Assembly: GCF_003955715.1 (NCBI RefSeq)
Contig: NZ_CP034463.1
Location: 3,472,001 to 3,536,000 of the forward strand
DNA: 64,000 nt
From: Streptomyces aquilus
GTDB lineage: Bacteria > Actinomycetota > Actinomycetes > Streptomycetales > Streptomycetaceae
Reading direction: 5' to 3'
Positions 1 through 64,000 of this stretch are shown here, in pieces. A program made the translations under genes and the position numbers. Each line of letters starts with the position of its first letter. The stretch's first letter is position 1. A model generated the notes under the pieces. The model saw nothing but the letters and a program-made list of their open reading frames with translations. It searched no databases and had not been told where the DNA came from.

Positions 1-64
1 GGGGGTGGGCGTGGCCGTGATGGTGGCCGTGGCCCTCGGGCGACAGTGACGGACTACGTCAGCG

Positions 65-721
65 TCACTTCTCCGGGCACTCCTTCCACGCCAGGTGGTA
101 CACCGTGCTGATGTCGCCGTCCGTCGAGTCCATCGTCATGAAGCTGACCTTGTTCGCGGACGTCGACCCCGCCGCGACCCTCAGCTCCGTGTTGATGTTG
201 AAGTTGCGCTGGACTCCGCAGGGTGCCCAGACCAGTTGGGCCCAGTCGGTCGTGTCGGTGGCCTGCCAGTTGTCGTTGTAGGGGCCGTTGAAGGGGTGGG
301 AGCGGGACGCGGTGTTCGGGGAGCCCTGGAAGTAGTACGAGGCTCTCTGGGTGCCGGTCGCGCCGGACTGGAGGGCGGCGAAGCCTCGGTAGTCCGCGCT
401 GGCGATGGCGTACGTGAAGCCCTGAGGGACGTGGACGATGAGGTTCAGCTGGCAGTTCCTGCGGAACGCCGTCGGGTCCGAGCCGCCGCCCGCCTGGGCG
501 AGGTAGTCGCTGTACGTCACCGTGAAGGCCGTGTTGTCCTCGGAGACGGCCACCGCCGTCGTCCCGGCGGGGCAGCCGCTGCCGTTCACCGTCGCCACCT
601 TGATGACGATCTTGTCCGGCGGCGGGTCCTCGAACCCGCCGGACGAGGTGGCGGCCTGGGCCGGTAGTGCCGTGGTGAGCAGAGCGGCTACCGCACCGCT
701 CAGCAGGAGCCCACGAGTCAT
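65..721 (-). CDS. Secreted DUF4360-family protein
   Basis: A 218-residue exported protein. The start at 721 (MTRGLLLSG) has a GGAGAG ribosome site just upstream and begins a clear Sec signal peptide: a hydrophobic stretch followed by an ALPAQA cleavage region near residue 25. The mature part has conserved Cys residues and the aromatic, Asn-rich pattern of DUF4360 proteins, which are secreted and of unknown function. The reading frame continues upstream to 880, but that extension lacks a signal-like start and would bury the signal peptide. It is monocistronic; the Rrf2 gene behind it runs in the same direction. The family call rests on recognised sequence style rather than a search. Confidence 0.82.
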   Translation of the reverse strand: MTRGLLLSGAVAALLTTALPAQAATSSGGFEDPPPDKIVIKVATVNGSGCPAGTTAVAVSEDNTAFTVTYSDYLAQAGGGSDPTAFRRNCQLNLIVHVPQGFTYAIASADYRGFAALQSGATGTQRASYYFQGSPNTASRSHPFNGPYNDNWQATDTTDWAQLVWAPCGVQRNFNINTELRVAAGSTSANKVSFMTMDSTDGDISTVYHLAWKECPEK

Positions 722-898
722 GGTCTCTCCGTAACAGTTGGGGGGTGGCTGACGTGCCACCCGGACCGTAGGGACAGACCGGCGCCGCGGACAGGACGAA
801 CTCAAGCCATTCACAGGTGCGGTTTTCACAGCATCTTCACAGTGTCCGACCTCTGCCGATACGTGAGGACGGCGGCCCACAGCGCGGCCTCAGAACAC

Positions 899-1369
899 TC
901 AGGGGTTCTCCCAGGCCGCCGGCTCCGCCGCCAGCTGCTGCACCGGCGTCGGCAGTGCGTCCGCCGCGATGTCCGCGATCGACACGCCCTCCAGGATGCG
1001 GCGCACATTCGCGCGAAGAGCGATCCACAGGGGCAGGAGCGGCTGCGCCGAGCCCGTGTAGGCCAGGCCCGTCGGCCGTTCGCCCCGTACCGACACGATC
1101 GGGCCGTCGACCGCCCGGATCACGTCGGCCACCGTGATCTCGGCCGCGTCCCGGGCCAGCGTGTAGCCGCCGTTGCCGCCGCGCCTGCTGTCGACGACGC
1201 CTCCGCGGCGCAGGTCGCCGAGGATGCCTTCGAGGAACTTGTGCGGAATGTCCTGGGCGAGGGCGATGGTCTCCGCCTTCACGGGAGTCTTCACAGGTCC
1301 GCCGCCCTGTCGTACGGCGAGCTCCAGTACCGCTCGTACCGCGTAGTCCGCCCGTGCCGAGATCCTCAT
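899..1369 (-). CDS. Rrf2-family transcriptional regulator
   Basis: A 156-residue protein opening with MRISARADYAVRA, the typical Rrf2 N-terminus. An N-terminal winged helix follows, including the DIPHKFLEGIL recognition region and the SRRGGNGGY wing. Fe-S members such as NsrR and IscR carry three Cys after the wing; this protein has no cysteine at all, so it cannot bind a cluster in the usual way and more likely senses a metabolite or partner protein, as CymR does. A start at 1378 (MVRM) is also possible. It is divergent from the GH35-like gene with 93 bases between, so it could control that gene, but no operator was recognised. Confidence 0.88.
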   Translation of the reverse strand: MRISARADYAVRAVLELAVRQGGGPVKTPVKAETIALAQDIPHKFLEGILGDLRRGGVVDSRRGGNGGYTLARDAAEITVADVIRAVDGPIVSVRGERPTGLAYTGSAQPLLPLWIALRANVRRILEGVSIADIAADALPTPVQQLAAEPAAWENP

Positions 1370-1462
1370 ACGGACCATTGTGAGGCGTGCCGCCCCGGGC
1401 ATGGAGAATGGTCCCTCACTCGCGTCCCGGGAAACGCAGGCACAACAGGAGGCGACGCTCGC

Positions 1463-4093
1463 GTGGAGCTCAGCAGACGAACTTTCAGCACCCTCGCCGG
1501 TACGGCCGCGCTCGGCTTCGCGCTGACCGGCAGCGGCGGTGTGCTGCCGTCGCGGACGGGGCCCCGCGTCGTGCCCACGGGGCCGCCGCCGGCCCCGCCC
1601 GTCGCGGACGGCGCCGTCCACACGGTCGGCCACGACCGCTACTCCCTGCTCGTCGACGGCCGGCGGCTGGCGCTGTGGCCGGGCGAGATGCATCTGTTCC
1701 GGCTGCCGAGCCCGTCGCTGTGGCGGGACGTGCTGGAGAAGATGCGGGCGCACGGCTACAACGCCGTCAGCCTCTCCGTCGCCTGGAACTACCACTCCCC
1801 CGCCCCGGGCACGTACGACTTCACGGGCGTCCGCGACCTCGACCGCTTCCTGCGCACGGCCGCCGCCACCGGGCTGTACGTCGTGCTGCGCCCCGGCCCC
1901 CACCTCGGCGCCGACATCGACGCGGGCGGCCTCCCCGGCTGGCTGACGGCGACCGGGGGACACGCCCGGACCACCGACCCCGCCTATCTGGCGCACGCCG
2001 ACGAGTGGCTGACGCGGGTGAACGCCATCGCCGCCCGGCACCTCTACACCAAGGGCAGGGGCACGGTCCTGCTGTACGAGCTGGAGCAGGCGCCGGACAC
2101 CGCCTACGTCACCCACCTCCGCAAGAAGGTGCGGGCCGACGGCATCGACGTACCCCTGTCCGTGCCGCAGACCCCCCTCACCCGGCTCCACCGTCCGGCG
2201 ATGGCCTACGGCGGGACGTCCTGGGGCTGGCTGCCCGCGCCGCAGGTCGCCACGACGTCGTACGACAGGGACGCGGCACTCGGCGCGGGGCGGCTGGGCG
2301 CCGTCCCGCTCGCGCCGGTCCACCAGCTCGGCCAGCTGCTGCGGACCGTGCCGGACTTCGCCAAGCTGGACCGCAGGAGGAACGTCGCCTCTCCCGGCGG
2401 CCGACTCGAGGTGGAGCACCTGGTCAACCGGGACACCGACTCCCAGACCTACGTCGTGCGCAACGACTCCGCCAAGGCGGTGTCCACCCCGCTGCCGCGC
2501 GCCGGGATCGAGGTGCCGGTCAACGTCCGGCCGGGTGACACCAAGGTGCTCAGCACGCAACTCAAGCTGGGCGGGCGGACGTTGAAGTACGCCACCGCCC
2601 AGCTCATGCTGTTCGTCTCCGCCGGGCGGCAGGACATCGCCGTGTTCTCGGGGCGGTACGGCGACATGGCACAGGTCGTCGTGGAGTGCCCGGAGGAGCC
2701 GACGGCGACCCGGCTCGACGCGGAACCGGCGTGGATCTACGACCGTGGCCTGCTGCGGGTGACCTGCCCGCTCGGCGTCGGCGAGCTGGCCCGCGTGAAG
2801 GTGGAGAACGGCGGTTCCGACCGGCCGTTGCTGCTGCTGTTCGCCGACGACACGACCGCGCTGCGGCTGTGGCCGTACGAGACGCCGTCCGGGTCGGGGC
2901 TGGTGTACGGCCCCTCGCTGGTGCGGGACGTCCGGCTGAAGGACGACACGGTCCATCTCACCGGCGACACCACCAAGTTGACCGGCCTGGAGGTGTGGGG
3001 CCCGCGCGGCATCGAGCAGGTCACCTGGAACGAGCGGCCGGTGCCCTCCCGGATCAGCGCCACGTTCAGTCTGCTCGCCCTGAAGCCCCTGCCCGGCCAG
3101 GGCCCGGTGCCGCTCCCGGCCCTCGGCGGCTGGCGGCGACAGGACGAGAACCCGGAGTCCGCACCGGACTTCGACGACTCGGCGTGGGTGAAGGCCGACA
3201 AGAAGACCTCCTTCAGCACCACCCCCGTCCCCGACGGACAGCCCGTCCTCTTCGCCGACGACTACGGCTTCCACTACGGCGACGTCTGGTACCGGGGACA
3301 CGTCACCGACGCCGAGGGCCTCGCATCCGTCTCCCTCGCCTACAGCACCGGCACCCAGGGGCTGTTGATGGCCTGGCTGGACGGGAAACCGCTCGGCACG
3401 CACCGGATGCCGGTACCGGACGCCGGGTCCGCCCGCAAGGGCACCTGGACCGCCACGGCCACCTTCGACGTACCGGAGAAGCTGCGAAAGCGCGCGGAGC
3501 ATGTGCTGTCCGTGCTCGTCCGGCGGATGGCGCACGACGTGGACGACACGTCCCTCGACACCCACAAGGCGGCCCGCGGCCTGACGTCGGCGCACTTCAA
3601 GGGCGCGTCAGCGAAGGTGAGTTGGCGACTCCAGGGGTCCGGCGCGGCCGACCCTGTGCGCGGGCCGCTCAACAACGGCGGGCTGTACGGCGAGCGGGAG
3701 GGCTGGCACCTGCCCGCCTTCGACGACCGGGCGTGGGAGACCGTGAAGCTGCCGCGCGCCGACCGCCGCCAGGGCGTGACCTGGTACCGGACCGGCTTCC
3801 GGCTCTCCGTCCCCACCGGCGTCGACGCCTCGGTCGGACTCACCCTCGACGACGATCCGAAGCGTGCCTACCGGGTGCAGGTCTTCCTCAACGGCTGGAA
3901 CATGGGCCAGTACGTCAACGACGCCGGCCCCCGGCACCCCTTCGTCCTGCCGAACGGCATCCTGCGCACCCGGGGCACCAACTCCCTCGCCCTGGCGGTC
4001 CTTTCGGACGGCACGACGGAGGCGGGCCCCAAGGACGTACGGCTGACCCTGCTGGGCGCGTCGGCGGGCGGGGTGCCGGTGGAGAACGTCTGA
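1463..4093 (+). CDS. GH35 beta-galactosidase-like secreted protein, probably non-catalytic
   Basis: 876 residues. The GTG start at 1463 has an AGGAGG box 10 bases upstream; the frame is open back to 842 without support. The N-terminus (SRRTFSTLAG, then a hydrophobic stretch) looks like a TAT or Sec signal. Residues ~55-225 follow the GH35 barrel (HLFRLPSPSLWRDVLEKM, RPGPHLGADID), and the C-terminus carries jelly-roll domains ending in FLNGWNMGQYVND. Catalytic features are missing. The region that should hold the Asn-Glu acid/base dyad reads YELEQAPD (residues 205-212), and after DGIDVPL (~residue 232) the sequence jumps to YGGTSWGW (~249), skipping the ~100 residues that contain the nucleophile Glu. 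It is convergent with the GH51 gene. It is probably a glycan-binding remnant or pseudoenzyme. Confidence 0.85.
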   Translation: MELSRRTFSTLAGTAALGFALTGSGGVLPSRTGPRVVPTGPPPAPPVADGAVHTVGHDRYSLLVDGRRLALWPGEMHLFRLPSPSLWRDVLEKMRAHGYNAVSLSVAWNYHSPAPGTYDFTGVRDLDRFLRTAAATGLYVVLRPGPHLGADIDAGGLPGWLTATGGHARTTDPAYLAHADEWLTRVNAIAARHLYTKGRGTVLLYELEQAPDTAYVTHLRKKVRADGIDVPLSVPQTPLTRLHRPAMAYGGTSWGWLPAPQVATTSYDRDAALGAGRLGAVPLAPVHQLGQLLRTVPDFAKLDRRRNVASPGGRLEVEHLVNRDTDSQTYVVRNDSAKAVSTPLPRAGIEVPVNVRPGDTKVLSTQLKLGGRTLKYATAQLMLFVSAGRQDIAVFSGRYGDMAQVVVECPEEPTATRLDAEPAWIYDRGLLRVTCPLGVGELARVKVENGGSDRPLLLLFADDTTALRLWPYETPSGSGLVYGPSLVRDVRLKDDTVHLTGDTTKLTGLEVWGPRGIEQVTWNERPVPSRISATFSLLALKPLPGQGPVPLPALGGWRRQDENPESAPDFDDSAWVKADKKTSFSTTPVPDGQPVLFADDYGFHYGDVWYRGHVTDAEGLASVSLAYSTGTQGLLMAWLDGKPLGTHRMPVPDAGSARKGTWTATATFDVPEKLRKRAEHVLSVLVRRMAHDVDDTSLDTHKAARGLTSAHFKGASAKVSWRLQGSGAADPVRGPLNNGGLYGEREGWHLPAFDDRAWETVKLPRADRRQGVTWYRTGFRLSVPTGVDASVGLTLDDDPKRAYRVQVFLNGWNMGQYVNDAGPRHPFVLPNGILRTRGTNSLALAVLSDGTTEAGPKDVRLTLLGASAGGVPVENV

Positions 4094-4104
4094 GCAATGG
4101 CCTG

Positions 4105-5616
4105 TCAGGCCAACCGGATCACGTTCCACGACAGCGGTTCGAGGACGGCGGTCAGAGTGCCGTCCGTGAGGACGGTGCCCTCGACCGCGTGCGGGGCGAC
4201 CCGCTCGGGCTCGGCGAGGGTGTTGCGGGCGTCCGGGTCGGCGTCGGCGAGGGCGCTGTGCTCGACGACGGACGTCAGGTTCAGGGCGCCCAGGGCGACT
4301 TCGAGGGGCAGCGCCTCCGTCCGGCTGCGGTTCACGGCGAAGACGGTGACCGAGCCGTCCTCCGCGCGCACGGCGGTGGCGTGCAGCAGGTCGGTCTCGC
4401 CGTACTTCTCGGTGGTGTACGTCGGGGAGTCGACCCGTACGTCGAGGACCTCGCCGCGGCCGTACCGGGAGGCCTGCGCGAACGGGAAGAACGTCGTCTG
4501 CCGCCAGGCCGGGCCGCCCGGCTCGGTCATGATCGGCGCGATCACGTTGACGAGCTGCGCGAGGCAGGCGACGGTGACGCGGTCGGCGTGCCGGAGCAGG
4601 GCGATGAGGAGGGAGCCGAAGACGACGGCGTCGGTGACGCTGTAGTTGTCCTCCAGCAGGCGGGGGGCCTCCGCCCAGTCCCGGGCGTCGGAGTTCTCGA
4701 TCTCGTGCCAGTCCGAGACGTACCAGACGTTCCACTCGTCGAAGGAGAGGTTGATCTTCTTCTTGGACTTGAGCTTCGCGCCGATGTGGTCGGCGGTCGC
4801 CACCACGTTCTCGATGAAGGACTCCATGTCGACGGCGGAGGCCAGGAAGGAGTCGATGTCGCCGTTCTCGGGCTGGTAGTAGGCGTGCAGCGAGATGTAG
4901 TCGACGAGTTCGTACGTCTCGGCGAGGACGGTCGCCTCCCACTCGGCGAACGTCGGCATGGACTGGCTGGAGGAGCCGCAGGCGACGAGTTCGACGTTCG
5001 GGTCGATCTGGCGCATCGCGCGGGCCGTCTCGGCGGCGAGGCGGCCGTACTCCGTCGCCGTCTTGTGACCGGTCTGCCAGGGACCGTCCATCTCGTTGCC
5101 GAGACACCAGAGGCCGATGCCGAAGGGGTCCTTGTCGCCGTGCGCGGCACGGAGGTCCGCGAGGGCGGTGCCGGACGGGTGGTTGGCGTACTCCTGGAGT
5201 TCGAGGGCCTCGGCGACGCCCCTGGTGCCGAGGTTGAGGGCCATCATGGGCTCGGCCTGGGGGCCGACCTTGCGGAGGAAGCCGATGTACTCCGACAGGC
5301 CGAAGCGGTTCGTCTCCGTGGAGCGCCAGGCGAGGTCGAGGCGGCGGGGGCGGTCCTCCACCGGGCCGACGGAGTCCTCCCACTTGTAGCCCGACACGAA
5401 GTTGCCGCCGGGATAGCGGATGGCGGTGACGCCGAGTTCGCGGACGAGTGCGAGGACGTCCTGGCGGATGCCGTCCTCGTCGGCGGTGGGGTGGTCGGGT
5501 TCGAAGATGCCGGTGTAGACGCAGCGGCCGAGGTGTTCGACGAAGGAGCCGAAGACGCGGGGGTTGACGTGGCCGATCTTGAAGGCGGGGTCGAGGGTGA
5601 AGCGAGCGGTGTGCAT
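4105..5616 (-). CDS. Alpha-L-arabinofuranosidase, GH51
   Basis: A 503-residue protein without a signal peptide, expected to be intracellular, releasing terminal alpha-L-arabinofuranose from arabino-oligosaccharides. The barrel begins at the N-terminus (RVFGSFVEHLGRCVYTG). The acid/base Glu is E175 in CLGNEMDG, and the nucleophile is E294 in SFDEWNVW. Length and both motifs are normal for the family, so it should be active. It is monocistronic, with a good promoter at 5691-5719 and a repeated motif between promoter and start that looks like an operator. The 11-base gap to the convergent GH35-like gene leaves no room for a separate terminator. Confidence 0.95.
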   Translation of the reverse strand: MHTARFTLDPAFKIGHVNPRVFGSFVEHLGRCVYTGIFEPDHPTADEDGIRQDVLALVRELGVTAIRYPGGNFVSGYKWEDSVGPVEDRPRRLDLAWRSTETNRFGLSEYIGFLRKVGPQAEPMMALNLGTRGVAEALELQEYANHPSGTALADLRAAHGDKDPFGIGLWCLGNEMDGPWQTGHKTATEYGRLAAETARAMRQIDPNVELVACGSSSQSMPTFAEWEATVLAETYELVDYISLHAYYQPENGDIDSFLASAVDMESFIENVVATADHIGAKLKSKKKINLSFDEWNVWYVSDWHEIENSDARDWAEAPRLLEDNYSVTDAVVFGSLLIALLRHADRVTVACLAQLVNVIAPIMTEPGGPAWRQTTFFPFAQASRYGRGEVLDVRVDSPTYTTEKYGETDLLHATAVRAEDGSVTVFAVNRSRTEALPLEVALGALNLTSVVEHSALADADPDARNTLAEPERVAPHAVEGTVLTDGTLTAVLEPLSWNVIRLA

Positions 5617-5625
5617 GTTCGCCTT

Positions 5626-5661
5626 TCAGGGCTTGTTCGGCATGTTCAGTACGTTCGGCAT
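5626..5661 (-). promoter_or_regulatory. GAAC repeats in the arabinofuranosidase leader (operator candidate)
   Basis: Read on the minus strand, the leader holds ATGCCGAAC twice, 18 bases apart, with CTGAAC between, so GAAC recurs every 9 bases; a further GCGAAC precedes the start codon. This lies about 25-60 bases downstream of the promoter at 5691-5719, a usual place for a repressor roadblock site. By chance or design the same bases encode an 11-codon reading frame (MPNVLNMPNKP, stop), 9 bases from the gene start and without a ribosome site. Operator is the preferred reading. Confidence 0.4.
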
Positions 5662-5690
5662 TTCGAAGAGTGCCCGTAACCTCGAACGGG

Positions 5691-5719
5691 ACCGTAGAGA
5701 GGAAGCACTTGCCAGTCAA
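5691..5719 (-). promoter_or_regulatory. Predicted housekeeping promoter of the GH51 gene
   Basis: On the minus strand there is TTGACT (5714-5719), exactly 17 bases, then TACGGT (5691-5696). This matches the HrdB-type consensus and points at the arabinofuranosidase start, giving a leader of about 65 bases. Confidence 0.7.
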
Positions 5720-5852
5720 TGGTCCGCACGGGATTTCCAGCACCCGGGCGATCGTTCCCACTTACTTGAACCGTCATCGGAACCCATGACGTGAACACTC
5801 CCCGCCGCGTACTCTCGGACGAACTGCCGTGCGGTGGTGAGAAGGGGGATCG

Positions 5853-6449
5853 ATGGACATCGCGGGCGCGCGCACCCGAGCGGGGCGGATCGCCGCGGCG
5901 CTGCGGCGGGCGAGAAGCGGTTCCGCGATGCGTGATCTGGCGGGCGAGCTCGGCGCCGCCGTGCGGGCCAGACCGCGGCCCCCGGCCGGGGTGCGCGAGG
6001 TGTGCCGGGCGCTGTGCGAGGCGATGAGCGTCCGCCGCGGCGGGCGGCCCGTGGAGCTGCGGTTCGAGCGGTTTCCCGACGAGATCGAGGTGACCGGCCT
6101 GTGGGTGGAGTTCCAGGACTTCGACCTGGTCATCGTCGAGGAGCGGGCCGAGGCGGTGCAGCAACTGGTCATCCTCGGGCATGAACTGTGGCATCTGCAC
6201 GCCGGCCACCGGCACGGCGTCGGCCCGGCCGCGGCCCGCGCGCTGGCGGGCGAGCCCGACTGGAAGGACGCCCTGACCGTCGCCGCCCGCGACGGCTCCC
6301 GGCAGACGGACGAGGCCGAGGCGGACGACTTCGGACACCGTCTCGCCGCCGTCTTCCGGCCCTATCTGTCGGGCCACGGCGGCCGGCGGCACCTCGCGCC
6401 GCTGGAGCGGTCCATGGGCTATCGCGGACGCCGGGGCACGGACCGGTGA
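5853..6449 (+). CDS. ImmA/IrrE-like zinc metalloprotease-fold protein
   Basis: 198 residues. A basic N-terminal ~50 residues precede a domain with the zinc motif HELWH (H110, E111, H114) followed by HAGH, and an Asp/Glu-rich helix (DEAEADDFG) that could supply the third ligand. This is the ImmA/IrrE arrangement, whose members cleave or control repressors in mobile elements and stress responses. In Streptomyces such proteins are often annotated as a toxin component. A GAAGGGGG ribosome site lies just before the ATG. It is first in a tight three-gene operon, with its stop overlapping the next start as GTGA. The XRE-type regulator that often accompanies this family is not adjacent here. Confidence 0.8.
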   Translation: MDIAGARTRAGRIAAALRRARSGSAMRDLAGELGAAVRARPRPPAGVREVCRALCEAMSVRRGGRPVELRFERFPDEIEVTGLWVEFQDFDLVIVEERAEAVQQLVILGHELWHLHAGHRHGVGPAAARALAGEPDWKDALTVAARDGSRQTDEAEADDFGHRLAAVFRPYLSGHGGRRHLAPLERSMGYRGRRGTDR

Positions 6450-7669
6450 GCAGCACCCTCGCCGCCGGAAACCTCCTCAGCGGGATGTACGTCTCCTTCT
6501 GGCTCCCCACCGCCGTGCTGACCGCCGCCCTGGCGATCAAGCTGCCCAGCATCCTCAAGCTGTGGCGGGACCCGCTGCTGCGGGCCGTCGGCGGCCTGCT
6601 GCTGTTCGCCTGCGCGGTGTTCGTCTTCGCGGCCCCCTCCACCATCGCCTGGACCAACCGCGTCACCGGGGTCCCCAACATCGCCGCGCCCTGGGTGTAC
6701 TCGCTGCTGACCGCGCTGTGCGCGTCCTGGCTGCTGCTGGTCGTGCACTGGCGCAACGGCCGTACCGAACGCCACGCCCAGACCCGCCGCGCGACCCGCT
6801 GGGTGGTCGCCGTCTACGCGGCCGTCGTCGCCGCGCTGTGGATCCTGTTCGCGCTCGCCGACGTGCCCGTGGAACAGATCCGGGACCTGGACACGTACTA
6901 CGCCTCGACGCCCTTCATGCGGGAGCTGATCCTCCTCTACCTGACCGCGCACACCGTGGCCAGCCTGGTCACGTCCCGGCTGGTGTGGAACTGGATCCGC
7001 ACCGACGGCCTCGACGCCTGGCTGCGCTGGGGACTGCGCTTCCTCGGGATCGGCTTCGCGACGAACCTGCTGTTCAGCGCCGCCAAGCTCACGGCGGTGG
7101 CGGCCCGTTGGACCGGGCACGACCTGGACTGGCTGAACACCAACGTGGCGCCCTCGGCCGCCTGCATCGCCGCCACGTTCGTCGCGGTCGGCTTCATCGT
7201 GCCGCACGCCGGCCAGTACCTCCAGGAGCGCTGGCTGGTCCGCCACCGCCACCGCGGCCTCGCGCCGCTGGCCCGCCTCATGCGGACCGTCGCGGGCGGC
7301 CGCGAGCCGCTCGGCCTGCGGGCGACGCCCGAGATGCGGCTCATCCGCCGCGAGACCTTCATCCGCGACACCCTCCTCCAACTCGCCCGCCGCCTCGACG
7401 AGGACCTGCGGACCCGGTCCTACGACGCCGCCCTCGCCCTCGGCTTCCCGCCCGGCCGCGCGCAGGCCCTCGCCTCGGCCGTGACGATCCTGGACGCGGT
7501 GGAGGCCGAGCGCCGCTCCCCCGACGGCGGCGGCACCAGCGCCCCCGACACCACCTACCTGCTGCAGGAGATCCAGGCCGTGTCCCAGGCCCTGCGCAAG
7601 CCCGAGGAGATCAAGGCGGTACGCGCCCGCGCGGCCGTCCCGGCAGAGAGCATGTCCACGCATGACTGA
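6446..7669 (+). CDS. Multipass membrane protein, MAB_1171c/DUF6545 family
   Basis: 407 residues from a GTG start that overlaps the upstream stop (GTGA). The first ~250 residues contain about seven hydrophobic segments, alternating with short basic loops. The C-terminal third is soluble and Arg-rich (RRETFIRDTLLQLARRLDEDLR). The order ImmA-like protein, seven-span membrane protein, FAD oxidoreductase recurs in actinobacteria, and this membrane protein is usually called a putative transporter of the MAB_1171c type. Substrate unknown; seven spans plus a cytosolic tail would suit a receptor equally well. It overlaps the next gene by 8 bases. Confidence 0.78.
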   Translation: MSSTLAAGNLLSGMYVSFWLPTAVLTAALAIKLPSILKLWRDPLLRAVGGLLLFACAVFVFAAPSTIAWTNRVTGVPNIAAPWVYSLLTALCASWLLLVVHWRNGRTERHAQTRRATRWVVAVYAAVVAALWILFALADVPVEQIRDLDTYYASTPFMRELILLYLTAHTVASLVTSRLVWNWIRTDGLDAWLRWGLRFLGIGFATNLLFSAAKLTAVAARWTGHDLDWLNTNVAPSAACIAATFVAVGFIVPHAGQYLQERWLVRHRHRGLAPLARLMRTVAGGREPLGLRATPEMRLIRRETFIRDTLLQLARRLDEDLRTRSYDAALALGFPPGRAQALASAVTILDAVEAERRSPDGGGTSAPDTTYLLQEIQAVSQALRKPEEIKAVRARAAVPAESMSTHD

Positions 7670-9074
7670 AGCTCCGTCCCCCGTCAGAACCGCCGTAGTC
7701 CTGGGGGGATCCCACACCGGCATGCTCGTGGCCGCCGCCCTGGCCGGGCTCGCCGAGCGGGTCGTCGTCGTGGAGCGCGACGAACTGCCCGTGGCGCCCG
7801 CGCCCCGCAAGGGGCTGCCGCAGGCCCGGCACGCCCACATGCTGTGGTCGGGCGGTGTGCGCGCGCTGGAGGAACTCCTGCCCGGCGTCACCGCGGAACT
7901 CCGCGCCGCCGGGGCCCGCCGGGCGCCGGTCACCACGGACATGGTCGTGCTGTCGGCGCACGGCTGGTTCCGCCGCTGGCCGGAGTCCCACCACGTCCTC
8001 CTCGCCGGACGCGACCTGTTCGACGCGACGGTCCGGGCCCGGGTCCTCGCCGACGAACGCGTCGAACTCCTCGACGGCACCGAGGTGCTGGAGCTGGTCG
8101 GCAGCTCCGAGGCGGTCACCGGGGTGCGGGTGCGCGGGCGCGACGGACGGGAGCGGACCCTCGACGCGGGGCTGGTCGTGGACGCGAGCGGGCGGGGCTC
8201 GGGCGCGCCCCGCTGGCTCACGGAGCTCGGCCTGCCCGCGCCGGAGCAGCGCGAGGTCGACTCCGGCTTGGCCTACGCGAGCCGGCTGTATCTCGCCCCC
8301 GAGCAGGCCCGCGACGGCTTCCCGGTCGTCAACGTCCAGTCCGACGCCCGCGGCGACGGTCCCGGCCGCGCGGGCTTCCTGCTGCCCATCGAGAACGGCC
8401 GCTGGATCGTCACCCTCAACGGCACCCGCGGCGGCGAACCGACCTCCGCGAACGCCTCCGGCGACGACTTCGCACGCTTCGCCCGCGAGGAGCTACGGCA
8501 CCCGCTCATCGGCCAACTCCTGGACCGCGCCGAGCCGTTGTCCGACGTGGCGTTCACGCGGACGACGGTCAACCGGCGGTACTTCTACGAGCGGATGCCC
8601 GCGTGGCCCGACCACTTCACCGTCCTGGGCGACGCGTTGGCCGCGTACAACCCGGTGTACGGGCACGGGCTGGCCGTGGGGGCGCAGAGTGCCGTGATCC
8701 TTCGGGATGTCGTACGGCGGCACGGATGGGGGGCGCCGGGGGTGTCCCGTCGGGTGCAGAAGGCGGTGGCCCGCCCGGTGGGGGCGGCGTGGGACCTCGC
8801 GACCGGGCAGGACGTGTTCTATCCCGGCGCGACGGAGGAGGGGCCCACGGGGCGGGACCGGCTCGTGGCCGCGTACGTGGATCGGCTGATGTACACGGCC
8901 ACGGGGAACGGGCGGATCGCCCGCCGGGTCACTGACGTCACGTCGTTGGAGCGGCGGGCGGAGGTGTTGTTGGCGCCGTCTGTTTTGTTGGCGGCGTTGG
9001 TGGGGCCGTTGAAGGCGACGCTTGCTGAACCGCCTTTGACTGCGGAGGAGTTGAAGGCGGCGGGGATTCAGTAG
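7662..9074 (+). CDS. FAD-dependent oxidoreductase (monooxygenase-like)
   Basis: 470 residues. The N-terminal Rossmann motif reads VVLGGSHTGMLVAAAL, a GxGxxG variant, followed by the acidic ribose-binding end VVVVERDELP. The usual second FAD motif is seen as DHFTVLGDALAAYNPVYGHG (~residues 318-337), typical of geranylgeranyl-reductase, tryptophan-halogenase and PHBH-like flavoproteins. The halogenase WxWxIP signature is not seen. Substrate unknown. It is the last gene of the ImmA-like/membrane-protein operon and overlaps its neighbour by 8 bases, so it is likely made in step with it. Confidence 0.85.
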   Translation: MTEAPSPVRTAVVLGGSHTGMLVAAALAGLAERVVVVERDELPVAPAPRKGLPQARHAHMLWSGGVRALEELLPGVTAELRAAGARRAPVTTDMVVLSAHGWFRRWPESHHVLLAGRDLFDATVRARVLADERVELLDGTEVLELVGSSEAVTGVRVRGRDGRERTLDAGLVVDASGRGSGAPRWLTELGLPAPEQREVDSGLAYASRLYLAPEQARDGFPVVNVQSDARGDGPGRAGFLLPIENGRWIVTLNGTRGGEPTSANASGDDFARFAREELRHPLIGQLLDRAEPLSDVAFTRTTVNRRYFYERMPAWPDHFTVLGDALAAYNPVYGHGLAVGAQSAVILRDVVRRHGWGAPGVSRRVQKAVARPVGAAWDLATGQDVFYPGATEEGPTGRDRLVAAYVDRLMYTATGNGRIARRVTDVTSLERRAEVLLAPSVLLAALVGPLKATLAEPPLTAEELKAAGIQ

Positions 9075-9078
9075 TTCG

Positions 9079-9120
9079 TCGGGTGCGGGGCGGTGGGGGC
9101 TCCCCGCGCCCCTGAAAGAA
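9079..9120. repeat. REP-like GC-rich intergenic element
   Basis: Between two convergent genes there is a hairpin-forming stretch: a G-rich arm (GTGCGGGGCGGTGGGGG) followed by CCCCGCGCCCCT (9102-9113) and GAAAG. The string CCCCGCGCCCCT recurs at 18415-18426. Elements of this style are scattered in Streptomyces genomes; here it may also end transcription from both sides, although there is no T-run. Confidence 0.45.
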
Positions 9121-9131
9121 GCGGCATCAGC

Positions 9132-9989
9132 TCACCCGGCGAAGGGGAGTTGCTGCAATCCCTTCCCTGCGCCCGGAACCACCAACAGCGAGCCCGCCAC
9201 CGGATGCGGGGTCTCCAGTCCCACCCTCGCCGTCGTGATGTACAGGTCCGTCAAGTCGCTCCCCCCGAACGCGCACGCCGTCACCCGCGGGGTCGGCAAG
9301 GTGATCACACGGTCCAGTTCGCCGGACGGCGTGTAGCGGCGTACCGCTCCCCCGTCCCACAGGGCCACCCACACGCAGCCGTCCGCGTCGACCGTGAGGC
9401 CGTCCGGGAAGCCCGCGCCGTCCTCGATCTCGGCGAAGGGGCGGCGGTTCGACACCCTCCCCGCCTCGTGGTCGAAGACGTCGACGCGGCGGGTCGGGGA
9501 GTCGATGTAGTACATCAGGCGGCCGTCCGGGCTCCAGCCGGTGCCGTTGCTGACCGCCACGTCGTCGAGGACCGTCTCGGCCGTGCCGTCGGCCGTGTAG
9601 CGGGACAGGGTGCCGCCGCCGGGGGCCTCGTCGTAGCGCATGGTGCCGGCCCACAGGGAGCCGTCGGGGGCGATCGCCGCGTCGTTGGCGCGGCGGCCCG
9701 GCACCGGCTCGTGGTGGAGCCAGCGGAACGTGTCGTCGGGGTCGAGGAGGGCGACGCCGTCGCGCAGGTTGAGGACCAGGCCGCCGTTCGCACGCGGCTT
9801 CGCGGCGCCCACGTGCTGGTCGGTGACGCGGACCGTGCGGTGCCCGGTCGCCGGGTCGTAGGTGTGCAGGCGGGCGCCCAGGATGTCCAGCCAGAGCAGC
9901 CGGCCGGTCGCCGCGTCCCAGGTCGGCCCCTCGCCGAGGGTGGCCTCGGCGCGGACGGCGACCTCGTAGTCGTACGTCTTCGAGGTCAT
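9132..9989 (-). CDS. SMP-30/gluconolactonase-family lactonase
   Basis: A 285-residue six-bladed propeller protein. Family metal-site markers are visible: the N-terminal Glu in TLGEGPTWD, NGT/GWS in the middle (SNGTGWSPDGR), and the late Asp in FPDGLTVDADG. Members hydrolyse sugar lactones (glucono-, arabino- or xylonolactone) using a divalent metal. There is no signal peptide, so it is cytosolic. Its start overlaps the stop of the IclR gene by four bases, so the pair is one operon and the regulator probably responds to a related sugar acid. The nearby arabinofuranosidase makes an arabinonolactone-like substrate an attractive but unproven idea. Confidence 0.9.
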   Translation of the reverse strand: MTSKTYDYEVAVRAEATLGEGPTWDAATGRLLWLDILGARLHTYDPATGHRTVRVTDQHVGAAKPRANGGLVLNLRDGVALLDPDDTFRWLHHEPVPGRRANDAAIAPDGSLWAGTMRYDEAPGGGTLSRYTADGTAETVLDDVAVSNGTGWSPDGRLMYYIDSPTRRVDVFDHEAGRVSNRRPFAEIEDGAGFPDGLTVDADGCVWVALWDGGAVRRYTPSGELDRVITLPTPRVTACAFGGSDLTDLYITTARVGLETPHPVAGSLLVVPGAGKGLQQLPFAG

Positions 9990-10759
9990 CCCACGCTCCG
10001 GTGGCCGAGGCGCTCGGACAGCTCGACGGCACCCTTGGCGGCGAGCTGCTCCAGCTCCTCGCGGCGGTCCTCGCTCCAGCGGATCATCGGCACCGAGATC
10101 GACAGCGCGGCCACGACCCGGCCGGTGCGGTCGCGGACCGGGGCGGCCACGCAGGAGACGTCCGGGTTGGACTCGCGGCGCTCCACGGCGAGACCCCGCT
10201 CACGGATCTCGGCGAGGGCCTCGCGCAGAGCGGCCGGGTCGGTGATGCTGTTCGGAGTCATCGCGGCCAGGTCCGCGTTGTCCGGGATGCGGGAGCTCAG
10301 CTCCGGCTCGGGCAGCGAGGCCAGCAGCATCTTGCCGACGGAGGTGCAGTGGGCGGGCAGCCGGCGTCCCGCGGCGGACACCATGCGCACCGCGTGCGTG
10401 GAGTCAACCTTCGCGATGTAGATGACGTCGGTGCCCTCGAGGATGGCCACGTGGACGGTCTCGTCGCAGGTCTCGGCGACCGAGCGGGCGACCTGCTGGC
10501 CCTCGGCGGCGAGGTCGAGCTGCTCGGCGTAGCGGCTGCCGAGCTGGTACGGGCGCACGCCGAGCCGGTAGCGTCCCGGCTGACCCGGCACCGGGACGAT
10601 GTACGACCGTGCGGCGAGCGTGGTGACCAGCTCGTGCACGGTGGTGCGCGGCAGCTGGAGCTTGCGCACTATGTCCGGGGCGGAGAGCGTGCCGTCGCCG
10701 TCGAGGAAGAGCTCGAGGATGTCGAGAGCCCGGGTCACGGCAGGTACGAGACGTCCCAC
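9986..10759 (-). CDS. IclR-family transcriptional regulator
   Basis: 257 residues. An N-terminal winged helix-turn-helix (residues ~5-65; RALDILELF, LSAPDIVRKLQLPRTTVHELV) precedes the IclR effector-binding domain (residues ~80-250), with HCTSVGKMLLASLP and the conserved C-terminal ALSISVP. It is co-transcribed with the SMP-30 lactonase downstream through an ATGA overlap. A dyad at 10821-10837, about 62 bases upstream of its start, is a candidate autoregulatory site. The likely role is repressing or activating a sugar-acid catabolic operon in response to its ligand. Confidence 0.94.
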   Translation of the reverse strand: MGRLVPAVTRALDILELFLDGDGTLSAPDIVRKLQLPRTTVHELVTTLAARSYIVPVPGQPGRYRLGVRPYQLGSRYAEQLDLAAEGQQVARSVAETCDETVHVAILEGTDVIYIAKVDSTHAVRMVSAAGRRLPAHCTSVGKMLLASLPEPELSSRIPDNADLAAMTPNSITDPAALREALAEIRERGLAVERRESNPDVSCVAAPVRDRTGRVVAALSISVPMIRWSEDRREELEQLAAKGAVELSERLGHRSVG

Positions 10760-10820
10760 GTTCGGCCCCCTCCCTGTGAGGTGTCAGTGGAGTTCGGCGC
10801 CTGTCGAGCATCGTTCACGG

Positions 10821-10837
10821 TGTTCGAAATTTCAACA
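10821..10837. promoter_or_regulatory. Dyad upstream of the IclR gene, operator candidate
   Basis: TGTTCGAAATTTCAACA is an imperfect palindrome (TGTT..AAATT..AACA) with the perfect core GAAATTTC. It is an AT-rich patch in a GC-rich background and sits 62 bases upstream of the IclR start. Size and form suit an IclR-family dimer site. Confidence 0.55.
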
Positions 10838-10973
10838 GGCGATCGGAATAGCGAACACAGGCTACTCAACGCGGGTTTGCCCCGGCAATGGTTCTGCAGA
10901 TCAGGCGTTCCACACCCGTCCCGTTTCGGCGGGAACGGCACGCGTGCGAGCTGCCGGGACTACTGTGTCCGTG

Positions 10974-10987
10974 TGTGACGCGTCACA
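10974..10987. promoter_or_regulatory. Perfect palindrome upstream of the TerD-nuclease gene
   Basis: TGTGACGCGTCACA is a perfect 14-base palindrome, 44 bases before the GTG start at 11032. A closely related palindrome, GTGACGTCAC, precedes the second TerD gene at 13131-13140, so both genes may be read by one regulator. Confidence 0.5.
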
Positions 10988-11031
10988 TTGCGTGGCGAGT
11001 CTTGGGGGATGCGGTTCCTGGGGGGAATCTC

Positions 11032-13134
11032 GTGCGCGAAATGACCAAGGGGTCCAATGCTGCCCTGTCGGCGCTGAGTGACAACACCGGCTCGGTGATC
11101 GTCAGCCTGGGCTGGAGCAGCCCGGCGGGGGACGGCGACGCGGATGTGTCCGTCTTACTCCTGGGCCCGGACGGCAAGGTCCGCAGCGACGCGGACTTCT
11201 ACTTCTACAACAACCCGGTGGCCGCCGACGGAAGCGTGCACCTGCTGGACAAGACGCCCACCGAGGACGGCAACGAGGACCGGATCAGCTTCGACCTGAC
11301 CGTGGTGCCGCCCGAGGTCGACCGCGTCGTCGTGGCCGCGAGCCGCTACGGCGGCGCGCACTTCGGGGAACTCGACGACCTCCGGGTGACCCTGTCCGAC
11401 GCGGTGGGCGAGCACCTCCTCCGTTTCGCGATCGGCGACCCCGGCAAGGTGAGCGCGATCATCTTCGGCGAGCTGTACCGCCGCGCGGGGGAATGGAAGT
11501 TCCGAGCCGTCGGGCAGGGGTACGACTCCGGGCTGGCAGGCCTCGCGACGGACTTCGGGGTCGACATCGACGACGAGGAGGAGGCCACCGGTACCGGCGA
11601 CGACGCGGAGGCCACCACCGGCGACGACGACGCGGAGGGTACGGCGCCCGCGGCGACGCCGGAACCGACCGGGACCGGTGAGCCGGTCGGCCTGCCCTCG
11701 GACGCGGTCTCCGAGCCGGATCCGGCCGAGACCCTGAACGCCGTACCGGCTCCCCGCCGAACCACCGACGAAGCCGGGCCCCGCAAACCGGCCGCCCGGC
11801 CCCGCACCGCCAAGAAGCGGGCGACCCCGCCCAGCGCACCGCAGAAGTCCCTGGGGGAGAACGACTCCTGGCGTCCCGCCCGGCTCTTCCCGCTCTCCAC
11901 GCTGAAGAGCGACCGGGACCGGGAGATGCGCGCCACCTCGGTGCTGTTGTCGGTGATGACCCAGGTGCCACGGTTCGGCCGGCGGCTCACCGCCGCGTTC
12001 GGCGCGCCCTCCGGCCGTATGGAGACCTTCACCGAGGTCACCCTGCCGCACGGTGACACACCCCGGCGGCCCGACGGAGTGATCCGTATCGAGCGGGCCG
12101 GCAAGCTGTGGACGGCGCTCGTCGAGACCAAGACGAACGGCAACGCCCTCAAGGCCGACCAGGTGCAGGCCTACATGGACATCGCCGCCCGGCGCGGCTA
12201 CGAAGCCGTGATCACGTTGTCGAACGACGTCGCGCTGGAGGGCAGCCCCCTGGTCGACGTCAGGATCGACCGGCGGCGCAAGCACCAGGTGGCGCTCTGG
12301 CACCTGTCCTGGGCCGAAGTGGCCCACCAGGCACAGCTGCTGATCCGGCACGAAGGGGTCGGCAACGCGGCGCGCACCTGGCTGCTCCAGGAACTGCTCC
12401 ACTATCTCCAGCACGAGAACTCCGGCTGCCACGGCTTCCAGAACATGGGCTCCGCCTGGGTACCGGTACGCAACGGCATCAACGACGAGACCCTCTGCCA
12501 GGGCGACCCACGGGCCCTCGAAGTCGTCGAGAACTGGGAGCGGCTCATCCGCCAGGTGTGCCTCAGACTCGGTGGCGAACTCGGCCAGAAAGTGCTGCCC
12601 GCCCAGCGCGTCAGGCGCGGCACCGACCACGGCACCCGCCGGGCCCAACTGGCCGACCAGCTGTGCCTGGAAGGCCGGTTGCAGGCCCAGCTCCGCGTCG
12701 AGGAGGCGCCCGGCCTGCTCACCGTCGGCGCCGATCTGCGCACCGGCAGGCTGCGCACGTCCATCGAGATCCCCGCACCCGAGCAGGGGTACCCCCTGAC
12801 CTGGGCCAAGCGGCTGGTCCGCCGCCTCGCCGAGGCACCGGCCGACCTGCACGTGGAGACGCTGGTCGAGGGTGACACCCTGGGGCCGCGCGGCACCCTG
12901 GAACGGCTCCGCCCGGAACCGGCCGACCTGCTGCCCAAGAACGGCACGCAGATCACCGGCTTCCGGCTGTCCCTCCTGAAGAGCATGGGCAGCACCCGCG
13001 GCAACGCCGAGTCCGGCTTCATCCGCAGTGTGGACGACGCCGTGCACCGCTTCTACAAGACCGTCGTGGTCCATCTCGACGAGCCTGTCCGCCGACGCAC
13101 CCCCTTGCCCGCCACCGCCGATGTGACAAGGTGA
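11032..13134 (+). CDS. TerD domain fused to a PD-(D/E)xK nuclease-like domain
   Basis: 700 residues from a GTG with a GGGGGGA box upstream. Residues ~1-180 form a TerD domain (SVIVSLGW, LLLGPDGKVRSDADFYFYN, GLATDFGVDID); TerD proteins bind calcium and act in tellurite, phage and other stress responses. An acidic then Pro/Ala/Arg-rich linker (~185-285) leads to a second part with PDGVIRI (D348) and VETKTNGNALK (E365-T-K367), followed by QVQAYMDIA. That spacing is the PD-(D/E)xK nuclease signature with a downstream Gln. The C-terminal ~250 residues were not recognised. Aravind and colleagues predicted DNA-processing enzymes in Ter systems, so a stress-gated nuclease is plausible. The TerD gene that follows starts 30 bases downstream. 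Confidence 0.8.
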   Translation: MREMTKGSNAALSALSDNTGSVIVSLGWSSPAGDGDADVSVLLLGPDGKVRSDADFYFYNNPVAADGSVHLLDKTPTEDGNEDRISFDLTVVPPEVDRVVVAASRYGGAHFGELDDLRVTLSDAVGEHLLRFAIGDPGKVSAIIFGELYRRAGEWKFRAVGQGYDSGLAGLATDFGVDIDDEEEATGTGDDAEATTGDDDAEGTAPAATPEPTGTGEPVGLPSDAVSEPDPAETLNAVPAPRRTTDEAGPRKPAARPRTAKKRATPPSAPQKSLGENDSWRPARLFPLSTLKSDRDREMRATSVLLSVMTQVPRFGRRLTAAFGAPSGRMETFTEVTLPHGDTPRRPDGVIRIERAGKLWTALVETKTNGNALKADQVQAYMDIAARRGYEAVITLSNDVALEGSPLVDVRIDRRRKHQVALWHLSWAEVAHQAQLLIRHEGVGNAARTWLLQELLHYLQHENSGCHGFQNMGSAWVPVRNGINDETLCQGDPRALEVVENWERLIRQVCLRLGGELGQKVLPAQRVRRGTDHGTRRAQLADQLCLEGRLQAQLRVEEAPGLLTVGADLRTGRLRTSIEIPAPEQGYPLTWAKRLVRRLAEAPADLHVETLVEGDTLGPRGTLERLRPEPADLLPKNGTQITGFRLSLLKSMGSTRGNAESGFIRSVDDAVHRFYKTVVVHLDEPVRRRTPLPATADVTR

Positions 13135-13140
13135 CGTCAC
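13131..13140. promoter_or_regulatory. GTGACGTCAC palindrome before the second TerD gene
   Basis: A perfect 10-base palindrome spanning the end of the TerD-nuclease gene, 24 bases before the next start. With the flanks it reads TGTGACAAGGTGACGTCACA, so a second TGTGAC half-site is present. It resembles the palindrome at 10974-10987. Confidence 0.45.
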
Positions 13141-13164
13141 ATCGATGGGGTGGGGGTAATAGCT

Positions 13165-14454
13165 GTGCCGGAACTTCTCAAGGGCGGGAACACCACGGTC
13201 AAAGCGGCGCCGCTGACCGCCGAACTGCGCTCCGCGGGCGATCCGGTCGATCTCAGCGCCCTGCTGGTCGGCGCGGACGGCAAGGTCAGGTCCGACGCCG
13301 ACCTCGTCTTCTACAACCAGCCCACCGCCGAGTCCGGTGCCGTCCGCCACCTCGCCGCGGACGCCGGCGCGCCCGAGCGGATCGCCGTCGATCCCGGCGC
13401 GCTGCCCGCCGACGTGGACCGGGTGGTGCTGATCGCGAGCTGCGATCCGGACGACCTGTCGCGTACGTTCCGCACGGTCGCCGACGTCGAGGTGCGCGGT
13501 GTCCAGGACGGTGCCGATCCCGTCGTCTTCCGGCAGCCGCCGCTGGTCGACGGGGAGCGGGCCGTCCTGCTGGTGGAGCTGTACCGGCGGGGCGACGGCT
13601 GGAAGCTGCGGGCCATCGGGCAGGGGTACGCGGAGGGGCTGGCGGGGCTGGCGACGGACTTCGGGATCGATGTGTCGGAGCCCGAGGCCCCGGCGACAAC
13701 ACCGCCGGCTCAGGTACCGGCTCCTGCTCCTGCTGCCGCTCCCACCAGTCTCGTCAAACCCCCGCTCGGCAAGGTCAGCCTCGACAAGGGCGGCCAGGTC
13801 GCGATCAGCCTGGACAAGCAGGACCGCGAGCTGGTCGTCACCGTGACGCTGGAGTGGGACGGCGGCAGCGACCAGCGGCGCCGCCGGGGCGCCGACCTCG
13901 ATCTGTACGCCCTGTTCGTGCCCGCGTCGAAGGCGCGGCGGGGCGGTGCCGAGGCGCCCGGCACGATCGTCAAGACCGGGCTCGCGAAGAAGATGCCGGA
14001 GAAGCCCGAGAAGGGCGACAAGGGCCCGAAGGCCGACGTCGTCTACTACAAGAACCTCGGCTCGCTGAAGCAGGCCCCGTACATCCAGCTCGACGGCGAC
14101 TCCAAGACTCCCGGCCGCGAGACCGTCCGTATCGTCCGGCCGGACCAGCAGGGATACGTCCTGCTGTGCGCGTACTCCGCCCTCAGCAACGGCTTCGGCT
14201 CCTTCAAGAGCTTCGGCGCGCAGGTGGTCGTGGACGACGGGCGTGGTTCGAACGTCACGGTCCCGCTCTTCGAGAACACCAAGACGCGCTACTGGGTGGC
14301 CATCGCCCTCGTCGACTTCACCTCGGCGGACGGCGCGGCGATCCACCACATCGAGGCGTACAGCGGCCGCATGACCGAGCGCCGCCCGGTACTGCACCCG
14401 GACGGCACGATCGAGATGAACGCGGGGCCGGTGGAGTTCAAGGGCCGCGACTAA
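13165..14454 (+). CDS. Double-TerD stress protein
   Basis: 429 residues using the GTG at 13165, preceded by GGGGG; a GTG at 13150 is also in frame. It holds two TerD repeats. The first, ~1-175, has LLVGADGKVRSDADLVFYNQ and GLATDFGIDV. A Pro/Ala linker follows, and then the second (~195-429), starting SLDKGGQVAISL with GADLDLYALFV and later VVYYKNLGS. The Asp clusters are the calcium-binding type. It is expected to be cytosolic or membrane-peripheral. It lies directly behind the TerD-nuclease gene and probably shares its stress role. Its end overlaps the convergent PucR-type gene by four bases. Confidence 0.85.
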   Translation: MPELLKGGNTTVKAAPLTAELRSAGDPVDLSALLVGADGKVRSDADLVFYNQPTAESGAVRHLAADAGAPERIAVDPGALPADVDRVVLIASCDPDDLSRTFRTVADVEVRGVQDGADPVVFRQPPLVDGERAVLLVELYRRGDGWKLRAIGQGYAEGLAGLATDFGIDVSEPEAPATTPPAQVPAPAPAAAPTSLVKPPLGKVSLDKGGQVAISLDKQDRELVVTVTLEWDGGSDQRRRRGADLDLYALFVPASKARRGGAEAPGTIVKTGLAKKMPEKPEKGDKGPKADVVYYKNLGSLKQAPYIQLDGDSKTPGRETVRIVRPDQQGYVLLCAYSALSNGFGSFKSFGAQVVVDDGRGSNVTVPLFENTKTRYWVAIALVDFTSADGAAIHHIEAYSGRMTERRPVLHPDGTIEMNAGPVEFKGRD

Positions 14455-15692
14455 GAGCCCTGGACCACCCCCAGCGCCCCTCGCAACCTCTGCGCCCGCA
14501 GCACCAGTTCCAGTTCGAAGCGGCGGTCCGGGTCGTCGATCTCGGCGCCCCAGAGTTCGCGGATCTGGCGCAGGCGGTAGCGGACCGTCTGGGGGTGGAC
14601 GCCGAGCCGGGCGGCGACCTCCGGGGCGCCGCCGCGCGTCTCCAGCCAGGCCAGGAGGGTTTCGGCGAGGCGGCGGCCGTGGGTGGGGCCGCAGTGGGCG
14701 AGGGGGGCCAGGCAGCGCAGGGCCAGGTCGTCGATGAGTTCCTCCGGTTGCAGGAGGACCAGCGCTTCCGTGTGCTCGGTGCAGTACAGGACCTCACCGG
14801 CCGGCAGCAGCCCGCGTTCCATGAGGCTCACCGCCGCCTCCGCCCAGCGCAGCGACTTCGCCGCGTCGGCGAGCGGGACGGGCGGGCCGATGGCGCCGGC
14901 CCAGCCGGTCAGGGCGCGGTGCAGGAGTTCGGGGCGGCCCGCGCAGTCGGGTTCGGGGACGACCATGCGGGGCTGTTCGTAGTCCATGTCGAGGAGGACG
15001 CCCTGGCCGACCGCGGGGGCCATGGCCTCGCGGGCCGGGCGCAGCAGTACGCCGACGGCGACCTTCTCGGGAAGGTTCCAGCCGATCCGGGCGGCGCGTT
15101 CGGTGAGCAGGTCGTCGGGGTTGCCGCCGCGCTGGCGTGCGGCCAACAGCAGTTCCATCAGCCCGCGTTGGAGGCGTAAGCGTTCGCCGGCCTGTCTCGC
15201 CGCCGCTTCGGCGTAGCCGCGGACCGACTGGTCGACGAGGCCGTCGAGATACTCGTAGCCGGCGTCGACGAGTTCGTACATCGCGGGGGGCGGGATCTCG
15301 ACGCGCTGGCCGATCTCGGCGAAGCGGCGCCAGGCGAGCCGTACGCCCATGCGGTAGATCGCCTGGAGGGAGTCCAGGCTGCGGCCGCCGAGGCCCTCGC
15401 CGCGGCCGAACTCCTGGAAGACGCCGGGCGGCACGGTCGGGCGGCCCTCGGCGGTCTCCAGGTGCTGGACGAACACCTCGATGGCGCGGCGGATGCCGAC
15501 GAGGGCCATCGGCTCGCCGGACTCGTCGAGGACGACGGGCAGATGGGGGTACTCGCGGCGGATCTCGCGCAGGATCTCGTCGGCGAGTTCGGGCGCCTCG
15601 GCCATGGCGATCGCCGCGAACCGGCGCACCTGGAGGCGAGGCACGTCGAGCCAGGCCGAGCGGGAGTTGACGGTTGCCGGGCGGGCCGTCAC
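14451..15692 (-). CDS. PucR/CdaR-type transcriptional regulator
   Basis: 413 residues from a GTG start; its AGGGGAG ribosome site lies inside the end of the preceding small gene. The N-terminal half is an all-helical sensor region. The C-terminal ~60 residues are the PucR helix-turn-helix (GGAPEVAARLGVHPQTVRYRL, then LRQIRELWG), the hallmark of this family. A GGDEF-like remnant common in such proteins may lie at ~200-300 (VAVGVLLRPAR). Family members control purine, sugar-acid and lipid-related operons. The target is unknown here. It is probably co-transcribed with the DUF2613-like gene, three bases upstream. Confidence 0.85.
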   Translation of the reverse strand: MTARPATVNSRSAWLDVPRLQVRRFAAIAMAEAPELADEILREIRREYPHLPVVLDESGEPMALVGIRRAIEVFVQHLETAEGRPTVPPGVFQEFGRGEGLGGRSLDSLQAIYRMGVRLAWRRFAEIGQRVEIPPPAMYELVDAGYEYLDGLVDQSVRGYAEAAARQAGERLRLQRGLMELLLAARQRGGNPDDLLTERAARIGWNLPEKVAVGVLLRPAREAMAPAVGQGVLLDMDYEQPRMVVPEPDCAGRPELLHRALTGWAGAIGPPVPLADAAKSLRWAEAAVSLMERGLLPAGEVLYCTEHTEALVLLQPEELIDDLALRCLAPLAHCGPTHGRRLAETLLAWLETRGGAPEVAARLGVHPQTVRYRLRQIRELWGAEIDDPDRRFELELVLRAQRLRGALGVVQGS

Positions 15693-15695
15693 GTC

Positions 15696-15848
15696 TCAAC
15701 TCCCCTGGCCCGCTTGCTCGTACGTGATCAAGGGGGTGTTGGGCTGGTCGGGCGTGGCGTCGAGCAGGGCGACGATGCCGAGCGCGGCACCCACGGCGAG
15801 CACGGCGGCGGCCACGACGGTCAGTGCGGCGGCGAGCAGTCTGGACAT
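15696..15848 (-). CDS. Small single-span membrane protein, DUF2613-like
   Basis: A 50-residue protein: MSRLLAAALTVVAAAVLAVG, continuing hydrophobic to ~residue 29, then a polar tail with TPDQPNTPLITYE. Actinobacteria carry a conserved family of this design (DUF2613), one N-terminal membrane span with a short outer tail, function unknown. The stop lies three bases before the PucR-type start, so the two are coupled. Short length and good codon bias support a real gene. Confidence 0.72.
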   Translation of the reverse strand: MSRLLAAALTVVAAAVLAVGAALGIVALLDATPDQPNTPLITYEQAGQGS

Positions 15849-15938
15849 CGCAGGGTCAGCCTCTCAGTGGCTCTCTTCCGGCGGTTGTCCCCACCCCGGC
15901 GTCCCACCCTGCCTGTGGAGCCCAGTCTCAGCAAGACA

Positions 15939-15967
15939 TTGACACCTCGTCAAGAGAGCCCTACGGT
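15939..15967 (+). promoter_or_regulatory. Predicted housekeeping promoter of the envelope-glycan cluster
   Basis: TTGACA (15939-15944), 17 bases, then TACGGT (15962-15967): the best HrdB-type promoter in the window. It points to the DUF3068 gene at 16023, giving a leader of about 50 bases, and may drive several genes of the cluster. Confidence 0.75.
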
Positions 15968-16022
15968 TCCCGGCCCATAGAGCGGCCCGAACTCCGTACC
16001 CTCACGCCCCTGGAGTGCCCGG

Positions 16023-17000
16023 ATGCGCCGTACAGCCTCACCACTCTCACTGATTCTGCTGGGACTTGGCACGTTCCTGCTGGTCCTGGCGCCCCTGCTG
16101 GCGTGGTACGTGACCCCGCGGGCCGCCGTGAACCCGATCGACATCGACCAGACCGCCGTCTACAAGGGCACCGGCAGCGTCTTCGACACCGACAAGGTCG
16201 AGACCGTGCCCGGCCAGGAGATCACCGTCACCCAGCGGGTGCGCGGCAACGTCGAGGACAGCGAGCGCAGCGGCGACGCGGTCTGGGACGTGACGACCAC
16301 GGTCGACACCGACAAGTCGCTGCCGGCCGCCGATCCGCACGACGCGCTGGAGTTCATCCCGCACCGCTGGGTGATGAACCGCAAGACGACCAAGCCGGTG
16401 CACTGCTGCGGCGAGAAGCCGTACATCGAGGGCGAGGCCTATCTGAAGTTCCCCTTCGACGTGCGGAAACGCTCGTACCAGTGGTGGGACAACTCGCTGG
16501 GTTCGACCGTCGTGTTGACCTACCGGGACACCAAGAAGATCCAGGGGTACACGGGTTACCGGTTCACCGGCACGGTCGCCCCGGCGAAGGTCGGCACCCG
16601 GCTGGTGCCGGGCACCCTCGTCGGCCTGAGGAACCAGCCGCAGGTGCTGGCCGAGGAGTGGTACTCCAACCACGGCATCGAGCTGGTCGTCGACCAGCGC
16701 ACCGGCCGGGTGATCTACGCGCAGGTCGGCCCCAAGCGCACGCTGCGGGCGCCGGGTTCGAAGAAGGACGCGGTGGTGCTGCTGGACAGCGAGAAGATCG
16801 CGTTCACCACGGCGACGCAGAAGGAGGCCGTACGGCTGGCGAAGCGGGACAGCGGGCAGCTGAAGGCGATCGGCGTGACGGTGCCGATCGGGGCGGCTGT
16901 GGGCGGGTTCGTCCTGGTGGTGGCCGGTTCCGTTTTGTTGGTACGGGGGAGGCGGCATCCCGGTAATTCCGATACGCCCGATCCCACACTCACGATGTGA
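16023..17000 (+). CDS. DUF3068 (PorA-like) envelope protein
   Basis: 325 residues. An N-terminal membrane anchor (LSLILLGLGTFLLVLAPLLAWYV cut across ~8-30), a long extracytoplasmic region, and a C-terminal span (~287-310) followed by a short basic tail give a two-span protein with most of its mass outside. DUF3068 proteins occur in actinobacteria and are annotated as porin PorA family; function is not established in Streptomyces. GGAG lies 7 bases before the ATG. It is the first gene of the AftD-like glycan cluster, separated from the glycosyltransferase by 199 bases, so it may have its own terminator or an internal promoter may exist there. Confidence 0.85.
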   Translation: MRRTASPLSLILLGLGTFLLVLAPLLAWYVTPRAAVNPIDIDQTAVYKGTGSVFDTDKVETVPGQEITVTQRVRGNVEDSERSGDAVWDVTTTVDTDKSLPAADPHDALEFIPHRWVMNRKTTKPVHCCGEKPYIEGEAYLKFPFDVRKRSYQWWDNSLGSTVVLTYRDTKKIQGYTGYRFTGTVAPAKVGTRLVPGTLVGLRNQPQVLAEEWYSNHGIELVVDQRTGRVIYAQVGPKRTLRAPGSKKDAVVLLDSEKIAFTTATQKEAVRLAKRDSGQLKAIGVTVPIGAAVGGFVLVVAGSVLLVRGRRHPGNSDTPDPTLTM

Positions 17001-17199
17001 CGTGACGTCAGCTCTAATAAGCCCGGAAATTGTCATCCCGGTGAGTAGCAATGAGGAACGGGTGGGCGAAAACTGTCCACCCCCACCCGAGCACAGTCCA
17101 CCCACATCCTCCTCGTAGGAAGCACCCAAATCCCCCACAGGAACGTAAAGCACCTCCCCACGCTTCGAGTTCCGCACCCTGAGACGAGTTGGAGCACGC

Positions 17200-18351
17200 A
17201 TGCCCCAGCACGTGCCTTCGTCGCTGCGCGCCACGCACCCCGCGGCATCGCAGCACCCCTCGGCGCTCCCCCCACCTCCGCGCCGAATCGTTTTCCTCGC
17301 CCATCGCGACCTGGGCAACCCGGCCGCCGGGGGCTCCGAGCTCCTGGTCGACCGGCTCGCCGACGGCCTCACCCGGCTCGGTCACCAGGTCACCCTGCTG
17401 TGCGGCGGTCCCGCGTCGTACCGCGACTACCGGGTCGTCTCCGCGGGCGGCGAGCTCGGTCACTTTCTGCGCGCCCGCTCCGCCTTCTCCCGTCAGGTCG
17501 GCGACTGCGATCTGCTGGTCGAGGTCTGCAACGGGATGCCGTACTTCGCACCCGTCTGGCACCGCGGTCCCACGCTGTGCCTGGTCAACCACGTCCACAC
17601 CGACCTGTGGAAGATGCGGTTCGGCGGCCCGATGGCCCCGGCCGCGCGGCTCGGCCGAAGACTCGAACACTGGGCGCTGACCGGTGCGCAGCACCGGAGT
17701 CTGCTGGTGGCCGTGTCGGCGTCGACCGCGCAGGCGCTCCGCGGGATCGGCGTGGAACGTGATCGTATCCGTGTCGTCCACAACGGAGTCGAGGAGCCGG
17801 GGCCACGGGCGGACCGGTCGCCCGAGCCGTTGTTCGTCGCCGTCGGCCGGCTGGTCGAGTACAAGCGGATCGATCTGCTGTTGCGGCTGTGGGAGCGGGT
17901 GCGTCCCGTGACCGGCGGGCGGCTCGTCATCGTCGGGGACGGCCCTGAACGGGAGAGACTCCAGCAACTCGCCGGGCCTGGTGTGGAGTTCACGGGCCAT
18001 GTCTCGGAGGCCGAGAAGCACCGGCTGCTGTGCGAGGCGTGGATGCTGATGCATCCGTCGGCGGTGGAGGGGTGGGGGCTGGTCGTGACCGAGGCCGCCA
18101 CGCGCGAGACGCCGACGATCGCCTTCGACGTGCCCGGCCTTCGGGATTCCGTCGTGGACGGGGAGACGGGTGTGCTGGCGCGAGGGGAGTCGTCCTTCGC
18201 CGCCGCCTGGTGCACGCTCGCGTTGTCCGGTGAGCGGCGGGAGTTGATGGGCAAGGCCGCTCGGGAGCATGCGGCTCGTTTTCGCTGGGAGCGGTCCGTG
18301 AGACAGTTCCGGGCCGTTGCCGCGGAGGCGGTGAGGGGCTGGGGGCCGTGA
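17200..18351 (+). CDS. GT4-family glycosyltransferase
   Basis: 383 residues, GT-B fold. The N-terminal Rossmann region has NPAAGGSELLVDRLADGL. The C-terminal nucleotide-sugar site has FVAVGRLVEYKRIDLLLRLW and the family E-x7-E motif in VEGWGLVVTEAATRE (~residues 287-297). It is a retaining enzyme of GT4 type, donor unknown, cytosolic or membrane-peripheral. It is the second gene of the glycan cluster; the next gene starts at the last base of its stop codon, indicating coupling. The proline-rich first ~25 residues are probably disordered. Confidence 0.92.
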   Translation: MPQHVPSSLRATHPAASQHPSALPPPPRRIVFLAHRDLGNPAAGGSELLVDRLADGLTRLGHQVTLLCGGPASYRDYRVVSAGGELGHFLRARSAFSRQVGDCDLLVEVCNGMPYFAPVWHRGPTLCLVNHVHTDLWKMRFGGPMAPAARLGRRLEHWALTGAQHRSLLVAVSASTAQALRGIGVERDRIRVVHNGVEEPGPRADRSPEPLFVAVGRLVEYKRIDLLLRLWERVRPVTGGRLVIVGDGPERERLQQLAGPGVEFTGHVSEAEKHRLLCEAWMLMHPSAVEGWGLVVTEAATRETPTIAFDVPGLRDSVVDGETGVLARGESSFAAAWCTLALSGERRELMGKAAREHAARFRWERSVRQFRAVAAEAVRGWGP

Positions 18352-19160
18352 TGCGGCTGCGGGTGCCTCGTGGCTGGTCGCGCCCACGCGGCGGTAGCCG
18401 CATATCAGATACAGCCCCGCGCCCCTCGGGCGGCATCAAGGACCCCTCGTTCAGACGCTCGCTCACCCTTTTTCGCGCTTTCCTCCATGAGCAGGACGAC
18501 CCCGAGGCCTGCTACGCACTCCTGGCCCGCGACTCCGTCGATCAGGTCGAGGCCTACGACGGCCCCGTCGCCGGCCGGACCGTCGTCGACGTCGGGGGTG
18601 GCAGCGGGTGTTTCACCGAGGAGTTCCGGCGGCGCGGTGCCCACGCCTACCTCTTCGAGCCCGACGCGGCGGAGCTCGGGGCGAAGCCGCCCGACGGGGC
18701 CGTGATCGCCGACGGGTATCTGCTGCCGTTGTACGACGGGGTCGCGGACGTCACCTTCTCCTCCAACGTCCTCGAACACGTCGCCGATCCGCAGACCTTC
18801 GTCAGTGAGCTGGTGCGGGTGACGCGGCCCGGCGGGCTGATCTATCTGTCGTTCACCAACTGGCTGTCCCCGTGGGGTGGTCACGAGTGGGCGCCCTGGC
18901 ACTATCTGGGCGCCGAGCGGGCGCGGGCCCGTTATCGGCGCCGTACCGGCAGGGCCGCGAAGCACACCCTCGGCGAGAACCTGTTCGCCGTGCACATCGG
19001 CCCCACCCTGCGGCAGGTGCGCGCCCGTGACGACGTCAGGGTCGTCTCGGCGCGCTCCCGCTACTGGCCGTTCCTCGCCGAGACCGTGGTGAAGGCGCCC
19101 GGGATCCGTGAGGTGGCCACCTGGAACCTCCTCCTCATCCTCCGGCGGTGTCCACCATGA
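18351..19160 (+). CDS. SAM-dependent class I methyltransferase
   Basis: 269 residues from ATG 18351 (GTG 18348 also possible). The SAM motif I is VVDVGGGSGCFTEEF, with LFEPDA as the acidic ribose end and FSSNVLEHVADP as motif II/III. It probably methylates a glycan or lipid intermediate of the cluster. The first ~25 residues are Arg/Gly-rich and come from a GC-rich element that resembles intergenic repeats (see the repeat entry); no other start codon exists before the conserved region except a GTG inside the element. Its stop overlaps the next start as ATGA. Confidence 0.88.
   Translation: MRLRVPRGWSRPRGGSRISDTAPRPSGGIKDPSFRRSLTLFRAFLHEQDDPEACYALLARDSVDQVEAYDGPVAGRTVVDVGGGSGCFTEEFRRRGAHAYLFEPDAAELGAKPPDGAVIADGYLLPLYDGVADVTFSSNVLEHVADPQTFVSELVRVTRPGGLIYLSFTNWLSPWGGHEWAPWHYLGAERARARYRRRTGRAAKHTLGENLFAVHIGPTLRQVRARDDVRVVSARSRYWPFLAETVVKAPGIREVATWNLLLILRRCPP
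18357..18428. repeat. Intergenic-type repeat captured in a coding sequence
   Basis: The stretch from GGCTGCGGGTGCC to ACAGCCCCGCGCCCCT forms dyads (GCGGCGGTAGCCGC) and ends in the same CCCCGCGCCCCT found at 9102-9113. It matches a style of repeat usually seen between Streptomyces genes, but here it supplies the N-terminal codons of the methyltransferase. Confidence 0.5.
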
Positions 19161-22100
19161 CGACATCCACGGTCCAGGCCCCTCCTCCGGCCGCCGTCCC
19201 CTCCACCGCGCGCATGTCGGGCCCGCCGGAGGGCCCGCGGTCACGTCGGTGGCTGGTGGGGTTCTGGGCCGTGGTGTTCGTGCTGTTGCTGGCGGTGCAT
19301 CCGGGGCGGCAGACCTTCGACACCAAGCTGGGTGTGACCGTCGACCCGGGGCGGTTCTTCGACGATCTCGGGCAGCTGTGGCAGGACCAGGGGTCCTTCG
19401 GCGGGATCTCCGACCAGTACACCGGCTATCTGTGGCCGATGCTGCCGTTCTACTGGCTGGCCGACGCCGTACGGCTGCCGGTGTGGCTGGCGGAGCGGCT
19501 GTGGCTGTCGCTGATCGTGTCGGTCGCCTTCTGGGGCGCGCTGCGGCTCGCGGAGCGGCTGCGGGTCGGGAGCCCGTCCTCCCGGCTGCTCGCCGCGCTC
19601 GCGTACGCCCTGTGGCCGGTCTTCACCATCGTCATCGGGTCGACGTCCGCCGCCGCGCTGCCCGGCGCGTTCCTGCCCTGGGTGCTGCTGCCGTTGACGG
19701 ACGAGCGGTACAGCGCGCGGGTCGCCGCCGTGCGGTCGGTGCTGGTCGTCCCCTTCATGGGCGGGGTGAACGCGGCCGCCACCCTCGCCTCGCTGCTGCC
19801 GGTCGGCTTGTATCTGCTCACCCGGTCCCCCGGCCCCCGGCAGAGAAAGCTGCTCGCCTGGTGGATATCCGGGGTGGTCCTGGCGACCGCCTGGTGGTGG
19901 ATCCCGCTGCTGCTGCTCGGCGTCTACGGGGAGAACTTCCTGCCGTACGTCGAGAGCGCGCAGACCACCACCGAGACCATGTCGGCGACGGAGGCGCTGC
20001 GCGGCGCCGGGAACTGGGTCGCCTATCTGCACTTCGGTGAGGCGTGGCTGCCGGCCGGGTGGACGGTCGCGTCGTCGGTGATCGTGATCGTGTGCTCGGC
20101 GCTGGCCGCCGGGCTCGGGCTCGCGGGCCTGGCGCGACGGGATCTGCCGGAGCGGCGCTGGCTGACGCTGACGGTGATCGTGGCCGCGCTGATCCTGCTC
20201 GCCGGGTACGGCGGCGGGTTCGGGGCGCCCTTCCACGGGGTCGTCCGGGACTGGCTGAACGGGGGGCTCGCGCCCTTCCGGAACATCTACAAGTTCCAGA
20301 CGGGGCTCGCGCTGGCCCTGGTGCTGGGGCTCGCCCATCTCGTCGGGGTCGCCGCCGAGACACGCGGGGCGCGGCCGGTGCGGGGGCGGCGGTTCGCCCC
20401 GCTGGTCGCCGCCGTGCTGATCCTGCCGGGTCTGATGTGGCCGTATCTCAACGGGTCGATCCTGAACCCGGGTTCCTTCCAGGAGATCCCCAAGTACTGG
20501 AAGTCGACGGCGACTTGGCTGGAGAAGTTCTCCCCCGACTCCCGTGCGCTCGTCGTCCCGGCGACCGCGCACGGCATCTACACCTGGGGCTCGACCATCG
20601 ACCAGCCCCTCGACGTGGTCGCCAAGTCCCGCTGGGCGCAACGCGATTACGTCCCGTTCGGCACGGCCGGCAACCGGCGGGCCATGGACGCCGTGGAGGA
20701 CGCCCTGACCAGCGGGGGTGAAGTCCCCGGGCTCGCGGACTTCCTGGCCCGCTCCGGCATCCGGTACGTCGTCGTCCGCAACGACCTCGACCCCGACCAG
20801 ATCGGCTATGTGCCGACGACCGTCGTCAAGCGGACCCTGGAGCAGTCCGGGTACAAGCGGGTCATCGGCTACGGGCCGATCATGACCGGCGGCCGGATCG
20901 TGCACGACGCGCCGCTCGCCGTCGAGGGGCTGTACCCCAGGCAGCGGGCGGTGGAGATCTACATGCCGCCCGACGGCACCCCGAACCCCGGGCACGCCGG
21001 ACTGCTGCCGGTCGCGGACACCGCCACCGTCTCCGGCGGCCCCGAGTCGCTGCTGCCGCTGGCCGCCGAGCTGCGCGGCCGGGCGACGGTCCTGACCGGC
21101 GACAACCACCCCGGGCTCGGCACGCCCCCGCTCCAGATCACCGGCGACGGACTGCGCCGCGCCGACACCCGCTTCGGCCTGGTCAACTCCAACACGTCGT
21201 ACACGTACACCAGTGGCGAGCGCAACGCGCCGGACGCCTCCGAGGACGCCGGGGAGAAACCGCACCAGATCCTGCCGGCCAAGGGCCTCGACCATCAGAC
21301 GGTCGCCCAACTGCGCGGCGCGAGCTCGGTGACGGCGTCCTCGTACGGCAACTGGCTGTTCCACCTCCCGCAGTTCGACCCCGTCAACGCCTTCGACGGC
21401 AACCCCGACACCGCGTGGGTGGAGGGCTCGCTGGGCTCGGCGGACGGGCAGTGGCTGCGGATCGGGTTCACGGACGACGCGTACGACATGCCGTCGTCGT
21501 TCAAGGTGACGCCGTTGCCGCAGGAGAGCGTGCGCGCGGCACCGACCGAGGTGCGGGTGGAGACCGAGAACGGCTCGCGGACCAGCTTCCTGCGCCCCGA
21601 CGGCATGACGCAGAGCGTCAAGGCGCCGACCGGGCCGACGAGTTGGATGAAGCTGACCATCCTCGACTCCGTCGAACGCCGCTCCGGGCTGCTGGGCGCG
21701 GGCTTCTCCGAGATCGACCTGCCGGACGTCCAGGTGACCCGACTCCTCCGGCTGCCCACCGACGCCGAGGACACCGACGCGGGCGCGGACCTCATCTCCC
21801 TGCACCGGGCGGCCGACGGCACGGAGGCCGGCCTGCACCGCCGCTTCTCGACGGCCACGGCGGGGACGTACGAGGTGAAGGCGAGCGCGACCACCGTGCC
21901 GGGCACGGAGCTCGACAAGCTGCTGTACGAGGTCGCCCCCGACCAGGACAACCGCATCGTCGCCACCGCCGACTCCACCGCCGCCCTCGGCACCGGCCTG
22001 TCGGCCCGCAACCTCACCGACGGCGACCTGACCACGGCGTGGATCGCGGGCGACCGCCCCACCATCCATCTCGGCTGGGACGGAAAACAGCCGGTCAGCG

Positions 22101-23320
22101 AACTGGTCCTGGCCCCCGCCGGAGGCCTCGCGACCCGCCCCACCCAGGTCGCCATCAGCTCCCCCGACGGCTCGACGACCGCCGGAGTCGACGAGAACGG
22201 CTGGGTCCGCTTCCCGGCCATCACCACCGACCGCCTCGACATCACCATCACCGAGACGGCCCCGGTCACCCTCTACAACCCGGTCGTCGACGAGAACCTG
22301 CGCCTCCCGGTGGGCCTGACCGAGGCCTACATCCCGTCCCTCGACCAGTACCGCACGCCCCAGCCGCGCGACACCCGGAAGTTCTCCTTGCCGTGCGGCG
22401 AGGGACCGGTGGTCTCGGTGGACGGCGAGCTGTACCGGACGAGCGTGAAGGGCACGGTGGCGGACCTGCGCGAGCGCCGCCCGGTGTCGGTGACGCTCTG
22501 CCAGGAAGGACGCCCGGACTCGGAGTTGGAGCTGTCGGCCGGCGCTCACCGCGTGGAGGGCGGCGACGCCGGACCCCTGACCCTCACCGACCTGACCCTG
22601 ACCCGCGGGACCGTCACCGAACCCACCCCGGCGGGCCGCGACCTGAAGATCGACGACTGGCTCGGCGACCGCCGCGAGGTCACGGTCGGCTCGGGCGCGG
22701 CCACCTACCTGACGACGTACGAGAACTACAACGACGGCTGGAAGGCCACGCTGAACGGCAAGGAACTGTCGTCGGTACGGCTCGACGGCTGGCAGCAGGG
22801 CTGGCGCATCCCGGCCGGGGCCGGCGGCGCGGTCAAGCTGTCGTACGAACCGGCGGTGACCTACGACGGCGCCCTCATCGGCAGCGGTGTGGCGCTGCTG
22901 CTCCTGCTGGGCCTCGCCCTGTGGCGGCGCCGCGCCCCCAACCCCGACGAGCCACAGCCGGTGGCGCCGCCGCCGGGGCTGTGGCTGGGGACGGTCGCGC
23001 TGACGGTGGTGGGCGTGGTGATCGCCGGCTGGTTCGCCCTGCTCGTCCCGGCGCTGGCCCTGCTCGCCCACCGACGCCGTGCGTGGCTCGTCCCGATCGC
23101 GTTCGCGGCCCTCGCGGGGGCGGGGATCGCGGCGGCGACGGGTGCGGGCGAGCCGGTGGCCGCGGGCGAGGGGGCGTTCGGGCGGGCGGCCCAACTGCTG
23201 GCGCTGATCGGGTTGTTCGCGGCGGTGGTGAGCGTGCGCGAACCGGACGACGAGTCGGATGGCGAGTCGGAGGCGCCGACCCGGGTGCTGCCCAGGGTCG
23301 AGGGGGGAGAGAAGGCGTGA
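19157..23320 (+). CDS. AftD-like alpha-(1->3)-arabinofuranosyltransferase, giant membrane protein
   Basis: 1387 residues; ATG 19157 overlaps the preceding stop (ATGA). Residues ~35-430 hold about ten or more membrane spans of a GT-C fold; early acidic residues sit in FDTKLGVTVDPGRFFDDL, where GT-C enzymes place catalytic Asp/Glu. A ~800-residue extracytoplasmic part follows with two F5/8-type-C-like carbohydrate-binding regions (around FDGNPDTAWVEG and LTDGDLTTAWIAG), and then C-terminal spans (~1238-1345). Mycobacterial AftD uses decaprenyl-phosphoryl-arabinose to build arabinan; Streptomyces lacks mycolyl-arabinogalactan, so the acceptor here must be another surface polymer. It is the core enzyme of the cluster. 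Confidence 0.9.
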   Translation: MTTSTVQAPPPAAVPSTARMSGPPEGPRSRRWLVGFWAVVFVLLLAVHPGRQTFDTKLGVTVDPGRFFDDLGQLWQDQGSFGGISDQYTGYLWPMLPFYWLADAVRLPVWLAERLWLSLIVSVAFWGALRLAERLRVGSPSSRLLAALAYALWPVFTIVIGSTSAAALPGAFLPWVLLPLTDERYSARVAAVRSVLVVPFMGGVNAAATLASLLPVGLYLLTRSPGPRQRKLLAWWISGVVLATAWWWIPLLLLGVYGENFLPYVESAQTTTETMSATEALRGAGNWVAYLHFGEAWLPAGWTVASSVIVIVCSALAAGLGLAGLARRDLPERRWLTLTVIVAALILLAGYGGGFGAPFHGVVRDWLNGGLAPFRNIYKFQTGLALALVLGLAHLVGVAAETRGARPVRGRRFAPLVAAVLILPGLMWPYLNGSILNPGSFQEIPKYWKSTATWLEKFSPDSRALVVPATAHGIYTWGSTIDQPLDVVAKSRWAQRDYVPFGTAGNRRAMDAVEDALTSGGEVPGLADFLARSGIRYVVVRNDLDPDQIGYVPTTVVKRTLEQSGYKRVIGYGPIMTGGRIVHDAPLAVEGLYPRQRAVEIYMPPDGTPNPGHAGLLPVADTATVSGGPESLLPLAAELRGRATVLTGDNHPGLGTPPLQITGDGLRRADTRFGLVNSNTSYTYTSGERNAPDASEDAGEKPHQILPAKGLDHQTVAQLRGASSVTASSYGNWLFHLPQFDPVNAFDGNPDTAWVEGSLGSADGQWLRIGFTDDAYDMPSSFKVTPLPQESVRAAPTEVRVETENGSRTSFLRPDGMTQSVKAPTGPTSWMKLTILDSVERRSGLLGAGFSEIDLPDVQVTRLLRLPTDAEDTDAGADLISLHRAADGTEAGLHRRFSTATAGTYEVKASATTVPGTELDKLLYEVAPDQDNRIVATADSTAALGTGLSARNLTDGDLTTAWIAGDRPTIHLGWDGKQPVSELVLAPAGGLATRPTQVAISSPDGSTTAGVDENGWVRFPAITTDRLDITITETAPVTLYNPVVDENLRLPVGLTEAYIPSLDQYRTPQPRDTRKFSLPCGEGPVVSVDGELYRTSVKGTVADLRERRPVSVTLCQEGRPDSELELSAGAHRVEGGDAGPLTLTDLTLTRGTVTEPTPAGRDLKIDDWLGDRREVTVGSGAATYLTTYENYNDGWKATLNGKELSSVRLDGWQQGWRIPAGAGGAVKLSYEPAVTYDGALIGSGVALLLLLGLALWRRRAPNPDEPQPVAPPPGLWLGTVALTVVGVVIAGWFALLVPALALLAHRRRAWLVPIAFAALAGAGIAAATGAGEPVAAGEGAFGRAAQLLALIGLFAAVVSVREPDDESDGESEAPTRVLPRVEGGEKA

Positions 23321-24717
23321 ACGTGCGGACCATTCCGTTCCCGGTCGTGGACGAGGTCGCCCGGCACTGCCTCCAGGAGGAGGAACCGGAGACCGTCCAC
23401 ATCGAGGTCCACCTCCCGGGCCGGCTGGACCCGGCGGGCCTGCGCAAGGCCTTCCACGAGGCCCTGCTGCGCCACCCGCGCATCCTCATGCGGGAGGCGC
23501 GGGGGCGCTGGTACCGACGCCGCTACGAATGGGAACTGACCGAGCGCCCGGACGTGGAGGTGGTGACGTTCCCGGCACCGGGGAGGGACGCGCTGCGGGA
23601 CGCGAGGACGCGCGCGCTGACGACCGCACCGCCGCTGACGGATTCGCCGCCGGTGCGGTTGGAGGTGGTGGAGGGGGCGGGCCGGGCGGAGGGCAGCGAG
23701 GCGACAGACGCGGTCGGCTCCGCTGCCCCAGCTGCGGGCAGTCGTGCCGCTGGGGCGGCACGGGTGGGCGCAGCGGCACCCCGCCAGCGCGGGCAAGCGA
23801 CACCCACCCCCGGCCAGCACCAAGGCACGGTCCTGTTCCTCACCGTCAACCACACCGCCCTCGACGGCCCAGCCTGCCTCCGCGTCCTGGCCACCGCGGC
23901 CGAGATCTACGGCGGCAAGGACAACTCCCCCACCGCACCCCCCACCCGCACCCCCGAACCCCAACCCGCCTCCCCAGACACCCCTTCCAACTGGTCACCC
24001 CCCGCCCGAGTGGCCCCCGGCACCCCCGAACCCTCCCCCGGCAACGGCATGCTCGTCACCGAACTCCCCCTCCCCCACCGCCCCAAGGGCGCCCCCTACA
24101 CCGTCAACGACCAGCTCATGGTCACCACGGCCCTGACGATCGCCCACTGGAACAGGGAACACGGCGCCCACCCCCGCCCCCTCCGCATCACGATGCCGGT
24201 GGACGACCGCCCCCGGGACCTCACCATGCCCATCGGCAACGGCACCCGCCTGGTGGAAGTCCCCTTCGCCCCAGCCGAGTTGACGACCTCCGACATGCAG
24301 CGCCTCCTCACCCGCACGGCCACCCGCACCCGAGCCCTGAAGTCCCTCCCCCGCCCCCAGCTCGGCCACGGAGCCGCCCTCCTCACCGCCCCCGTCACCC
24401 CCGTGGCGTGGCGCGCGGCGCTCACCCGCGGCCTGCGCCGCGCCGCCGCCCCCTGGACGTCCACGACCCTCCTCAGCAACATCGGCCGCATCCCGTACCC
24501 CCTGGACTTCGGCGAGGAGGCGGGCCGCGCGCACGCGGTGTGGTTCTCGGCGCCGGCCAGGATGCCCCGCGGCCTGACCGTCACCACCGCGTCCACGGCC
24601 GGCCGGCTGCACCTCGCCCTGCGCTGGTCGCGGTCCCTGCTCAGCCACGGCGACGGCGCCCATCTGCGCGACCTGTTCGAGCACTACTTGCACACCACGG
24701 ACGTGGAGCAGTCATGA
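23317..24717 (+). CDS. Condensation-fold acyltransferase (NRPS-C/PapA-like)
   Basis: 466 residues from a GTG overlapping the previous stop (GTGA). The fold resembles NRPS condensation and Pap acyltransferases: an N-terminal chloramphenicol-acetyltransferase-like half, the active-site motif H179-T-A-L-D183-G in NHTALDG (family HHxxxDG), and a late LSNIGRIPYPLDFG that matches the usual [ST]NxG region. No adenylation or carrier domain is nearby, so it probably acylates a glycan or lipid directly. Residues ~135-155 (Gly/Ala-rich, RAAGAARVGAAAP) are encoded by a repeat element inserted in frame just before the active-site strand. Confidence 0.8.
   Translation: MNVRTIPFPVVDEVARHCLQEEEPETVHIEVHLPGRLDPAGLRKAFHEALLRHPRILMREARGRWYRRRYEWELTERPDVEVVTFPAPGRDALRDARTRALTTAPPLTDSPPVRLEVVEGAGRAEGSEATDAVGSAAPAAGSRAAGAARVGAAAPRQRGQATPTPGQHQGTVLFLTVNHTALDGPACLRVLATAAEIYGGKDNSPTAPPTRTPEPQPASPDTPSNWSPPARVAPGTPEPSPGNGMLVTELPLPHRPKGAPYTVNDQLMVTTALTIAHWNREHGAHPRPLRITMPVDDRPRDLTMPIGNGTRLVEVPFAPAELTTSDMQRLLTRTATRTRALKSLPRPQLGHGAALLTAPVTPVAWRAALTRGLRRAAAPWTSTTLLSNIGRIPYPLDFGEEAGRAHAVWFSAPARMPRGLTVTTASTAGRLHLALRWSRSLLSHGDGAHLRDLFEHYLHTTDVEQS
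23719..23780. repeat. Nested-dyad repeat inserted in the condensation-fold gene
   Basis: A 62-base element with an outer dyad GCTGCGGGCA (23731-23740) / TGGGCGCAGC and an inner dyad GTGCCGC-TGG-GGCGGCAC, able to form a long cruciform. I recall this form from intergenic repeats of Streptomyces. It keeps the frame and encodes a Gly/Ala linker. Confidence 0.55.
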
Positions 24718-25442
24718 CCACCGCCCCGGCCAAGCCCCGTGAACTGCGCGACTTCTACGAGGACCCCGCCGTCCCGGTCGCCTCCGGCACCCCGCGCAGC
24801 CTCCGCCAGGCCCGCATGCTGGCGACGGCACTCGGGACGCGTCCCGCGCAGACGATCCTGGACATCGGCTGCGGCGACGGAACGGCCGCGGCCACCGCCG
24901 CGCCCCTGCTCCCCGGCCACCATCTCGTCGGCGTCGACTGGTCCCAGGACGCCCTGCGCCGTGCCCGGACCCGGATCCCGTGCGCCGTGCGCGGTGAACT
25001 CACCGGCGGGGGGCTGCCGTTCGGTTCCGGCTCGGTCGATGCCGTGCTGTTCAGCGAGGTCGTCGAGCATCTCGTGGACCCGGACGCGGCGATGGACGAG
25101 ATCCGGCGGGTGCTGCGCCCGGGCGGCCATCTCATGCTGTCCACCCCGAACTTGGCCGCCTGGTACAACCGCGCCCTGCTGCTGGCCGGAATCCAGCCGG
25201 TGTTCTCCGAGGTGAGCCTGCGGGCGATCCACGGGCGTCCGGGACACGAGGTCGTGGGGCATCTGCGGCTCTACACCGCCCGCGCGCTGCGCGAGTTCGT
25301 GGCCGCGGCCGGCTTCACCGTCGTACGGCTGGAAGGGGCACCCTTCCACGGCGTACCGCGTCCGCTGCGGCCGTTGGACCGGCTGGCGTGTCGCAGACCG
25401 TCGCTCGCTTCGATCCTGTTGTTGCACGCGCGGAAGACCTAG
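24714..25442 (+). CDS. SAM-dependent class I methyltransferase
   Basis: 242 residues; the start overlaps the upstream stop as ATGA. Motif I is ILDIGCGDGTAAATAA, followed by VGVDWSQDAL (ribose-binding acidic end), LFSEVVEHLVDP and the RPGGHLMLSTPN motif typical of Methyltransf_11/UbiE-like enzymes. Probable role: methylating a sugar or lipid in the glycan cluster. It is distinct from the methyltransferase at 18351, so the product may carry two methyl marks. No unusual features. Confidence 0.9.
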   Translation: MTTAPAKPRELRDFYEDPAVPVASGTPRSLRQARMLATALGTRPAQTILDIGCGDGTAAATAAPLLPGHHLVGVDWSQDALRRARTRIPCAVRGELTGGGLPFGSGSVDAVLFSEVVEHLVDPDAAMDEIRRVLRPGGHLMLSTPNLAAWYNRALLLAGIQPVFSEVSLRAIHGRPGHEVVGHLRLYTARALREFVAAAGFTVVRLEGAPFHGVPRPLRPLDRLACRRPSLASILLLHARKT

Positions 25443-25454
25443 GGGGCGTGGACG

Positions 25455-26378
25455 ATGTGGTGGGGAGTGGCGGCGGCCCTGTTGGCGAACACCCTGTACA
25501 GCATCGGTTTCGTCCTGGAGAAACGGGCGCTCACCTCGTTGCCCGAGGTGTCGATCCGGCAGCCCGCCCGGCTGCTGCGGCTGGTGCTCGGCAGCCCCCT
25601 CTGGATCGGTGGTTCGCTCGCGCTGGCCGCGGGGTTCGGGGCGCAGCTCGTGGTCTACCGGACGCTGCCGATCGCCGCCGCGCAGGGCATCTTCGTCTCC
25701 GGGCTGGTGCTGCTGGTGCTGCTGTCGGCGCGGCTGCTGGGCGAGGAGACGAGCGGGCGGGAGCGGTACGCGCTCGGGGCGATCCTCGGGGCGCTGCTGA
25801 TGGTGGTGCTGTCGCTGGACGAGCGCGCGGACTCCGTGAGCCAAGCGGCGCCCTATCAGTTGATCCTGCTGGTGTGCGTGCCGTCGCTGGCGGCCGGGGT
25901 GTGGCTGTACGGGGCGGCGGAGCGCCGCTCCCGGCACCGGCACCGGCTGCCGACGACCGGTGTCGAGTACGGCGTGGCGGTGGGCCTGCTCTACGGGGTG
26001 AGTTCGCTGGCCATCAAGGGGGTGTCGACGCGGCTGACCTCAAGTGGGTTCGGGACGGCGGTGGTTGACGTCCTGCGCTCTCCCTATCCGTATCTCCTGC
26101 TGTTCACCGGCGCGTTCGGGCTCGTCATGTCACAGGCCGCGCTGCAACGGTGCCGTGCCTCGCTGATCGTGCCGGTGTGCACGACGGTGACCTGTCTGTT
26201 CACGGCGGTGCTCGGCACGCTGTCGTTCGGCGAGACGCTGCCGCACGACCCGCTGCGGCTCGCGCTGCGGCTCGCGGGCACGGTCCTCGCCGTCGCCGTC
26301 CTGCTGTCCATGCCCCGGCACGACCAGCAACTCGACCCTCAACCCCCCATCGGTGCCAAGGAGTTGACACCCCCATGA
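25455..26378 (+). CDS. DMT/EamA-type membrane transporter
   Basis: 307 residues with nine to ten predicted membrane spans in two similar halves, the drug/metabolite transporter layout. It starts with an immediate span (WWGVAAALLANTLYSIGFVLEKRAL) that includes the conserved Lys/Glu turn seen in small DMT proteins and PitA-like magnesium or sugar-lipid flippases. In a glycan cluster it may flip or export a lipid-linked sugar, such as decaprenyl-phosphoryl-arabinose, although this is inference from context. Its stop overlaps the next gene's ATG. Confidence 0.82.
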   Translation: MWWGVAAALLANTLYSIGFVLEKRALTSLPEVSIRQPARLLRLVLGSPLWIGGSLALAAGFGAQLVVYRTLPIAAAQGIFVSGLVLLVLLSARLLGEETSGRERYALGAILGALLMVVLSLDERADSVSQAAPYQLILLVCVPSLAAGVWLYGAAERRSRHRHRLPTTGVEYGVAVGLLYGVSSLAIKGVSTRLTSSGFGTAVVDVLRSPYPYLLLFTGAFGLVMSQAALQRCRASLIVPVCTTVTCLFTAVLGTLSFGETLPHDPLRLALRLAGTVLAVAVLLSMPRHDQQLDPQPPIGAKELTPP

Positions 26379-26665
26379 ATCCCGACGACCCGCTGTTGCG
26401 GATATTGGCGTGCCCGCTCGACAAGGGTCCGCTGCACCTCGTCCTGCCGGACGGCCCGGCGGCACCGGACGAGGCCCTCTACAACCCGCGGCTGCGCCGC
26501 AGGTACCCGATCGTGGACGGCATCCCGCAGTTGCTGCCCTCGTCCGGGGAGCAGGTGTCGGACGACGAGCACGAGGACCTGCTCAAGCGGATGGCCCGGA
26601 CCGAAGGAACGACGGGGACGACGGGGACCACGGGGACGACGGGGACGACGGGGACCGTGTCATGA
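26375..26665 (+). CDS. Trm112-like small protein with repeat tail
   Basis: 96 residues; ATGA overlap with the transporter. The first ~60 residues are Trm112/YcaR-like (LLRILACPLDKGPLHL, then RRRYPIVDGIPQLLP). Trm112 proteins are small partners that activate methyltransferases; the presence of an FkbM methyltransferase immediately downstream fits that. The second Cys of the usual CPxCKG motif is replaced here (CPLDKG), so zinc binding is doubtful. The last ~20 residues are a Gly-Thr-Thr repeat encoded by a 9-base tandem repeat. Confidence 0.82.
   Translation: MNPDDPLLRILACPLDKGPLHLVLPDGPAAPDEALYNPRLRRRYPIVDGIPQLLPSSGEQVSDDEHEDLLKRMARTEGTTGTTGTTGTTGTTGTVS
26606..26659 (+). repeat. 9-base tandem repeat (minisatellite) in coding sequence
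   Basis: Six units of GGGACGACG or close variants, encoding Gly-Thr-Thr. Copy number can change by slippage in steps of three residues without shifting the frame, right at the C-terminus of the Trm112-like protein. Confidence 0.85.
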
Positions 26666-27501
26666 CGCTGGCCGCGAGGATCGCCCCGCTGCTGCCCGAC
26701 CGGCTGGTGGCCGCCGTCGCCCGGGCGGTGTATCCGCGCTTCGAACCGGAGCTGGCCCGGCTGCCCGAGCTGTGCCCGGAAGGGTGCGGCACGGCCGTGG
26801 ACGTCGGCGGCTGGTACGGCCCCTGGACGCGCCGCCTCGCGGGGCGGGCCCGCCGGGTGGTGACCGTGGAGCCGGTGCCGCGGCTGGCCCGGCTGCTCGC
26901 CGCCACCGCCCCGCCCAACGTCCGGGTCGTGCAGGCCGCCGCGGCTGAGCGCCCCGGCACCGCCCGGCTGTGGCTGCCCCCGGACGACACGGGCGAGCGC
27001 GGAGTGTCCTCGCTGGTCCGCCGGGACATCCACCAGCGGGCGCTGCCCGTCGGCTGTGTCACCCTCGACGAACTCGGCCTGAAGGACGTCGGGTTCATGA
27101 AGGTCGACGTCGACGGCAGCGAGCTGGCGGTGCTGCGCGGCGCGACCGGCATCCTGGCCCGCGACCGCCCGGCGCTCTTCGTCGAGCTGGAGTCCCGCAT
27201 CCAGCCGATCGGGCCGGTGGTGACGTATCTGGCGCTGCTGGACTACGAGGGCTGGGTGCTGCCGGGCGACACCTGGGTGCCGCTGCGCTCCTTCCCGCTG
27301 GAGGCCCACCAGGAGGGTGCCTCGTACGTCGTCTCGCACGGTCTGCTGCGGCGCGTGCTGCCGTTCCGGGGGCCGCGGTACGTCAACTCGGTCCTGTTTC
27401 TCCCGGACGGCCGCCGTCCTGCCGGTCCGGTCGGCGACCATGGGACGCATGCCCTCCGCAAAGCCCCCCGCCGGCCCCGCCAGCCCCTTCGGCCCCGCTG
27501 A
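26662..27501 (+). CDS. FkbM-family methyltransferase
   Basis: 279 residues; ATG overlaps the Trm112-like stop. The SAM motif is TAVDVGGWYGPWTRRLA, with VTVEPVPRLARLL, and the FkbM region has LDELGLKDVGFMKVDVDGSELAVLRGA, in which the DVDGSE segment is the family signature. FkbM enzymes O-methylate sugars and polyketides, so the likely substrate is a glycan of the cluster. The extreme C-terminus (HALRKAPRRPRQPLRPR) overlaps the next gene by 53 bases and is not conserved-looking. Confidence 0.9.
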   Translation: MTLAARIAPLLPDRLVAAVARAVYPRFEPELARLPELCPEGCGTAVDVGGWYGPWTRRLAGRARRVVTVEPVPRLARLLAATAPPNVRVVQAAAAERPGTARLWLPPDDTGERGVSSLVRRDIHQRALPVGCVTLDELGLKDVGFMKVDVDGSELAVLRGATGILARDRPALFVELESRIQPIGPVVTYLALLDYEGWVLPGDTWVPLRSFPLEAHQEGASYVVSHGLLRRVLPFRGPRYVNSVLFLPDGRRPAGPVGDHGTHALRKAPRRPRQPLRPR

Positions 27502-28048
27502 CTTCCAGCTGGTCCTGCTGCGCCGTATGGCCGACCACAACCCGGACCTGGTCGAGGACGCCCGCCGGGAACTCGGCGCCTCGCTCGCCGAGATGCGCGA
27601 GGCCAACAAGCGTTGGCAGGCGATGCTGCACTCCCCGCGCGCGCGTGCCGCCGCCTCCCGCTACCGCTCGGTCCTCGGCGCCCCCGAGTCGGTCCTCACC
27701 CGCAAGGTCGGCGACATGGAGTGCGAGGCCTGGCTGTGGCCGCTGCCGCTCTGGCCCGACCTGCGCTTCGAGGTGCTGCTGGCACCGACCGGGTCGGCGG
27801 TGTGGAACGAGTGGCTGGTCCGGGCACCGGGGGCGCCCGGCCCGACCCTGCGCACCCTGGAGGACCTCACCCCCTGGTCGTGCACGGTCGACGAGGCCGC
27901 CCGCGCCTTCGCCCCGGCCCGTCCCCTGGAGGGAACCGCCCCGACGAGGTGGGGGCTGGCGTTCACGGCACCGGACGCGGAGGGCGTGCGACGGGAGTGC
28001 GCGGCGGAGTTCACCTGGGGCCTGCTGCAACGGCTGACGGTGCGCTGA
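27449..28048 (+). CDS. Conserved hypothetical protein
   Basis: 199 residues with the start at ATG 27449; GGGAC lies just before it, and ATG 27440 is an alternative. The N-terminal half is helical and charged (DHNPDLVEDARRELGASLAEMREANKRW); the rest contains a WLWPLPLWPDLRFEVLL region followed by a mixed alpha/beta tail rich in Trp. No membrane span, signal or catalytic motif was recognised. It starts inside the end of the FkbM gene, so it may share its transcript, but nothing else links it to the glycan cluster. Confidence 0.72.
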   Translation: MPSAKPPAGPASPFGPADFQLVLLRRMADHNPDLVEDARRELGASLAEMREANKRWQAMLHSPRARAAASRYRSVLGAPESVLTRKVGDMECEAWLWPLPLWPDLRFEVLLAPTGSAVWNEWLVRAPGAPGPTLRTLEDLTPWSCTVDEAARAFAPARPLEGTAPTRWGLAFTAPDAEGVRRECAAEFTWGLLQRLTVR

Positions 28049-28499
28049 GCACCGTACGGACTTGGTCACGCACAGCCCTCGTACGGACGTACTCGATCAT
28101 CCCTGACCCATGTCCGCTCCCGAACGGGCGCGAAAAACGGACAATGCCGGACATCCGGCAGCCGTCGCTCCCCGTCGTCCTACGGTCCGAAGGTGAGTTC
28201 TCAGCCGAGGCGGCCCGTGGGAGGCGACCCGATGACCGAGCACCCGGACCCGAGGCCGTGCCGCAGCTGGTGATCGGCGTGGAGGAGGACGAGGTGGCGG
28301 TGTGAACGGGGCGTTCGGGCAGGGCGTGTGGGAGGTGGCGGCGATGCGGTGGTGCACGGTGACGGGCGCGGGACGGCTGAACCATGCGTGGCGGCGGGCC
28401 GGTCGGGGTGCCGGGTCATGGCGGCGGGGCCGGGTCTGCCTGCGCAGGCACTGAGGCACCTGCCGCCCAGGTGAGGCGCGGATCGCGGAGTTGCCGCCG
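28049..28499. other. 451-base gap with two short overlapping reading frames
   Basis: No established gene is seen. A 53-codon frame (28144-28305, MPDIRQPSLPVVLRSEG...) ends in GVEEDEVAV and overlaps a 50-codon GTG frame (28302-28454, VNGAFGQGVWEVAAMRW...) by four bases, a coupled arrangement typical of real Streptomyces genes. The first ATG lies inside a perfect dyad, TGCCGGA-CA-TCCGGCA (28145-28160). No ribosome site is evident for the first frame. They end 45 bases before the convergent ATP-grasp gene. Neither is recognised. Confidence 0.4.
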
Positions 28500-29396
28500 C
28501 TACGGGCGACCAGGGGTCGCGTCCGGCGCCCCGGCCGCCCCCAGCACCGCCTCCACCACCCGCGGCAGCGACCGCGGGTGCAGGAACAGGAAGAGGTTCG
28601 GCTCGACCAGCTCCAGCTCCATCACCACCGGCGCCCCGTCGTCCCCGTCCACCAGGTCCACGCGCGCGTACAGCAGCTCCGGAGCGTCCGGTACGGCGGC
28701 CAGGGCACGCTCGGCGACGTCCAGCTCGGCCGGGGTCGCCGTCCACGGCTCCAGGCCCGGGTGGGCGACCTTGTCCGCGTCGAAGGCCGTGCCGGGCGCG
28801 AGGACGGCCCGCTTCCGGCTGGCGTGCAGCAGCCGCCCGCCGAAGAACTGCAACGCCCGCTCCCCGGCGGCGTCGATGCCGCGCATGTACGGCTGGATCA
28901 TCGCGGTGAACCCCTCCGCGTGCATGCGCTCGACATGCCGTACGGCCGTGTCGTGCTGCTCGGCCGTGTACCGCGCCGCATACCGCGCCCCGGCGCCGGA
29001 CGTCGGCTTCACGACGTACTCGTGATCACCCGGCAGCTCGACCGCGTCACCCGGAGCGAGGTACGAGGTGGGCACGGTCGGCACGCCGGCCGCCGCCAGC
29101 TCCCCCAGGTACCGCTTGTCGCTGTTCCAGCGCACGACGTCGGCGGGATTGGCGAGCCGGGTCACCTTGCCGACCCGCTCGGCCCACGCCGTGAACTCGG
29201 CGGCCCGCCAGCTGTAGTCCCAGGTCGACCTGATGAGGACGAGGTCGTAACCGCCCCAGTCGACGTCGGCGTCGTCCCAGAACACGGCCTCCGCATCGGC
29301 CCCGGCGGCCCGCAGCACGTCCACCAGCACGGGCAGGTCACGGTCGCGGGAGGGCTCGGGACGGGGGTCGTAGGTGACGAGGGCGACTCGGGGCAC
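28500..29396 (-). CDS. ATP-grasp family enzyme
   Basis: 298 residues; GTG start (VPRVALVTYDPRPEP) with GAAGGGACC upstream. An N-terminal pre-ATP-grasp fold (DVDWGGYDLVLIRSTWDY), then the ATP-grasp core: Lys in YVVKPTSGAGARYAAR and the late metal-binding VVMELELVEPNLFL with Glu/Asn. This is the RimK-like group that forms carboxyl-amine or carboxyl-thiol bonds, and resembles the cycloserine-type DcsG and similar stand-alone enzymes. Substrate unknown. It is divergent from the MerR-PP2C gene and convergent with two tiny frames of unknown status. Confidence 0.88.
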   Translation of the reverse strand: MPRVALVTYDPRPEPSRDRDLPVLVDVLRAAGADAEAVFWDDADVDWGGYDLVLIRSTWDYSWRAAEFTAWAERVGKVTRLANPADVVRWNSDKRYLGELAAAGVPTVPTSYLAPGDAVELPGDHEYVVKPTSGAGARYAARYTAEQHDTAVRHVERMHAEGFTAMIQPYMRGIDAAGERALQFFGGRLLHASRKRAVLAPGTAFDADKVAHPGLEPWTATPAELDVAERALAAVPDAPELLYARVDLVDGDDGAPVVMELELVEPNLFLFLHPRSLPRVVEAVLGAAGAPDATPGRP

Positions 29397-29469
29397 GGGT
29401 GGGTCCCTTCGGATGGGTGTACGCAGTCCCGGCAGGCTAACCGGAGGGCACGCAACCGCGGCAACCCGT

Positions 29470-29500
29470 TTGACCTTCCCCCTTGGTGAAGCCCCAGCAT
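29470..29500 (+). promoter_or_regulatory. MerR-type promoter/operator for the MerR-PP2C gene
   Basis: TTGACC (29470-29475), a 19-base spacer, then CAGCAT (29495-29500). A 17-base dyad, CTTC-n-CC-nnn-GG-n-GAAG (29475-29491), fills the spacer. An over-long spacer carrying a dyad is the classic MerR arrangement, and the next gene encodes a MerR domain, so autoregulation is likely. Confidence 0.65.
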
Positions 29501-29534
29501 CGGGGACGGGAACCGGAAGGGGAGGTGGTGGCGC

Positions 29535-30569
29535 GTGCTGACGATCGGCGTCTTCGCGAAGGCGTGCCGGCTGTCGCCCAAGGCCCTGCGGCTGTACGAC
29601 GAACTGGACCTGCTGCGCCCCGCCCGCGTCGACCCGGACACCGGCTACCGCTACTACGCGGCGGCGCAGCTGGAGCAGGCCCGGCTGGTGGCCTGGCTGC
29701 GCCGGATCGGGATGCCGCTGGCCCGCATCCGCGAGGTGTGCGCGCTCGCGCCGGAGGCGGCCGCCGGGGAGATCCGCGCCTACTGGGACCGGGTGGAGGC
29801 GGAAACGGCCCAGCGTCGCGACCTGGCCGCCTTCCTGATCGACCACCTCACGACGGACAGGCGACGGGAAGAGGCCCCCATGCTGGAACTGCGCTACGCC
29901 GCCCACTCGGACACCGGCCGGGTCCGCCCGCAGAACCAGGACACGGCATACGCGGGCACCCGGCTGCTCGCGGTCGCGGACGGCTTCGGGCCCGGGGGCG
30001 CGCCGGTGAGCCGGGCGGCCGTGGAAGCGCTGAAGACGCTGGAGACACAGGAGATCCCGGCCGGTGACGTGCTCAGCCTCCTTCAGGAGACGGTGCACGG
30101 CGCGGGCGACGCGGGCGAGAGCGACTCGGGAACCACCCTCACCGCCCTCCTCTGGACGGACTCCCGCCTCGCCCTGGTCCACATCGGCGACTCCCGTGCC
30201 TATCTCCTGCGGGACGGCGCCCTGTTCCGCATCACGCACGACCACACCCTCGTCCAGTCCCTGATCGACGAGGGCCGGCTGACCCCGGAGGAGGCCACGT
30301 CCCACCCCCGCCGCACCTTCCTCCTCAAGGCGCTCGGCACCGCGGCCCCCGACCTCCGCCTCCATGACGCGGCCCCCGGCGACCGCTACCTCCTCTGCTC
30401 CGACGGCCTGTCGAGCGTCGTGCCCGACGCCCGCATCCGCACCGCCCTCACCACAGCGGCCACACCGGAGGCGGCCGTCCACACCCTGATCGGCGCGGCG
30501 AACGAGGCGGGCGGCCCGGACAACGTGAGCTGTGTGGTGGCGGATGTGGTGAGGACTGCGGTGTCCTGA
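29535..30569 (+). CDS. MerR helix-turn-helix fused to a PP2C-type phosphatase
   Basis: 344 residues from a GTG with GGGGAGG upstream. Residues ~1-70 are a MerR DNA-binding domain (MLTIGVFAKACRLSPKALRLYDE), followed by a helical dimer arm (~70-110), where an effector domain normally sits. Instead the protein continues into a PP2C Ser/Thr phosphatase (~118-344), with the motifs RPQNQDTA, VADGFGPGG, SGTTLTALLW, VHIGDSRAYLLR, LLCSDGLS and GGPDNVSCVV. The metal-binding Asp residues are present, so it should be active. Phosphatase and promoter control are thus joined in one chain. Confidence 0.9.
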   Translation: MLTIGVFAKACRLSPKALRLYDELDLLRPARVDPDTGYRYYAAAQLEQARLVAWLRRIGMPLARIREVCALAPEAAAGEIRAYWDRVEAETAQRRDLAAFLIDHLTTDRRREEAPMLELRYAAHSDTGRVRPQNQDTAYAGTRLLAVADGFGPGGAPVSRAAVEALKTLETQEIPAGDVLSLLQETVHGAGDAGESDSGTTLTALLWTDSRLALVHIGDSRAYLLRDGALFRITHDHTLVQSLIDEGRLTPEEATSHPRRTFLLKALGTAAPDLRLHDAAPGDRYLLCSDGLSSVVPDARIRTALTTAATPEAAVHTLIGAANEAGGPDNVSCVVADVVRTAVS

Positions 30570-30661
30570 CGCCGGAGGTCGACCGTGAGCGTTTCTTCCG
30601 GCAGTCGATGGTGTACGGAGGGATCGTGGTGGTTGACCTGACGGACGAAGGAGTACGCCGC

Positions 30662-32110
30662 GTGTCCTCTCTCTTCCCGGCCCTGACCGGCGACCGGACC
30701 GACCGACCCGCGCTGCGGTTCGGCGATCGTTCCCTGACGTACGGCGAGCTCGCCGCCGCCACCGCCGCCCTCGCGGGACGGATCGGCGGCGCGGGCAGAG
30801 TGGCCGTCTGGGCGACGCCGACGCTGGAGACCGCGGTGGCGGTGGTGGCGGCACTGGAGGCCGGTGTGGCCGCCGTACCGCTCAACCCCAGGTCCGGCGA
30901 GAAGGAACTCGGGCACATCCTGTCCGACAGCACACCGACGCTGGCCCTGGCGGCACCCGGCGACGAACTCCCGCCTCCCCTGCGGGACTTGGCGCGCATG
31001 GACGTCGTGCCGCGGACGACCGAGGGCGGCGCCCTCCTCGACACCGACGTGTCCGCCGAGTCCCCCGCCCTGATCGTCTACACCTCCGGCACCACCGGCC
31101 CGCCCAAGGGGGCCGTCATCCCCCGGCGGGCCGTCACGTCGACCCTGGACGCGCTCGCCGACGCCTGGCGGTGGACCGGCGAGGACGTGCTCGTGCACGG
31201 GCTGCCGCTGTTCCATGTGCACGGTCTCGTGCTGGGCACCCTCGGCCCGCTGCGGCGCGGCGGTTCGGTGCGCCACCTGGGCCGCTTCTCCACGGAGGGC
31301 GTGGCGCGGGAGCTGAACGACGGCGCGACCATGCTGTTCGGGGTGCCGACGATGTACCACCGCATCGCCCAAGTCCTCCCCGAGGACCCGGAGTTGGTGA
31401 AGGCGCTATCCGGAGCCCGCCTCCTGGTCTCCGGCTCCGCCGCCCTCCCGGTGCACGACCACGAGCGCATCACGGCCGCGACGGGCCGGCGGGTGATCGA
31501 GCGGTACGGCATGACGGAGACGCTGATGAACACCAGTGTGCGCGCGGACGGGGAGCCGCGCGCGGGCACCGTCGGCGTACCGCTGCCGGGCGTGGAGCTG
31601 CGGCTGGTGGAGGAGGACGGGACGCCGCTCACGTCGTACGACGGCGAGACGGTGGGCGAGATCCAGGTGCGCGGGACGAACCTGTTCACGGAGTACCTCA
31701 ACCGTCCCGACGCGACGGCCGCCGCGTTCACGGCGGACGGCTGGTTCCGCACCGGGGACATGGCGGTGCGTGATCCCGACGGCTACGTCCGGATCGTCGG
31801 CCGCAAGGCCACCGACCTGATCAAGAGCGGGGGTTACAAGATCGGGGCGGGCGAGATCGAGAACGCGCTGCTGGAACACCCGGGCGTGCGGGAGGCGGCC
31901 GTGACGGGTGAGCCGGACGCGGACCTGGGCGAGCGGATCGTCGCCTGGATCGTGCCGGCCGATCCTCAATCACCGCCGAAGGCAGAAGAGTTGGCGGACC
32001 ACGTCGCCCGCCGCCTCGCCCCGCACAAGCGCCCCCGCGTCGTCCACCACCTGGACGCCCTCCCCCGCAACGACATGGGGAAGATCATGAAGCGGGCCCT
32101 GCATGGCTGA
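30662..32110 (+). CDS. matB: Malonyl/methylmalonyl-CoA synthetase MatB
   Basis: 482 residues. GTG 30662 is chosen: AAGGAG sits 8 bases before, and MatB proteins begin (M/V)SSLFPAL. ANL-family motifs are complete: YTSGTTGPPKGAV (P-loop), ERYGMTETLMNTS (A5), GWFRTGDMAV, and the catalytic Lys in RNDMGKIMKR. The whole sequence closely resembles the S. coelicolor MatB I remember (SCO2444). It ligates malonate or methylmalonate to CoA with ATP, supplying extender units for polyketides and other acyl-CoA needs. It overlaps the carboxyltransferase gene by 8 bases. An in-frame upstream ATG at 30608 is less well supported. Confidence 0.95.
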   Translation: MSSLFPALTGDRTDRPALRFGDRSLTYGELAAATAALAGRIGGAGRVAVWATPTLETAVAVVAALEAGVAAVPLNPRSGEKELGHILSDSTPTLALAAPGDELPPPLRDLARMDVVPRTTEGGALLDTDVSAESPALIVYTSGTTGPPKGAVIPRRAVTSTLDALADAWRWTGEDVLVHGLPLFHVHGLVLGTLGPLRRGGSVRHLGRFSTEGVARELNDGATMLFGVPTMYHRIAQVLPEDPELVKALSGARLLVSGSAALPVHDHERITAATGRRVIERYGMTETLMNTSVRADGEPRAGTVGVPLPGVELRLVEEDGTPLTSYDGETVGEIQVRGTNLFTEYLNRPDATAAAFTADGWFRTGDMAVRDPDGYVRIVGRKATDLIKSGGYKIGAGEIENALLEHPGVREAAVTGEPDADLGERIVAWIVPADPQSPPKAEELADHVARRLAPHKRPRVVHHLDALPRNDMGKIMKRALHG

Positions 32111-33431
32111 GCGCCTCTCCGCCCGCGCCGCCCTCGCCCTCGTCACCGACGAGTCCACCTTCACCGAACTCCCCGCCCCCAGCGGCGAGTTCCCGCCCGA
32201 CGGGCCGCTCGGCTGGCAGGGCTACGACGCCTCGCGCGCCCGCGCCGCCGAGCGCACCGGGGAGCAGGAGTCGGTCGTGTGCGGCACGGGGCGGGTGGAG
32301 GGCACCCGGGCCGTGCTGATCGCCTTCGAGTTCGGCTTCCTGGGCGGCTCGCTCGGCGTCCGCACCGGTGACCGGCTGGAGGCGGCGTACGCGTACGCCC
32401 GCGAACACCGGCTTCCGGTCGTCCCGTTGGTGGCCACGGGCGGCAGCCGGATGCAGGAGGGCATGCTCGCGCTCACCCAGCTCCAGCGGGTGGCACGCCA
32501 GTCGGCGCTCACGCGGGAGGCGGGCCTTGCGCAGATCGCCGTCCTGCGCGACCCGACGACCGGCGGCGGCTGGGCCACCCTCGGCGCCGGCGCCGACGTC
32601 ACCCTCGCCCTGCCCGGCGCCCAGGTCGGCTTCGCCGGTTCCCGGGTCCGTCCGGCCGACGCGGAGCCTGCGGCGTACACGGCGGAGGCGCAGTTCGCGG
32701 CGGGGGCGGTGGACGCGGTCGTGCGCCCCGGCGAGCTGCGCGGGGTGCTGGGGCGGTGGCTGCGGCTGCTGACGCGGCCGAGCGGCGCCCCGGCCCCGGT
32801 GCCCGCCCCGCTCGGCGCGCCGGACCCGCCCGCGACCGGCTGGGAGGCGGTGAGCCGAGCCCGTTCCCCACAACGCCCGCGTGCGGCAGCCTACTTGGAC
32901 GCCTACTTCACGCACCGCCTGCCGCTCTCCGGCGACCGCTGCGGCGGCGTGGACCCCGGCATGCTCTGCGGTTTCGGCGAGCGGGAGGGCCGGACGATCG
33001 CGTACGCGGCGCAGGACGGGACGGCGACCCGGCCGGCCGGTTACCGCACGGCGACCCGGCTGATCCAGCTGGCGGACCGGCTCGGCATCCCCGTGCTGAC
33101 GCTGGTGGACACGCCGGGCGCCGCCAACGACGCGGAGGCCGAACGGCAGGGCGTCGGCGCGGCGATCGCGGACCTGTTCCTGACGGTCGCCGCCGCCCGC
33201 ACCCCGGTCACCACGCTCCTCATCGGCGAGGGCGGCTCCGGCGGCGCCCTGGCCCTCGCGCCCCCCGGCAACACCTGGGCCACACCGGACAGCTACTTCT
33301 CGGTGATCGCCCCGGAACTCGCCGCGGCGATCCTGAAGCGACCGGCGACGGAGATCCGGCCGACGGCGGAACAACTCCGGCTCCGTCCGCAGGACTTGGC
33401 GGAACTGGGGGTGATCCGCGAGGACCGGTGA
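32103..33431 (+). CDS. Acyl-CoA carboxylase carboxyltransferase (fused AccD/AccA-like halves)
   Basis: 442 residues with two crotonase-fold halves. The N-half resembles the beta part (VCGTGRVEGTRAVLIAFEFGFLGGSLG, TGGSRMQEGML, FAGSRV). The C-half resembles the alpha part (RLADRLGIPVLTLVDTPGA..., EGGSGGALALA). Such enzymes transfer the carboxyl group from biotin to acetyl- or propionyl-CoA. The partner biotin-carboxylase subunit is not in the window. Coupling to matB (8-base overlap) suggests both serve malonyl-CoA supply. The C-terminal ADPQ-like zinc region of bacterial AccD is absent, as is usual for the fused form. Confidence 0.88.
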   Translation: MAERLSARAALALVTDESTFTELPAPSGEFPPDGPLGWQGYDASRARAAERTGEQESVVCGTGRVEGTRAVLIAFEFGFLGGSLGVRTGDRLEAAYAYAREHRLPVVPLVATGGSRMQEGMLALTQLQRVARQSALTREAGLAQIAVLRDPTTGGGWATLGAGADVTLALPGAQVGFAGSRVRPADAEPAAYTAEAQFAAGAVDAVVRPGELRGVLGRWLRLLTRPSGAPAPVPAPLGAPDPPATGWEAVSRARSPQRPRAAAYLDAYFTHRLPLSGDRCGGVDPGMLCGFGEREGRTIAYAAQDGTATRPAGYRTATRLIQLADRLGIPVLTLVDTPGAANDAEAERQGVGAAIADLFLTVAAARTPVTTLLIGEGGSGGALALAPPGNTWATPDSYFSVIAPELAAAILKRPATEIRPTAEQLRLRPQDLAELGVIREDR

Positions 33432-33467
33432 CCCGGCATGCGCCCCCGGAAGCCCAGCGTGCCGAAA

Positions 33468-33494
33468 CCGGGACAACGCGTGCCGTCGTCCCGG
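33468..33494. promoter_or_regulatory. Inverted repeat upstream of the VMAP operon
   Basis: CCGGGAC (33468-33474) and GTCCCGG (33488-33494) form a perfect 7-base dyad, 13 bases apart, about 40 bases before the first gene of the operon at 33535. It could be an operator or the end of the upstream transcript; no T-run follows, so operator is preferred. Confidence 0.4.
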
Positions 33495-33534
33495 ACAATG
33501 GGAACGGCTCGGTACAGCACACGACGGGGGCGTC

Positions 33535-33852
33535 ATGGATGGCGTGATCGAGTTCAAGACCGGTGACGGTGCGGTGGTCGCGGTGGAGGCCGCCGACGAC
33601 GGGGCGGGCTCGCGCCTGGTCTCGCGGGACGGGACCGTCCAGGCGGCCCGCACGTTCGAGGCCGCGCTCGACGGGGTCCGCTCGGCGGCCGAGGCGGCGC
33701 TCCGGGTGTTCCGCGAGGGCGCGCTCCAACCGGACGGTGTGGAGATCGAGTTCGGGGTGAAGCTGGCCGCCGAGTCGGGCGCGATCATCGCGAAGGGGTC
33801 GGCCGAGGGCCATCTCGTGGTCAAGCTGACCTGGACCCCCTCACGTTCATGA
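33535..33852 (+). CDS. Trypco1-like (trypsin co-occurring, CU044_2847-type) small protein
   Basis: A 105-residue beta-rich protein without membrane or signal sequences: IEFKTGDGAVVAVEA at the start and, near the end, VEIEFGVKLAAESGAIIAKGS, which is the conserved core of the Trypco1 domain. Such small proteins occur beside trypsin-like proteases in predicted conflict systems and may occupy or present substrate to the protease. GGGGG lies just before the ATG. It is coupled to the trypsin-VMAP gene by an ATGA overlap, so the two proteins are likely made in equal amounts and work together. Confidence 0.82.
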   Translation: MDGVIEFKTGDGAVVAVEAADDGAGSRLVSRDGTVQAARTFEAALDGVRSAAEAALRVFREGALQPDGVEIEFGVKLAAESGAIIAKGSAEGHLVVKLTWTPSRS

Positions 33853-35543
33853 CCGGCGCCGCGTGGCAGGCCCGCATCGAGCGCGCGGGCCAGATCGCCG
33901 GGGCGGGGTTCCTGGTGACCCACGACCGGGTGCTGACCTGCGCGCACGTGGTCCCGGAGGAGAACGGCGGCCAGGCCGCGGTCACCGTGTCCTTCCCGCA
34001 GCTCCCCGGCTCCGCCCCGGTCCCGGCCCGGGTGGTGGCGCGCGGCGCCTGGGGCGGGCACCCCAGCGACCTGGGCGATCTCGCCGTCCTGGAGCTGGCG
34101 GCGGAGGTGTCGATCACCCCGGCCGCCCTCGCCCCGGCGGACACCGCGCACGGCGACCGCAAGCTCATCGCGTACGGCTTCCCGAGGGGCTACGACGAGG
34201 GCCAGCTCGCCGAGTACCGCACCACGGGGCCGGTCCGGGTCGGCGGTGAGTGGATCCAGCTGGAGGCGTGGAGCGGCCATGGACAGCCGCTGGTCGCGGG
34301 GTTCAGCGGGGCGGCCGTGGTCCTCGTGGAGACCGGCGAGGTCGTCGGCATGGTCACGGCGGCGGCCGGCGCCCGGGACATCCGCACCGGCCGGATGCTG
34401 CCCACCGACGTGTTCGCCCGCCACTGCGCCGAGTTGGAGGGCCTGGTCCCGACCGCAGGGCGCCCGCTCGCCGCCCGGCGCCGGCTGAGAAGACTGGTGG
34501 AGAAGGCCGTACGGACCGGACTGGTCTGCGATCCGGTACGGCTGTACGCCGACGCGGCGGACGAGCTCGCCCCCGCCCCGCCGCGGGGCGGCTTCGACTC
34601 GCTGTGGTCGGCGGCCCTGTTCGTGCAGGCCGAGTTGGACGACCCGGACACGGTGACCCGCTTCGCCGACCGGCTGGACGCCCTGCTGCACCCGCCCGCC
34701 GCCCCGCCGAGCGGTACCGGCTCGACCGGCCCGGCCTGGGAGCCGATCCTCGTCGAGCTCCGCCACAGCGGCGCCGGCGAGGACCACGTCCAGGTGGAGG
34801 TCTCGGCCTACAGCGGGGAACGCCGGCACCCGGTCGCCTCCGACACCGTTCCGCTGGCGGGCCTGCACGGCTATCTCCAGGACCGGATCGACGCGGCGTT
34901 CAGTCATCTCACCCCGGGCGGCGACGAGCTGATCGCCTTCTCACTCCCCCGGGACTGGCTGGACTGGCCGGTGGACCGCTGGGCGTGCGCGCCCGGCGAC
35001 GCCCCGCTCGGCTGCGCCTACCCGGTCGTCGTCACCGACCACACCCGCCGCGGCCGCGGCACCCGCCACGTGCTGACCCGCACCTGGAACCGGCTCGGCG
35101 CCAGCACCGGCCAGGTGCACCGCGTCACCTGCGACTCCCCGGAGAAGCCGGGCGAACTCCGTCTCGCCCTGCGCCGGAACGGCACCTGCCTGACCGGCTT
35201 CGCCGCCGTCCCGGACGCCGCGCTCACCCGCGAGCACTTCAAGAACTCGCTCACCGCGCCCGCCCCGGTGATCGTCTGGTCCCGCCGCGGCTGCGGCGGC
35301 ACCGGAGCCGGGACCGACGGATGCCGTGACACCTGCCCCGGTGCGGCGTTCCTCGACGCGCTCGACACCCACGTACGGCATGTCCCACCCGCCGAACTCC
35401 CGCGCCACGTCCTGGCGTTGCGCGACGAGGCGGACTCCCGGGACGACCACTGGGCGCGGGACATCCAGCTGCTGTGGGACGACCCGCGCTGCTTCAAGGA
35501 CCGGCACGAGGGCGCGGCCCATGTACACACCCCCGTAGCGTGA
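33849..35543 (+). CDS. Trypsin-like protease fused to a VMAP C-terminal domain
   Basis: 564 residues. The N-terminal ~195 residues are a trypsin-fold protease with a complete triad: H33 in TCAHV, D77 in GDLAVLEL and S153 in GFSGAAV. There is no signal peptide, so it acts in the cytosol. A middle region (~200-290, including RLYADAADELAP) is followed by the VMAP C-terminal domain (~300-560) with LIAFSLPRDWLDWPVDRWA, APVIVWSRR and the final DIQLLWDDPRCF. VMAP proteins are the third partner of MoxR-vWA conflict systems described by Aravind and colleagues. Here the protease is the apparent effector. The MoxR gene follows after 9 bases. Confidence 0.85.
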   Translation: MTGAAWQARIERAGQIAGAGFLVTHDRVLTCAHVVPEENGGQAAVTVSFPQLPGSAPVPARVVARGAWGGHPSDLGDLAVLELAAEVSITPAALAPADTAHGDRKLIAYGFPRGYDEGQLAEYRTTGPVRVGGEWIQLEAWSGHGQPLVAGFSGAAVVLVETGEVVGMVTAAAGARDIRTGRMLPTDVFARHCAELEGLVPTAGRPLAARRRLRRLVEKAVRTGLVCDPVRLYADAADELAPAPPRGGFDSLWSAALFVQAELDDPDTVTRFADRLDALLHPPAAPPSGTGSTGPAWEPILVELRHSGAGEDHVQVEVSAYSGERRHPVASDTVPLAGLHGYLQDRIDAAFSHLTPGGDELIAFSLPRDWLDWPVDRWACAPGDAPLGCAYPVVVTDHTRRGRGTRHVLTRTWNRLGASTGQVHRVTCDSPEKPGELRLALRRNGTCLTGFAAVPDAALTREHFKNSLTAPAPVIVWSRRGCGGTGAGTDGCRDTCPGAAFLDALDTHVRHVPPAELPRHVLALRDEADSRDDHWARDIQLLWDDPRCFKDRHEGAAHVHTPVA

Positions 35544-35552
35544 GGACTGCCG

Positions 35553-36572
35553 ATGCCGAAGTCGAACTGGTCCGTCTACACCGGCGACAGCGAGCCGCAC
35601 GACGGCATCACCGGCCTGCCCGCGCCGCCGCCGTGGCGGGCCTTCGACGGCGGCCCGGCGCTGCCGCCGCCCGCCGAGGACGACGACGAGGCGGCCGTCT
35701 CCCCGGACCGCGTGCACCGCGCCCGCACCTACGTGGCCACCCCCGAGAGCGTCCAGCTCGTCAACGCGGCCCTGTGTCTGCGCCGCCCGCTGCTGGTCAC
35801 GGGCCCGCCCGGCACCGGCAAGTCCTCGCTGGCCTACGCGGTGGCGCGCGAGCTGCGCCTCGGCCCGGTCCTGCGCTGGAACATCACCAGCCGCAGCACC
35901 CTCGCCGACGGCCTCTACCAGTACGACCCGCTCTCCCGCCTCTACGCGGCCCGCCCCGGCGGCGGCCCCCGCGCCCACGGCGGCGTCGAGGACCATCTGC
36001 GCCTGGGCCCCCTGGGCACGGCCCTGCTCCCCTACGACCGTCCCCGCACCCTCCTGGTCGACGAGATGGACAAGAGCGACCTCGACCTGCCGAACGACCT
36101 GCTGAACGTCCTGGAGGAGGGCCAGTTCGAGATCCCCGAACTGGTCCGCGCGGCCCGCCACACGCCCGACGCCACGGCCGAGGTCCTCGCGGACGGCACG
36201 GACACCCCGGTGACCGTGCACCGCGGCCGGGTCCGCTGCCGCGCCTTCCCCTTCGTCGTCCTCACCAGCAATGGCGAACGCGAGTTCCCGCCCGCCTTCC
36301 TGCGCCGCTGCGTCCGCCTGAAACTCCGCCGACCGGGCCGCGAGCAGCTGACGGACATCGTCCGCGCCCATCTCGGCGCCCCGGACGACCGGATGCGGGC
36401 CCTGATCAAGACCTTCCTGGACCGCGCGAACAGCGGCGAACTCGCCACGGACCAGCTCCTGAACGCGATCTACCTCACGGGCGTGGCGGGCCTGGACGCG
36501 GACTCCCGGGACGCGCTCGCCGAACAGCTGATGCCGTACCTGAGCGCGACGGCGGACGGCGATGGCTTCTGA
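35553..36572 (+). CDS. MoxR-type AAA+ ATPase
   Basis: 339 residues. After ~60 low-complexity acidic/Pro residues comes an AAA+ core: Walker A GPPGTGKS (G84-S91), Walker B LLVDEMDK (D170, E171), sensor 1 LTSNGEREF, and the arginine finger region PAFLRRCVRL. The insert with SRSTLADGLYQYDPLSRLY is typical of MoxR ATPases paired with vWA proteins. All catalytic residues are present. MoxR rings act as chaperones or switches for vWA partners. Its gene overlaps the large vWA-like gene by 11 bases. Confidence 0.93.
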   Translation: MPKSNWSVYTGDSEPHDGITGLPAPPPWRAFDGGPALPPPAEDDDEAAVSPDRVHRARTYVATPESVQLVNAALCLRRPLLVTGPPGTGKSSLAYAVARELRLGPVLRWNITSRSTLADGLYQYDPLSRLYAARPGGGPRAHGGVEDHLRLGPLGTALLPYDRPRTLLVDEMDKSDLDLPNDLLNVLEEGQFEIPELVRAARHTPDATAEVLADGTDTPVTVHRGRVRCRAFPFVVLTSNGEREFPPAFLRRCVRLKLRRPGREQLTDIVRAHLGAPDDRMRALIKTFLDRANSGELATDQLLNAIYLTGVAGLDADSRDALAEQLMPYLSATADGDGF

Positions 36573-39500
36573 GGAAGCCGGGGGGCTGTTGGCGCGGCTG
36601 ACCCGAATCCTCGGCGAGGCGTCGTCGGCCGAGGACGGGCCGACGACACGCGAACTGGCCGAACTGTTGTGGCTGGCCCAGGGGTTGGGGAACGGGGAGG
36701 ATCACGAGGTCGCCGACCGGACCGTCACGGCCACTCCGGCGCGGGAGACACCACCAGCAGCGACGGCCGCACACCCGGAGCCTCCGGCCCCTCTGCCGGA
36801 GCCCCCACTCCCCCAGGAAGCCGAAGACAACCGGGTCCCCCTACGGCTCCCACCCGCGCGATCCGCCCCGGCGAGCCGCCCCCTCCTCGCCCCCGCACCG
36901 CCGATGCTGCACCACCCGCTCGCCCTGCAACGGGCGTTGCGCCCCCTGAAGCGACGGGTCCCGGCCCCCCGCCGCAAGATCCTCGACGAGACGGCCACCG
37001 CCGACCGCATCGCACGCCTGGGCGCGCACGCGGACGTCTGGCTGCCGGTCCTGCGCCCCGCCCCGGACCGCTGGCTGCACCTGAACCTGGTGTGCGACGC
37101 GGGCCCCACGATGCCGATCTGGCGTCCTTTGGTCCGCGAACTCCACACGATCCTGGCCCAGTCGGGCGTCTTCCGCACGGTCACCCTGCACCGGGCGACC
37201 CCGGACGGCCGCGCCCACGGGGTGCCGGTGGCGGCGGACGGCCGTACGGTCACGCTCGTCGTCAGCGACTGCATGGGCCCGCAGTGGCGGCCGGGCCCGG
37301 CGGGCGACCGCTGGTACCGCACGCTGCGCCGCTGGGCGCACGGGATGCCGCTGGCAGTCCTCCAGCCACTGCCCGAACTCCTGTGGCACACAACGGCGTT
37401 GCCCGCCGCCCCGGGCCTGCTGACGGCCCCGTCCCCGGCGGCGCCGTCGTCCCTCCTCACCTTCACCCCGTACGCCCCGGACACCGCACCCCCACCGCCA
37501 CCGTCCGGCGCGCTGCCCCTGCCCGTCCTCGAACCGGGGCCGACCTGGCTCGCCAACTGGTCGTCCCTGGTGGCCGATCCGGGCGGCGGACGGGTGCCGG
37601 GCGCGGTGGCGTGGCTGGGCCGGAGCCCGGTGGCACCGGTGGAGTCGACGGCCCCCGACATCGCGTCGCTGCCGCCCCGCGACCTGGTCCTGCACTTCCG
37701 CTCCACCGCGTCCCCGGAGGCGTTCCGCCTGGCGGGCCATCTGTCGCTGGCGGTCCCCTCCCTCCCCGTCATGCGGCTCGTCCAGCGCGTCCTGGACCAC
37801 CGGCCGCGCCCGCAGCACCTGGCCGAGGTGATCCTCAGCGGGATGCTGACGACGGTTCCGGGGCCGCCGGGGTCGTACGAGTTCCGGCCGGGGGTGCGGG
37901 ACCTGTTGCAGCGGACCTTGCCCCGCACGGCTCGTGGCCGGACGCGTGAATTCCTGGCGCGGGTGGGCGGGTTGATCGACGAGCGGGCGGGGCTGGCGGC
38001 GGGTGAGTTCAGGGCGGAGGCGGGGGACGCGGGGGCGGCGTTCGCGACGGTGCGGGAGGAGACGGTACGGCGGCTCGGGGGTGGCGCCGAGGTGGCGGGG
38101 GTGCTGCTCGGGGGGCGGTATCGGGTGGTCGGCGAGCGGGGGGCGCAGGAGTGGGAGGCGGTGGACACGCGGGTCGAACGGCTGGTGCTGGTCCGCGAGT
38201 ACGCGGAGCAGCCGGCCGGAGCGGAGATCTTCCTCATGCAGGCGGAAGTCCTGGGCCGCCTGCGGCATCCGAACGTCGCGCCGGTCGTGGACTGGTGGGT
38301 GGAGGGGACCCGGCCCTATCTGGCGACCGAGTGCGTGGACGGCGTCACGGTCACCGAGCTGGAGCGGGGCAGCGGGCCGGGGGTGTCCACGAAGGTGCTC
38401 GACCGGATACGGCAGGGTGTGGAATCAGGGCTGTCCGCCCTGCACGAACACCGCCTGATGCGGGGCGGCGAGGGCTGGGACGGCGTGCTGCTACGGCCGG
38501 ACGGAACGGCCGTGATCAGCCGCTTCACCCTCGGCCGTCAGTCAATACGGCACAGCGCCCGGACCGACGTGCGAGCGTTCCAGGTCCTGCTGGACGACCT
38601 GGCCGCACGCCGCAGCCCGTACTCCGAGCCCCTACGGGTCGGCATGCTCGGCCCGCTGCGCCTCAACCGCGGCCCGATCCGGTCCCTGGAGGCACAGGCC
38701 ATGCTGTGCGTGCTGCTCCTCGAACAGGGCCGTCGACTGAGCGTCGCCGAACTGGCCCGATGCATCTGGGACGAGCCTCCTCAGGACGCCTCAGCAGCCC
38801 TCGGCGACCTCGCCCAGGAGCTACGGAACCGCCTCGGCCCCGGCACCCTCGCCCAACTGCCGGACGGCTACGCCCTTCACCCACCGGACATCGTGGTCGA
38901 CGTACTCGGCTGCGAGGAGATCCTGGCCGCCGGGCCCAACCGCACCGAGGCCCAGCGGGCCTTGAACCTCTGGTACGGCGACGAACCGCTCGCCGGTATC
39001 CCCGGACCTGTCGCCCGGACAGCCCGCGCCCGCATCAACGACCTCCGCCGCGCCCTCTCGGCCTGCGCCGCCCGGCCCATCATCACGTTCGAGATCCTGG
39101 GCGCCGACGACCCCCACGCACACGCCGTCCTCGGCCAGTCGGTGAACGGCCTGCTGGCCCGCGGCAACCTCCAGCCCTACGACTACGACGTCCGGACCCG
39201 CGACAACGGATTCGCCGTCGTCACCGAGCCGGCCGCCTACCTGCTGCCACTCCTGGTCGCCGTACTGCGGGGCCTGCCCGAGGAACTCGACGCGCTGCCC
39301 GACGCGCCACGGGTCATGGTGACGTTCTGGGACACCACGGCCTCCCCGCCACCGGACACACGAGGCCTCCTGGAGCAGACGGACGCGGACGTGACCATCC
39401 TGATCACCCCACGCCTCTACGAGGAGTACGCCGATAGCTCGGCCGCCCCGGGCGCGGGCCGCTTCGAACCACTGCGGACGGGCACGGATCCCGAACCCGT

Positions 39501-40731
39501 CGCCTGGTACTGCCCCCTGCGCCTCCCCTCGGCCGAGCCGGACGCCGAGCCCCGCGACCTGGTGCGCGGCCCCTTCACCACCTGGGTCGCCCACGAGCTC
39601 ACCCCCGACCCGAACCGCACCGCTCTCGTCTTCGCTCCCTCGGGCGGCCAGCTCACCCTGACCCCTCCGTCCACCACCCGCGGCCGCCCCGTCCGGTACT
39701 ACGAGGTGGACCTGACCATCCACCGGACCACCCACCACGTCACCCTCCCCAGTTCCGGCCGCCGCGGCTTCCCCGCCGAGATCGACCTGTCCTGGCATGT
39801 CGCCGGCCCGATGGCCTTCATCCTCGGCGAGGTCACCAACGTCCGCGAGATCCTCCTCGACCACGTCCTCAGGGAGGCCGGCCGCGTCACCCGCCGCCAC
39901 CGCCTCGCCCCGACCCAACAGGCTCTGTACGCCGGCCTGCGCGAGTGGCCCATCCCCGGCCTCTCCGTCAGCTGCTCGGTACGGCTGCTCCCGGCGCCGG
40001 ACCCGGCACCCGCCGCCCCGCAGACCCGGCGCGCCTCGTCCGACGACCCCCTCACCGCCCACCTCCGCGCGACCGAGACCGTCCTGATCGGCCTGGACGG
40101 CCCTCTCACCCGCCTGTTCACGACGAAGTCCGCCCGCGCCGCCGCCCTGGAGCTGATCTCGCTGGCGGTCGAGAACCGCGACCCCGAGGAGGCCCTGCAA
40201 GGGCACCCCCTCGACTCCGCCCTCAACACTCCCGCGCACCCCATGGAGGTGCTGCGGGCCTTCGCGACCGCCTCCGTCGGCCCGACGCTGCGCGGGCGGC
40301 TCGACGACCTCGAACTGCGGGCCGTGCCCCACACCCACCCCACCCCGGACGCCCACGCCCTCATCCGCGCCCTGACCGAGTCCGGCCGCCGGGTGGAGGT
40401 GGTGACGGACGTCTGCGAGCAGGCCGCTCAACGCGTGGTGTCCCACCACAGCCTCCCCCTGACCGGCGTCCACGGCCGCAGCGACGACCTCGCCCTGCTG
40501 ATGCCGAACCCGGACTGCCTGCTCCGCGCCCTCGCCCGCACCGGCCGCCCCTCCGCCACCGGCCTGCTGATCAGCTCCTCCACCGCAGAACTCGACGCCG
40601 CCTCCCGCCTCGGCCTCCGCGTCATCGCCTTCGCCGACATCCCCGCCACGGCCCGGCGCCTCCGGGAGACGGGACACGACAGGCCCCTCTCCTCCCTGGA
40701 ACCCCTCCTCGACGCGGCCCGCACGCTGTGA
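36562..40731 (+). CDS. Giant SAV_2336/vWA-like, pseudokinase, winged-helix/BTAD, HAD protein
   Basis: 1389 residues. In order: an Ala/Pro-rich N-terminus; a SAV_2336-type region (~150-500) with a vWA-like strand LNLVCDAGPTM (D179, a DxGxT MIDAS variant) and VVSDCMGPQW; a kinase-like domain (~515-680, GGRYRVVGERG, LRHPNVAPVVDWW) lacking HRD and DFG, so a pseudokinase; a SARP-type winged helix plus BTAD (~691-838, VGMLGPLRL); a possible degenerate nucleotide-cyclase-like segment (~850-1010, ending LITPRLYEEYADSS); a possible SPFH-like segment (~1060-1160); and a HAD fold (~1172-1389, IGLDGPLT) in which the nucleophile Asp is Gly. No obvious enzyme activity remains, so it is likely a sensor-scaffold for the MoxR/VMAP operon. 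The domains after BTAD are tentative. Confidence 0.8.
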   Translation: MASEEAGGLLARLTRILGEASSAEDGPTTRELAELLWLAQGLGNGEDHEVADRTVTATPARETPPAATAAHPEPPAPLPEPPLPQEAEDNRVPLRLPPARSAPASRPLLAPAPPMLHHPLALQRALRPLKRRVPAPRRKILDETATADRIARLGAHADVWLPVLRPAPDRWLHLNLVCDAGPTMPIWRPLVRELHTILAQSGVFRTVTLHRATPDGRAHGVPVAADGRTVTLVVSDCMGPQWRPGPAGDRWYRTLRRWAHGMPLAVLQPLPELLWHTTALPAAPGLLTAPSPAAPSSLLTFTPYAPDTAPPPPPSGALPLPVLEPGPTWLANWSSLVADPGGGRVPGAVAWLGRSPVAPVESTAPDIASLPPRDLVLHFRSTASPEAFRLAGHLSLAVPSLPVMRLVQRVLDHRPRPQHLAEVILSGMLTTVPGPPGSYEFRPGVRDLLQRTLPRTARGRTREFLARVGGLIDERAGLAAGEFRAEAGDAGAAFATVREETVRRLGGGAEVAGVLLGGRYRVVGERGAQEWEAVDTRVERLVLVREYAEQPAGAEIFLMQAEVLGRLRHPNVAPVVDWWVEGTRPYLATECVDGVTVTELERGSGPGVSTKVLDRIRQGVESGLSALHEHRLMRGGEGWDGVLLRPDGTAVISRFTLGRQSIRHSARTDVRAFQVLLDDLAARRSPYSEPLRVGMLGPLRLNRGPIRSLEAQAMLCVLLLEQGRRLSVAELARCIWDEPPQDASAALGDLAQELRNRLGPGTLAQLPDGYALHPPDIVVDVLGCEEILAAGPNRTEAQRALNLWYGDEPLAGIPGPVARTARARINDLRRALSACAARPIITFEILGADDPHAHAVLGQSVNGLLARGNLQPYDYDVRTRDNGFAVVTEPAAYLLPLLVAVLRGLPEELDALPDAPRVMVTFWDTTASPPPDTRGLLEQTDADVTILITPRLYEEYADSSAAPGAGRFEPLRTGTDPEPVAWYCPLRLPSAEPDAEPRDLVRGPFTTWVAHELTPDPNRTALVFAPSGGQLTLTPPSTTRGRPVRYYEVDLTIHRTTHHVTLPSSGRRGFPAEIDLSWHVAGPMAFILGEVTNVREILLDHVLREAGRVTRRHRLAPTQQALYAGLREWPIPGLSVSCSVRLLPAPDPAPAAPQTRRASSDDPLTAHLRATETVLIGLDGPLTRLFTTKSARAAALELISLAVENRDPEEALQGHPLDSALNTPAHPMEVLRAFATASVGPTLRGRLDDLELRAVPHTHPTPDAHALIRALTESGRRVEVVTDVCEQAAQRVVSHHSLPLTGVHGRSDDLALLMPNPDCLLRALARTGRPSATGLLISSSTAELDAASRLGLRVIAFADIPATARRLRETGHDRPLSSLEPLLDAARTL

Positions 40732-40756
40732 CCCGCCGTCAGAAGCCTTAGGGGCA

Positions 40757-40800
40757 CCCCCGAAGACTTATCTGACACTTATTTGGGACATAAGCCGCAA
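40757..40800. promoter_or_regulatory. AT-rich regulatory patch upstream of mbl
   Basis: A low-GC island in the 197-base gap after the VMAP operon: CTTAT...TTATTTGGGACATAAG, with CTTAT/ATAAG arms about 20 bases apart and a TGACA box. It is the likely promoter and operator zone for mbl. No T-run terminator for the upstream operon was found in this gap. Confidence 0.4.
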
Positions 40801-40928
40801 AACCCCCCATTCAGCCGCGCCCCACCCGGCCCCCTCCAGAAGGCGCCCCACCCCCGCTCCCCACACGATGCCAATGAGGCCCGCCGCCCGGCGCGGCCCC
40901 CCGGTCTGTGCTCTCGGGAGGACCTGCC

Positions 40929-41966
40929 ATGACCGCCAGTCTGGAGCAGCTGCGCCGCTGCCACTTCGCCGTCGACCTGGGCGCGGCGAGGACGCGGGTG
41001 TACGTGAAGGGCGCCGGGCTCGTCGTCGACCAGCCGTCCGTCGCCGCCGTCAACACCCGCACCGGCGCACTGATCGCGGTCGGCGACTTCGCGGAGAAGA
41101 TGACGGGCCGTACCCCCGACTACATCCGTGTCGTGCGGCCCGTCTCCGGCGGCACGGTCGTCGACATCGAGATGGCGCAGCGCATGCTGCGGCACCTGCT
41201 CGGCGACAAGATCCGCCGCTCGCTGCGCCGCAAGCCGATCCTGCGCGCCGCCGCCTGCACCCCGCACGACGCGGACCCGCTCGCCCAGCGCGCCGCCATC
41301 GAGACCCTGGTCGGCCTCGGCGCCCGCCGCGTGGAGCTGGTGGACACCCTCATCGCCGCCGCCGTGGGCTGCGGACTGCCCGTGGAGCGGCCCGAGGCGA
41401 CCATGGTGCTGGTCTGCGGCGCGGCGGCCACCCAGGTCGCCGTGCTCTCCCTCGGCTCGATCGTGAACGCCGTCCGTATCCCGGTCGGCGGCGAGGCCGT
41501 GGACCACGCGATCGTCCAGCACCTGCGCCACCAGCACGAGCTGATGCTGCCGAGCCAGTCCGTACGACCGCTCCAGCTCGCCCTGTCCGGCAACGGTCTC
41601 ACCGCGTCCGGCCCCGCCTCCACCGAGATCCACGGCCGTGACGTCGCCACCGGTCTCGCCCGCTCCGTGCAGGTCGACACCGCCGCCGTCCGCGACGCGA
41701 TCCAGACCCCGCTCACCGCCGTCCTCGACGGCATCGGCAAGGTGCTGCGGGACTGCCCGCCGGACCTGGTGGCCGACCTCGCCGACCGCGGCATCATGAT
41801 GGTCGGCGGCAGCGCCCTGCTCCCCGGCTTCGACCAGATGCTGCGCCAGGCGACCGGCATGCCGGTGCACATCGCGGAGCGCCCCGAGGTGTGCGCGGTG
41901 GAGGGCCTGGGCGCGATGCTGGAGGGCCGTATCGAGCCGCTGGCGCTGGACCCGATCACCGACTGA
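40929..41966 (+). CDS. mbl: MreB-like actin homologue (Mbl type)
   Basis: 345 residues; GGGAGGA 6 bases before ATG. Actin fold: phosphate 1 FAVDLGAARTRVYVKG, the interdomain RTPDYIRVVRPVSGGTVVDIEMAQRML typical of MreB, phosphate 2 TMVLVCGAAATQVAVLSLG, and the adenosine region GIMMVGGSALLPGFDQML. Bacterial MreB uses DIGGGTT at phosphate 2; here it is CGAAATQ, losing the Gly-Gly-Thr, as in the divergent Mbl of S. coelicolor (SCO2451, which I recall as sporulation-related). ATP use is therefore uncertain. It probably takes part in spore-wall synthesis. The kinase-like gene follows after 9 bases. Confidence 0.87.
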   Translation: MTASLEQLRRCHFAVDLGAARTRVYVKGAGLVVDQPSVAAVNTRTGALIAVGDFAEKMTGRTPDYIRVVRPVSGGTVVDIEMAQRMLRHLLGDKIRRSLRRKPILRAAACTPHDADPLAQRAAIETLVGLGARRVELVDTLIAAAVGCGLPVERPEATMVLVCGAAATQVAVLSLGSIVNAVRIPVGGEAVDHAIVQHLRHQHELMLPSQSVRPLQLALSGNGLTASGPASTEIHGRDVATGLARSVQVDTAAVRDAIQTPLTAVLDGIGKVLRDCPPDLVADLADRGIMMVGGSALLPGFDQMLRQATGMPVHIAERPEVCAVEGLGAMLEGRIEPLALDPITD

Positions 41967-41975
41967 GGCGCCCCG

Positions 41976-43379
41976 TTGACCGGCGAGGACCCGCTCCCGC
42001 CCCTCCTGGAGGCCGTCCTCGGCGTCGGCACCGATCTCGAACTGCGCACCACCCTCCAGCACATCGTGGACGCGGCCGCCGAGCTCACCGGCGCCCGGTA
42101 CGCCGCGCTCGGGACGGCCGACCCGGGCCAGGACGGCCTCATCGAGATCAGCGCCCCGGGCACGGCGGCCCCGGAAGCGGCCGTGCTCACCGTGCCGATC
42201 CTGGTCCAGGACGAGGAGTTCGGCACCCTGCACCTCGCGGGGAAGGACACGTTCACCGCCGAGGACGAACAGCTCCTCCACGTCCTCGCCGCCCAGGCCG
42301 GCATCGCGATCGGCAACGCCCGGCTGTACGAGGCGGCACGGCAGCGGGAACGCTGGATCGAGGGCGCGGCGGCCGTCACGACGGCGCTGCTGAGCGACGG
42401 GCCGGCGACCGACGCCCTGACGACCGTCGCCGAACGGGCCCGCATCCTCGCCGACGCCTCCGCCGGGGTCATCCTCCAGCCCACCGAGGAGGGCGGCATG
42501 GAGATCGTGACGGCGTCGACGTACGACGACCCGGGCGACATCGTCGGCACCACGATCGCCCCCGGCAGCCCGGTCCTGGAACAACTCCTGGGCGGTGAGC
42601 CGGTGTTCGTGGACGACTCGGCGACCGATCCCCGCATGACGACGCACGTCCGGCACCGCTTCGGCCCCAGCATGATGCTGCCCCTCCAGGCGGACGGCCG
42701 GCTGATCGGCACCCTCGCCCTCCCCCGCCGCCGCGGCGACCGGCCGTACACCTCCGTGGAACGCCTGCTGGCCGTCCAGTTCGCCTCCCAGGCCGCCCTG
42801 GCCCTCGTCCTCGCGGACGCCCAGCACAGCCGCGAACTCCTGGCCGTCTTCGAGGACCGCGACCGCATCGCCCGCGACCTCCACGACCTGGTGGTCCAGC
42901 GGTTGTTCGCGACGGGGATGATGCTGGAGTCCACCCAGCGCCGGACCGGAGCGGAGGACGTACGGGAAGCCCTGACCAAGGCGGTCGACGAACTCCAGTC
43001 GACGATCCAGGAGGTCCGCACGACGATCTTCGCCCTCCAGCAACCACCCGCGGACGCCCCGACCACCTTCCGCGGCAAGGTACTCCGAGAGACGGCGGGC
43101 GCGGCGGCACTACTCGGCTTCACTCCGTCGACCCAGTTCGCCGGCCCCGTGGAGACCCGCGTCCCCGAACAGACCGCCGCTCAACTCCTCACCGCCCTGC
43201 GCCGAGCCCTGGCGTCCGCGTCCCGCCGCGCCGGCGTCTCCCGCATCGAGGTGACGGTGGACGCGACGGCCACCCTGCCCGACGGACGGGACGGCGTACG
43301 GCTGACGGTGCACGACGACCGAGAGGCGGCGGGGTACGGAGGTAGGGGGACGACGGTCACCTGGCAGGCACCGCTGTGA
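41976..43379 (+). CDS. GAF-GAF sensor kinase homologue with degenerate ATPase domain
   Basis: 467 residues from a TTG start with GAGG 7 bases upstream. Two GAF domains (~20-155, ~170-300) are followed by a DevS/NarL-type dimerisation helix with the phospho-acceptor H303 in RDLHDLVVQRLFATG. The final ~80 residues should be the HATPase domain but have lost its motifs: the N-box position reads LRRALASASRRAG (Ser for the Mg-binding Asn), the G1 motif is DDREAAGYGG rather than DDGxG, and the G2 region is missing. It may keep sensing and dimerising but is unlikely to phosphorylate. It lies 9 bases after mbl and overlaps the convergent lipoprotein gene by 23 bases. Confidence 0.86.
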   Translation: MTGEDPLPPLLEAVLGVGTDLELRTTLQHIVDAAAELTGARYAALGTADPGQDGLIEISAPGTAAPEAAVLTVPILVQDEEFGTLHLAGKDTFTAEDEQLLHVLAAQAGIAIGNARLYEAARQRERWIEGAAAVTTALLSDGPATDALTTVAERARILADASAGVILQPTEEGGMEIVTASTYDDPGDIVGTTIAPGSPVLEQLLGGEPVFVDDSATDPRMTTHVRHRFGPSMMLPLQADGRLIGTLALPRRRGDRPYTSVERLLAVQFASQAALALVLADAQHSRELLAVFEDRDRIARDLHDLVVQRLFATGMMLESTQRRTGAEDVREALTKAVDELQSTIQEVRTTIFALQQPPADAPTTFRGKVLRETAGAAALLGFTPSTQFAGPVETRVPEQTAAQLLTALRRALASASRRAGVSRIEVTVDATATLPDGRDGVRLTVHDDREAAGYGGRGTTVTWQAPL

Positions 43380-44655
43380 ACCCCGGCCCTCCCAACTCCC
43401 GCGCGATCCGCCCCGCCTCCCCCAGGTCCCCCCGATCAGCCGCGTCCCTGGCCTTCTCCAGGTCCTGGTACGTCCCGCCCCCGAGCCGCTCCCACACCAG
43501 TTCAAGGCTGCTGATGTCACCCGCCACCGCGCCCTTGTCCCCGTCCCGCGCGTCGATCCCCAACTGCTGTGCCCACAAGGTGAATCGCGCCCGGTCCACG
43601 TCCCGCACCCCCTCGTACCGCAGCCGCAGATCCGTCACGTCCTGCGCGACCCGCAACGCGGCCCCGGCCGGGTCGTCCCCCTCCAGCGCCCCCGCGTCCC
43701 GCGTCAACTGCCGCTCCAGCAAAGCCGGTACGTCGTCCGCCGCCCGGTACGCCGACCACGCCGACCCGACGCCCCGCACGTCCGCCGCCGTCACCGCACC
43801 GTCCTGGGCCGCCCGCGCCGCCGCCTCCAGCGCCCCCAGCTCCCGAGGCTCCGCACCCGACTTCGCGTCCGTCGGCACCGCCAGCGACACCGCCTCCAGG
43901 TCTCCGTCCCCGCCCGTGGAGAACTCCCCGTACCCCGGTGCGAAGACCTTGTCCTCCGTCGTGCCGTCCATGTGCAGCTCGTGCACGGTGATCGCGCCCT
44001 CGACCTTCCCGTACGGCCCGTCCACGGTCTGGTCGACCGCCTTCACCCGGACCTCCTCGAAGACGACGCCGGGCTGGTTCTCCGAGCGGTAGACGTCCCC
44101 CTTCCGCGGATGCCCGGGCATGATCATCGCGCCGGGTGCGCCGCCCTTGCCCGCCTGCCAGGTGCCCTCGGTGTCCCTGACCACCCCGTGGTCGTAGGTG
44201 GAGACGTCCTCGCCGAGGTACCAGACGGCACCGTCGTCGGCCTGCGCGAACCAGTCGACGGTGGCCTCCTCGATCCGGCCGTCGGCATACGCGACGTACT
44301 GGACGGCCAGGGCGGGGACGGTGTGCCCGGCCCAGGTGATGGGCTCGGGGTCGGGCAGCACCGTGACCTCCGTGCGGAAGGGGCTTCCGTCGACCTGGCC
44401 GCCGTAGATCGTCTGCCGGACCCTGCTGCTGGGGTGGAGGGGGTTGGTGACGGGGGTCGGGTGGGTGAAGACGGGCGTCGCGCGGTCCACGCGGTCGCTC
44501 TCGGGTGCGGTCGGCAGGCATGCCGGGCTGGTTCGGCCGGTTGCCTCGTCGACGACGTGGACGCAGTCGTCGCGCTGCGCCGCCCCCTGCGTGTCCGTGC
44601 ACGCGCCCGCCAGCAGGACGACGGCTCCGAGGGTGAGCAGGTTCCGGTACCTCAT
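43357..44655 (-). CDS. Lipoprotein, unknown function
   Basis: 432 residues with a classic lipobox: MRYRNLLTLGAVVLLAGAC, Cys at residue 19, so a membrane-anchored outer protein after Lgt/Lsp processing. GGGAGG lies upstream. The body is acidic and holds no recognised catalytic motif; a beta-rich part (GGQVDGSPFRTEVTVLPDPE) is followed by a helical C-terminal half rich in Ala/Arg/Asp. It lies downstream of a two-component system in the same direction (76-base gap), an arrangement like CseA with CseBC, so it could modulate that sensor. A direct repeat at 44699-44715 may be the regulator's site. Confidence 0.82.
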   Translation of the reverse strand: MRYRNLLTLGAVVLLAGACTDTQGAAQRDDCVHVVDEATGRTSPACLPTAPESDRVDRATPVFTHPTPVTNPLHPSSRVRQTIYGGQVDGSPFRTEVTVLPDPEPITWAGHTVPALAVQYVAYADGRIEEATVDWFAQADDGAVWYLGEDVSTYDHGVVRDTEGTWQAGKGGAPGAMIMPGHPRKGDVYRSENQPGVVFEEVRVKAVDQTVDGPYGKVEGAITVHELHMDGTTEDKVFAPGYGEFSTGGDGDLEAVSLAVPTDAKSGAEPRELGALEAAARAAQDGAVTAADVRGVGSAWSAYRAADDVPALLERQLTRDAGALEGDDPAGAALRVAQDVTDLRLRYEGVRDVDRARFTLWAQQLGIDARDGDKGAVAGDISSLELVWERLGGGTYQDLEKARDAADRGDLGEAGRIARELGGPGFTAVPAR

Positions 44656-44698
44656 GACGACCTCCCAAGCCGAACCCCCTCAGCCTGCGCCGCCCCCG

Positions 44699-44715
44699 CT
44701 GAACGGTCCCTGAAC
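44699..44715 (-). promoter_or_regulatory. 11-base-spaced direct repeats upstream of the lipoprotein gene
   Basis: On the minus strand GTTCAG occurs twice with 11-base periodicity, and a weaker GTCAG lies one turn further. Eleven-base direct repeats are the usual binding form of OmpR-type regulators (for example PHO boxes), and such a regulator gene lies just upstream in the same direction. Confidence 0.45.
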
Positions 44716-44731
44716 ACACCTGACGGACGAT

Positions 44732-46117
44732 TCAGTTCCGCTCCCCCGACGGCAGCGTCACCACGAACCGCGCCCCGCCCAGCCCCACACCTCCCAGCCC
44801 TGCACCTCCCAGCCCCGCATCTCCCGACCCCGCATCTCCCGACCCCGCCGCGGCCCGCTCCACGGCCACCGTCCCCCGGTGCGCCCGCGCCACCTCGGCC
44901 ACGATCGCGAGACCCAACCCCGCACCGCCCCCGCCGTCGTCCCGCACCCGCGCCTCGTCCAGCCGTACGAACCGGTCGAAGACCCGCTGCCGGTCGGCCG
45001 GCGGAACCCCCGGCCCGTCGTCCTCCACCACCAGCCGCACCCACCCGTCCCCGCCGTCGCCCAGCGCGAAGGCCACCCGCCCGCGCGCGTACCGCGCCGC
45101 GTTCTCCCCGAGATTGCGCACCAGCCGCCGCAGCGCCTCCTCATCGCCGGTCACCCGGGCCGCCCCGACGCCGGTGCTGTCGACGGCCGGCGCGGCGGCC
45201 GCCGCCCGTAGCCTGCGCACCTCCTCCAGCACCAGGTCGTCGAGGTCGACCGGCCGTCGTACCCCGCCCGCCGCGCGCTCGTCCGCGCGGGCGAGCAGCA
45301 GCAGGTCGTCGACGAGGCGCTGCATCCGTACGGCCTCCTCGCGCACCGTCCCCGCGAGTGCCCCCGTGTCGGCCCGGTCGGGGTGGGCGAGGGCGACCTC
45401 GGCGTGCTGGCGGAGGGTGGCGACGGGGGTGCGCAGTTCGTGGGAGGCGTCCGAGACGAAACGGCGCTGCGCGGACTCGGCACGGGCCACCCGCCCCAGC
45501 GTCCGGCCCACGGCGGTCCAGGTCGCCGCCGCGGCGAGCACCAGCACCACGGGCAGACCGATGAGCAGGAAGCGGGTGACCGTCGCCGTGGCCTCCGCGA
45601 CCCCGGCGGGGGTACGGCCGTCCAGGACGACCAGCTCCCGGCCGCCGTCCCGCGCGCCGACCGCGACCACGAGGAACGGGTCCTCGTCGAGCGGGGTGTC
45701 CACGGCCGCGGTGCCGCCGGGGCGCAGGTCGGCGAAGGCGGGCCGGCCCCGCACATTGGCGCTGGCCGCGACCACCGTGCCGTCGGCGGCCACGACCTGC
45801 ACGAACTCCTCGTCGGGGTCCGTCACGCGCAGCACGGGCACGCCGCGGCCGGCCTCGATCACCCGGGCGACCTCCCGGGCACGGGCGCGGGCCGCGTCCC
45901 GTACGTCGTTGCTCAGCTCGGTCCGCAACCCGAGGACCAGCGCCGTACCGCCCACGACCATCGCCACCGCCACGGCGAGTACGGCGATGCCGGTGGCCCG
46001 CCCCCGCACCGCCCACAACCGCCGATCCCGCCCCGCCCGCAACCGCCCGTCCCGCGCCGCCTTCAGCCGCCCCTCCCGGCCACGCCGCTCACGCCGCTCA
46101 CGCCGCTCACCCGTCAT
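44732..46117 (-). CDS. Sensor histidine kinase
   Basis: 461 residues. A very basic N-terminus (RRERRERRGREGR, from a short tandem repeat), a membrane span at ~43-65, an extracytoplasmic ~110-residue sensor, and a second span at ~180-203. HAMP-like linker and HisKA with SDASHELRTPVATL, then HATPase with NLGENAARYA (N), VEDDGPGVP (G1) and GAGLGLAIV (G2): a complete, active-looking kinase. Near the C-terminus a Gly/Ser/Leu repeat (AGSGDAGSGDAGLGGAGLGG) is encoded by tandem repeats at about 44777-44845. It overlaps the response regulator by 11 bases, and so is translated with it. Confidence 0.93.
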   Translation of the reverse strand: MTGERRERRERRGREGRLKAARDGRLRAGRDRRLWAVRGRATGIAVLAVAVAMVVGGTALVLGLRTELSNDVRDAARARAREVARVIEAGRGVPVLRVTDPDEEFVQVVAADGTVVAASANVRGRPAFADLRPGGTAAVDTPLDEDPFLVVAVGARDGGRELVVLDGRTPAGVAEATATVTRFLLIGLPVVLVLAAAATWTAVGRTLGRVARAESAQRRFVSDASHELRTPVATLRQHAEVALAHPDRADTGALAGTVREEAVRMQRLVDDLLLLARADERAAGGVRRPVDLDDLVLEEVRRLRAAAAAPAVDSTGVGAARVTGDEEALRRLVRNLGENAARYARGRVAFALGDGGDGWVRLVVEDDGPGVPPADRQRVFDRFVRLDEARVRDDGGGGAGLGLAIVAEVARAHRGTVAVERAAAGSGDAGSGDAGLGGAGLGGVGLGGARFVVTLPSGERN

Positions 46118-46784
46118 CGCGCACCAGCCGATACCCGTGCCCCCGGACCGTCCGCAGCGACTCCCTTCCGAAGGGACGGTCGACCTTGTTCCGCAGCCGC
46201 CTCACATACACCTCGACGATGTTCGGATCGCCCTCGAAGTCGTCGCCCCACACCTGGTCGAGGATGGTCCGCTTGGACACCGCCTCCCCGGCCCGCCGCA
46301 GCAGGAACTCCAGGACCGCCAGCTCCCGCGCGGTGACCTCGATCTCCCGCCCGGCCCGGCTCACCGTCCGCACCGCGGGGTCGAGCCGCAGGTCACCGGC
46401 GGCGAGCACGGCCGGCCGCTGCCGGGCCTCGCGGCGCAGCAGGGCCCGCAGCCGGGCCAGCAGTACGGCGTACGAGACGGGCTTGGTCACATAGTCGTCG
46501 GCGCCGGTGTCGAGGCCCTCGACCTCGTCCCACTCGCCCTCCTTGGCGGTGAGCATGAGGATCGGCGTCCAGTCACCCTCGCCGCGCAGGGCCCGGCAGA
46601 CGCGGTAGCCGTTGAGCCCCGGCAGCATGATGTCGAGGACGATCGCGTCGTAGGTGTGCTCCCGGGCCAGCCACAGGCCGTCCACCCCGTCCCGCGCGAC
46701 GTCGACGGCGAAGCCCTCGGCCTCCAGTCCGTCCCTGAGCCCGGCGGCGTACCGTGCCTCGTCCTCGACGACCAGCACCCGCAT
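46107..46784 (-). CDS. OmpR/PhoB-family response regulator
   Basis: 225 residues. The receiver domain (1-120) has acidic residues in VVEDEAR, the phospho-acceptor Asp in DAIVLDIMLPG, the Thr in MLTAKEG and the Lys in TKPVSY. The C-terminal winged helix (~130-225) shows DPNIVEVYVRRLRNKV and ends RTVRGHGYRLV. It pairs with the overlapping kinase; the lipoprotein gene downstream is a likely regulon member. The ligand sensed by the system is unknown. Confidence 0.95.
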   Translation of the reverse strand: MRVLVVEDEARYAAGLRDGLEAEGFAVDVARDGVDGLWLAREHTYDAIVLDIMLPGLNGYRVCRALRGEGDWTPILMLTAKEGEWDEVEGLDTGADDYVTKPVSYAVLLARLRALLRREARQRPAVLAAGDLRLDPAVRTVSRAGREIEVTARELAVLEFLLRRAGEAVSKRTILDQVWGDDFEGDPNIVEVYVRRLRNKVDRPFGRESLRTVRGHGYRLVRDDG

Positions 46785-46810
46785 GCCCTCACGCTACGCG
46801 CGAGCGCCGG

Positions 46811-47821
46811 TCACCGCCCGAACCAGCACCGCACCGTCGTCCCCGCCCGGCCGGTGTGCAGGCGGACCAGGTCGGCCACCAGGTTCACCATCAGCAGCCC
46901 ACGCCCGCCACGCTGGTGCAGCGGAACCGGGCGCCGCCCCACGAGAGGGTCCACGAGCACCCCGGAGTCCCGCACCTCGCACACCACCGCGCCGCCAACC
47001 CCGTCAGACCCGGCCACCCCCCTCTCCCCCGCCTCCCCCCACACCCGCAGCACCCCACGCCCGCCCCCGTGCACCACGCTGTTGGTCGTCAGCTCGGCCG
47101 TGGCCAGCATCAGATCCTGTGCGCGGGCCGGGGTGAGGCCGAGGCGGGTGGCCTCGGCGGTGGCGCGGTGGCGGGCCTCGGGCAGCGAGTCCTCGTCGAA
47201 GGGGAAGGTCAGGGCGGACGCCTCCGGCACCTCGGGCAGCGGCTCGTTGTAGCGGGCGACGATCACGTCCGGCGCGTACTGCGCGCTGTCCGAGGTCCGT
47301 CCGCCGTGGATGACCGTGGGATGCGTGGCGTAGGCGTCGGCGAGCACCCGCTCGTCGAGGCGCCGGACGTCGTACGGGCACAGGATGGTGGCCGTACGGC
47401 CTTCGAAGGCGGTGTTGATCAGGGCCTCGTGCTGGACGCAGGCCGGGTACTCGACGGCCGTCCGGCCCGCCCAGATCGGCTCGCCGATGATCCGTACCCG
47501 ACGTCCCGCGGGCTGCGCGTCGGCGAAGGCCCGCAGCACGCCGGGAATGATCCGGCCGGGGTTGCGGCCGGCCTGCTCCATGTCGAGGAGGCGTACGGCG
47601 CCGGCCGCGGAGCCGAGCCCCTCCCTGATGAGGCGGAGGTTCCGGCCGGGCACCGCCACGGCGACCGGCTCCCCCGCGGCGAGCCCCTCGCGGACGAAGC
47701 GGAGCGTGCCGTCGAGGTAGTCCTCGGTGTCGCGGTAGAACAGCGCGGGGTGGACGAAGGGGCTGGGCTTGCCGCCCGGTCCTGGTCCGTCGAGCCCTCC
47801 TGGCCCACTCCTGCCGCTCAT
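46811..47821 (-). CDS. MEDS-HATPase anti-sigma regulator (RsbA type)
   Basis: 336 residues. The N-terminal MEDS domain (~20-190; FVHPALFYRDTEDYLDGTL, VRIIGEPIWAGRT, CPYDVRRLDERVL) binds sensory ligands or partners. The C-terminal part is an RsbW-like ATPase (~215-336) with LMLATAELTTNSVVHGGG and RGGRGLLMVNLVADLV. Gly/Ala-rich sequence separates the two motifs. Such proteins act as anti-sigma kinases or their partners in stress-sigma networks. No cognate anti-sigma antagonist or sigma-B gene is adjacent. GGGGAG lies before the ATG. Same strand as the two-component operon, 26 bases upstream of it. Confidence 0.88.
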   Translation of the reverse strand: MSGRSGPGGLDGPGPGGKPSPFVHPALFYRDTEDYLDGTLRFVREGLAAGEPVAVAVPGRNLRLIREGLGSAAGAVRLLDMEQAGRNPGRIIPGVLRAFADAQPAGRRVRIIGEPIWAGRTAVEYPACVQHEALINTAFEGRTATILCPYDVRRLDERVLADAYATHPTVIHGGRTSDSAQYAPDVIVARYNEPLPEVPEASALTFPFDEDSLPEARHRATAEATRLGLTPARAQDLMLATAELTTNSVVHGGGRGVLRVWGEAGERGVAGSDGVGGAVVCEVRDSGVLVDPLVGRRPVPLHQRGGRGLLMVNLVADLVRLHTGRAGTTVRCWFGR

Positions 47822-48199
47822 ACCGCTCCCCGCTGATCCTGGACGAACCGCGCTTACCCGCCGCCGGGCCGGTCAATCCCCGTAGAACGGGTGCACGGCC
47901 GGTCCGGCGGATCCTGCCACGGACGCGGGGCCCGGGCCACTGTCTGCGCCGAGCCGGCGGTGCGGCCCGGTACGTCACACAGACGGTTCACAGCTACGCA
48001 GAGGGTTAACCCTCGACGCCCCCCGTACGGCCCTCGAATGCCCCCCCTCCACATGACATGCCTACGTCAATTCTGTCATCCTTCCGAACCGCACCCCGCA
48101 CTGCTCAGCCCTGCACTGCTCAGTCCGACCCGGACAGCACATCCGTCTGCCCGGTCTGTCACCGGCCGCCGGCGTGCGGCCGTCGCAGTAGGAGCAAGA
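47822..48199. other. 378-base divergent intergenic region before the M4 protease
   Basis: Lies between the MEDS regulator (minus) and the metalloprotease (plus). It contains the perfect palindrome at 48001-48014 and a direct repeat GCACTGCTCAG twice (about 48097-48125). No further gene was recognised; several alternative in-frame starts for the protease exist but none with a good ribosome site. Confidence 0.5.
48001..48014. promoter_or_regulatory. Perfect palindrome upstream of the M4 protease, operator candidate
   Basis: GAGGGTTAACCCTC is a 14-base perfect palindrome, about 185 bases upstream of the protease start, in the divergent region. The TTAA centre is rare in this genome, which argues for function, possibly a helix-turn-helix dimer site. 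Confidence 0.45.
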
Positions 48200-50662
48200 G
48201 TGAGACGAACCCCCAGACAGGCGACCAGACAGTCGACCGGTCAGGCGACCAGACAGGCGACCCGGTCGGCGACCCGACCGGCGACCGCCGCCGGAGCCCT
48301 GGCGGCCACCGCCGCGCTGCTGGCCCTCGGCCTCCAGACGGTCCCCGCGACCGCCGCGCCCGCCTCCCCCCACCCGAGCCCGCTGCGCACCGGCGGCCTG
48401 GAGGCCAAGCTCTCCCCGGCCCAGCGGACCGCGCTCATCAAGAGCGCCGACGTCAAGACGGGCGCGACCGCGAAGACCCTCGGCCTCGGCGCCAAGGAGA
48501 AGCTGGTCGTCAAGGACGTCGTCAAGGACAACGACGGCACCCTGCACACCCGTTACGAGCGCACCTACGCCGGTCTCCCCGTCCTCGGCGGCGACCTGGT
48601 CGTGCACACGCCCCCGGCCGCACGGGCCGCCGGCACCGTGAGCACCACCTTCAACGACAACCGCCGTACCGTCTCGGTGAAGTCGACGACGGCGACGTTC
48701 GGCAAGTCCGCCGCCCGGACGAAGGCGTTGCGGACCGCCAAGGCGCTCGACGCCACCAGCCCCGCCGCCGAGAGCGCCCGCAAGGTGATCTGGGCCGGCG
48801 CGGGCACCCCGAAGCTCGCCTGGGAGACGGTCGTCACCGGCTTCCAGGACGACGGCACCCCCAGCAAGCTGCACGTCGTCACGGACGCCACGACCGGGGC
48901 CGAACTCTCCCGCTTCGAGGGCGTCGAGACCGGCACCGGCAACAGCCAGTACAGCGGCACGGTCACCCTCGGGACCACGCTGTCCGGTTCGACGTACCAG
49001 CTGTACGACACCACGCGTGGCGGCCACAAGACGTACAGCCTCAACAACGGCACGTCCGGCACCGGCACGCTGATGACCGACACCGACGACACCTGGGGCA
49101 CCGGGTCCGGCTCCAACACCCAGACCGCGGGCGTCGACGCGCACTACGGCGCCCAGGTCACGTGGGACTTCTACAAGAACACCTTCGGCCGCAGCGGCAT
49201 CAAGAACGACGGCGTGGCGGCCTACTCCCGCGTCCACTACAGCTCGGCGTACGTCAACGCCTTCTGGGACGACGACTGCTTCTGCATGACGTACGGCGAC
49301 GGCTCGGGCGGCACGCACGCGCTGACCTCGCTTGACGTGGCCGGGCACGAGATGAGCCACGGCGTCACCTCCAACACGGCGGGGCTCAACTACACCGGCG
49401 AGTCGGGAGGGTTGAACGAAGCCACCTCCGACATATTCGGCACCGGCGTCGAGTTCTACGCCAACAACTCCAGCGACGTCGGCGACTATCTCATCGGCGA
49501 GAAGATCGACATCAACGGCGACGGCACGCCGCTGCGTTACATGGACAAGCCGAGCAAGGACGGTTCGTCGGCGGACAGTTGGTACTCGGGCGTCGGCAAC
49601 CTCGACGTGCACTACTCGTCGGGGCCCGCGAACCACATGTTCTACCTGCTGAGCGAGGGCAGCGGCACCAAGACCATCAACGGCGTCACGTACACCAGCA
49701 CGACCTCCGACGGGGTCGCCGTGGCCGGGATCGGCCGGGCCGCGGCCCTCCAGATCTGGTACAAGGCGCTGACGACGTACATGACGTCCAGCACCAACTA
49801 CGCGGGCGCCCGCACCGCCGCCCTCAACGCGGCCGCGGCCCTCTACGGCACCGGCTCCACGCAGTACGCCGGGGTCGGCAACGCCTTCGCGGGCATCAAC
49901 GTCGGCGGCCACATCACGGTCCCGAGCACCGGCGTCACGGTCACCAACCCGGGCAGCCAGACCTCGACCGTCGGCACCGCGGTGAGCCTGCAGATCAGCG
50001 CGAGCAGCACCAACAGCGGCTCGCTGACGTACGCGGCGACCGGTCTGCCCACCGGCCTGTCGATCAACAGCTCCACCGGCGTCATCTCCGGCACCCCGAC
50101 CGCGGCGGGGACGTACAGCTCGACCGTCACGGTCACCGACAGCACCGGCGCGACCGGCACCGCCTCCTTCACCTGGACCGTCAACTCCAGCGGTGGCGGC
50201 GGCAGTTGCACCTCCACTCAGCTGCTGGGCAACGCGGGCTTCGAGTCCGGCAACACCACCTGGACCGCCACCAGCGGCGTCATCACCAACGACAGCGACG
50301 AGGCCGCCCGCACCGGCTCCTACAAGGCCTGGCTCGACGGCTACGGCTCGACCCACACCGACACCCTCTCCCAGTCGGTGACGATCCCGAGCGGCTGCAC
50401 CGGCACCACGTTCACCTTCTACCTGCACATCGACACGGCCGAGACCACCACCAGCACCCAGTACGACAAGCTGACGGTCACCGCCGGGTCGACCACCCTG
50501 GCCACGTACTCGAACCTCAACGCGGCCTCCGGGTACGTCCAGAAGTCGTTCAGCCTGTCGGCCTTCGCGGGCACGACGGTGACGCTGAAGTTCTCCGGTG
50601 TCGAGGACTCCTCGCTCCAGACGAGCTTCGTCGTCGACGACACGGCGGTGACGACGAGCTGA
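48200..50662 (+). CDS. Secreted M4 (thermolysin-like) metallopeptidase with Ig-like and C-terminal domains
   Basis: 820 residues. GTG 48200 has GGAG 5 bases upstream. A long basic n-region built from repeats (RQATRQSTGQATRQATRS) precedes a hydrophobic core and AAA/TAA cleavage area (~50). A pro-region with FTP/PepSY domains (~60-270) follows, then the catalytic domain: H383-E384-M-S-H387 and the Glu of GGLNEATSD as zinc ligands, with GPANHMFYLLSEG. After M4C comes a putative Ig-like domain (~575-660, ending FTWTVNSS), a short Gly linker, and a C-terminal carbohydrate-binding-like domain (~670-820). It digests extracellular protein. Confidence 0.95.
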   Translation: MRRTPRQATRQSTGQATRQATRSATRPATAAGALAATAALLALGLQTVPATAAPASPHPSPLRTGGLEAKLSPAQRTALIKSADVKTGATAKTLGLGAKEKLVVKDVVKDNDGTLHTRYERTYAGLPVLGGDLVVHTPPAARAAGTVSTTFNDNRRTVSVKSTTATFGKSAARTKALRTAKALDATSPAAESARKVIWAGAGTPKLAWETVVTGFQDDGTPSKLHVVTDATTGAELSRFEGVETGTGNSQYSGTVTLGTTLSGSTYQLYDTTRGGHKTYSLNNGTSGTGTLMTDTDDTWGTGSGSNTQTAGVDAHYGAQVTWDFYKNTFGRSGIKNDGVAAYSRVHYSSAYVNAFWDDDCFCMTYGDGSGGTHALTSLDVAGHEMSHGVTSNTAGLNYTGESGGLNEATSDIFGTGVEFYANNSSDVGDYLIGEKIDINGDGTPLRYMDKPSKDGSSADSWYSGVGNLDVHYSSGPANHMFYLLSEGSGTKTINGVTYTSTTSDGVAVAGIGRAAALQIWYKALTTYMTSSTNYAGARTAALNAAAALYGTGSTQYAGVGNAFAGINVGGHITVPSTGVTVTNPGSQTSTVGTAVSLQISASSTNSGSLTYAATGLPTGLSINSSTGVISGTPTAAGTYSSTVTVTDSTGATGTASFTWTVNSSGGGGSCTSTQLLGNAGFESGNTTWTATSGVITNDSDEAARTGSYKAWLDGYGSTHTDTLSQSVTIPSGCTGTTFTFYLHIDTAETTTSTQYDKLTVTAGSTTLATYSNLNAASGYVQKSFSLSAFAGTTVTLKFSGVEDSSLQTSFVVDDTAVTTS

Positions 50663-50664
50663 GC

Positions 50665-51627
50665 TCAGTGCCCGGCGAACTGCACACCCGTCGCCTGGAC
50701 GACGTTCGGCCGTAGGGCGATCCCGTCCACCGTCAGCCGCTCCCCGTAGATGTCGGTGACGCGGATCGCCCCACCGCAGCCGGCGCCCTGCTCGGAGAGG
50801 AAGTAGTTGTACGAGGCGCGGGGCAGCACGGTCCAGCCGCCACTGGTACGCACCTCCAGCCGCGCCACCGGATTCCGGTGGCCGAGGATCTGGATGCCGC
50901 ACCAGTAGCGGCTGGACCCGGTCTTGTACCGGACGGCGAGCTTCTCGCCCGTGCCGGGGCTGACCAGGCTCCAGGTGATCGGTATCTGGCCCTTGACCGG
51001 CGCGGCGAGCTTCGCGAACGCCTCGGCGCTGAGGTCGAGTTGGCCGACCCGGCAGGGCGCGGGGCACTCGTTCGTGATCCGTACGGTGATCGAGGCACCG
51101 CTCGCGGCCCGGACCCGGACGTACGCCCCGCACGCCTTGGCCGTCTCGTAGTCGGCGGTGTTCATGGCGGCGGTCATGACGGTGCCGGCCGGACCGAAGG
51201 TGCAGGCGCCGTCGCCGTTCCCGGCGTCGTAGAAGGTGGCGACTCCGCTGTAGGTGACGCCAGGCTTGATCCGGCCCGCCAACGAGCCTGTGCTGACAGG
51301 GGCTTTGGGCGTGGCCTTGGGCTGCTTGGCGACGGTGGCCTTAGGGGTGGCCTTCTTGCTCGCCGAAGCAGAAGCCGAGGCCGAGGCGGAAGCCGAGGCG
51401 GAAGCCGACCCGCTCGGTGTCGAAGACGGAGTGGCGGACGGCGTCACCGCGGCGGACCCGGCGCTCGCCGCACGGCCGGCGTCCGCCACCGACACGGCGT
51501 CCCCCGAGCCGCCACCGGGCCGGAACGCCACGATCACGGAGGCGATGAGCGCGACCGCCCCCACCGCCACGGCGATGAGAAGGGCACGTGACTTGCGGGG
51601 GCGGCGGTGCGCGGAGGGAGGGGCCAC
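50665..51627 (-). CDS. Expansin-like cell-wall protein
   Basis: 320 residues, GTG start with AAGGACC upstream. A membrane span (~18-40) near the N-terminus and no lipobox suggest either a signal or an anchor; a Ser-Ala repeat region (~75-95) and Lys/Pro linker follow. The two-domain part matches bacterial expansins (EXLX1): domain 1 with YSGVATFYDAG and the key Asp in VGQLDLSAEAF, then domain 2 ending GIALRPNVVQATGVQF, including aromatic residues for cellulose binding. It loosens plant or microbial wall polysaccharide without hydrolysis. It ends two bases from the convergent protease stop. Confidence 0.86.
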   Translation of the reverse strand: MAPPSAHRRPRKSRALLIAVAVGAVALIASVIVAFRPGGGSGDAVSVADAGRAASAGSAAVTPSATPSSTPSGSASASASASASASASASKKATPKATVAKQPKATPKAPVSTGSLAGRIKPGVTYSGVATFYDAGNGDGACTFGPAGTVMTAAMNTADYETAKACGAYVRVRAASGASITVRITNECPAPCRVGQLDLSAEAFAKLAAPVKGQIPITWSLVSPGTGEKLAVRYKTGSSRYWCGIQILGHRNPVARLEVRTSGGWTVLPRASYNYFLSEQGAGCGGAIRVTDIYGERLTVDGIALRPNVVQATGVQFAGH

Positions 51628-51725
51628 GGCTGAGGTCCTTGTGTGTCGGGTGGGGCTCCGGGGACGGAGGCCTTCGACGTACAGTCGCCGCAGGATCCCA
51701 GAAGGTTGCCGTGCGGGAGGCGGAA

Positions 51726-52586
51726 ATGAGAACAACGGTGACGCTCCTGCACCCGGGGGCGATGGGTGCCCCGGTGGGCGGCCAGGCGACCCGCACCGGG
51801 GCGCGCGTCCTGTACGTCCCGACGGGCCGCGGCCCGGCCTCCGTGGAACGGGCACGTCAGGCGGGCCTCGTGGCCGCCGACTCCCTCGCGTCCGCCCTGT
51901 CCGTCAGCGACTTGGTCCTCTCCGTCTGCCCGCCGCACGCCGCCGAGGACGTCGCCCACGAGGTCCTGGAGCACGACTTCCGGGGCATCTATGTCGAGGC
52001 CAACGCCATCAGCCCGGACCGCGCGACCCGCATCGGCAAGGCCTGCGCCGAGCGCGGCGCCCTGATGGTCGACGGCTCGATCATCGGCGGCCCTCCGGCG
52101 GACGGCAGCGGCCCCCGCCTCTATCTGAGCGGCGACGCGCGGGCGGTGGCGGGGACGGCCGCGCTGTTCGACGGCACCGATGTCGTCGCCCGCCCCCTGG
52201 ACGCCGGGATCGGCGCGGCCTCCGCGCTCAAGATGGCGTACGCCTCGTTCCAGAAGTCGGCGCGGGTCCTGGCGGCCGTCTCGCACGCCCTCGCCACGAG
52301 CCATGGCGTGGGCGAGGAACTCGCCGCGGAGGGCCGGGCGTTGACGGCCCGCATCCTCGCCGAGGTCGACCACTTCCCCGGCGTCGCCGCCCGTGCCTGG
52401 CGCTGGGCGCCGGAGATGGCGGAGATCGCGGCCGCCCTGGACGCCGTAGGACTGCCACCGGACCTGGCGGAGGCGTCGGCCGCGGTGCTGCGGCACTGGA
52501 GCGGGGACAAGGACCGGCTCGATCTGCCGCTGGAGGACGTGTTCGCACGGCTGCACACGCCCGTGGGCCCCTCCCCGGCGGGGTGA
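51726..52586 (+). CDS. NAD(P)-binding dehydrogenase with DUF1932
   Basis: 286 residues. A Rossmann start with HPGAMGAPVGGQA, the 6-phosphogluconate/beta-hydroxyacid dehydrogenase N-terminal motif in altered form, then ISPDRATRIG and VDGSIIGGPP, the substrate-loop region. The all-helical DUF1932 domain (~190-286) follows. GGGAGG lies 5 bases before the ATG. It is probably a hydroxyacid reductase-like enzyme of unknown substrate. The catalytic Lys of this superfamily may be the one in ASALKMAYAS. It is monocistronic, divergent from the expansin gene by ~98 bases. Confidence 0.86.
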   Translation: MRTTVTLLHPGAMGAPVGGQATRTGARVLYVPTGRGPASVERARQAGLVAADSLASALSVSDLVLSVCPPHAAEDVAHEVLEHDFRGIYVEANAISPDRATRIGKACAERGALMVDGSIIGGPPADGSGPRLYLSGDARAVAGTAALFDGTDVVARPLDAGIGAASALKMAYASFQKSARVLAAVSHALATSHGVGEELAAEGRALTARILAEVDHFPGVAARAWRWAPEMAEIAAALDAVGLPPDLAEASAAVLRHWSGDKDRLDLPLEDVFARLHTPVGPSPAG

Positions 52587-52615
52587 AGGGGCTCACGGGA
52601 TGACGGGAACGGGTG

Positions 52616-53944
52616 TCACCGGTGGTGCGGTGACGTCAGGTAGTGCTGCCTGAGGAGCTCCTTTCCGTAGTCGTTGCCGTTGGGGGTCCGGATGACCGAG
52701 TGGACGTGCAGCTGGGTCGCGCCGCCGCCCTGTGTGGCGCCGTACGCGCCCGCCAGCGGGCCCGGGCTCTGGCAGTCGACCTCCACCCACACCACGGGGC
52801 TGTGGACGCGGACGTAGAAGGCGTCGTCGTCGCCGGTGCCGCCGGCCCAGGTGACGTAGGTGTCGGAGAGGTGCCGGGCGACCTCGGCCATGCGCACCTT
52901 GGCGGCGTCCGCCTTGGCGCGGCCCACGAAGGCCTCGACGATCGCGAGCAGCTTCTTCCTCTGGGCGGCGTCGAGCTTGTCGCCGCGCAGGCCCGTGTAC
53001 TCCTGGACCGCGTTGTCGGAGAAGGCGCCCGCCTTCATCGACTCGTTCGCCTTGGTCGCCGACTCGATGGCGACCGCCTGCTGCGCCGTGGTCAGGGAGT
53101 TGATGAAGGCGAGGGAGGCGGCGACCTCCTCGTGGCACACGGTCACGGTCTCGCCGTCGATCTCCATGGTGGTCGGCTCCGAACCCCAGAAGCAGGGGCT
53201 CATCACGACCTGGTCGCCGAGGACGAAGTAGTTGATGACGAGGTGGTGGCCGTCGAACTGGAAGCCCCAGGGCTCCGTCCGGGACGGGGTGCCCATGACG
53301 GTCCAGTAGTAGGCGTCCTCGTTGAAGGCGGTGGTGTTGCCGATCGCCTCGCCCGCCGCCTGGTTGATCCGGCGGATCTTCTCCGTGGTCTCCAGGCCGT
53401 CGGCACTGAGCGCGGCCTTCAGCAGCGCGGTGCCGAGGGCCTTCTGGTCGTCGCTCAGGTCGGCGAGCGAGACGCCCTGGCGCTCGTAGGAGTCGACGTT
53501 GCTCCACAGCCGCCACTCGGTGGAGTGCACGGTGAAGACGGTCGAGGTCTTCTGGTCGTCGGTCAGCCCGGCGAGGAAGGCGTTGGCGGCGGTGATGACG
53601 GGGGTGGTCGCCACGCCGGTGGAATGGATGGTGAACAGGTCGTCGATCCGGTTGCCGTCGGTCGTCAGACCGAAGAAGTCCTCGGTGACCGACTGGTTGC
53701 CGGGGCCTCCGGTGCCGCCGCCCGGACCGCCGCTGGGCGCACCGCTCGGCGTCGCGCTCGCGTCGGCCGTCCCCGTGCTGTCGTCGGCCAGCGCCGCCCA
53801 GGCACCGGCGCCGCCCATGGTGGCGACGGCCGTGGCACCGGACGCGAAGAAGACCTTGCGCATGAAGTTGCGGCGACTGGCGTGGGCGCGACGCGCGACC
53901 TCGGCCTTCTGCCGCGGCTGCCCACCGGTGTCGAGCTCGGCCAT
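52616..53944 (-). CDS. TAT-exported DUF3500-family protein
   Basis: 442 residues. ATG 53944 has AAGGGAG upstream; the frame is open further but without a ribosome site. N-terminus with SRRNFMRKVFFASGATAVA (twin-arginine signal, ~24-45), then a Ser/Thr/Gly/Pro-rich linker (~55-85). The rest is DUF3500: LTDDQKTSTVFTVHSTEWRLW, GGATQLHVHSVIRTPNGNDYG. The family is secreted or periplasmic and uncharacterised; His residues in the C-terminal HVHS could bind metal. It lies downstream of the RR-kinase pair on the same strand (187-base gap), suggesting membership of that regulon. Confidence 0.86.
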   Translation of the reverse strand: MAELDTGGQPRQKAEVARRAHASRRNFMRKVFFASGATAVATMGGAGAWAALADDSTGTADASATPSGAPSGGPGGGTGGPGNQSVTEDFFGLTTDGNRIDDLFTIHSTGVATTPVITAANAFLAGLTDDQKTSTVFTVHSTEWRLWSNVDSYERQGVSLADLSDDQKALGTALLKAALSADGLETTEKIRRINQAAGEAIGNTTAFNEDAYYWTVMGTPSRTEPWGFQFDGHHLVINYFVLGDQVVMSPCFWGSEPTTMEIDGETVTVCHEEVAASLAFINSLTTAQQAVAIESATKANESMKAGAFSDNAVQEYTGLRGDKLDAAQRKKLLAIVEAFVGRAKADAAKVRMAEVARHLSDTYVTWAGGTGDDDAFYVRVHSPVVWVEVDCQSPGPLAGAYGATQGGGATQLHVHSVIRTPNGNDYGKELLRQHYLTSPHHR

Positions 53945-54131
53945 CGTGGTCCGCTCCCTTCGTCCTGGCCGCGTCCCCTGCGGACCGGCCACCGGAGAAC
54001 CACCCTGGGGGCCGTAACTGAGGCTCCGCTGAAGCGAGTTCGCCACGCAGGCCGTTCGCGGCCGCCACGCAGGCTTTCCGTGACCGCCCCGACGGCCGTG
54101 ACCAGGCTTTCCATGAGGTCGGCCGGCGTTC

Positions 54132-55562
54132 CTACGAGGTCGCTGTGGACCGTGCCACGGCCCTCGGCAACGTCACCCTGAACCGCGTGCACCCCGCCTC
54201 GCTCGCCACCTCGATCCGCCCGCCGTGCGCCGCCGTGAGCGCCGCGGCGATGGCCAGCCCGAGCCCCGAACCGCCGCCCTGCCCGGGGGCCCGGGTGCGG
54301 GAGGCGTCGGCGCGGGTGAAGCGTTCGAAGACGGCCGGGAGGAGGTCGGGCGGGATGCCGGGCCCGTCGTCCCGGACGACGACCACGCACTCGGCGCGTC
54401 CCGCCGCCACCTCCACGTCGATCCGGGTGCCGGGCGGGGTGTGGGCGCGGGCGTTGGCGAGGAGGTTGGCGACCACCTGGGTCAGCCGGGCGGCGTCGCC
54501 GGTGACGAGTGCCGGTTCGTCGAGGCGCAGGGCAAGTTGCCAGTCGTGGTCGGCACCGGCGGCCCGCGCGTCCCACACCGCTTCGGCGACCAGCGTCGCG
54601 AGGTCGACGTCGGCCTCCTCCAGCGGCCGTCCCTCGTCGAGGCGGGCCAGGAGCAGCAGGTCCTCGACGAGCCCGGTCATGCGGGCGGACTGCGCGGAGA
54701 CCCGCTGCCAGACCAGCGCGGGCTCGATCTTCGCGGCGCCCCGGTCCATGAGTTCGGCGTATCCGGCGATGGAGGCGAGCGGGGTGCGCAGTTCGTGGCT
54801 CGCGTCGGCGAGGAAACGGCGCATCCGGTCCTCGCTGCGCCGCAGTTCGGCGAGGGAGGACTCGACGCTGTCGATGAGGACGTTCAGGGCGGCGCCCACC
54901 TGGCCGACCTCGGTGTCGGTGTCGGGGGCGGGGACACGGGTGAGTTCGCCGGTGCCGAACGGTCCGTTCGCCACCTCGACGGCGGTGGCGGCGACCTGTC
55001 CGAGGGGCCGCAGTTGCCGCCGTATGCCCCAGGCGCAGACCGTGCCCACGCCGGCCAGGCCGACGACGGCGATGACGGCCTCGGCCGCGACGAGGTCGTG
55101 GACGGTGTCCTTGACCTCGGCGGCGGGCAGTCCGGCGAGGACGGCGGGGCCGTCGCCGCTCGCGACGGTGAGACGGTAGGTGCCGAGGCCGGGGATGGTC
55201 CGGGTGGAGAGCGTGCCCGCCTCGGTGACCCCGGCGAGGGCCGCGCGCTGGGCGGCGGTGAGGACCTGCCGGCCGCCGTCCTCGGTGATGACCTCGGCGG
55301 CGACCACCTTCCCGTCGGTGAGCCGGGCGGCGACGGTACCGGTGGGCTGGCCGCGCTCGTTGAGGAACCCGAGGTCCGTGGCGTCACCGGAACGCCGCTG
55401 GAGGCCGCCCTGGCTGCGGTCGGCCGCGTCCCGGACCCGCTGGTCCAGGTCCGCCTTCAGGTGCGCGCCCTGGACGAGAACGGTGGCCACCGCCATCGTC
55501 GTGCAGACCACGACCAGGGCCAGGGACACGAACAGCACCAGCCGGGCCCGCAGGGTCTTCAT
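54132..55562 (-). CDS. Sensor histidine kinase
   Basis: 476 residues; the start overlaps the regulator's stop (ATGA). N-terminal span (~8-32), a ~120-residue outer sensor, and a second span (~160-185), then HAMP (~185-240, RRQLRPLGQVAATAVEVA), HisKA with LADASHELRTPLASIAGYAELM and HATPase with LLANARAHTP (N), VRDDGPGIPP (G1) and GGGSGLGLAIAAAL (G2). Complete and active-looking. No ligand known. It forms an operon with the response regulator upstream. Confidence 0.94.
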   Translation of the reverse strand: MKTLRARLVLFVSLALVVVCTTMAVATVLVQGAHLKADLDQRVRDAADRSQGGLQRRSGDATDLGFLNERGQPTGTVAARLTDGKVVAAEVITEDGGRQVLTAAQRAALAGVTEAGTLSTRTIPGLGTYRLTVASGDGPAVLAGLPAAEVKDTVHDLVAAEAVIAVVGLAGVGTVCAWGIRRQLRPLGQVAATAVEVANGPFGTGELTRVPAPDTDTEVGQVGAALNVLIDSVESSLAELRRSEDRMRRFLADASHELRTPLASIAGYAELMDRGAAKIEPALVWQRVSAQSARMTGLVEDLLLLARLDEGRPLEEADVDLATLVAEAVWDARAAGADHDWQLALRLDEPALVTGDAARLTQVVANLLANARAHTPPGTRIDVEVAAGRAECVVVVRDDGPGIPPDLLPAVFERFTRADASRTRAPGQGGGSGLGLAIAAALTAAHGGRIEVASEAGCTRFRVTLPRAVARSTATS

Positions 55563-56293
55563 CTCCCCTCGCCCGCAGCCCTGATGACATATCCCGCGCC
55601 GCGCACGGTGTGGATCATCGGTGGGCGCCCCTTGTCGAGCTTCCCGCGCAGGCTGTACACGTACACCTCGACCAGGTTCCCCTCGCTCTCGAACGAGCTG
55701 TTCCAGACGTGGTCGAGGATCTGCGCCTTGCTGAGCACCTGGCGGGGGTGGCGCATCAGGAAGTGCAGCAGGTCGAACTCCTTGGCGGTCAGCGCGATCG
55801 CCTCCCCGCCGCGCCGCACCTGCCGGGTCTTCTCGGCCAGGACGAGGTCGCCGAGCACGCGTACGGACTCGTCGGCGGCGGCCGCGTCGGCGCCGGAGCG
55901 GCGCAGCAGCCCGCGCAGCCGCAGCATGACCTCCTCCAGCGAGAAGGGTTTGGTGACGTAGTCGTCGGCGCCGGCGGAGAGCCCGTCGATCCGGTGCTCC
56001 AGCGTGTCGCGGGCGGTGAGCATGAGCACGGGCAGGCCGGCGTTCTCGTACCGCAGCCGGCGCAGCACCTGGACGCCGTCGAGGTCGGGCAGCATGCCGT
56101 CGAGAACGACGGCGTGCGGCGCACACCCCCGGGCGAGACCGAGCGCGCCATGCCCGTCCGCCGCGAGGAACGGCTGCCACCCCGCATCGGTGACGGCCCA
56201 CGACAGCAGTTCGGTGAGCTCGGGTTCGTCGTCGACGATCAACACCCGGACCGCGCCCGGACCGGCCTCACGAGCTCCACTTACGGCAGACAT
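55559..56293 (-). CDS. OmpR/PhoB-family response regulator
   Basis: 244 residues from ATG 56293 (MSAVSGARE). The receiver has VLIVDDEPELTELL, phospho-acceptor Asp in HAVVLDGMLPD, MLTARDTLEH and TKPFSLEEV. The C-terminal winged helix has EGNLVEVYVYSLRGKLD, ending HTVRGAGYVIR. The start codon has no strong ribosome site and lies within an inverted repeat (56291-56305), so translation or transcription could be self-controlled. It is the first gene of an operon with the kinase and possibly the DUF3500 gene. Confidence 0.93.
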   Translation of the reverse strand: MSAVSGAREAGPGAVRVLIVDDEPELTELLSWAVTDAGWQPFLAADGHGALGLARGCAPHAVVLDGMLPDLDGVQVLRRLRYENAGLPVLMLTARDTLEHRIDGLSAGADDYVTKPFSLEEVMLRLRGLLRRSGADAAAADESVRVLGDLVLAEKTRQVRRGGEAIALTAKEFDLLHFLMRHPRQVLSKAQILDHVWNSSFESEGNLVEVYVYSLRGKLDKGRPPMIHTVRGAGYVIRAAGEGR

Positions 56294-56305
56294 GCTGTGA
56301 GCATG
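56291..56305. promoter_or_regulatory. Inverted repeat over the start codon of the response regulator gene
   Basis: CATGCT-GTG-AGCATG: perfect 6-base arms, three-base centre, including the ATG of the regulator. It could be a small operator or an RNA hairpin covering the start. Confidence 0.4.
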
Positions 56306-56389
56306 TCGAGTGGACCTGGGCGATTCCTGTGAGCCGGCTGGGCCGGGGCCATGACACCATCGGTGGATCGTTTCTTCGACCACATCGAG

Positions 56390-56466
56390 TGGTGGGGCGG
56401 GTGGGACTCGAACCCACGGCCGACGGATTATGAGTCCGCTGCTCTAACCGGCTGAGCTACCGCCCC
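56390..56466 (-). tRNA. tRNA with CAU anticodon (Met elongator or Ile2)
   Basis: Full cloverleaf on the minus strand: 7-bp acceptor GGGGCGG/CCGCCCC, D-arm TAGCTCAGCCGGTTAGAGC, anticodon loop CTCATAA (anticodon CAT), T-arm GTGGGTTCGAGTCCCAC. CCA is encoded at 56390-56392. CAU is shared by Met and lysidine-modified Ile2; sequence alone did not settle which. Confidence 0.9.
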
Positions 56467-56611
56467 ATAGCGGCGTGTCGCGTACATGTGTGCGCGCCGT
56501 CTGCCGCAGCATAGCCGCTCATACGATCTCCTGCTTCGTATGGTCGACTTCGCATGCCCTGAAGGACTCCGCTGTGACCTGCGCGGTTCCCGGTCCAGGG
56601 GTGATCACATG

Positions 56612-56634
56612 AAAAAGGACCCCTTCGGGGGTCC
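56612..56634 (-). terminator. Intrinsic terminator of the tRNA-Asn transcript
   Basis: GGACCCC-TTCG-GGGGTCC stem-loop followed, on the minus strand, by a run of five T. It lies 13 bases beyond the tRNA-Asn pair in the direction of transcription. Confidence 0.85.
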
Positions 56635-56646
56635 TTGTTCAACACG

Positions 56647-56719
56647 CTCTCCCGACTGGACTCGAACCAGTAACCTGCCGGTTAACAGCCGGCTGCTCTG
56701 CCAATTGAGCTACGGAAGA
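56647..56719 (-). tRNA. tRNA-Asn (GTT), copy 2 in transcription order
   Basis: A 73-base cloverleaf: acceptor TCTTCCG pairing with CGGGAGA, D-arm TAGCTCAATTGGCAGAGCA, anticodon loop CTGTTAA (GTT), T-arm ACTGGTTCGAGTCCAGT. CCA is not encoded. It differs from its neighbour only in the acceptor stem. Confidence 0.93.
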
Positions 56720-56725
56720 TCGAAG

Positions 56726-56798
56726 CTCCCCCGACTGGACTCGAACCAGTAACCTGCCGGTTAACAGCCGGCTGCTCTGCCAATTGAGCTACGGAGGA
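56726..56798 (-). tRNA. tRNA-Asn (GTT), copy 1 in transcription order
   Basis: The same cloverleaf with acceptor TCCTCCG/CGGGGGA. It is separated from the other copy by 6 bases, a tandem duplication likely processed from a single transcript. CCA is not encoded. Confidence 0.93.
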
Positions 56799-56956
56799 AT
56801 GCCTCGTTGCATCGAACGTACCTCGCTGGGTATTCGCCAGGGGGCGGGCGTCCGCTGCGACACATACATTAGCGCAAGCAGGGGGGTGCTCCGCCAATCG
56901 GTTCCTCCCGGCACCGACGCCGCACCGCAGACCTACGCAAGGGAAGGGTGGCCGCC

Positions 56957-57262
56957 ATGCGCTACAAGCTCACTTTCGTCGCCGGGCTGGCTCTGGGTTA
57001 CGTGCTGGGCACGCGTGCCGGGCGCGAGCGCTACGAGCAGCTGAAGAAGTCCGCGCGACAGGTCTCGCAGAACCCCGCGGTCCGCAACACCGCCGAATCG
57101 GCCGCCCAGCAGGGCCGCCAGTTCGCGGGCAAGGCGTACCACGCGGTGAGCGACAAGGTGGGGGACCGGGTGCCGGACTCGGTGGCCCAGCGGGTCCGCT
57201 CCCTGCGGGACCGCAACACCAACGGCGCCGCCGAGGACGACTGGGGAACCAGCAACACTTGA
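56957..57262 (+). CDS. Small YtxH-like single-span membrane protein
   Basis: 101 residues; GGGAAGGG 8 bases before the ATG (GTG 56948 is an alternative). An N-terminal span (~5-22, FVAGLALGYVLGTRAG) has the GYxxGTRAGRERYEQL signature common in actinobacterial YtxH-like or DUF-type small proteins; then a helical charged tail with KSARQVSQNPAVRN. Function unknown; likely structural or membrane-stress related. Monocistronic between the tRNA-Asn pair and the FGGY kinase. Confidence 0.82.
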   Translation: MRYKLTFVAGLALGYVLGTRAGRERYEQLKKSARQVSQNPAVRNTAESAAQQGRQFAGKAYHAVSDKVGDRVPDSVAQRVRSLRDRNTNGAAEDDWGTSNT

Positions 57263-57305
57263 GTGCCGGGCGGGGTGACGTCGTCCGGCCCATAGAATTT
57301 TCGCC

Positions 57306-58745
57306 ATGGGGATAGTCGCCGGGCTGGACAGTGCGCCCGATTTCACTCGTATCGTCGTCTGCGACGCGGACACGGGCGCCGTGCTCAGGCAGGGCTACGC
57401 CCCGCACCCGGTGGAAGGCCGTCCCTCCGACGTCGACCCCCAGGCCTGGCTGCTGTCCCTCGGTGAGGCGGCCGGCGGCGGGCTGCTCGAAGGCGTGCAG
57501 GCCATCGGCGTGTCCGCGCAGCAGAACGCCGTCGTGCCGCTGGACGCCCAGGGCAACACCGTCCGCCCCGCGCTCGTCGGCGGCGACAAGCGTGCCCAGG
57601 TCGCGGCGGCCGATCTCATCGACGCACTCGGCGGGCGCGAGGCGTGGGCGCAGGCCGTGGGCTGTGTGCCGCAGGCGCCGCAGCCGGTGACCAAGCTGCG
57701 CTGGCTGGTGAAGAACGAGCCCGACGCCGCCCTGCGGACCGCCGTGCTGCTCCAGGCCCACGACTGGCTCGTCTGGCAGCTCCTCGGGCGGCCCGTGCGC
57801 CGCACCACCGACCGCGGCGGCGCCTCCGGCACCGGCTACTGGTCCGCCGCCACCGGCGCCTACCGCACCGACCTCGTCGAGCTGGCGCTCGGTCACCAGG
57901 CCATGCTGCCCGAGGTGATCGGCCCCTCGGAGGCGGCCGGTACGACCCCGGAGGGGCTGCTGATCTCCGCCGGGACCGGCGAGACCATGGCCGCCGCCTT
58001 CGGGCTGGGGATCGGACTCGGTGACGCCGTCGTGTCGCTCGGGGCCTCCGGGTCCGTCATGGCCGTGCACCCCGAGGCGCTCGTCGACAACTCCGGGATG
58101 ATCACGTCCCTCGCCGACGCGACCGGCATGCACCTGCCCGTCGTCACCACCCTGAACGCCGTACGGACCCTGCGCGGCACCGCCGAGCTGCTCGGGCTGC
58201 CCGATCTGGAGGCCCTGTCCGAGCTGGCGATGAAGTCGACGCCGGGCTCGCACGGGCTCGTGCTGCTGCCCTATCTGGAGGGTGAGCGGACGCCGAGCCT
58301 GCCGCACACCGCCGGGACGCTCGCCGGGCTGCGGCGGGAGTCGATGAAGCCCGAGCACCTGGCGCGGGCCGCGTTCGAGGGCATGCTGTGCGGGCTCGCC
58401 GACGCCCTCGACGTGCTGCGCGGGCGGGGCGTGGAGGTGCGGCGGGTCTTCCTGCTGGGGGCCGCCGCCGAGCTGTCGGCCGTGCAGGCCGCGGCACCGG
58501 CGATCTTCGGCGCCCAGGTCGTCGTACCGCAGCCCGCGGACTACGCGGCGATCGGGGCCGCCCGGCAGGCGGCCTGGGCGCTCGGCGTGTCGCAGGGCAC
58601 GCTCGACCCGCGCACCCCGCCGGCCTGGCAGGGGGCGGCCGCGCAGATCCTGGAGCCCGGCGAGGAACTGGCGGTGGGACAGGCCGTCCGCCAGCAGTTC
58701 GTGTCCGTGCGGGAGCAGACACATCCGAACGCCTTCCGCGGCTGA
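57306..58745 (+). CDS. FGGY-family carbohydrate kinase (xylulokinase-like)
   Basis: 479 residues. Two actin-like halves: VAGLDSAPDFTRIVVCD at the N-terminus (phosphate-1-like, though SAPD replaces the usual GTS), SAQQNAVVPLDAQG, GGDKRAQ, the Asp of TTDRGGASGTGYW as probable catalytic base, and the C-terminal LLPYLEGERTPSLPH and LLGAAAELSAVQAAAP. It is shaped like xylulokinase but diverges at both ATP-site signatures, so the substrate is uncertain and it may be a D-ribulose or other pentulose kinase. Monocistronic, 44 bases from the YtxH-like gene. Confidence 0.86.
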   Translation: MGIVAGLDSAPDFTRIVVCDADTGAVLRQGYAPHPVEGRPSDVDPQAWLLSLGEAAGGGLLEGVQAIGVSAQQNAVVPLDAQGNTVRPALVGGDKRAQVAAADLIDALGGREAWAQAVGCVPQAPQPVTKLRWLVKNEPDAALRTAVLLQAHDWLVWQLLGRPVRRTTDRGGASGTGYWSAATGAYRTDLVELALGHQAMLPEVIGPSEAAGTTPEGLLISAGTGETMAAAFGLGIGLGDAVVSLGASGSVMAVHPEALVDNSGMITSLADATGMHLPVVTTLNAVRTLRGTAELLGLPDLEALSELAMKSTPGSHGLVLLPYLEGERTPSLPHTAGTLAGLRRESMKPEHLARAAFEGMLCGLADALDVLRGRGVEVRRVFLLGAAAELSAVQAAAPAIFGAQVVVPQPADYAAIGAARQAAWALGVSQGTLDPRTPPAWQGAAAQILEPGEELAVGQAVRQQFVSVREQTHPNAFRG

Positions 58746-58890
58746 CCGTCCGAGGGTGCCTTCCGCCCATAAGACGGTAAAGAGCACTGCTGTCGGCTTA
58801 ATCGGTTGAGGTAACGCGGGGGGAGTGTCCGACGATAGGGGCCAGGGGCAACCACCTCCGGCCCCTGTCGCCGACTCCGAGAGACGTAGC

Positions 58891-60624
58891 GTGCTCATAC
58901 GACTTCTGCGGACCTATCTCAGGCCCTACAAGAAACCCATCGGTGTGCTGGTCCTGCTCCAGTTCCTGCAGACCTGCGCCACCCTCTACCTGCCCACGCT
59001 CAACGCGGACATCATCGACCACGGCGTGGTGAACGGGGACACGGGCTACATCCTGTCCTACGGCGCCCTGATGATCGGGATCTCGCTGGCCCAGGTCGTG
59101 TGCAACATCGGGGCCGTCTACTACGGCGCCCGGACGGCCGCGGCGCTCGGCCGGGACGTGCGGGCCGCGGTCTTCGACAGGGTGCAGTCGTTCTCGGCCC
59201 GTGAAGTGGGCCACTTCGGCGCGCCCTCGCTGATCACGCGGACCACGAACGACGTCCAGCAGGTGCAGATGCTGGCGCTGATGACGTTCACCCTGATGGT
59301 CTCGGCGCCCATCATGTGCGTGGGCGGCATCGTCCTCGCCCTCGGCCTGGACGTGCCGCTGTCGGCGGTGCTGGTCGCCGTCGTACCGACGCTGGGCATC
59401 TGCGTGACGCTGATCGTACGGCGGCTGCGGCCGCTGTTCAGGTCCATGCAGGTGCGGCTGGACACCGTGAACCGGGTGCTGCGCGAGCAGATCACCGGCA
59501 ACCGCGTGATCCGGGCCTTCGTGCGGGACCAGTACGAGGAGGAGCGGTTCCGGAAGGCCAACGGCGACCTCACCGCGATGTCCCTGGCCACCGGCAACAT
59601 GCTCGCCCTGATGTTCCCCGTGGTCATGACGACGGTGAACCTGTCGTCGATCGCGGTGGTGTGGTTCGGCGCCCACCGCATCGACAGCGGCGGCATGCAG
59701 ATCGGCGACCTGACGGCGTTCCTCGCCTATCTGATGCAGATCGTGATGTCCGTGATGATGGCCACCTTCATGTTCATGATGGTGCCGCGTGCGGAGGTGT
59801 GCGCCGAGCGCATCCAGGAGGTCCTCGACACCGACTCCAGCGTGGTCCCGCCGCTCGCCCCCGTCACCGAGCTGCGCCGGCACGGGCACCTGGAGATCCG
59901 GGGCGCGGGCTTCCGCTACCCGGGTGCCGAGGAGCCGGTGCTGAAGGCCGTCGACCTGGTGGCCCGGCCCGGTGAGGTGACCGCCGTGATCGGCTCGACC
60001 GGCAGCGGCAAGTCGACGCTGCTGGGGCTGGTGCCGCGGCTGTTCGACGCGACCGAGGGCGAGGTGCTGGTCGACGGGGTCCCCGTCGCGGACGTGGAAG
60101 CGACGCTGCTGGCGAGGACGGTCGGGCTCGTGCCGCAGAAGCCGTACCTGTTCGCGGGGACCGTGGCGACGAACCTGCGCTACGGCAACCCGGACGCCAC
60201 GGACGAGGAGCTGTGGCACGCGCTGGAGGTGGCGCAGGCCAAGGGCTTCGTCGAGCAGCTGGAGAACGGCCTCGACTCCCCCATCGCCCAGGGCGGCACG
60301 AACGTCTCCGGCGGTCAGCGGCAGCGGCTGGCGATCGCCCGGACGCTGGTCCAGCGGCCCGAGATCTATCTCTTCGACGACTCCTTCTCCGCGCTCGACT
60401 ACGCCACCGACGCGGCGCTGCGCGCGGCGCTCGCCGCGGAGACGGCGGAGGCGACCGTCGTGATCGTCGCCCAGCGGGTGGCGACCATCCGCGACGCCGA
60501 CCGGATCGTCGTCCTCGACGAGGGCCGGGTCGTCGGCACCGGCACGCACCGTGAACTGATGGCGGACAACGAGACCTACCGGGAGATCGTGCTCTCCCAG
60601 CTGACGGAAGCGGAGGCTGCCTGA
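58891..60624 (+). CDS. ABC exporter half, degenerate ATPase site
   Basis: 577 residues from GTG 58891 (VLIRLLRTYLRPYKK). GTG 58825 also fits the frame and follows a G-run directly, but adds an unconserved 22-residue front. Six-span permease domain (~10-310), then the ATPase: Walker A IGSTGSGKSTLLGL, signature NVSGGQRQR, Walker B YLFDDSFSALD. The catalytic Glu after Walker B is Asp, the mark of the degenerate site in heterodimeric exporters. It pairs with the next gene, which starts on its last base (TGATG). Substrate unknown, multidrug- or lipid-type. Confidence 0.9.
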   Translation: MLIRLLRTYLRPYKKPIGVLVLLQFLQTCATLYLPTLNADIIDHGVVNGDTGYILSYGALMIGISLAQVVCNIGAVYYGARTAAALGRDVRAAVFDRVQSFSAREVGHFGAPSLITRTTNDVQQVQMLALMTFTLMVSAPIMCVGGIVLALGLDVPLSAVLVAVVPTLGICVTLIVRRLRPLFRSMQVRLDTVNRVLREQITGNRVIRAFVRDQYEEERFRKANGDLTAMSLATGNMLALMFPVVMTTVNLSSIAVVWFGAHRIDSGGMQIGDLTAFLAYLMQIVMSVMMATFMFMMVPRAEVCAERIQEVLDTDSSVVPPLAPVTELRRHGHLEIRGAGFRYPGAEEPVLKAVDLVARPGEVTAVIGSTGSGKSTLLGLVPRLFDATEGEVLVDGVPVADVEATLLARTVGLVPQKPYLFAGTVATNLRYGNPDATDEELWHALEVAQAKGFVEQLENGLDSPIAQGGTNVSGGQRQRLAIARTLVQRPEIYLFDDSFSALDYATDAALRAALAAETAEATVVIVAQRVATIRDADRIVVLDEGRVVGTGTHRELMADNETYREIVLSQLTEAEAA

Positions 60625-62552
60625 TGGCCGGGCCCATGGGGCGGATGATGGCCGGCGGCGGCCCGGACAGCCGTTCGCTGGACTTCAAGGTGTCCGGACG
60701 GCGGCTGATCGGACAGTTCCGGCCGGAGCGGTTCACCATTTACGCGCTGCTGGCCTGTGTGGTGGTCAGCGTCGGCCTGAACTCGATCGGGCCGTGGATC
60801 CTCGGCAAGGCCACCGACCTGGTCTTCGCCGGCATCATCGGCCGGCAGATGCCGGCCGGGGCCTCGAAGGAGGAGGTCCTCGCCGGGATGCGCGAGCGCG
60901 GTGACTCCGCGATCGCCGACATGCTGAGCGGCACCGACTTCACCCCCGGCGAGGGCATCGACTTCACCGCCGTGGGACATGTCCTGCTCCTCGCCACCGG
61001 CGCCTTCGCCGTCGCGGGGCTGCTGATGGCGGTGGCGACCCGGCTGGTGAACCGGGCCGTGAACCGCACGATGTTCCGGCTGCGCGAGGACGTGCAGACG
61101 AAGATGTCGCGGCTGCCGCTGTCGTACTTCGACAAGCGCCAGCGCGGCGAGGTGCTGTCCCGGGCGACGAACGACATCGACAACATCGGGCAGACCCTCC
61201 AGCAGTCGATGGGCCAGCTCATCAACTCGCTGCTGACGATCATCGGCGTGCTCGCGATGATGTTCTACGTCTCCTGGCTGCTGGCGCTGGTCGCGCTGGT
61301 GACTGTGCCGCTGTCGTTCGTCGTCGCCACCCGCGTCGGCAAGCGGTCGCAGCCGCACTTCGTGCAGCAGTGGCGCTCCACCGGCAAGCTCAACGCGCAC
61401 GTCGAGGAGATGTACACCGGGCACACCCTGGTCAAGGTGTTCGGGCGGCAGGACGAGTCGGCACAGCAGTTCGCCGAGCAGAACGAGGCGCTGTACGAGG
61501 CCGGGTTCAAGGCGCAGTTCAACAGCGGGGTCATGCAGCCGCTGATGATGTTCGTGTCGAACCTCAACTACGTGCTGGTCGCGGTCGTCGGCGGGCTGCG
61601 GGTCGCGTCGGGTGCCCTCTCCATCGGTGACGTGCAGGCCTTCATCCAGTACTCGCGCCAGTTCTCGATGCCGCTGACGCAGGTCGCGTCCATGGCGAAC
61701 CTCGTGCAGTCCGGCGTCGCCTCCGCCGAGCGGGTCTTCGAACTCCTCGACGCCGAGGAGCAGCAGGCGGACCCGGTCCCGGGGCTGCGCCCGGAGGAAC
61801 TGCGCGGACGGGTCGCGCTGGAGCATGTCTCCTTCCGCTACGACCCCGAGAAGCCGCTGATCGAGGACCTGTCCCTGAAGGTCGAGCCCGGCCACACGGT
61901 CGCGATCGTCGGCCCGACGGGCGCCGGAAAGACCACGCTGGTCAATCTGTTGATGCGGTTCTACGACGTCTCCGGCGGCCGGATCACCCTCGACGGGGTG
62001 GACATCGCGAAGATGTCCCGGGACGAACTGCGGGCCCAGATCGGCATGGTGCTCCAGGACACCTGGCTGTTCGGCGGCACCATCGCGGAGAACATCGCGT
62101 ACGGCGCCTCCCGCGAGGTCACCCGCGGCGAGATCGAGGAGGCCGCGCGCGCCGCGCACGCCGACCGGTTCGTCCGGACGCTGCCCGACGGCTACGACAC
62201 GGTGATCGACGACGAGGGCACGGGCGTCAGCGCCGGTGAGAAGCAGCTCATCACCATCGCGCGGGCGTTCCTGTCCGACCCGACGATCCTGGTCCTCGAC
62301 GAGGCCACGTCGTCCGTCGACACCCGCACCGAGGTGCTGATCCAGAAGGCGATGGCCAAACTCGCCCACGGCCGCACGTCGTTCGTGATCGCCCACCGCC
62401 TCTCCACCATCCGGGACGCGGACACGATCCTGGTGATGGAGAACGGCTCGATCGTGGAACAGGGCGCGCACGCGGACCTGTTGGAGGCGGACGGCGCCTA
62501 CGCCCGCCTGTACAAGGCGCAGTTCGCGCAGGCGGTGGCAGAAGTGGATTAG
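60624..62552 (+). CDS. ABC exporter half, consensus ATPase site
   Basis: 642 residues. A cytosolic ~30-residue front, six membrane spans (~35-370) with an extra ~50-residue insert after the first span (GIIGRQMPAGASKEEVLAGM). The ATPase has Walker A VGPTGAGKTTLVNL, signature GVSAGEKQL (Ala for the second Gly/Ser), Walker B ILVLDEATSSVD with the catalytic Glu, and switch His in VIAHRLSTIRD. It forms a heterodimer with the preceding half. In S. coelicolor the same pair stands beside hrdA. It is followed by a strong terminator. Confidence 0.93.
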   Translation: MAGPMGRMMAGGGPDSRSLDFKVSGRRLIGQFRPERFTIYALLACVVVSVGLNSIGPWILGKATDLVFAGIIGRQMPAGASKEEVLAGMRERGDSAIADMLSGTDFTPGEGIDFTAVGHVLLLATGAFAVAGLLMAVATRLVNRAVNRTMFRLREDVQTKMSRLPLSYFDKRQRGEVLSRATNDIDNIGQTLQQSMGQLINSLLTIIGVLAMMFYVSWLLALVALVTVPLSFVVATRVGKRSQPHFVQQWRSTGKLNAHVEEMYTGHTLVKVFGRQDESAQQFAEQNEALYEAGFKAQFNSGVMQPLMMFVSNLNYVLVAVVGGLRVASGALSIGDVQAFIQYSRQFSMPLTQVASMANLVQSGVASAERVFELLDAEEQQADPVPGLRPEELRGRVALEHVSFRYDPEKPLIEDLSLKVEPGHTVAIVGPTGAGKTTLVNLLMRFYDVSGGRITLDGVDIAKMSRDELRAQIGMVLQDTWLFGGTIAENIAYGASREVTRGEIEEAARAAHADRFVRTLPDGYDTVIDDEGTGVSAGEKQLITIARAFLSDPTILVLDEATSSVDTRTEVLIQKAMAKLAHGRTSFVIAHRLSTIRDADTILVMENGSIVEQGAHADLLEADGAYARLYKAQFAQAVAEVD

Positions 62553-62558
62553 CTGTGC

Positions 62559-62580
62559 GGGGGCTGCTTCGGCAGCCCCC
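62559..62580. terminator. Hairpin between the ABC operon and hrdA
   Basis: GGGGGCTGC-TTCG-GCAGCCCCC, a 9-base perfect stem with UUCG-type loop, 7 bases after the ABC stop and 5 bases from the convergent hrdA stop. TCCTCT follows on the plus strand. It probably serves both directions. Confidence 0.8.
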
Positions 62581-62584
62581 TCCT

Positions 62585-63913
62585 CTAATCCAGGTAACCC
62601 CTCAGCTGATCCGCGAATGCGTGATCGCGGAGCTTGTTGAGCGTCTTCGACTCGATCTGCCGGATCCGCTCCCGCGTCACGCCGAAGATGCGGCCTATCT
62701 CCTCCAGCGTGCGGGGACGCCCGTCGACCAGCCCGTACCGGAGTTGGACGACCTTGCGCTCACGCTCGCCCAGAGTCGACAGCACCACCTCCAGATGCTC
62801 CCTGAGCAGCAGGAACGCCGCCGACTCCACGGGTGACGTCGCGTCGCCGTCCTCGATGAGGTCGCCCAGCGCGACGTCGTCCTCCTCGCCCACCGGCGCA
62901 TGCAGCGACACCGGTTCCTGGGCCAGCCGCAGCACCTCGCTGACGCGTTCCGGCGCGAGGTCGAGGTGGCCCGCCACCTCCTCCGGCGTCGGTTCGTAGC
63001 CGCGTTCCTGCAGCATGCGGCGCTGGACGCGGACGACCCGGTTGATCAGCTCGACGACATGGACCGGCACCCGGATGGTGCGGGCCTGGTCGGCGAGGGC
63101 GCGGGACATGGCCTGGCGGATCCACCAGGTGGCGTACGTCGAGAACTTGTAGCCACGGGCGTAGTCGAACTTCTCGACCGCGCGGATCAGGCCCAGGTTC
63201 CCTTCCTGGACCAGGTCGAGCATGGTCAGGCCGCGGCCGACGTACCGTTTGGCCACCGACACCACCAGGCGCAGGTTCGCCTCGATGAGGCGGCGCTTGG
63301 CCATGCGGCCCAACACGACCAGGCGGTCCAGGTCGAGGGCGAGCTGGCTGTCGAGGTCGGGTGTGGTGCTGAGCTTCTCTTCGGCGAACAGGCCGGCCTC
63401 GACGCGCCGGGCGAGTTCGACCTCCTCGGCCGCGGTGAGCAGCGGGATGCGGCCGATCTCGCGGAGGTACTGGCGGAACAGGTCGGAGGACGGGCCGCTG
63501 GTGTCGGCGCGGTTGCGGGCGGCCGGTTCCGGGGCCTCGACCGGCTCGGGCGCCTCCGCGGCCTCCGCGCTCTCCAGCGCGTCGGCGGGCGGCTCTTCCG
63601 GCTCGGTCTCGGGGTGGTGCACGACACGGTTCTGCGGGGGGACCGCGACGAGAACGTCGGTCTCGGCGTCCGGTTCCGTGGCGTCCGTACTGTTCTCGGT
63701 CTGGGTCAGGGTCTGGGTCTGCACGGGGGCGACCTCCAGGATGATCGCTGCGGAGGAGTGCGGCAGCGCTGTTTCGGGGACGGAGTCGGCGGCCTCGCCG
63801 CTGTCCGTCCCGTACGCGATGAGCGGAACCGCGAGGGTCTGGGACCCGTTGGGGACGGATCTGCTGCGCTCCGAGGACTCAGGCACCGGAACCCAGTGTG
63901 GAGTACGACACAT
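62585..63913 (-). CDS. hrdA: Group 2 sigma factor, HrdA type
   Basis: 442 residues from ATG 63913 (GTG 63922 also possible; no strong ribosome site for either). The first ~145 residues are acidic and low-complexity ([17 protein letters not shown]), the HrdA-style N-terminus. Then region 1.2 ([16 protein letters not shown]), region 2 with [20 protein letters not shown] and [12 protein letters not shown], region 3 ([12 protein letters not shown]) and region 4 with [19 protein letters not shown], all complete. From position next to the ABC pair it matches hrdA (SCO2465) as I recall. It recognises HrdB-like promoters and is non-essential in S. coelicolor. Confidence 0.9.
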
Positions 63914-63948
63914 CGCCGCCACGAGGGGCGTGCGGTGACTTTTTGAGT

Positions 63949-63963
63949 CCGGTCCGTGACCGG
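63949..63963. promoter_or_regulatory. Inverted repeat upstream of hrdA
   Basis: CCGGTC-CGT-GACCGG, perfect 6-base arms, 36 bases before the hrdA start and close to an AT patch (ACTTTTTGAG). A candidate operator in the hrdA promoter zone; the window ends shortly beyond. Confidence 0.4.
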
Positions 63964-64000
63964 GTGGTTACCCTGACGGACGCGACACGCTCAGAGAGCT

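Follow-up and report, generated by a model that had tools for sequence, protein, structure and literature searches.

A well-supported VMAP ternary operon with a trypsin-type protease and a variable vWA-protein tail in Streptomyces aquilus

VMAP ternary systems were defined computationally by Kaur, Burroughs, Iyer and Aravind (Kaur et al., 2020; PMC7159879), whose account sets out their gene order, the Trypco1 partner and the characteristic motifs of the MoxR ATPase. The parts of that account that concern us here describe such systems as common across multicellular bacteria, with components that also occur in immune and cell-death circuits; VMAP is proposed to be the sensor, and proteolysis would free effectors from the tail of the vWA protein. 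They also distinguish 29 versions of VMAP middle domains and note that vWA proteins, whose lengths peak near 850, 1125, 1300 and 1450 residues, carry tails that differ between close organisms. The components of such tails include inactive S/T kinases, with the kinase often coupled to a winged helix-turn-helix (wHTH), and a derived, probably inactive HAD. Doré et al. (2024; PMC10907252) propose the reverse polarity, and vWA-MoxR-VMAP genes have been placed near type III CRISPR loci (Altae-Tran et al., 2023; PMC10910872). The conflict function of VMAP systems is presented as a prediction in the relevant sections of both Kaur et al. and Doré et al., and a search of the open literature at abstract level found no experiment on such a system.

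Here we analysed a window of 64,000 nucleotides (positions 3,472,001-3,536,000 of the 10.4-Mb single-contig genome of S. aquilus), in which four genes follow each other closely on one strand (Table 1). According to the ORF list, the Trypco1 and VMAP genes overlap by 4 bases, a gap of 9 bases precedes the MoxR gene, and the MoxR and vWA genes overlap by 11 bases. Coordinates and spacings are those given by an earlier sequence-only reading, which had proposed a MoxR-vWA-VMAP conflict-type system with a trypsin VMAP and Trypco1. Profiles, gene order and a predicted vWA fold support this proposal: Trypco1, VMAP-C, MoxR-type AAA+ and SAV_2336 models were each matched in Pfam or NCBIfam, and membership of the operon in the VMAP ternary family is well supported at the level of sequence. 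A promoter and terminator scan returned 0 and 0 candidates, with 0.1 and 1.0 expected in shuffles.

Table 1. Features of the operon and its surroundings, in positions of the window
Feature	Position	Strand	Evidence
Protein with TerD domain, 748 aa	10888-13134	+	3.2e-47; no other Pfam match at 1e-5
Large AftD-type arabinofuranosyltransferase-like protein	19148-23320	+	PF11847 1.7e-223
Acyl-CoA-carboxylase-like gene, upstream neighbour	32103-33431
Trypco1 (trypsin-co-occurring domain 1) protein, 105 aa	33535..33852	+	PF19493 3.3e-26; NF041216 2.8e-23
VMAP, trypsin-like N-terminus and VMAP-C C-terminus, 564 aa	33849..35543	+	Trypsin_2 4.8e-17; VMAP-C 2.0e-41
VMAP residues 18-168: trypsin-like peptidase domain	33900..34352	+	PF13365, best stretch
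VMAP residues 312-546: VMAP-C domain	34782..35486	+	PF20028, best stretch, full profile 1-226
MoxR-type AAA+ ATPase, 339 aa	35553..36572	+	AAA_5 5.0e-8
vWA component, SAV_2336 type, 1389 aa	36562..40731	+	NF041121 1.9e-128
vWA protein residues 1-508: N-terminal helix, linker, predicted vWA fold, helical C-extension	36562..38085	+
vWA protein residues 509-685: pseudokinase	38086..38616	+	Pkinase 0.001 (weak, Pfam); PknB-like 3.7e-8 (NCBIfam)
vWA protein residues 686-837: AfsR-like winged helix and BTAD	38617..39072	+	NF053617 8.3e-18 over 682-832
vWA protein residues 838-990: alpha/beta domain, possibly degenerate nucleotide cyclase	39073..39531	+	AF2 model
vWA protein residues 1000-1150: beta-rich then helical domain, possibly Band 7/SPFH	39559..40011	+	AF2 model
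vWA protein residues 1163-1389: HAD fold without nucleophilic Asp	40048..40728	+	weak HAD match, 0.019
MreB/Mbl-type actin gene, directly downstream	about 40929-41966	+	PF06723 7.2e-109

The VMAP protein belongs to the trypsin subtype, with PF13365 at its N-terminus and a PF19493 Trypco1 gene as its neighbour. VMAP-C, the profile whose lack had been named beforehand as a possible refutation, is present at the C-terminus over its full length with 142.8 bits (cut-off 27), and the region between the two domains gave no Pfam match at E 1. Conservation was scored in 85 rows besides the window, with identical sequences merged; they include a short ORF of one locus (L120) that is maybe not a VMAP, and the MoxR rows include the second MoxR of the host. 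The protease triad (H33, D77, S153) is kept in 84 of the 85 rows, the exception being a contig fragment. Near its N-terminus, the MoxR protein reads W6-S-V-Y-T-G11 (WSVYTG) and P26-P-W-R-A-F31 (PPWRAF), in agreement with the motifs WxhapG and PsWRxa that define VMAP ternary MoxR proteins in the pertinent section of Kaur et al. (2020); W6 is kept in 81, Y9 in 84, and both G11 and R29 in all of the 85 rows. The ATPase motifs are similarly constant (Walker A K90, 84/85; Walker B D170 and E171, 85/85; R251 and R252, 85/85), which together with the AAA_5 match marks a MoxR-type AAA+ protein whose arginine finger is probably R251 or R252.

The order of the four genes is not a product of chance, because 64 of the 80 named loci that were fetched keep all four, 62 of them as separate ORFs in the same order and on the same strand; the expectation that the genes would be conserved together is thus borne out. 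VMAP, MoxR and vWA follow each other 5' to 3' in the window and in these same 62 of 64 complete loci. The named relatives are labelled Streptomyces in 78 cases, with one Kitasatospora and one Actinobacteria bacterium, and the 16 loci without one to three of the genes often stop at the end of a contig or of the stored stretch. In two loci, L090 (6835-10008) and L091 (6284-9556), VMAP and MoxR share a single open frame, which looks like a fusion unless it stems from a sequencing error. With starts set by a nearest-start rule, the 4-base overlap recurs in 53 of 63 scored loci and the 11-base overlap in 44 of 62; the gap between VMAP and MoxR varies among loci.

Among the matches listed for 119 genomes of the order, SAV_2336_NTERM occurs in 84, Trypco1 in 87 and VMAP-C in 86, of which 83 exceed the cut-off. 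Of the 150 SAV_2336 rows listed, 148 were counted, the other two being fragments of frames that the count already included. In 132 of the 148, VMAP-C lies upstream on the same strand within 6 kb, the median spacing of 1265 nt corresponding to a single MoxR gene, and in 76 Trypco1 lies within 8 kb; at least some of the 16 rows without upstream VMAP-C stand at contig ends. Conversely, SAV_2336 is downstream of 136 of 146 listed VMAP-C rows (150 less the four weakest, with four genes giving two rows each). Only 76 of all 150 listed Trypco1 rows have SAV_2336 downstream, and Trypco1 therefore serves elsewhere too. In four loci (L066, L069, L070, L074), which form one group with an SH-aLRT support of 98, Trypco1 has no tblastn match and the triad is kept. 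We had considered Trypco1 as an obligatory inhibitor of the trypsin; because these loci retain the protease residues without it, such a role appears unlikely from the sequences.

The fourth gene encodes a giant protein that matches SAV_2336_NTERM (NF041121) over residues 29-477. The sequence-only reading had placed this protein in the vWA position as a substitute for the usual partner. The position stands, and the substitution does not: the model indicates that the protein contains a vWA domain rather than replacing the vWA component, with a predicted vWA fold (residues 90-345) in which two metal-site Asp, at the ends of strands 1 and 4, are invariant in 64 of 64 aligned sequences. Its structural vWA score is Z 9.2, only 1-2 above unrelated rows; Foldseek alone gave no vWA match at E 0.001, Pfam vWA models gave none among the 64 members, and VWA_CoxE appeared weakly, below its cut-off, in two of the 15 paralogues scanned. 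The N-terminus also holds a conserved E31-x-x-E34-x-x-W37, whose spacing differs from the printed [D/E]xxx[D/E]xxx-aromatic motif. Behind the vWA part lies a multi-domain tail of a kinase-like domain, a wHTH-BTAD, two further domains and a HAD, and paralogues have other tails. The pseudokinase, winged helix-BTAD and HAD that had been named earlier were all matched, kinase and HAD weakly. They do not make the vWA partner unusual, as had been thought, since inactive kinases, kinase-wHTH coupling and a derived HAD figure already among the vWA components described by Kaur et al. (2020). At the expected catalytic loop and DFG positions of the kinase part, placed by our own judgement, no Asp is conserved at 90%, and the nucleophile position of the HAD is Gly in 59 of 59 sequences; judged by these residues, the recognisable tail enzymes look dead.

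The two domains between BTAD and HAD were barely probed by structure search, where HAD rows filled the match lists of the tail. For residues 838-1150, Pfam gave no cyclase or Band 7 match among 59 members, and a PDB profile search returned TAL-repeat and other chance-like rows for 838-990 and no rows for 1000-1150. When profiles were compared with those of 13 cyclase and 17 Band 7 proteins of the host and related genomes, nothing significant emerged; residues 1000-1150 came closest, to Band 7, with P 0.019 across 83 columns. A cyclase (838-990) and a Band 7 domain (1000-1150), suggested by architectures in Kaur et al. (2020) and by our own reading of the sequence, are conceivable identities that Pfam, PDB-profile and profile-profile comparison did not support.

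How does the giant protein vary? Compared with its relatives, it breaks at about residues 508, 685 and 837. Of 95 distinct proteins, counting that of the window, 13 lack residues 509-836, a cassette made up of the pseudokinase and the wHTH-BTAD, and one more lacks the kinase alone. On a quick tree of the vWA part, many of whose forks are weak, the cassette takes 9 changes (8 without three broken-frame rows), each of them a gain or a loss. In a close pair, cassette-less L088 and cassette-bearing L050, DNA identity is 90% before and 94% after the cassette, the site itself measuring 23 nt in the former and 1064 nt in the latter. Going by this pattern, the pseudokinase-wHTH cassette is dispensable. 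Median pairwise identity, taken over 35 of the 37 rows in the window's clade, is 87% for the MoxR AAA domain, 85% for Trypco1, 80% for the vWA fold, 73% for trypsin, 72% for VMAP-C and 68% for the VMAP middle, and it falls to 50-62% in the five tail segments. The vWA linker, at 36%, changes faster than the tail; among folded parts, the aligned sequences indicate that the tail varies most.

The operon lies between a carboxylase-like gene and an mbl-type gene, and ORFs matching these neighbours occur in 64 and 75, respectively, of the 80 named loci. SCO2451, which we take to be the mbl tag of S. coelicolor, returned no paper in a literature search. Of the 119 genomes of the order, 103 contain an mbl of at least 59% identity, and in only 29 of these 103 does SAV_2336 lie in the 15 kb upstream of it. 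The site count used these 103 mbl rows (one per genome) and 73 carboxylase rows; excluded were carboxylase rows of 16 further genomes of the genus, as well as rows with at most 42% identity, and none of the excluded rows has an mbl on its contig at 40 kb or less. In 43 genomes, the carboxylase-like gene stands upstream of mbl within 40 kb; in 24 more the two genes lie within 20 kb of each other in a different arrangement, the carboxylase-like gene not preceding mbl on the mbl strand. Between the two genes, 26 of the 43 (host included) hold Trypco1, VMAP-C and SAV_2336, one (G073) holds a SAV_2336 piece only, and 16 have no SAV_2336 match. Fourteen regions were inspected, namely 13 of these 16 and G073: five (G006, G043, G105, G001, G073) contain operon pieces, and the other nine have flanks only, or short matches of at most 56 nt. 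Because 26 of the 43 sites are filled and five inspected regions hold pieces, the window's subfamily has a preferred site at which it also decays, SAV_2336 genes in general being found at many places. Operon remnants at the carboxylase-mbl site, seen in L168, L169, L170, L171 and L172, comprise anything from a stretch of Trypco1 alone up to parts of the vWA gene. The operon was also considered as a mobile insertion; the flanks match in filled and empty sites, and the decayed pieces fit an eroding resident better than transposition.

The host has a second system at about 1.455 Mb (L010, 1,448,000-1,467,999), composed of a DUF4062-VMAP-C protein, a MoxR and a vWA-TIR-NB-ARC-TPR protein. Twenty paralogous loci were fetched, and in 15 of them the vWA protein was scanned with Pfam: six of these tails have NB-ARC with TPR; TIR, CHAT, and a cold-shock domain together with a trypsin domain occur in one each; and four of the 15 proteins matched no family at E 0.01. 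NB-ARC/TPR, TIR and CHAT are domains of immune proteins, and such tails, like that of the host's second system, speak for a conflict role. The window also encodes an AftD-type protein and, elsewhere, a protein with a TerD domain (Table 1). TerD domains are also found in VMAP ternary systems, in the part of Kaur et al. (2020) that touches on them.

How might such an operon act? That it both belongs to this family and works in conflict as an ATP-gated protease switch is, taken jointly, fairly probable, and a cytoplasmic switch of this kind against invaders such as phages is the most likely function to be read from the sequences. We envision a scenario whereby an invader protein binds the tail, in which the pseudokinase, the wHTH-BTAD and the dead HAD would be baits mimicking cell proteins. 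Binding would alter what the vWA domain holds, MoxR would hydrolyse ATP and remodel the complex, and the VMAP trypsin, for which Trypco1 would be an optional partner, would be released to cut host, invader or vWA-tail proteins, the outcome being growth halt or cell death. The sequence-only reading had likewise let the giant protein sense and the protease be the output. Our data lean weakly in this direction, one of two published proposals, because the protease and ATPase motifs are clearly intact and the tail is the most variable folded part. The dispensable pseudokinase-wHTH cassette and a vWA linker that changes even faster than the tail weigh against it, and sensing by the tail seems to us about evenly balanced. 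In the opposite polarity, published by Kaur et al. (2020), the VMAP middle senses, MoxR-vWA remodels and the trypsin frees decoy or dominant-negative effectors from the tail. We consider this a serious possibility that falls somewhat short of an even chance: inactive-looking tail enzymes are what is expected of decoys, and the tail modules come and go as cassettes, but the expected sensor is not the fast-changing part (VMAP middle 68%, versus 73% for trypsin, 72% for VMAP-C and 50-62% for the tail). Decoy cargo would give the same pattern of an intact core and a variable tail, and a fast-changing tail fits the cargo or decoy effectors of Kaur et al. as well as it fits sensors.

The genomic position brings in a quite different explanation, in which the operon would regulate housekeeping or development, Mbl-dependent wall building for example, with MoxR-vWA loading or remodelling a complex and the protease serving quality control. 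The operon does sit just upstream of an mbl-type actin gene, as in 26 of the 43 site genomes, and known MoxR-vWA pairs do assembly tasks, as Kaur et al. (2020) relate. Nevertheless, 16 of the 43 sites lack SAV_2336, five of the 14 inspected regions hold decayed pieces, mbl occurs in 103 of 119 genomes with SAV_2336 close upstream in only 29, and further copies of the system stand at other positions, the host's second one among them; such a regulator is unlikely. A more elaborate version of the tail-as-sensor reading, in which the vWA protein is a swappable bait array whose kinase, AfsR-type regulator and phosphatase mimics are gained and lost as cassettes behind a constant ATPase-protease core, an invader protein attacking one of the mimicked cell functions triggers the protease and, given the position beside mbl, the actin-like cytoskeleton is among the guarded targets, is in our estimation highly doubtful. 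Finally, a PADLOC scan of the operon produced partial, weak matches only. Hits to bpMoxR (6.9e-5), MadB_ATPase (3.6e-20) and a mad6 kinase-like stretch (3.5e-7) might point to a beta-propeller ternary (bpMoxR) or MADS anti-phage system, yet bpMoxR scores 22.5 bits against a cut-off of 27, MadB 72.3 against 475 and MAD6 18.7 against 460, and no beta-propeller matched in the proteins scanned, so that this assignment is barely credible.

What is new here is the count of cassette presence and absence on a tree, four loci that have lost Trypco1 but keep the protease, and a chromosomal site with remnants, flanked by two conserved genes. With natural variants of this kind (pairs differing by one cassette, Trypco1-less loci with the protease, and empty sites), the two published signalling directions could be told apart with little engineering.

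Among described systems, the trypsin VMAP, MoxR and vWA components recur in the DGR-linked systems of Thiohalocapsa PB-PSB1, together with Trypco1 at some loci; the distinguishing feature of those, in the sections of Doré et al. (2024) that describe them, is the diversification of vWA C-type-lectin domains by a retroelement. The systems adjacent to type III CRISPR have the same three-part core, and the CRISPR linkage, as outlined in the passage of Altae-Tran et al. (2023) on these genes, is their own feature. The NorQ-NorD pair of MoxR and vWA proteins is, in brief descriptions of it, a metal-insertion chaperone without a VMAP protease. Closest by far is the VMAP ternary system of Kaur et al. 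(2020) itself. Measured against the core description in that paper, the window operon shares the order VMAP-MoxR-vWA, the trypsin VMAP with Trypco1, the MoxR motifs, the two-Asp vWA, tails of inactive kinase, wHTH and HAD, the presence of several systems per genome and the occurrence in Streptomyces, and it differs in nothing of kind.
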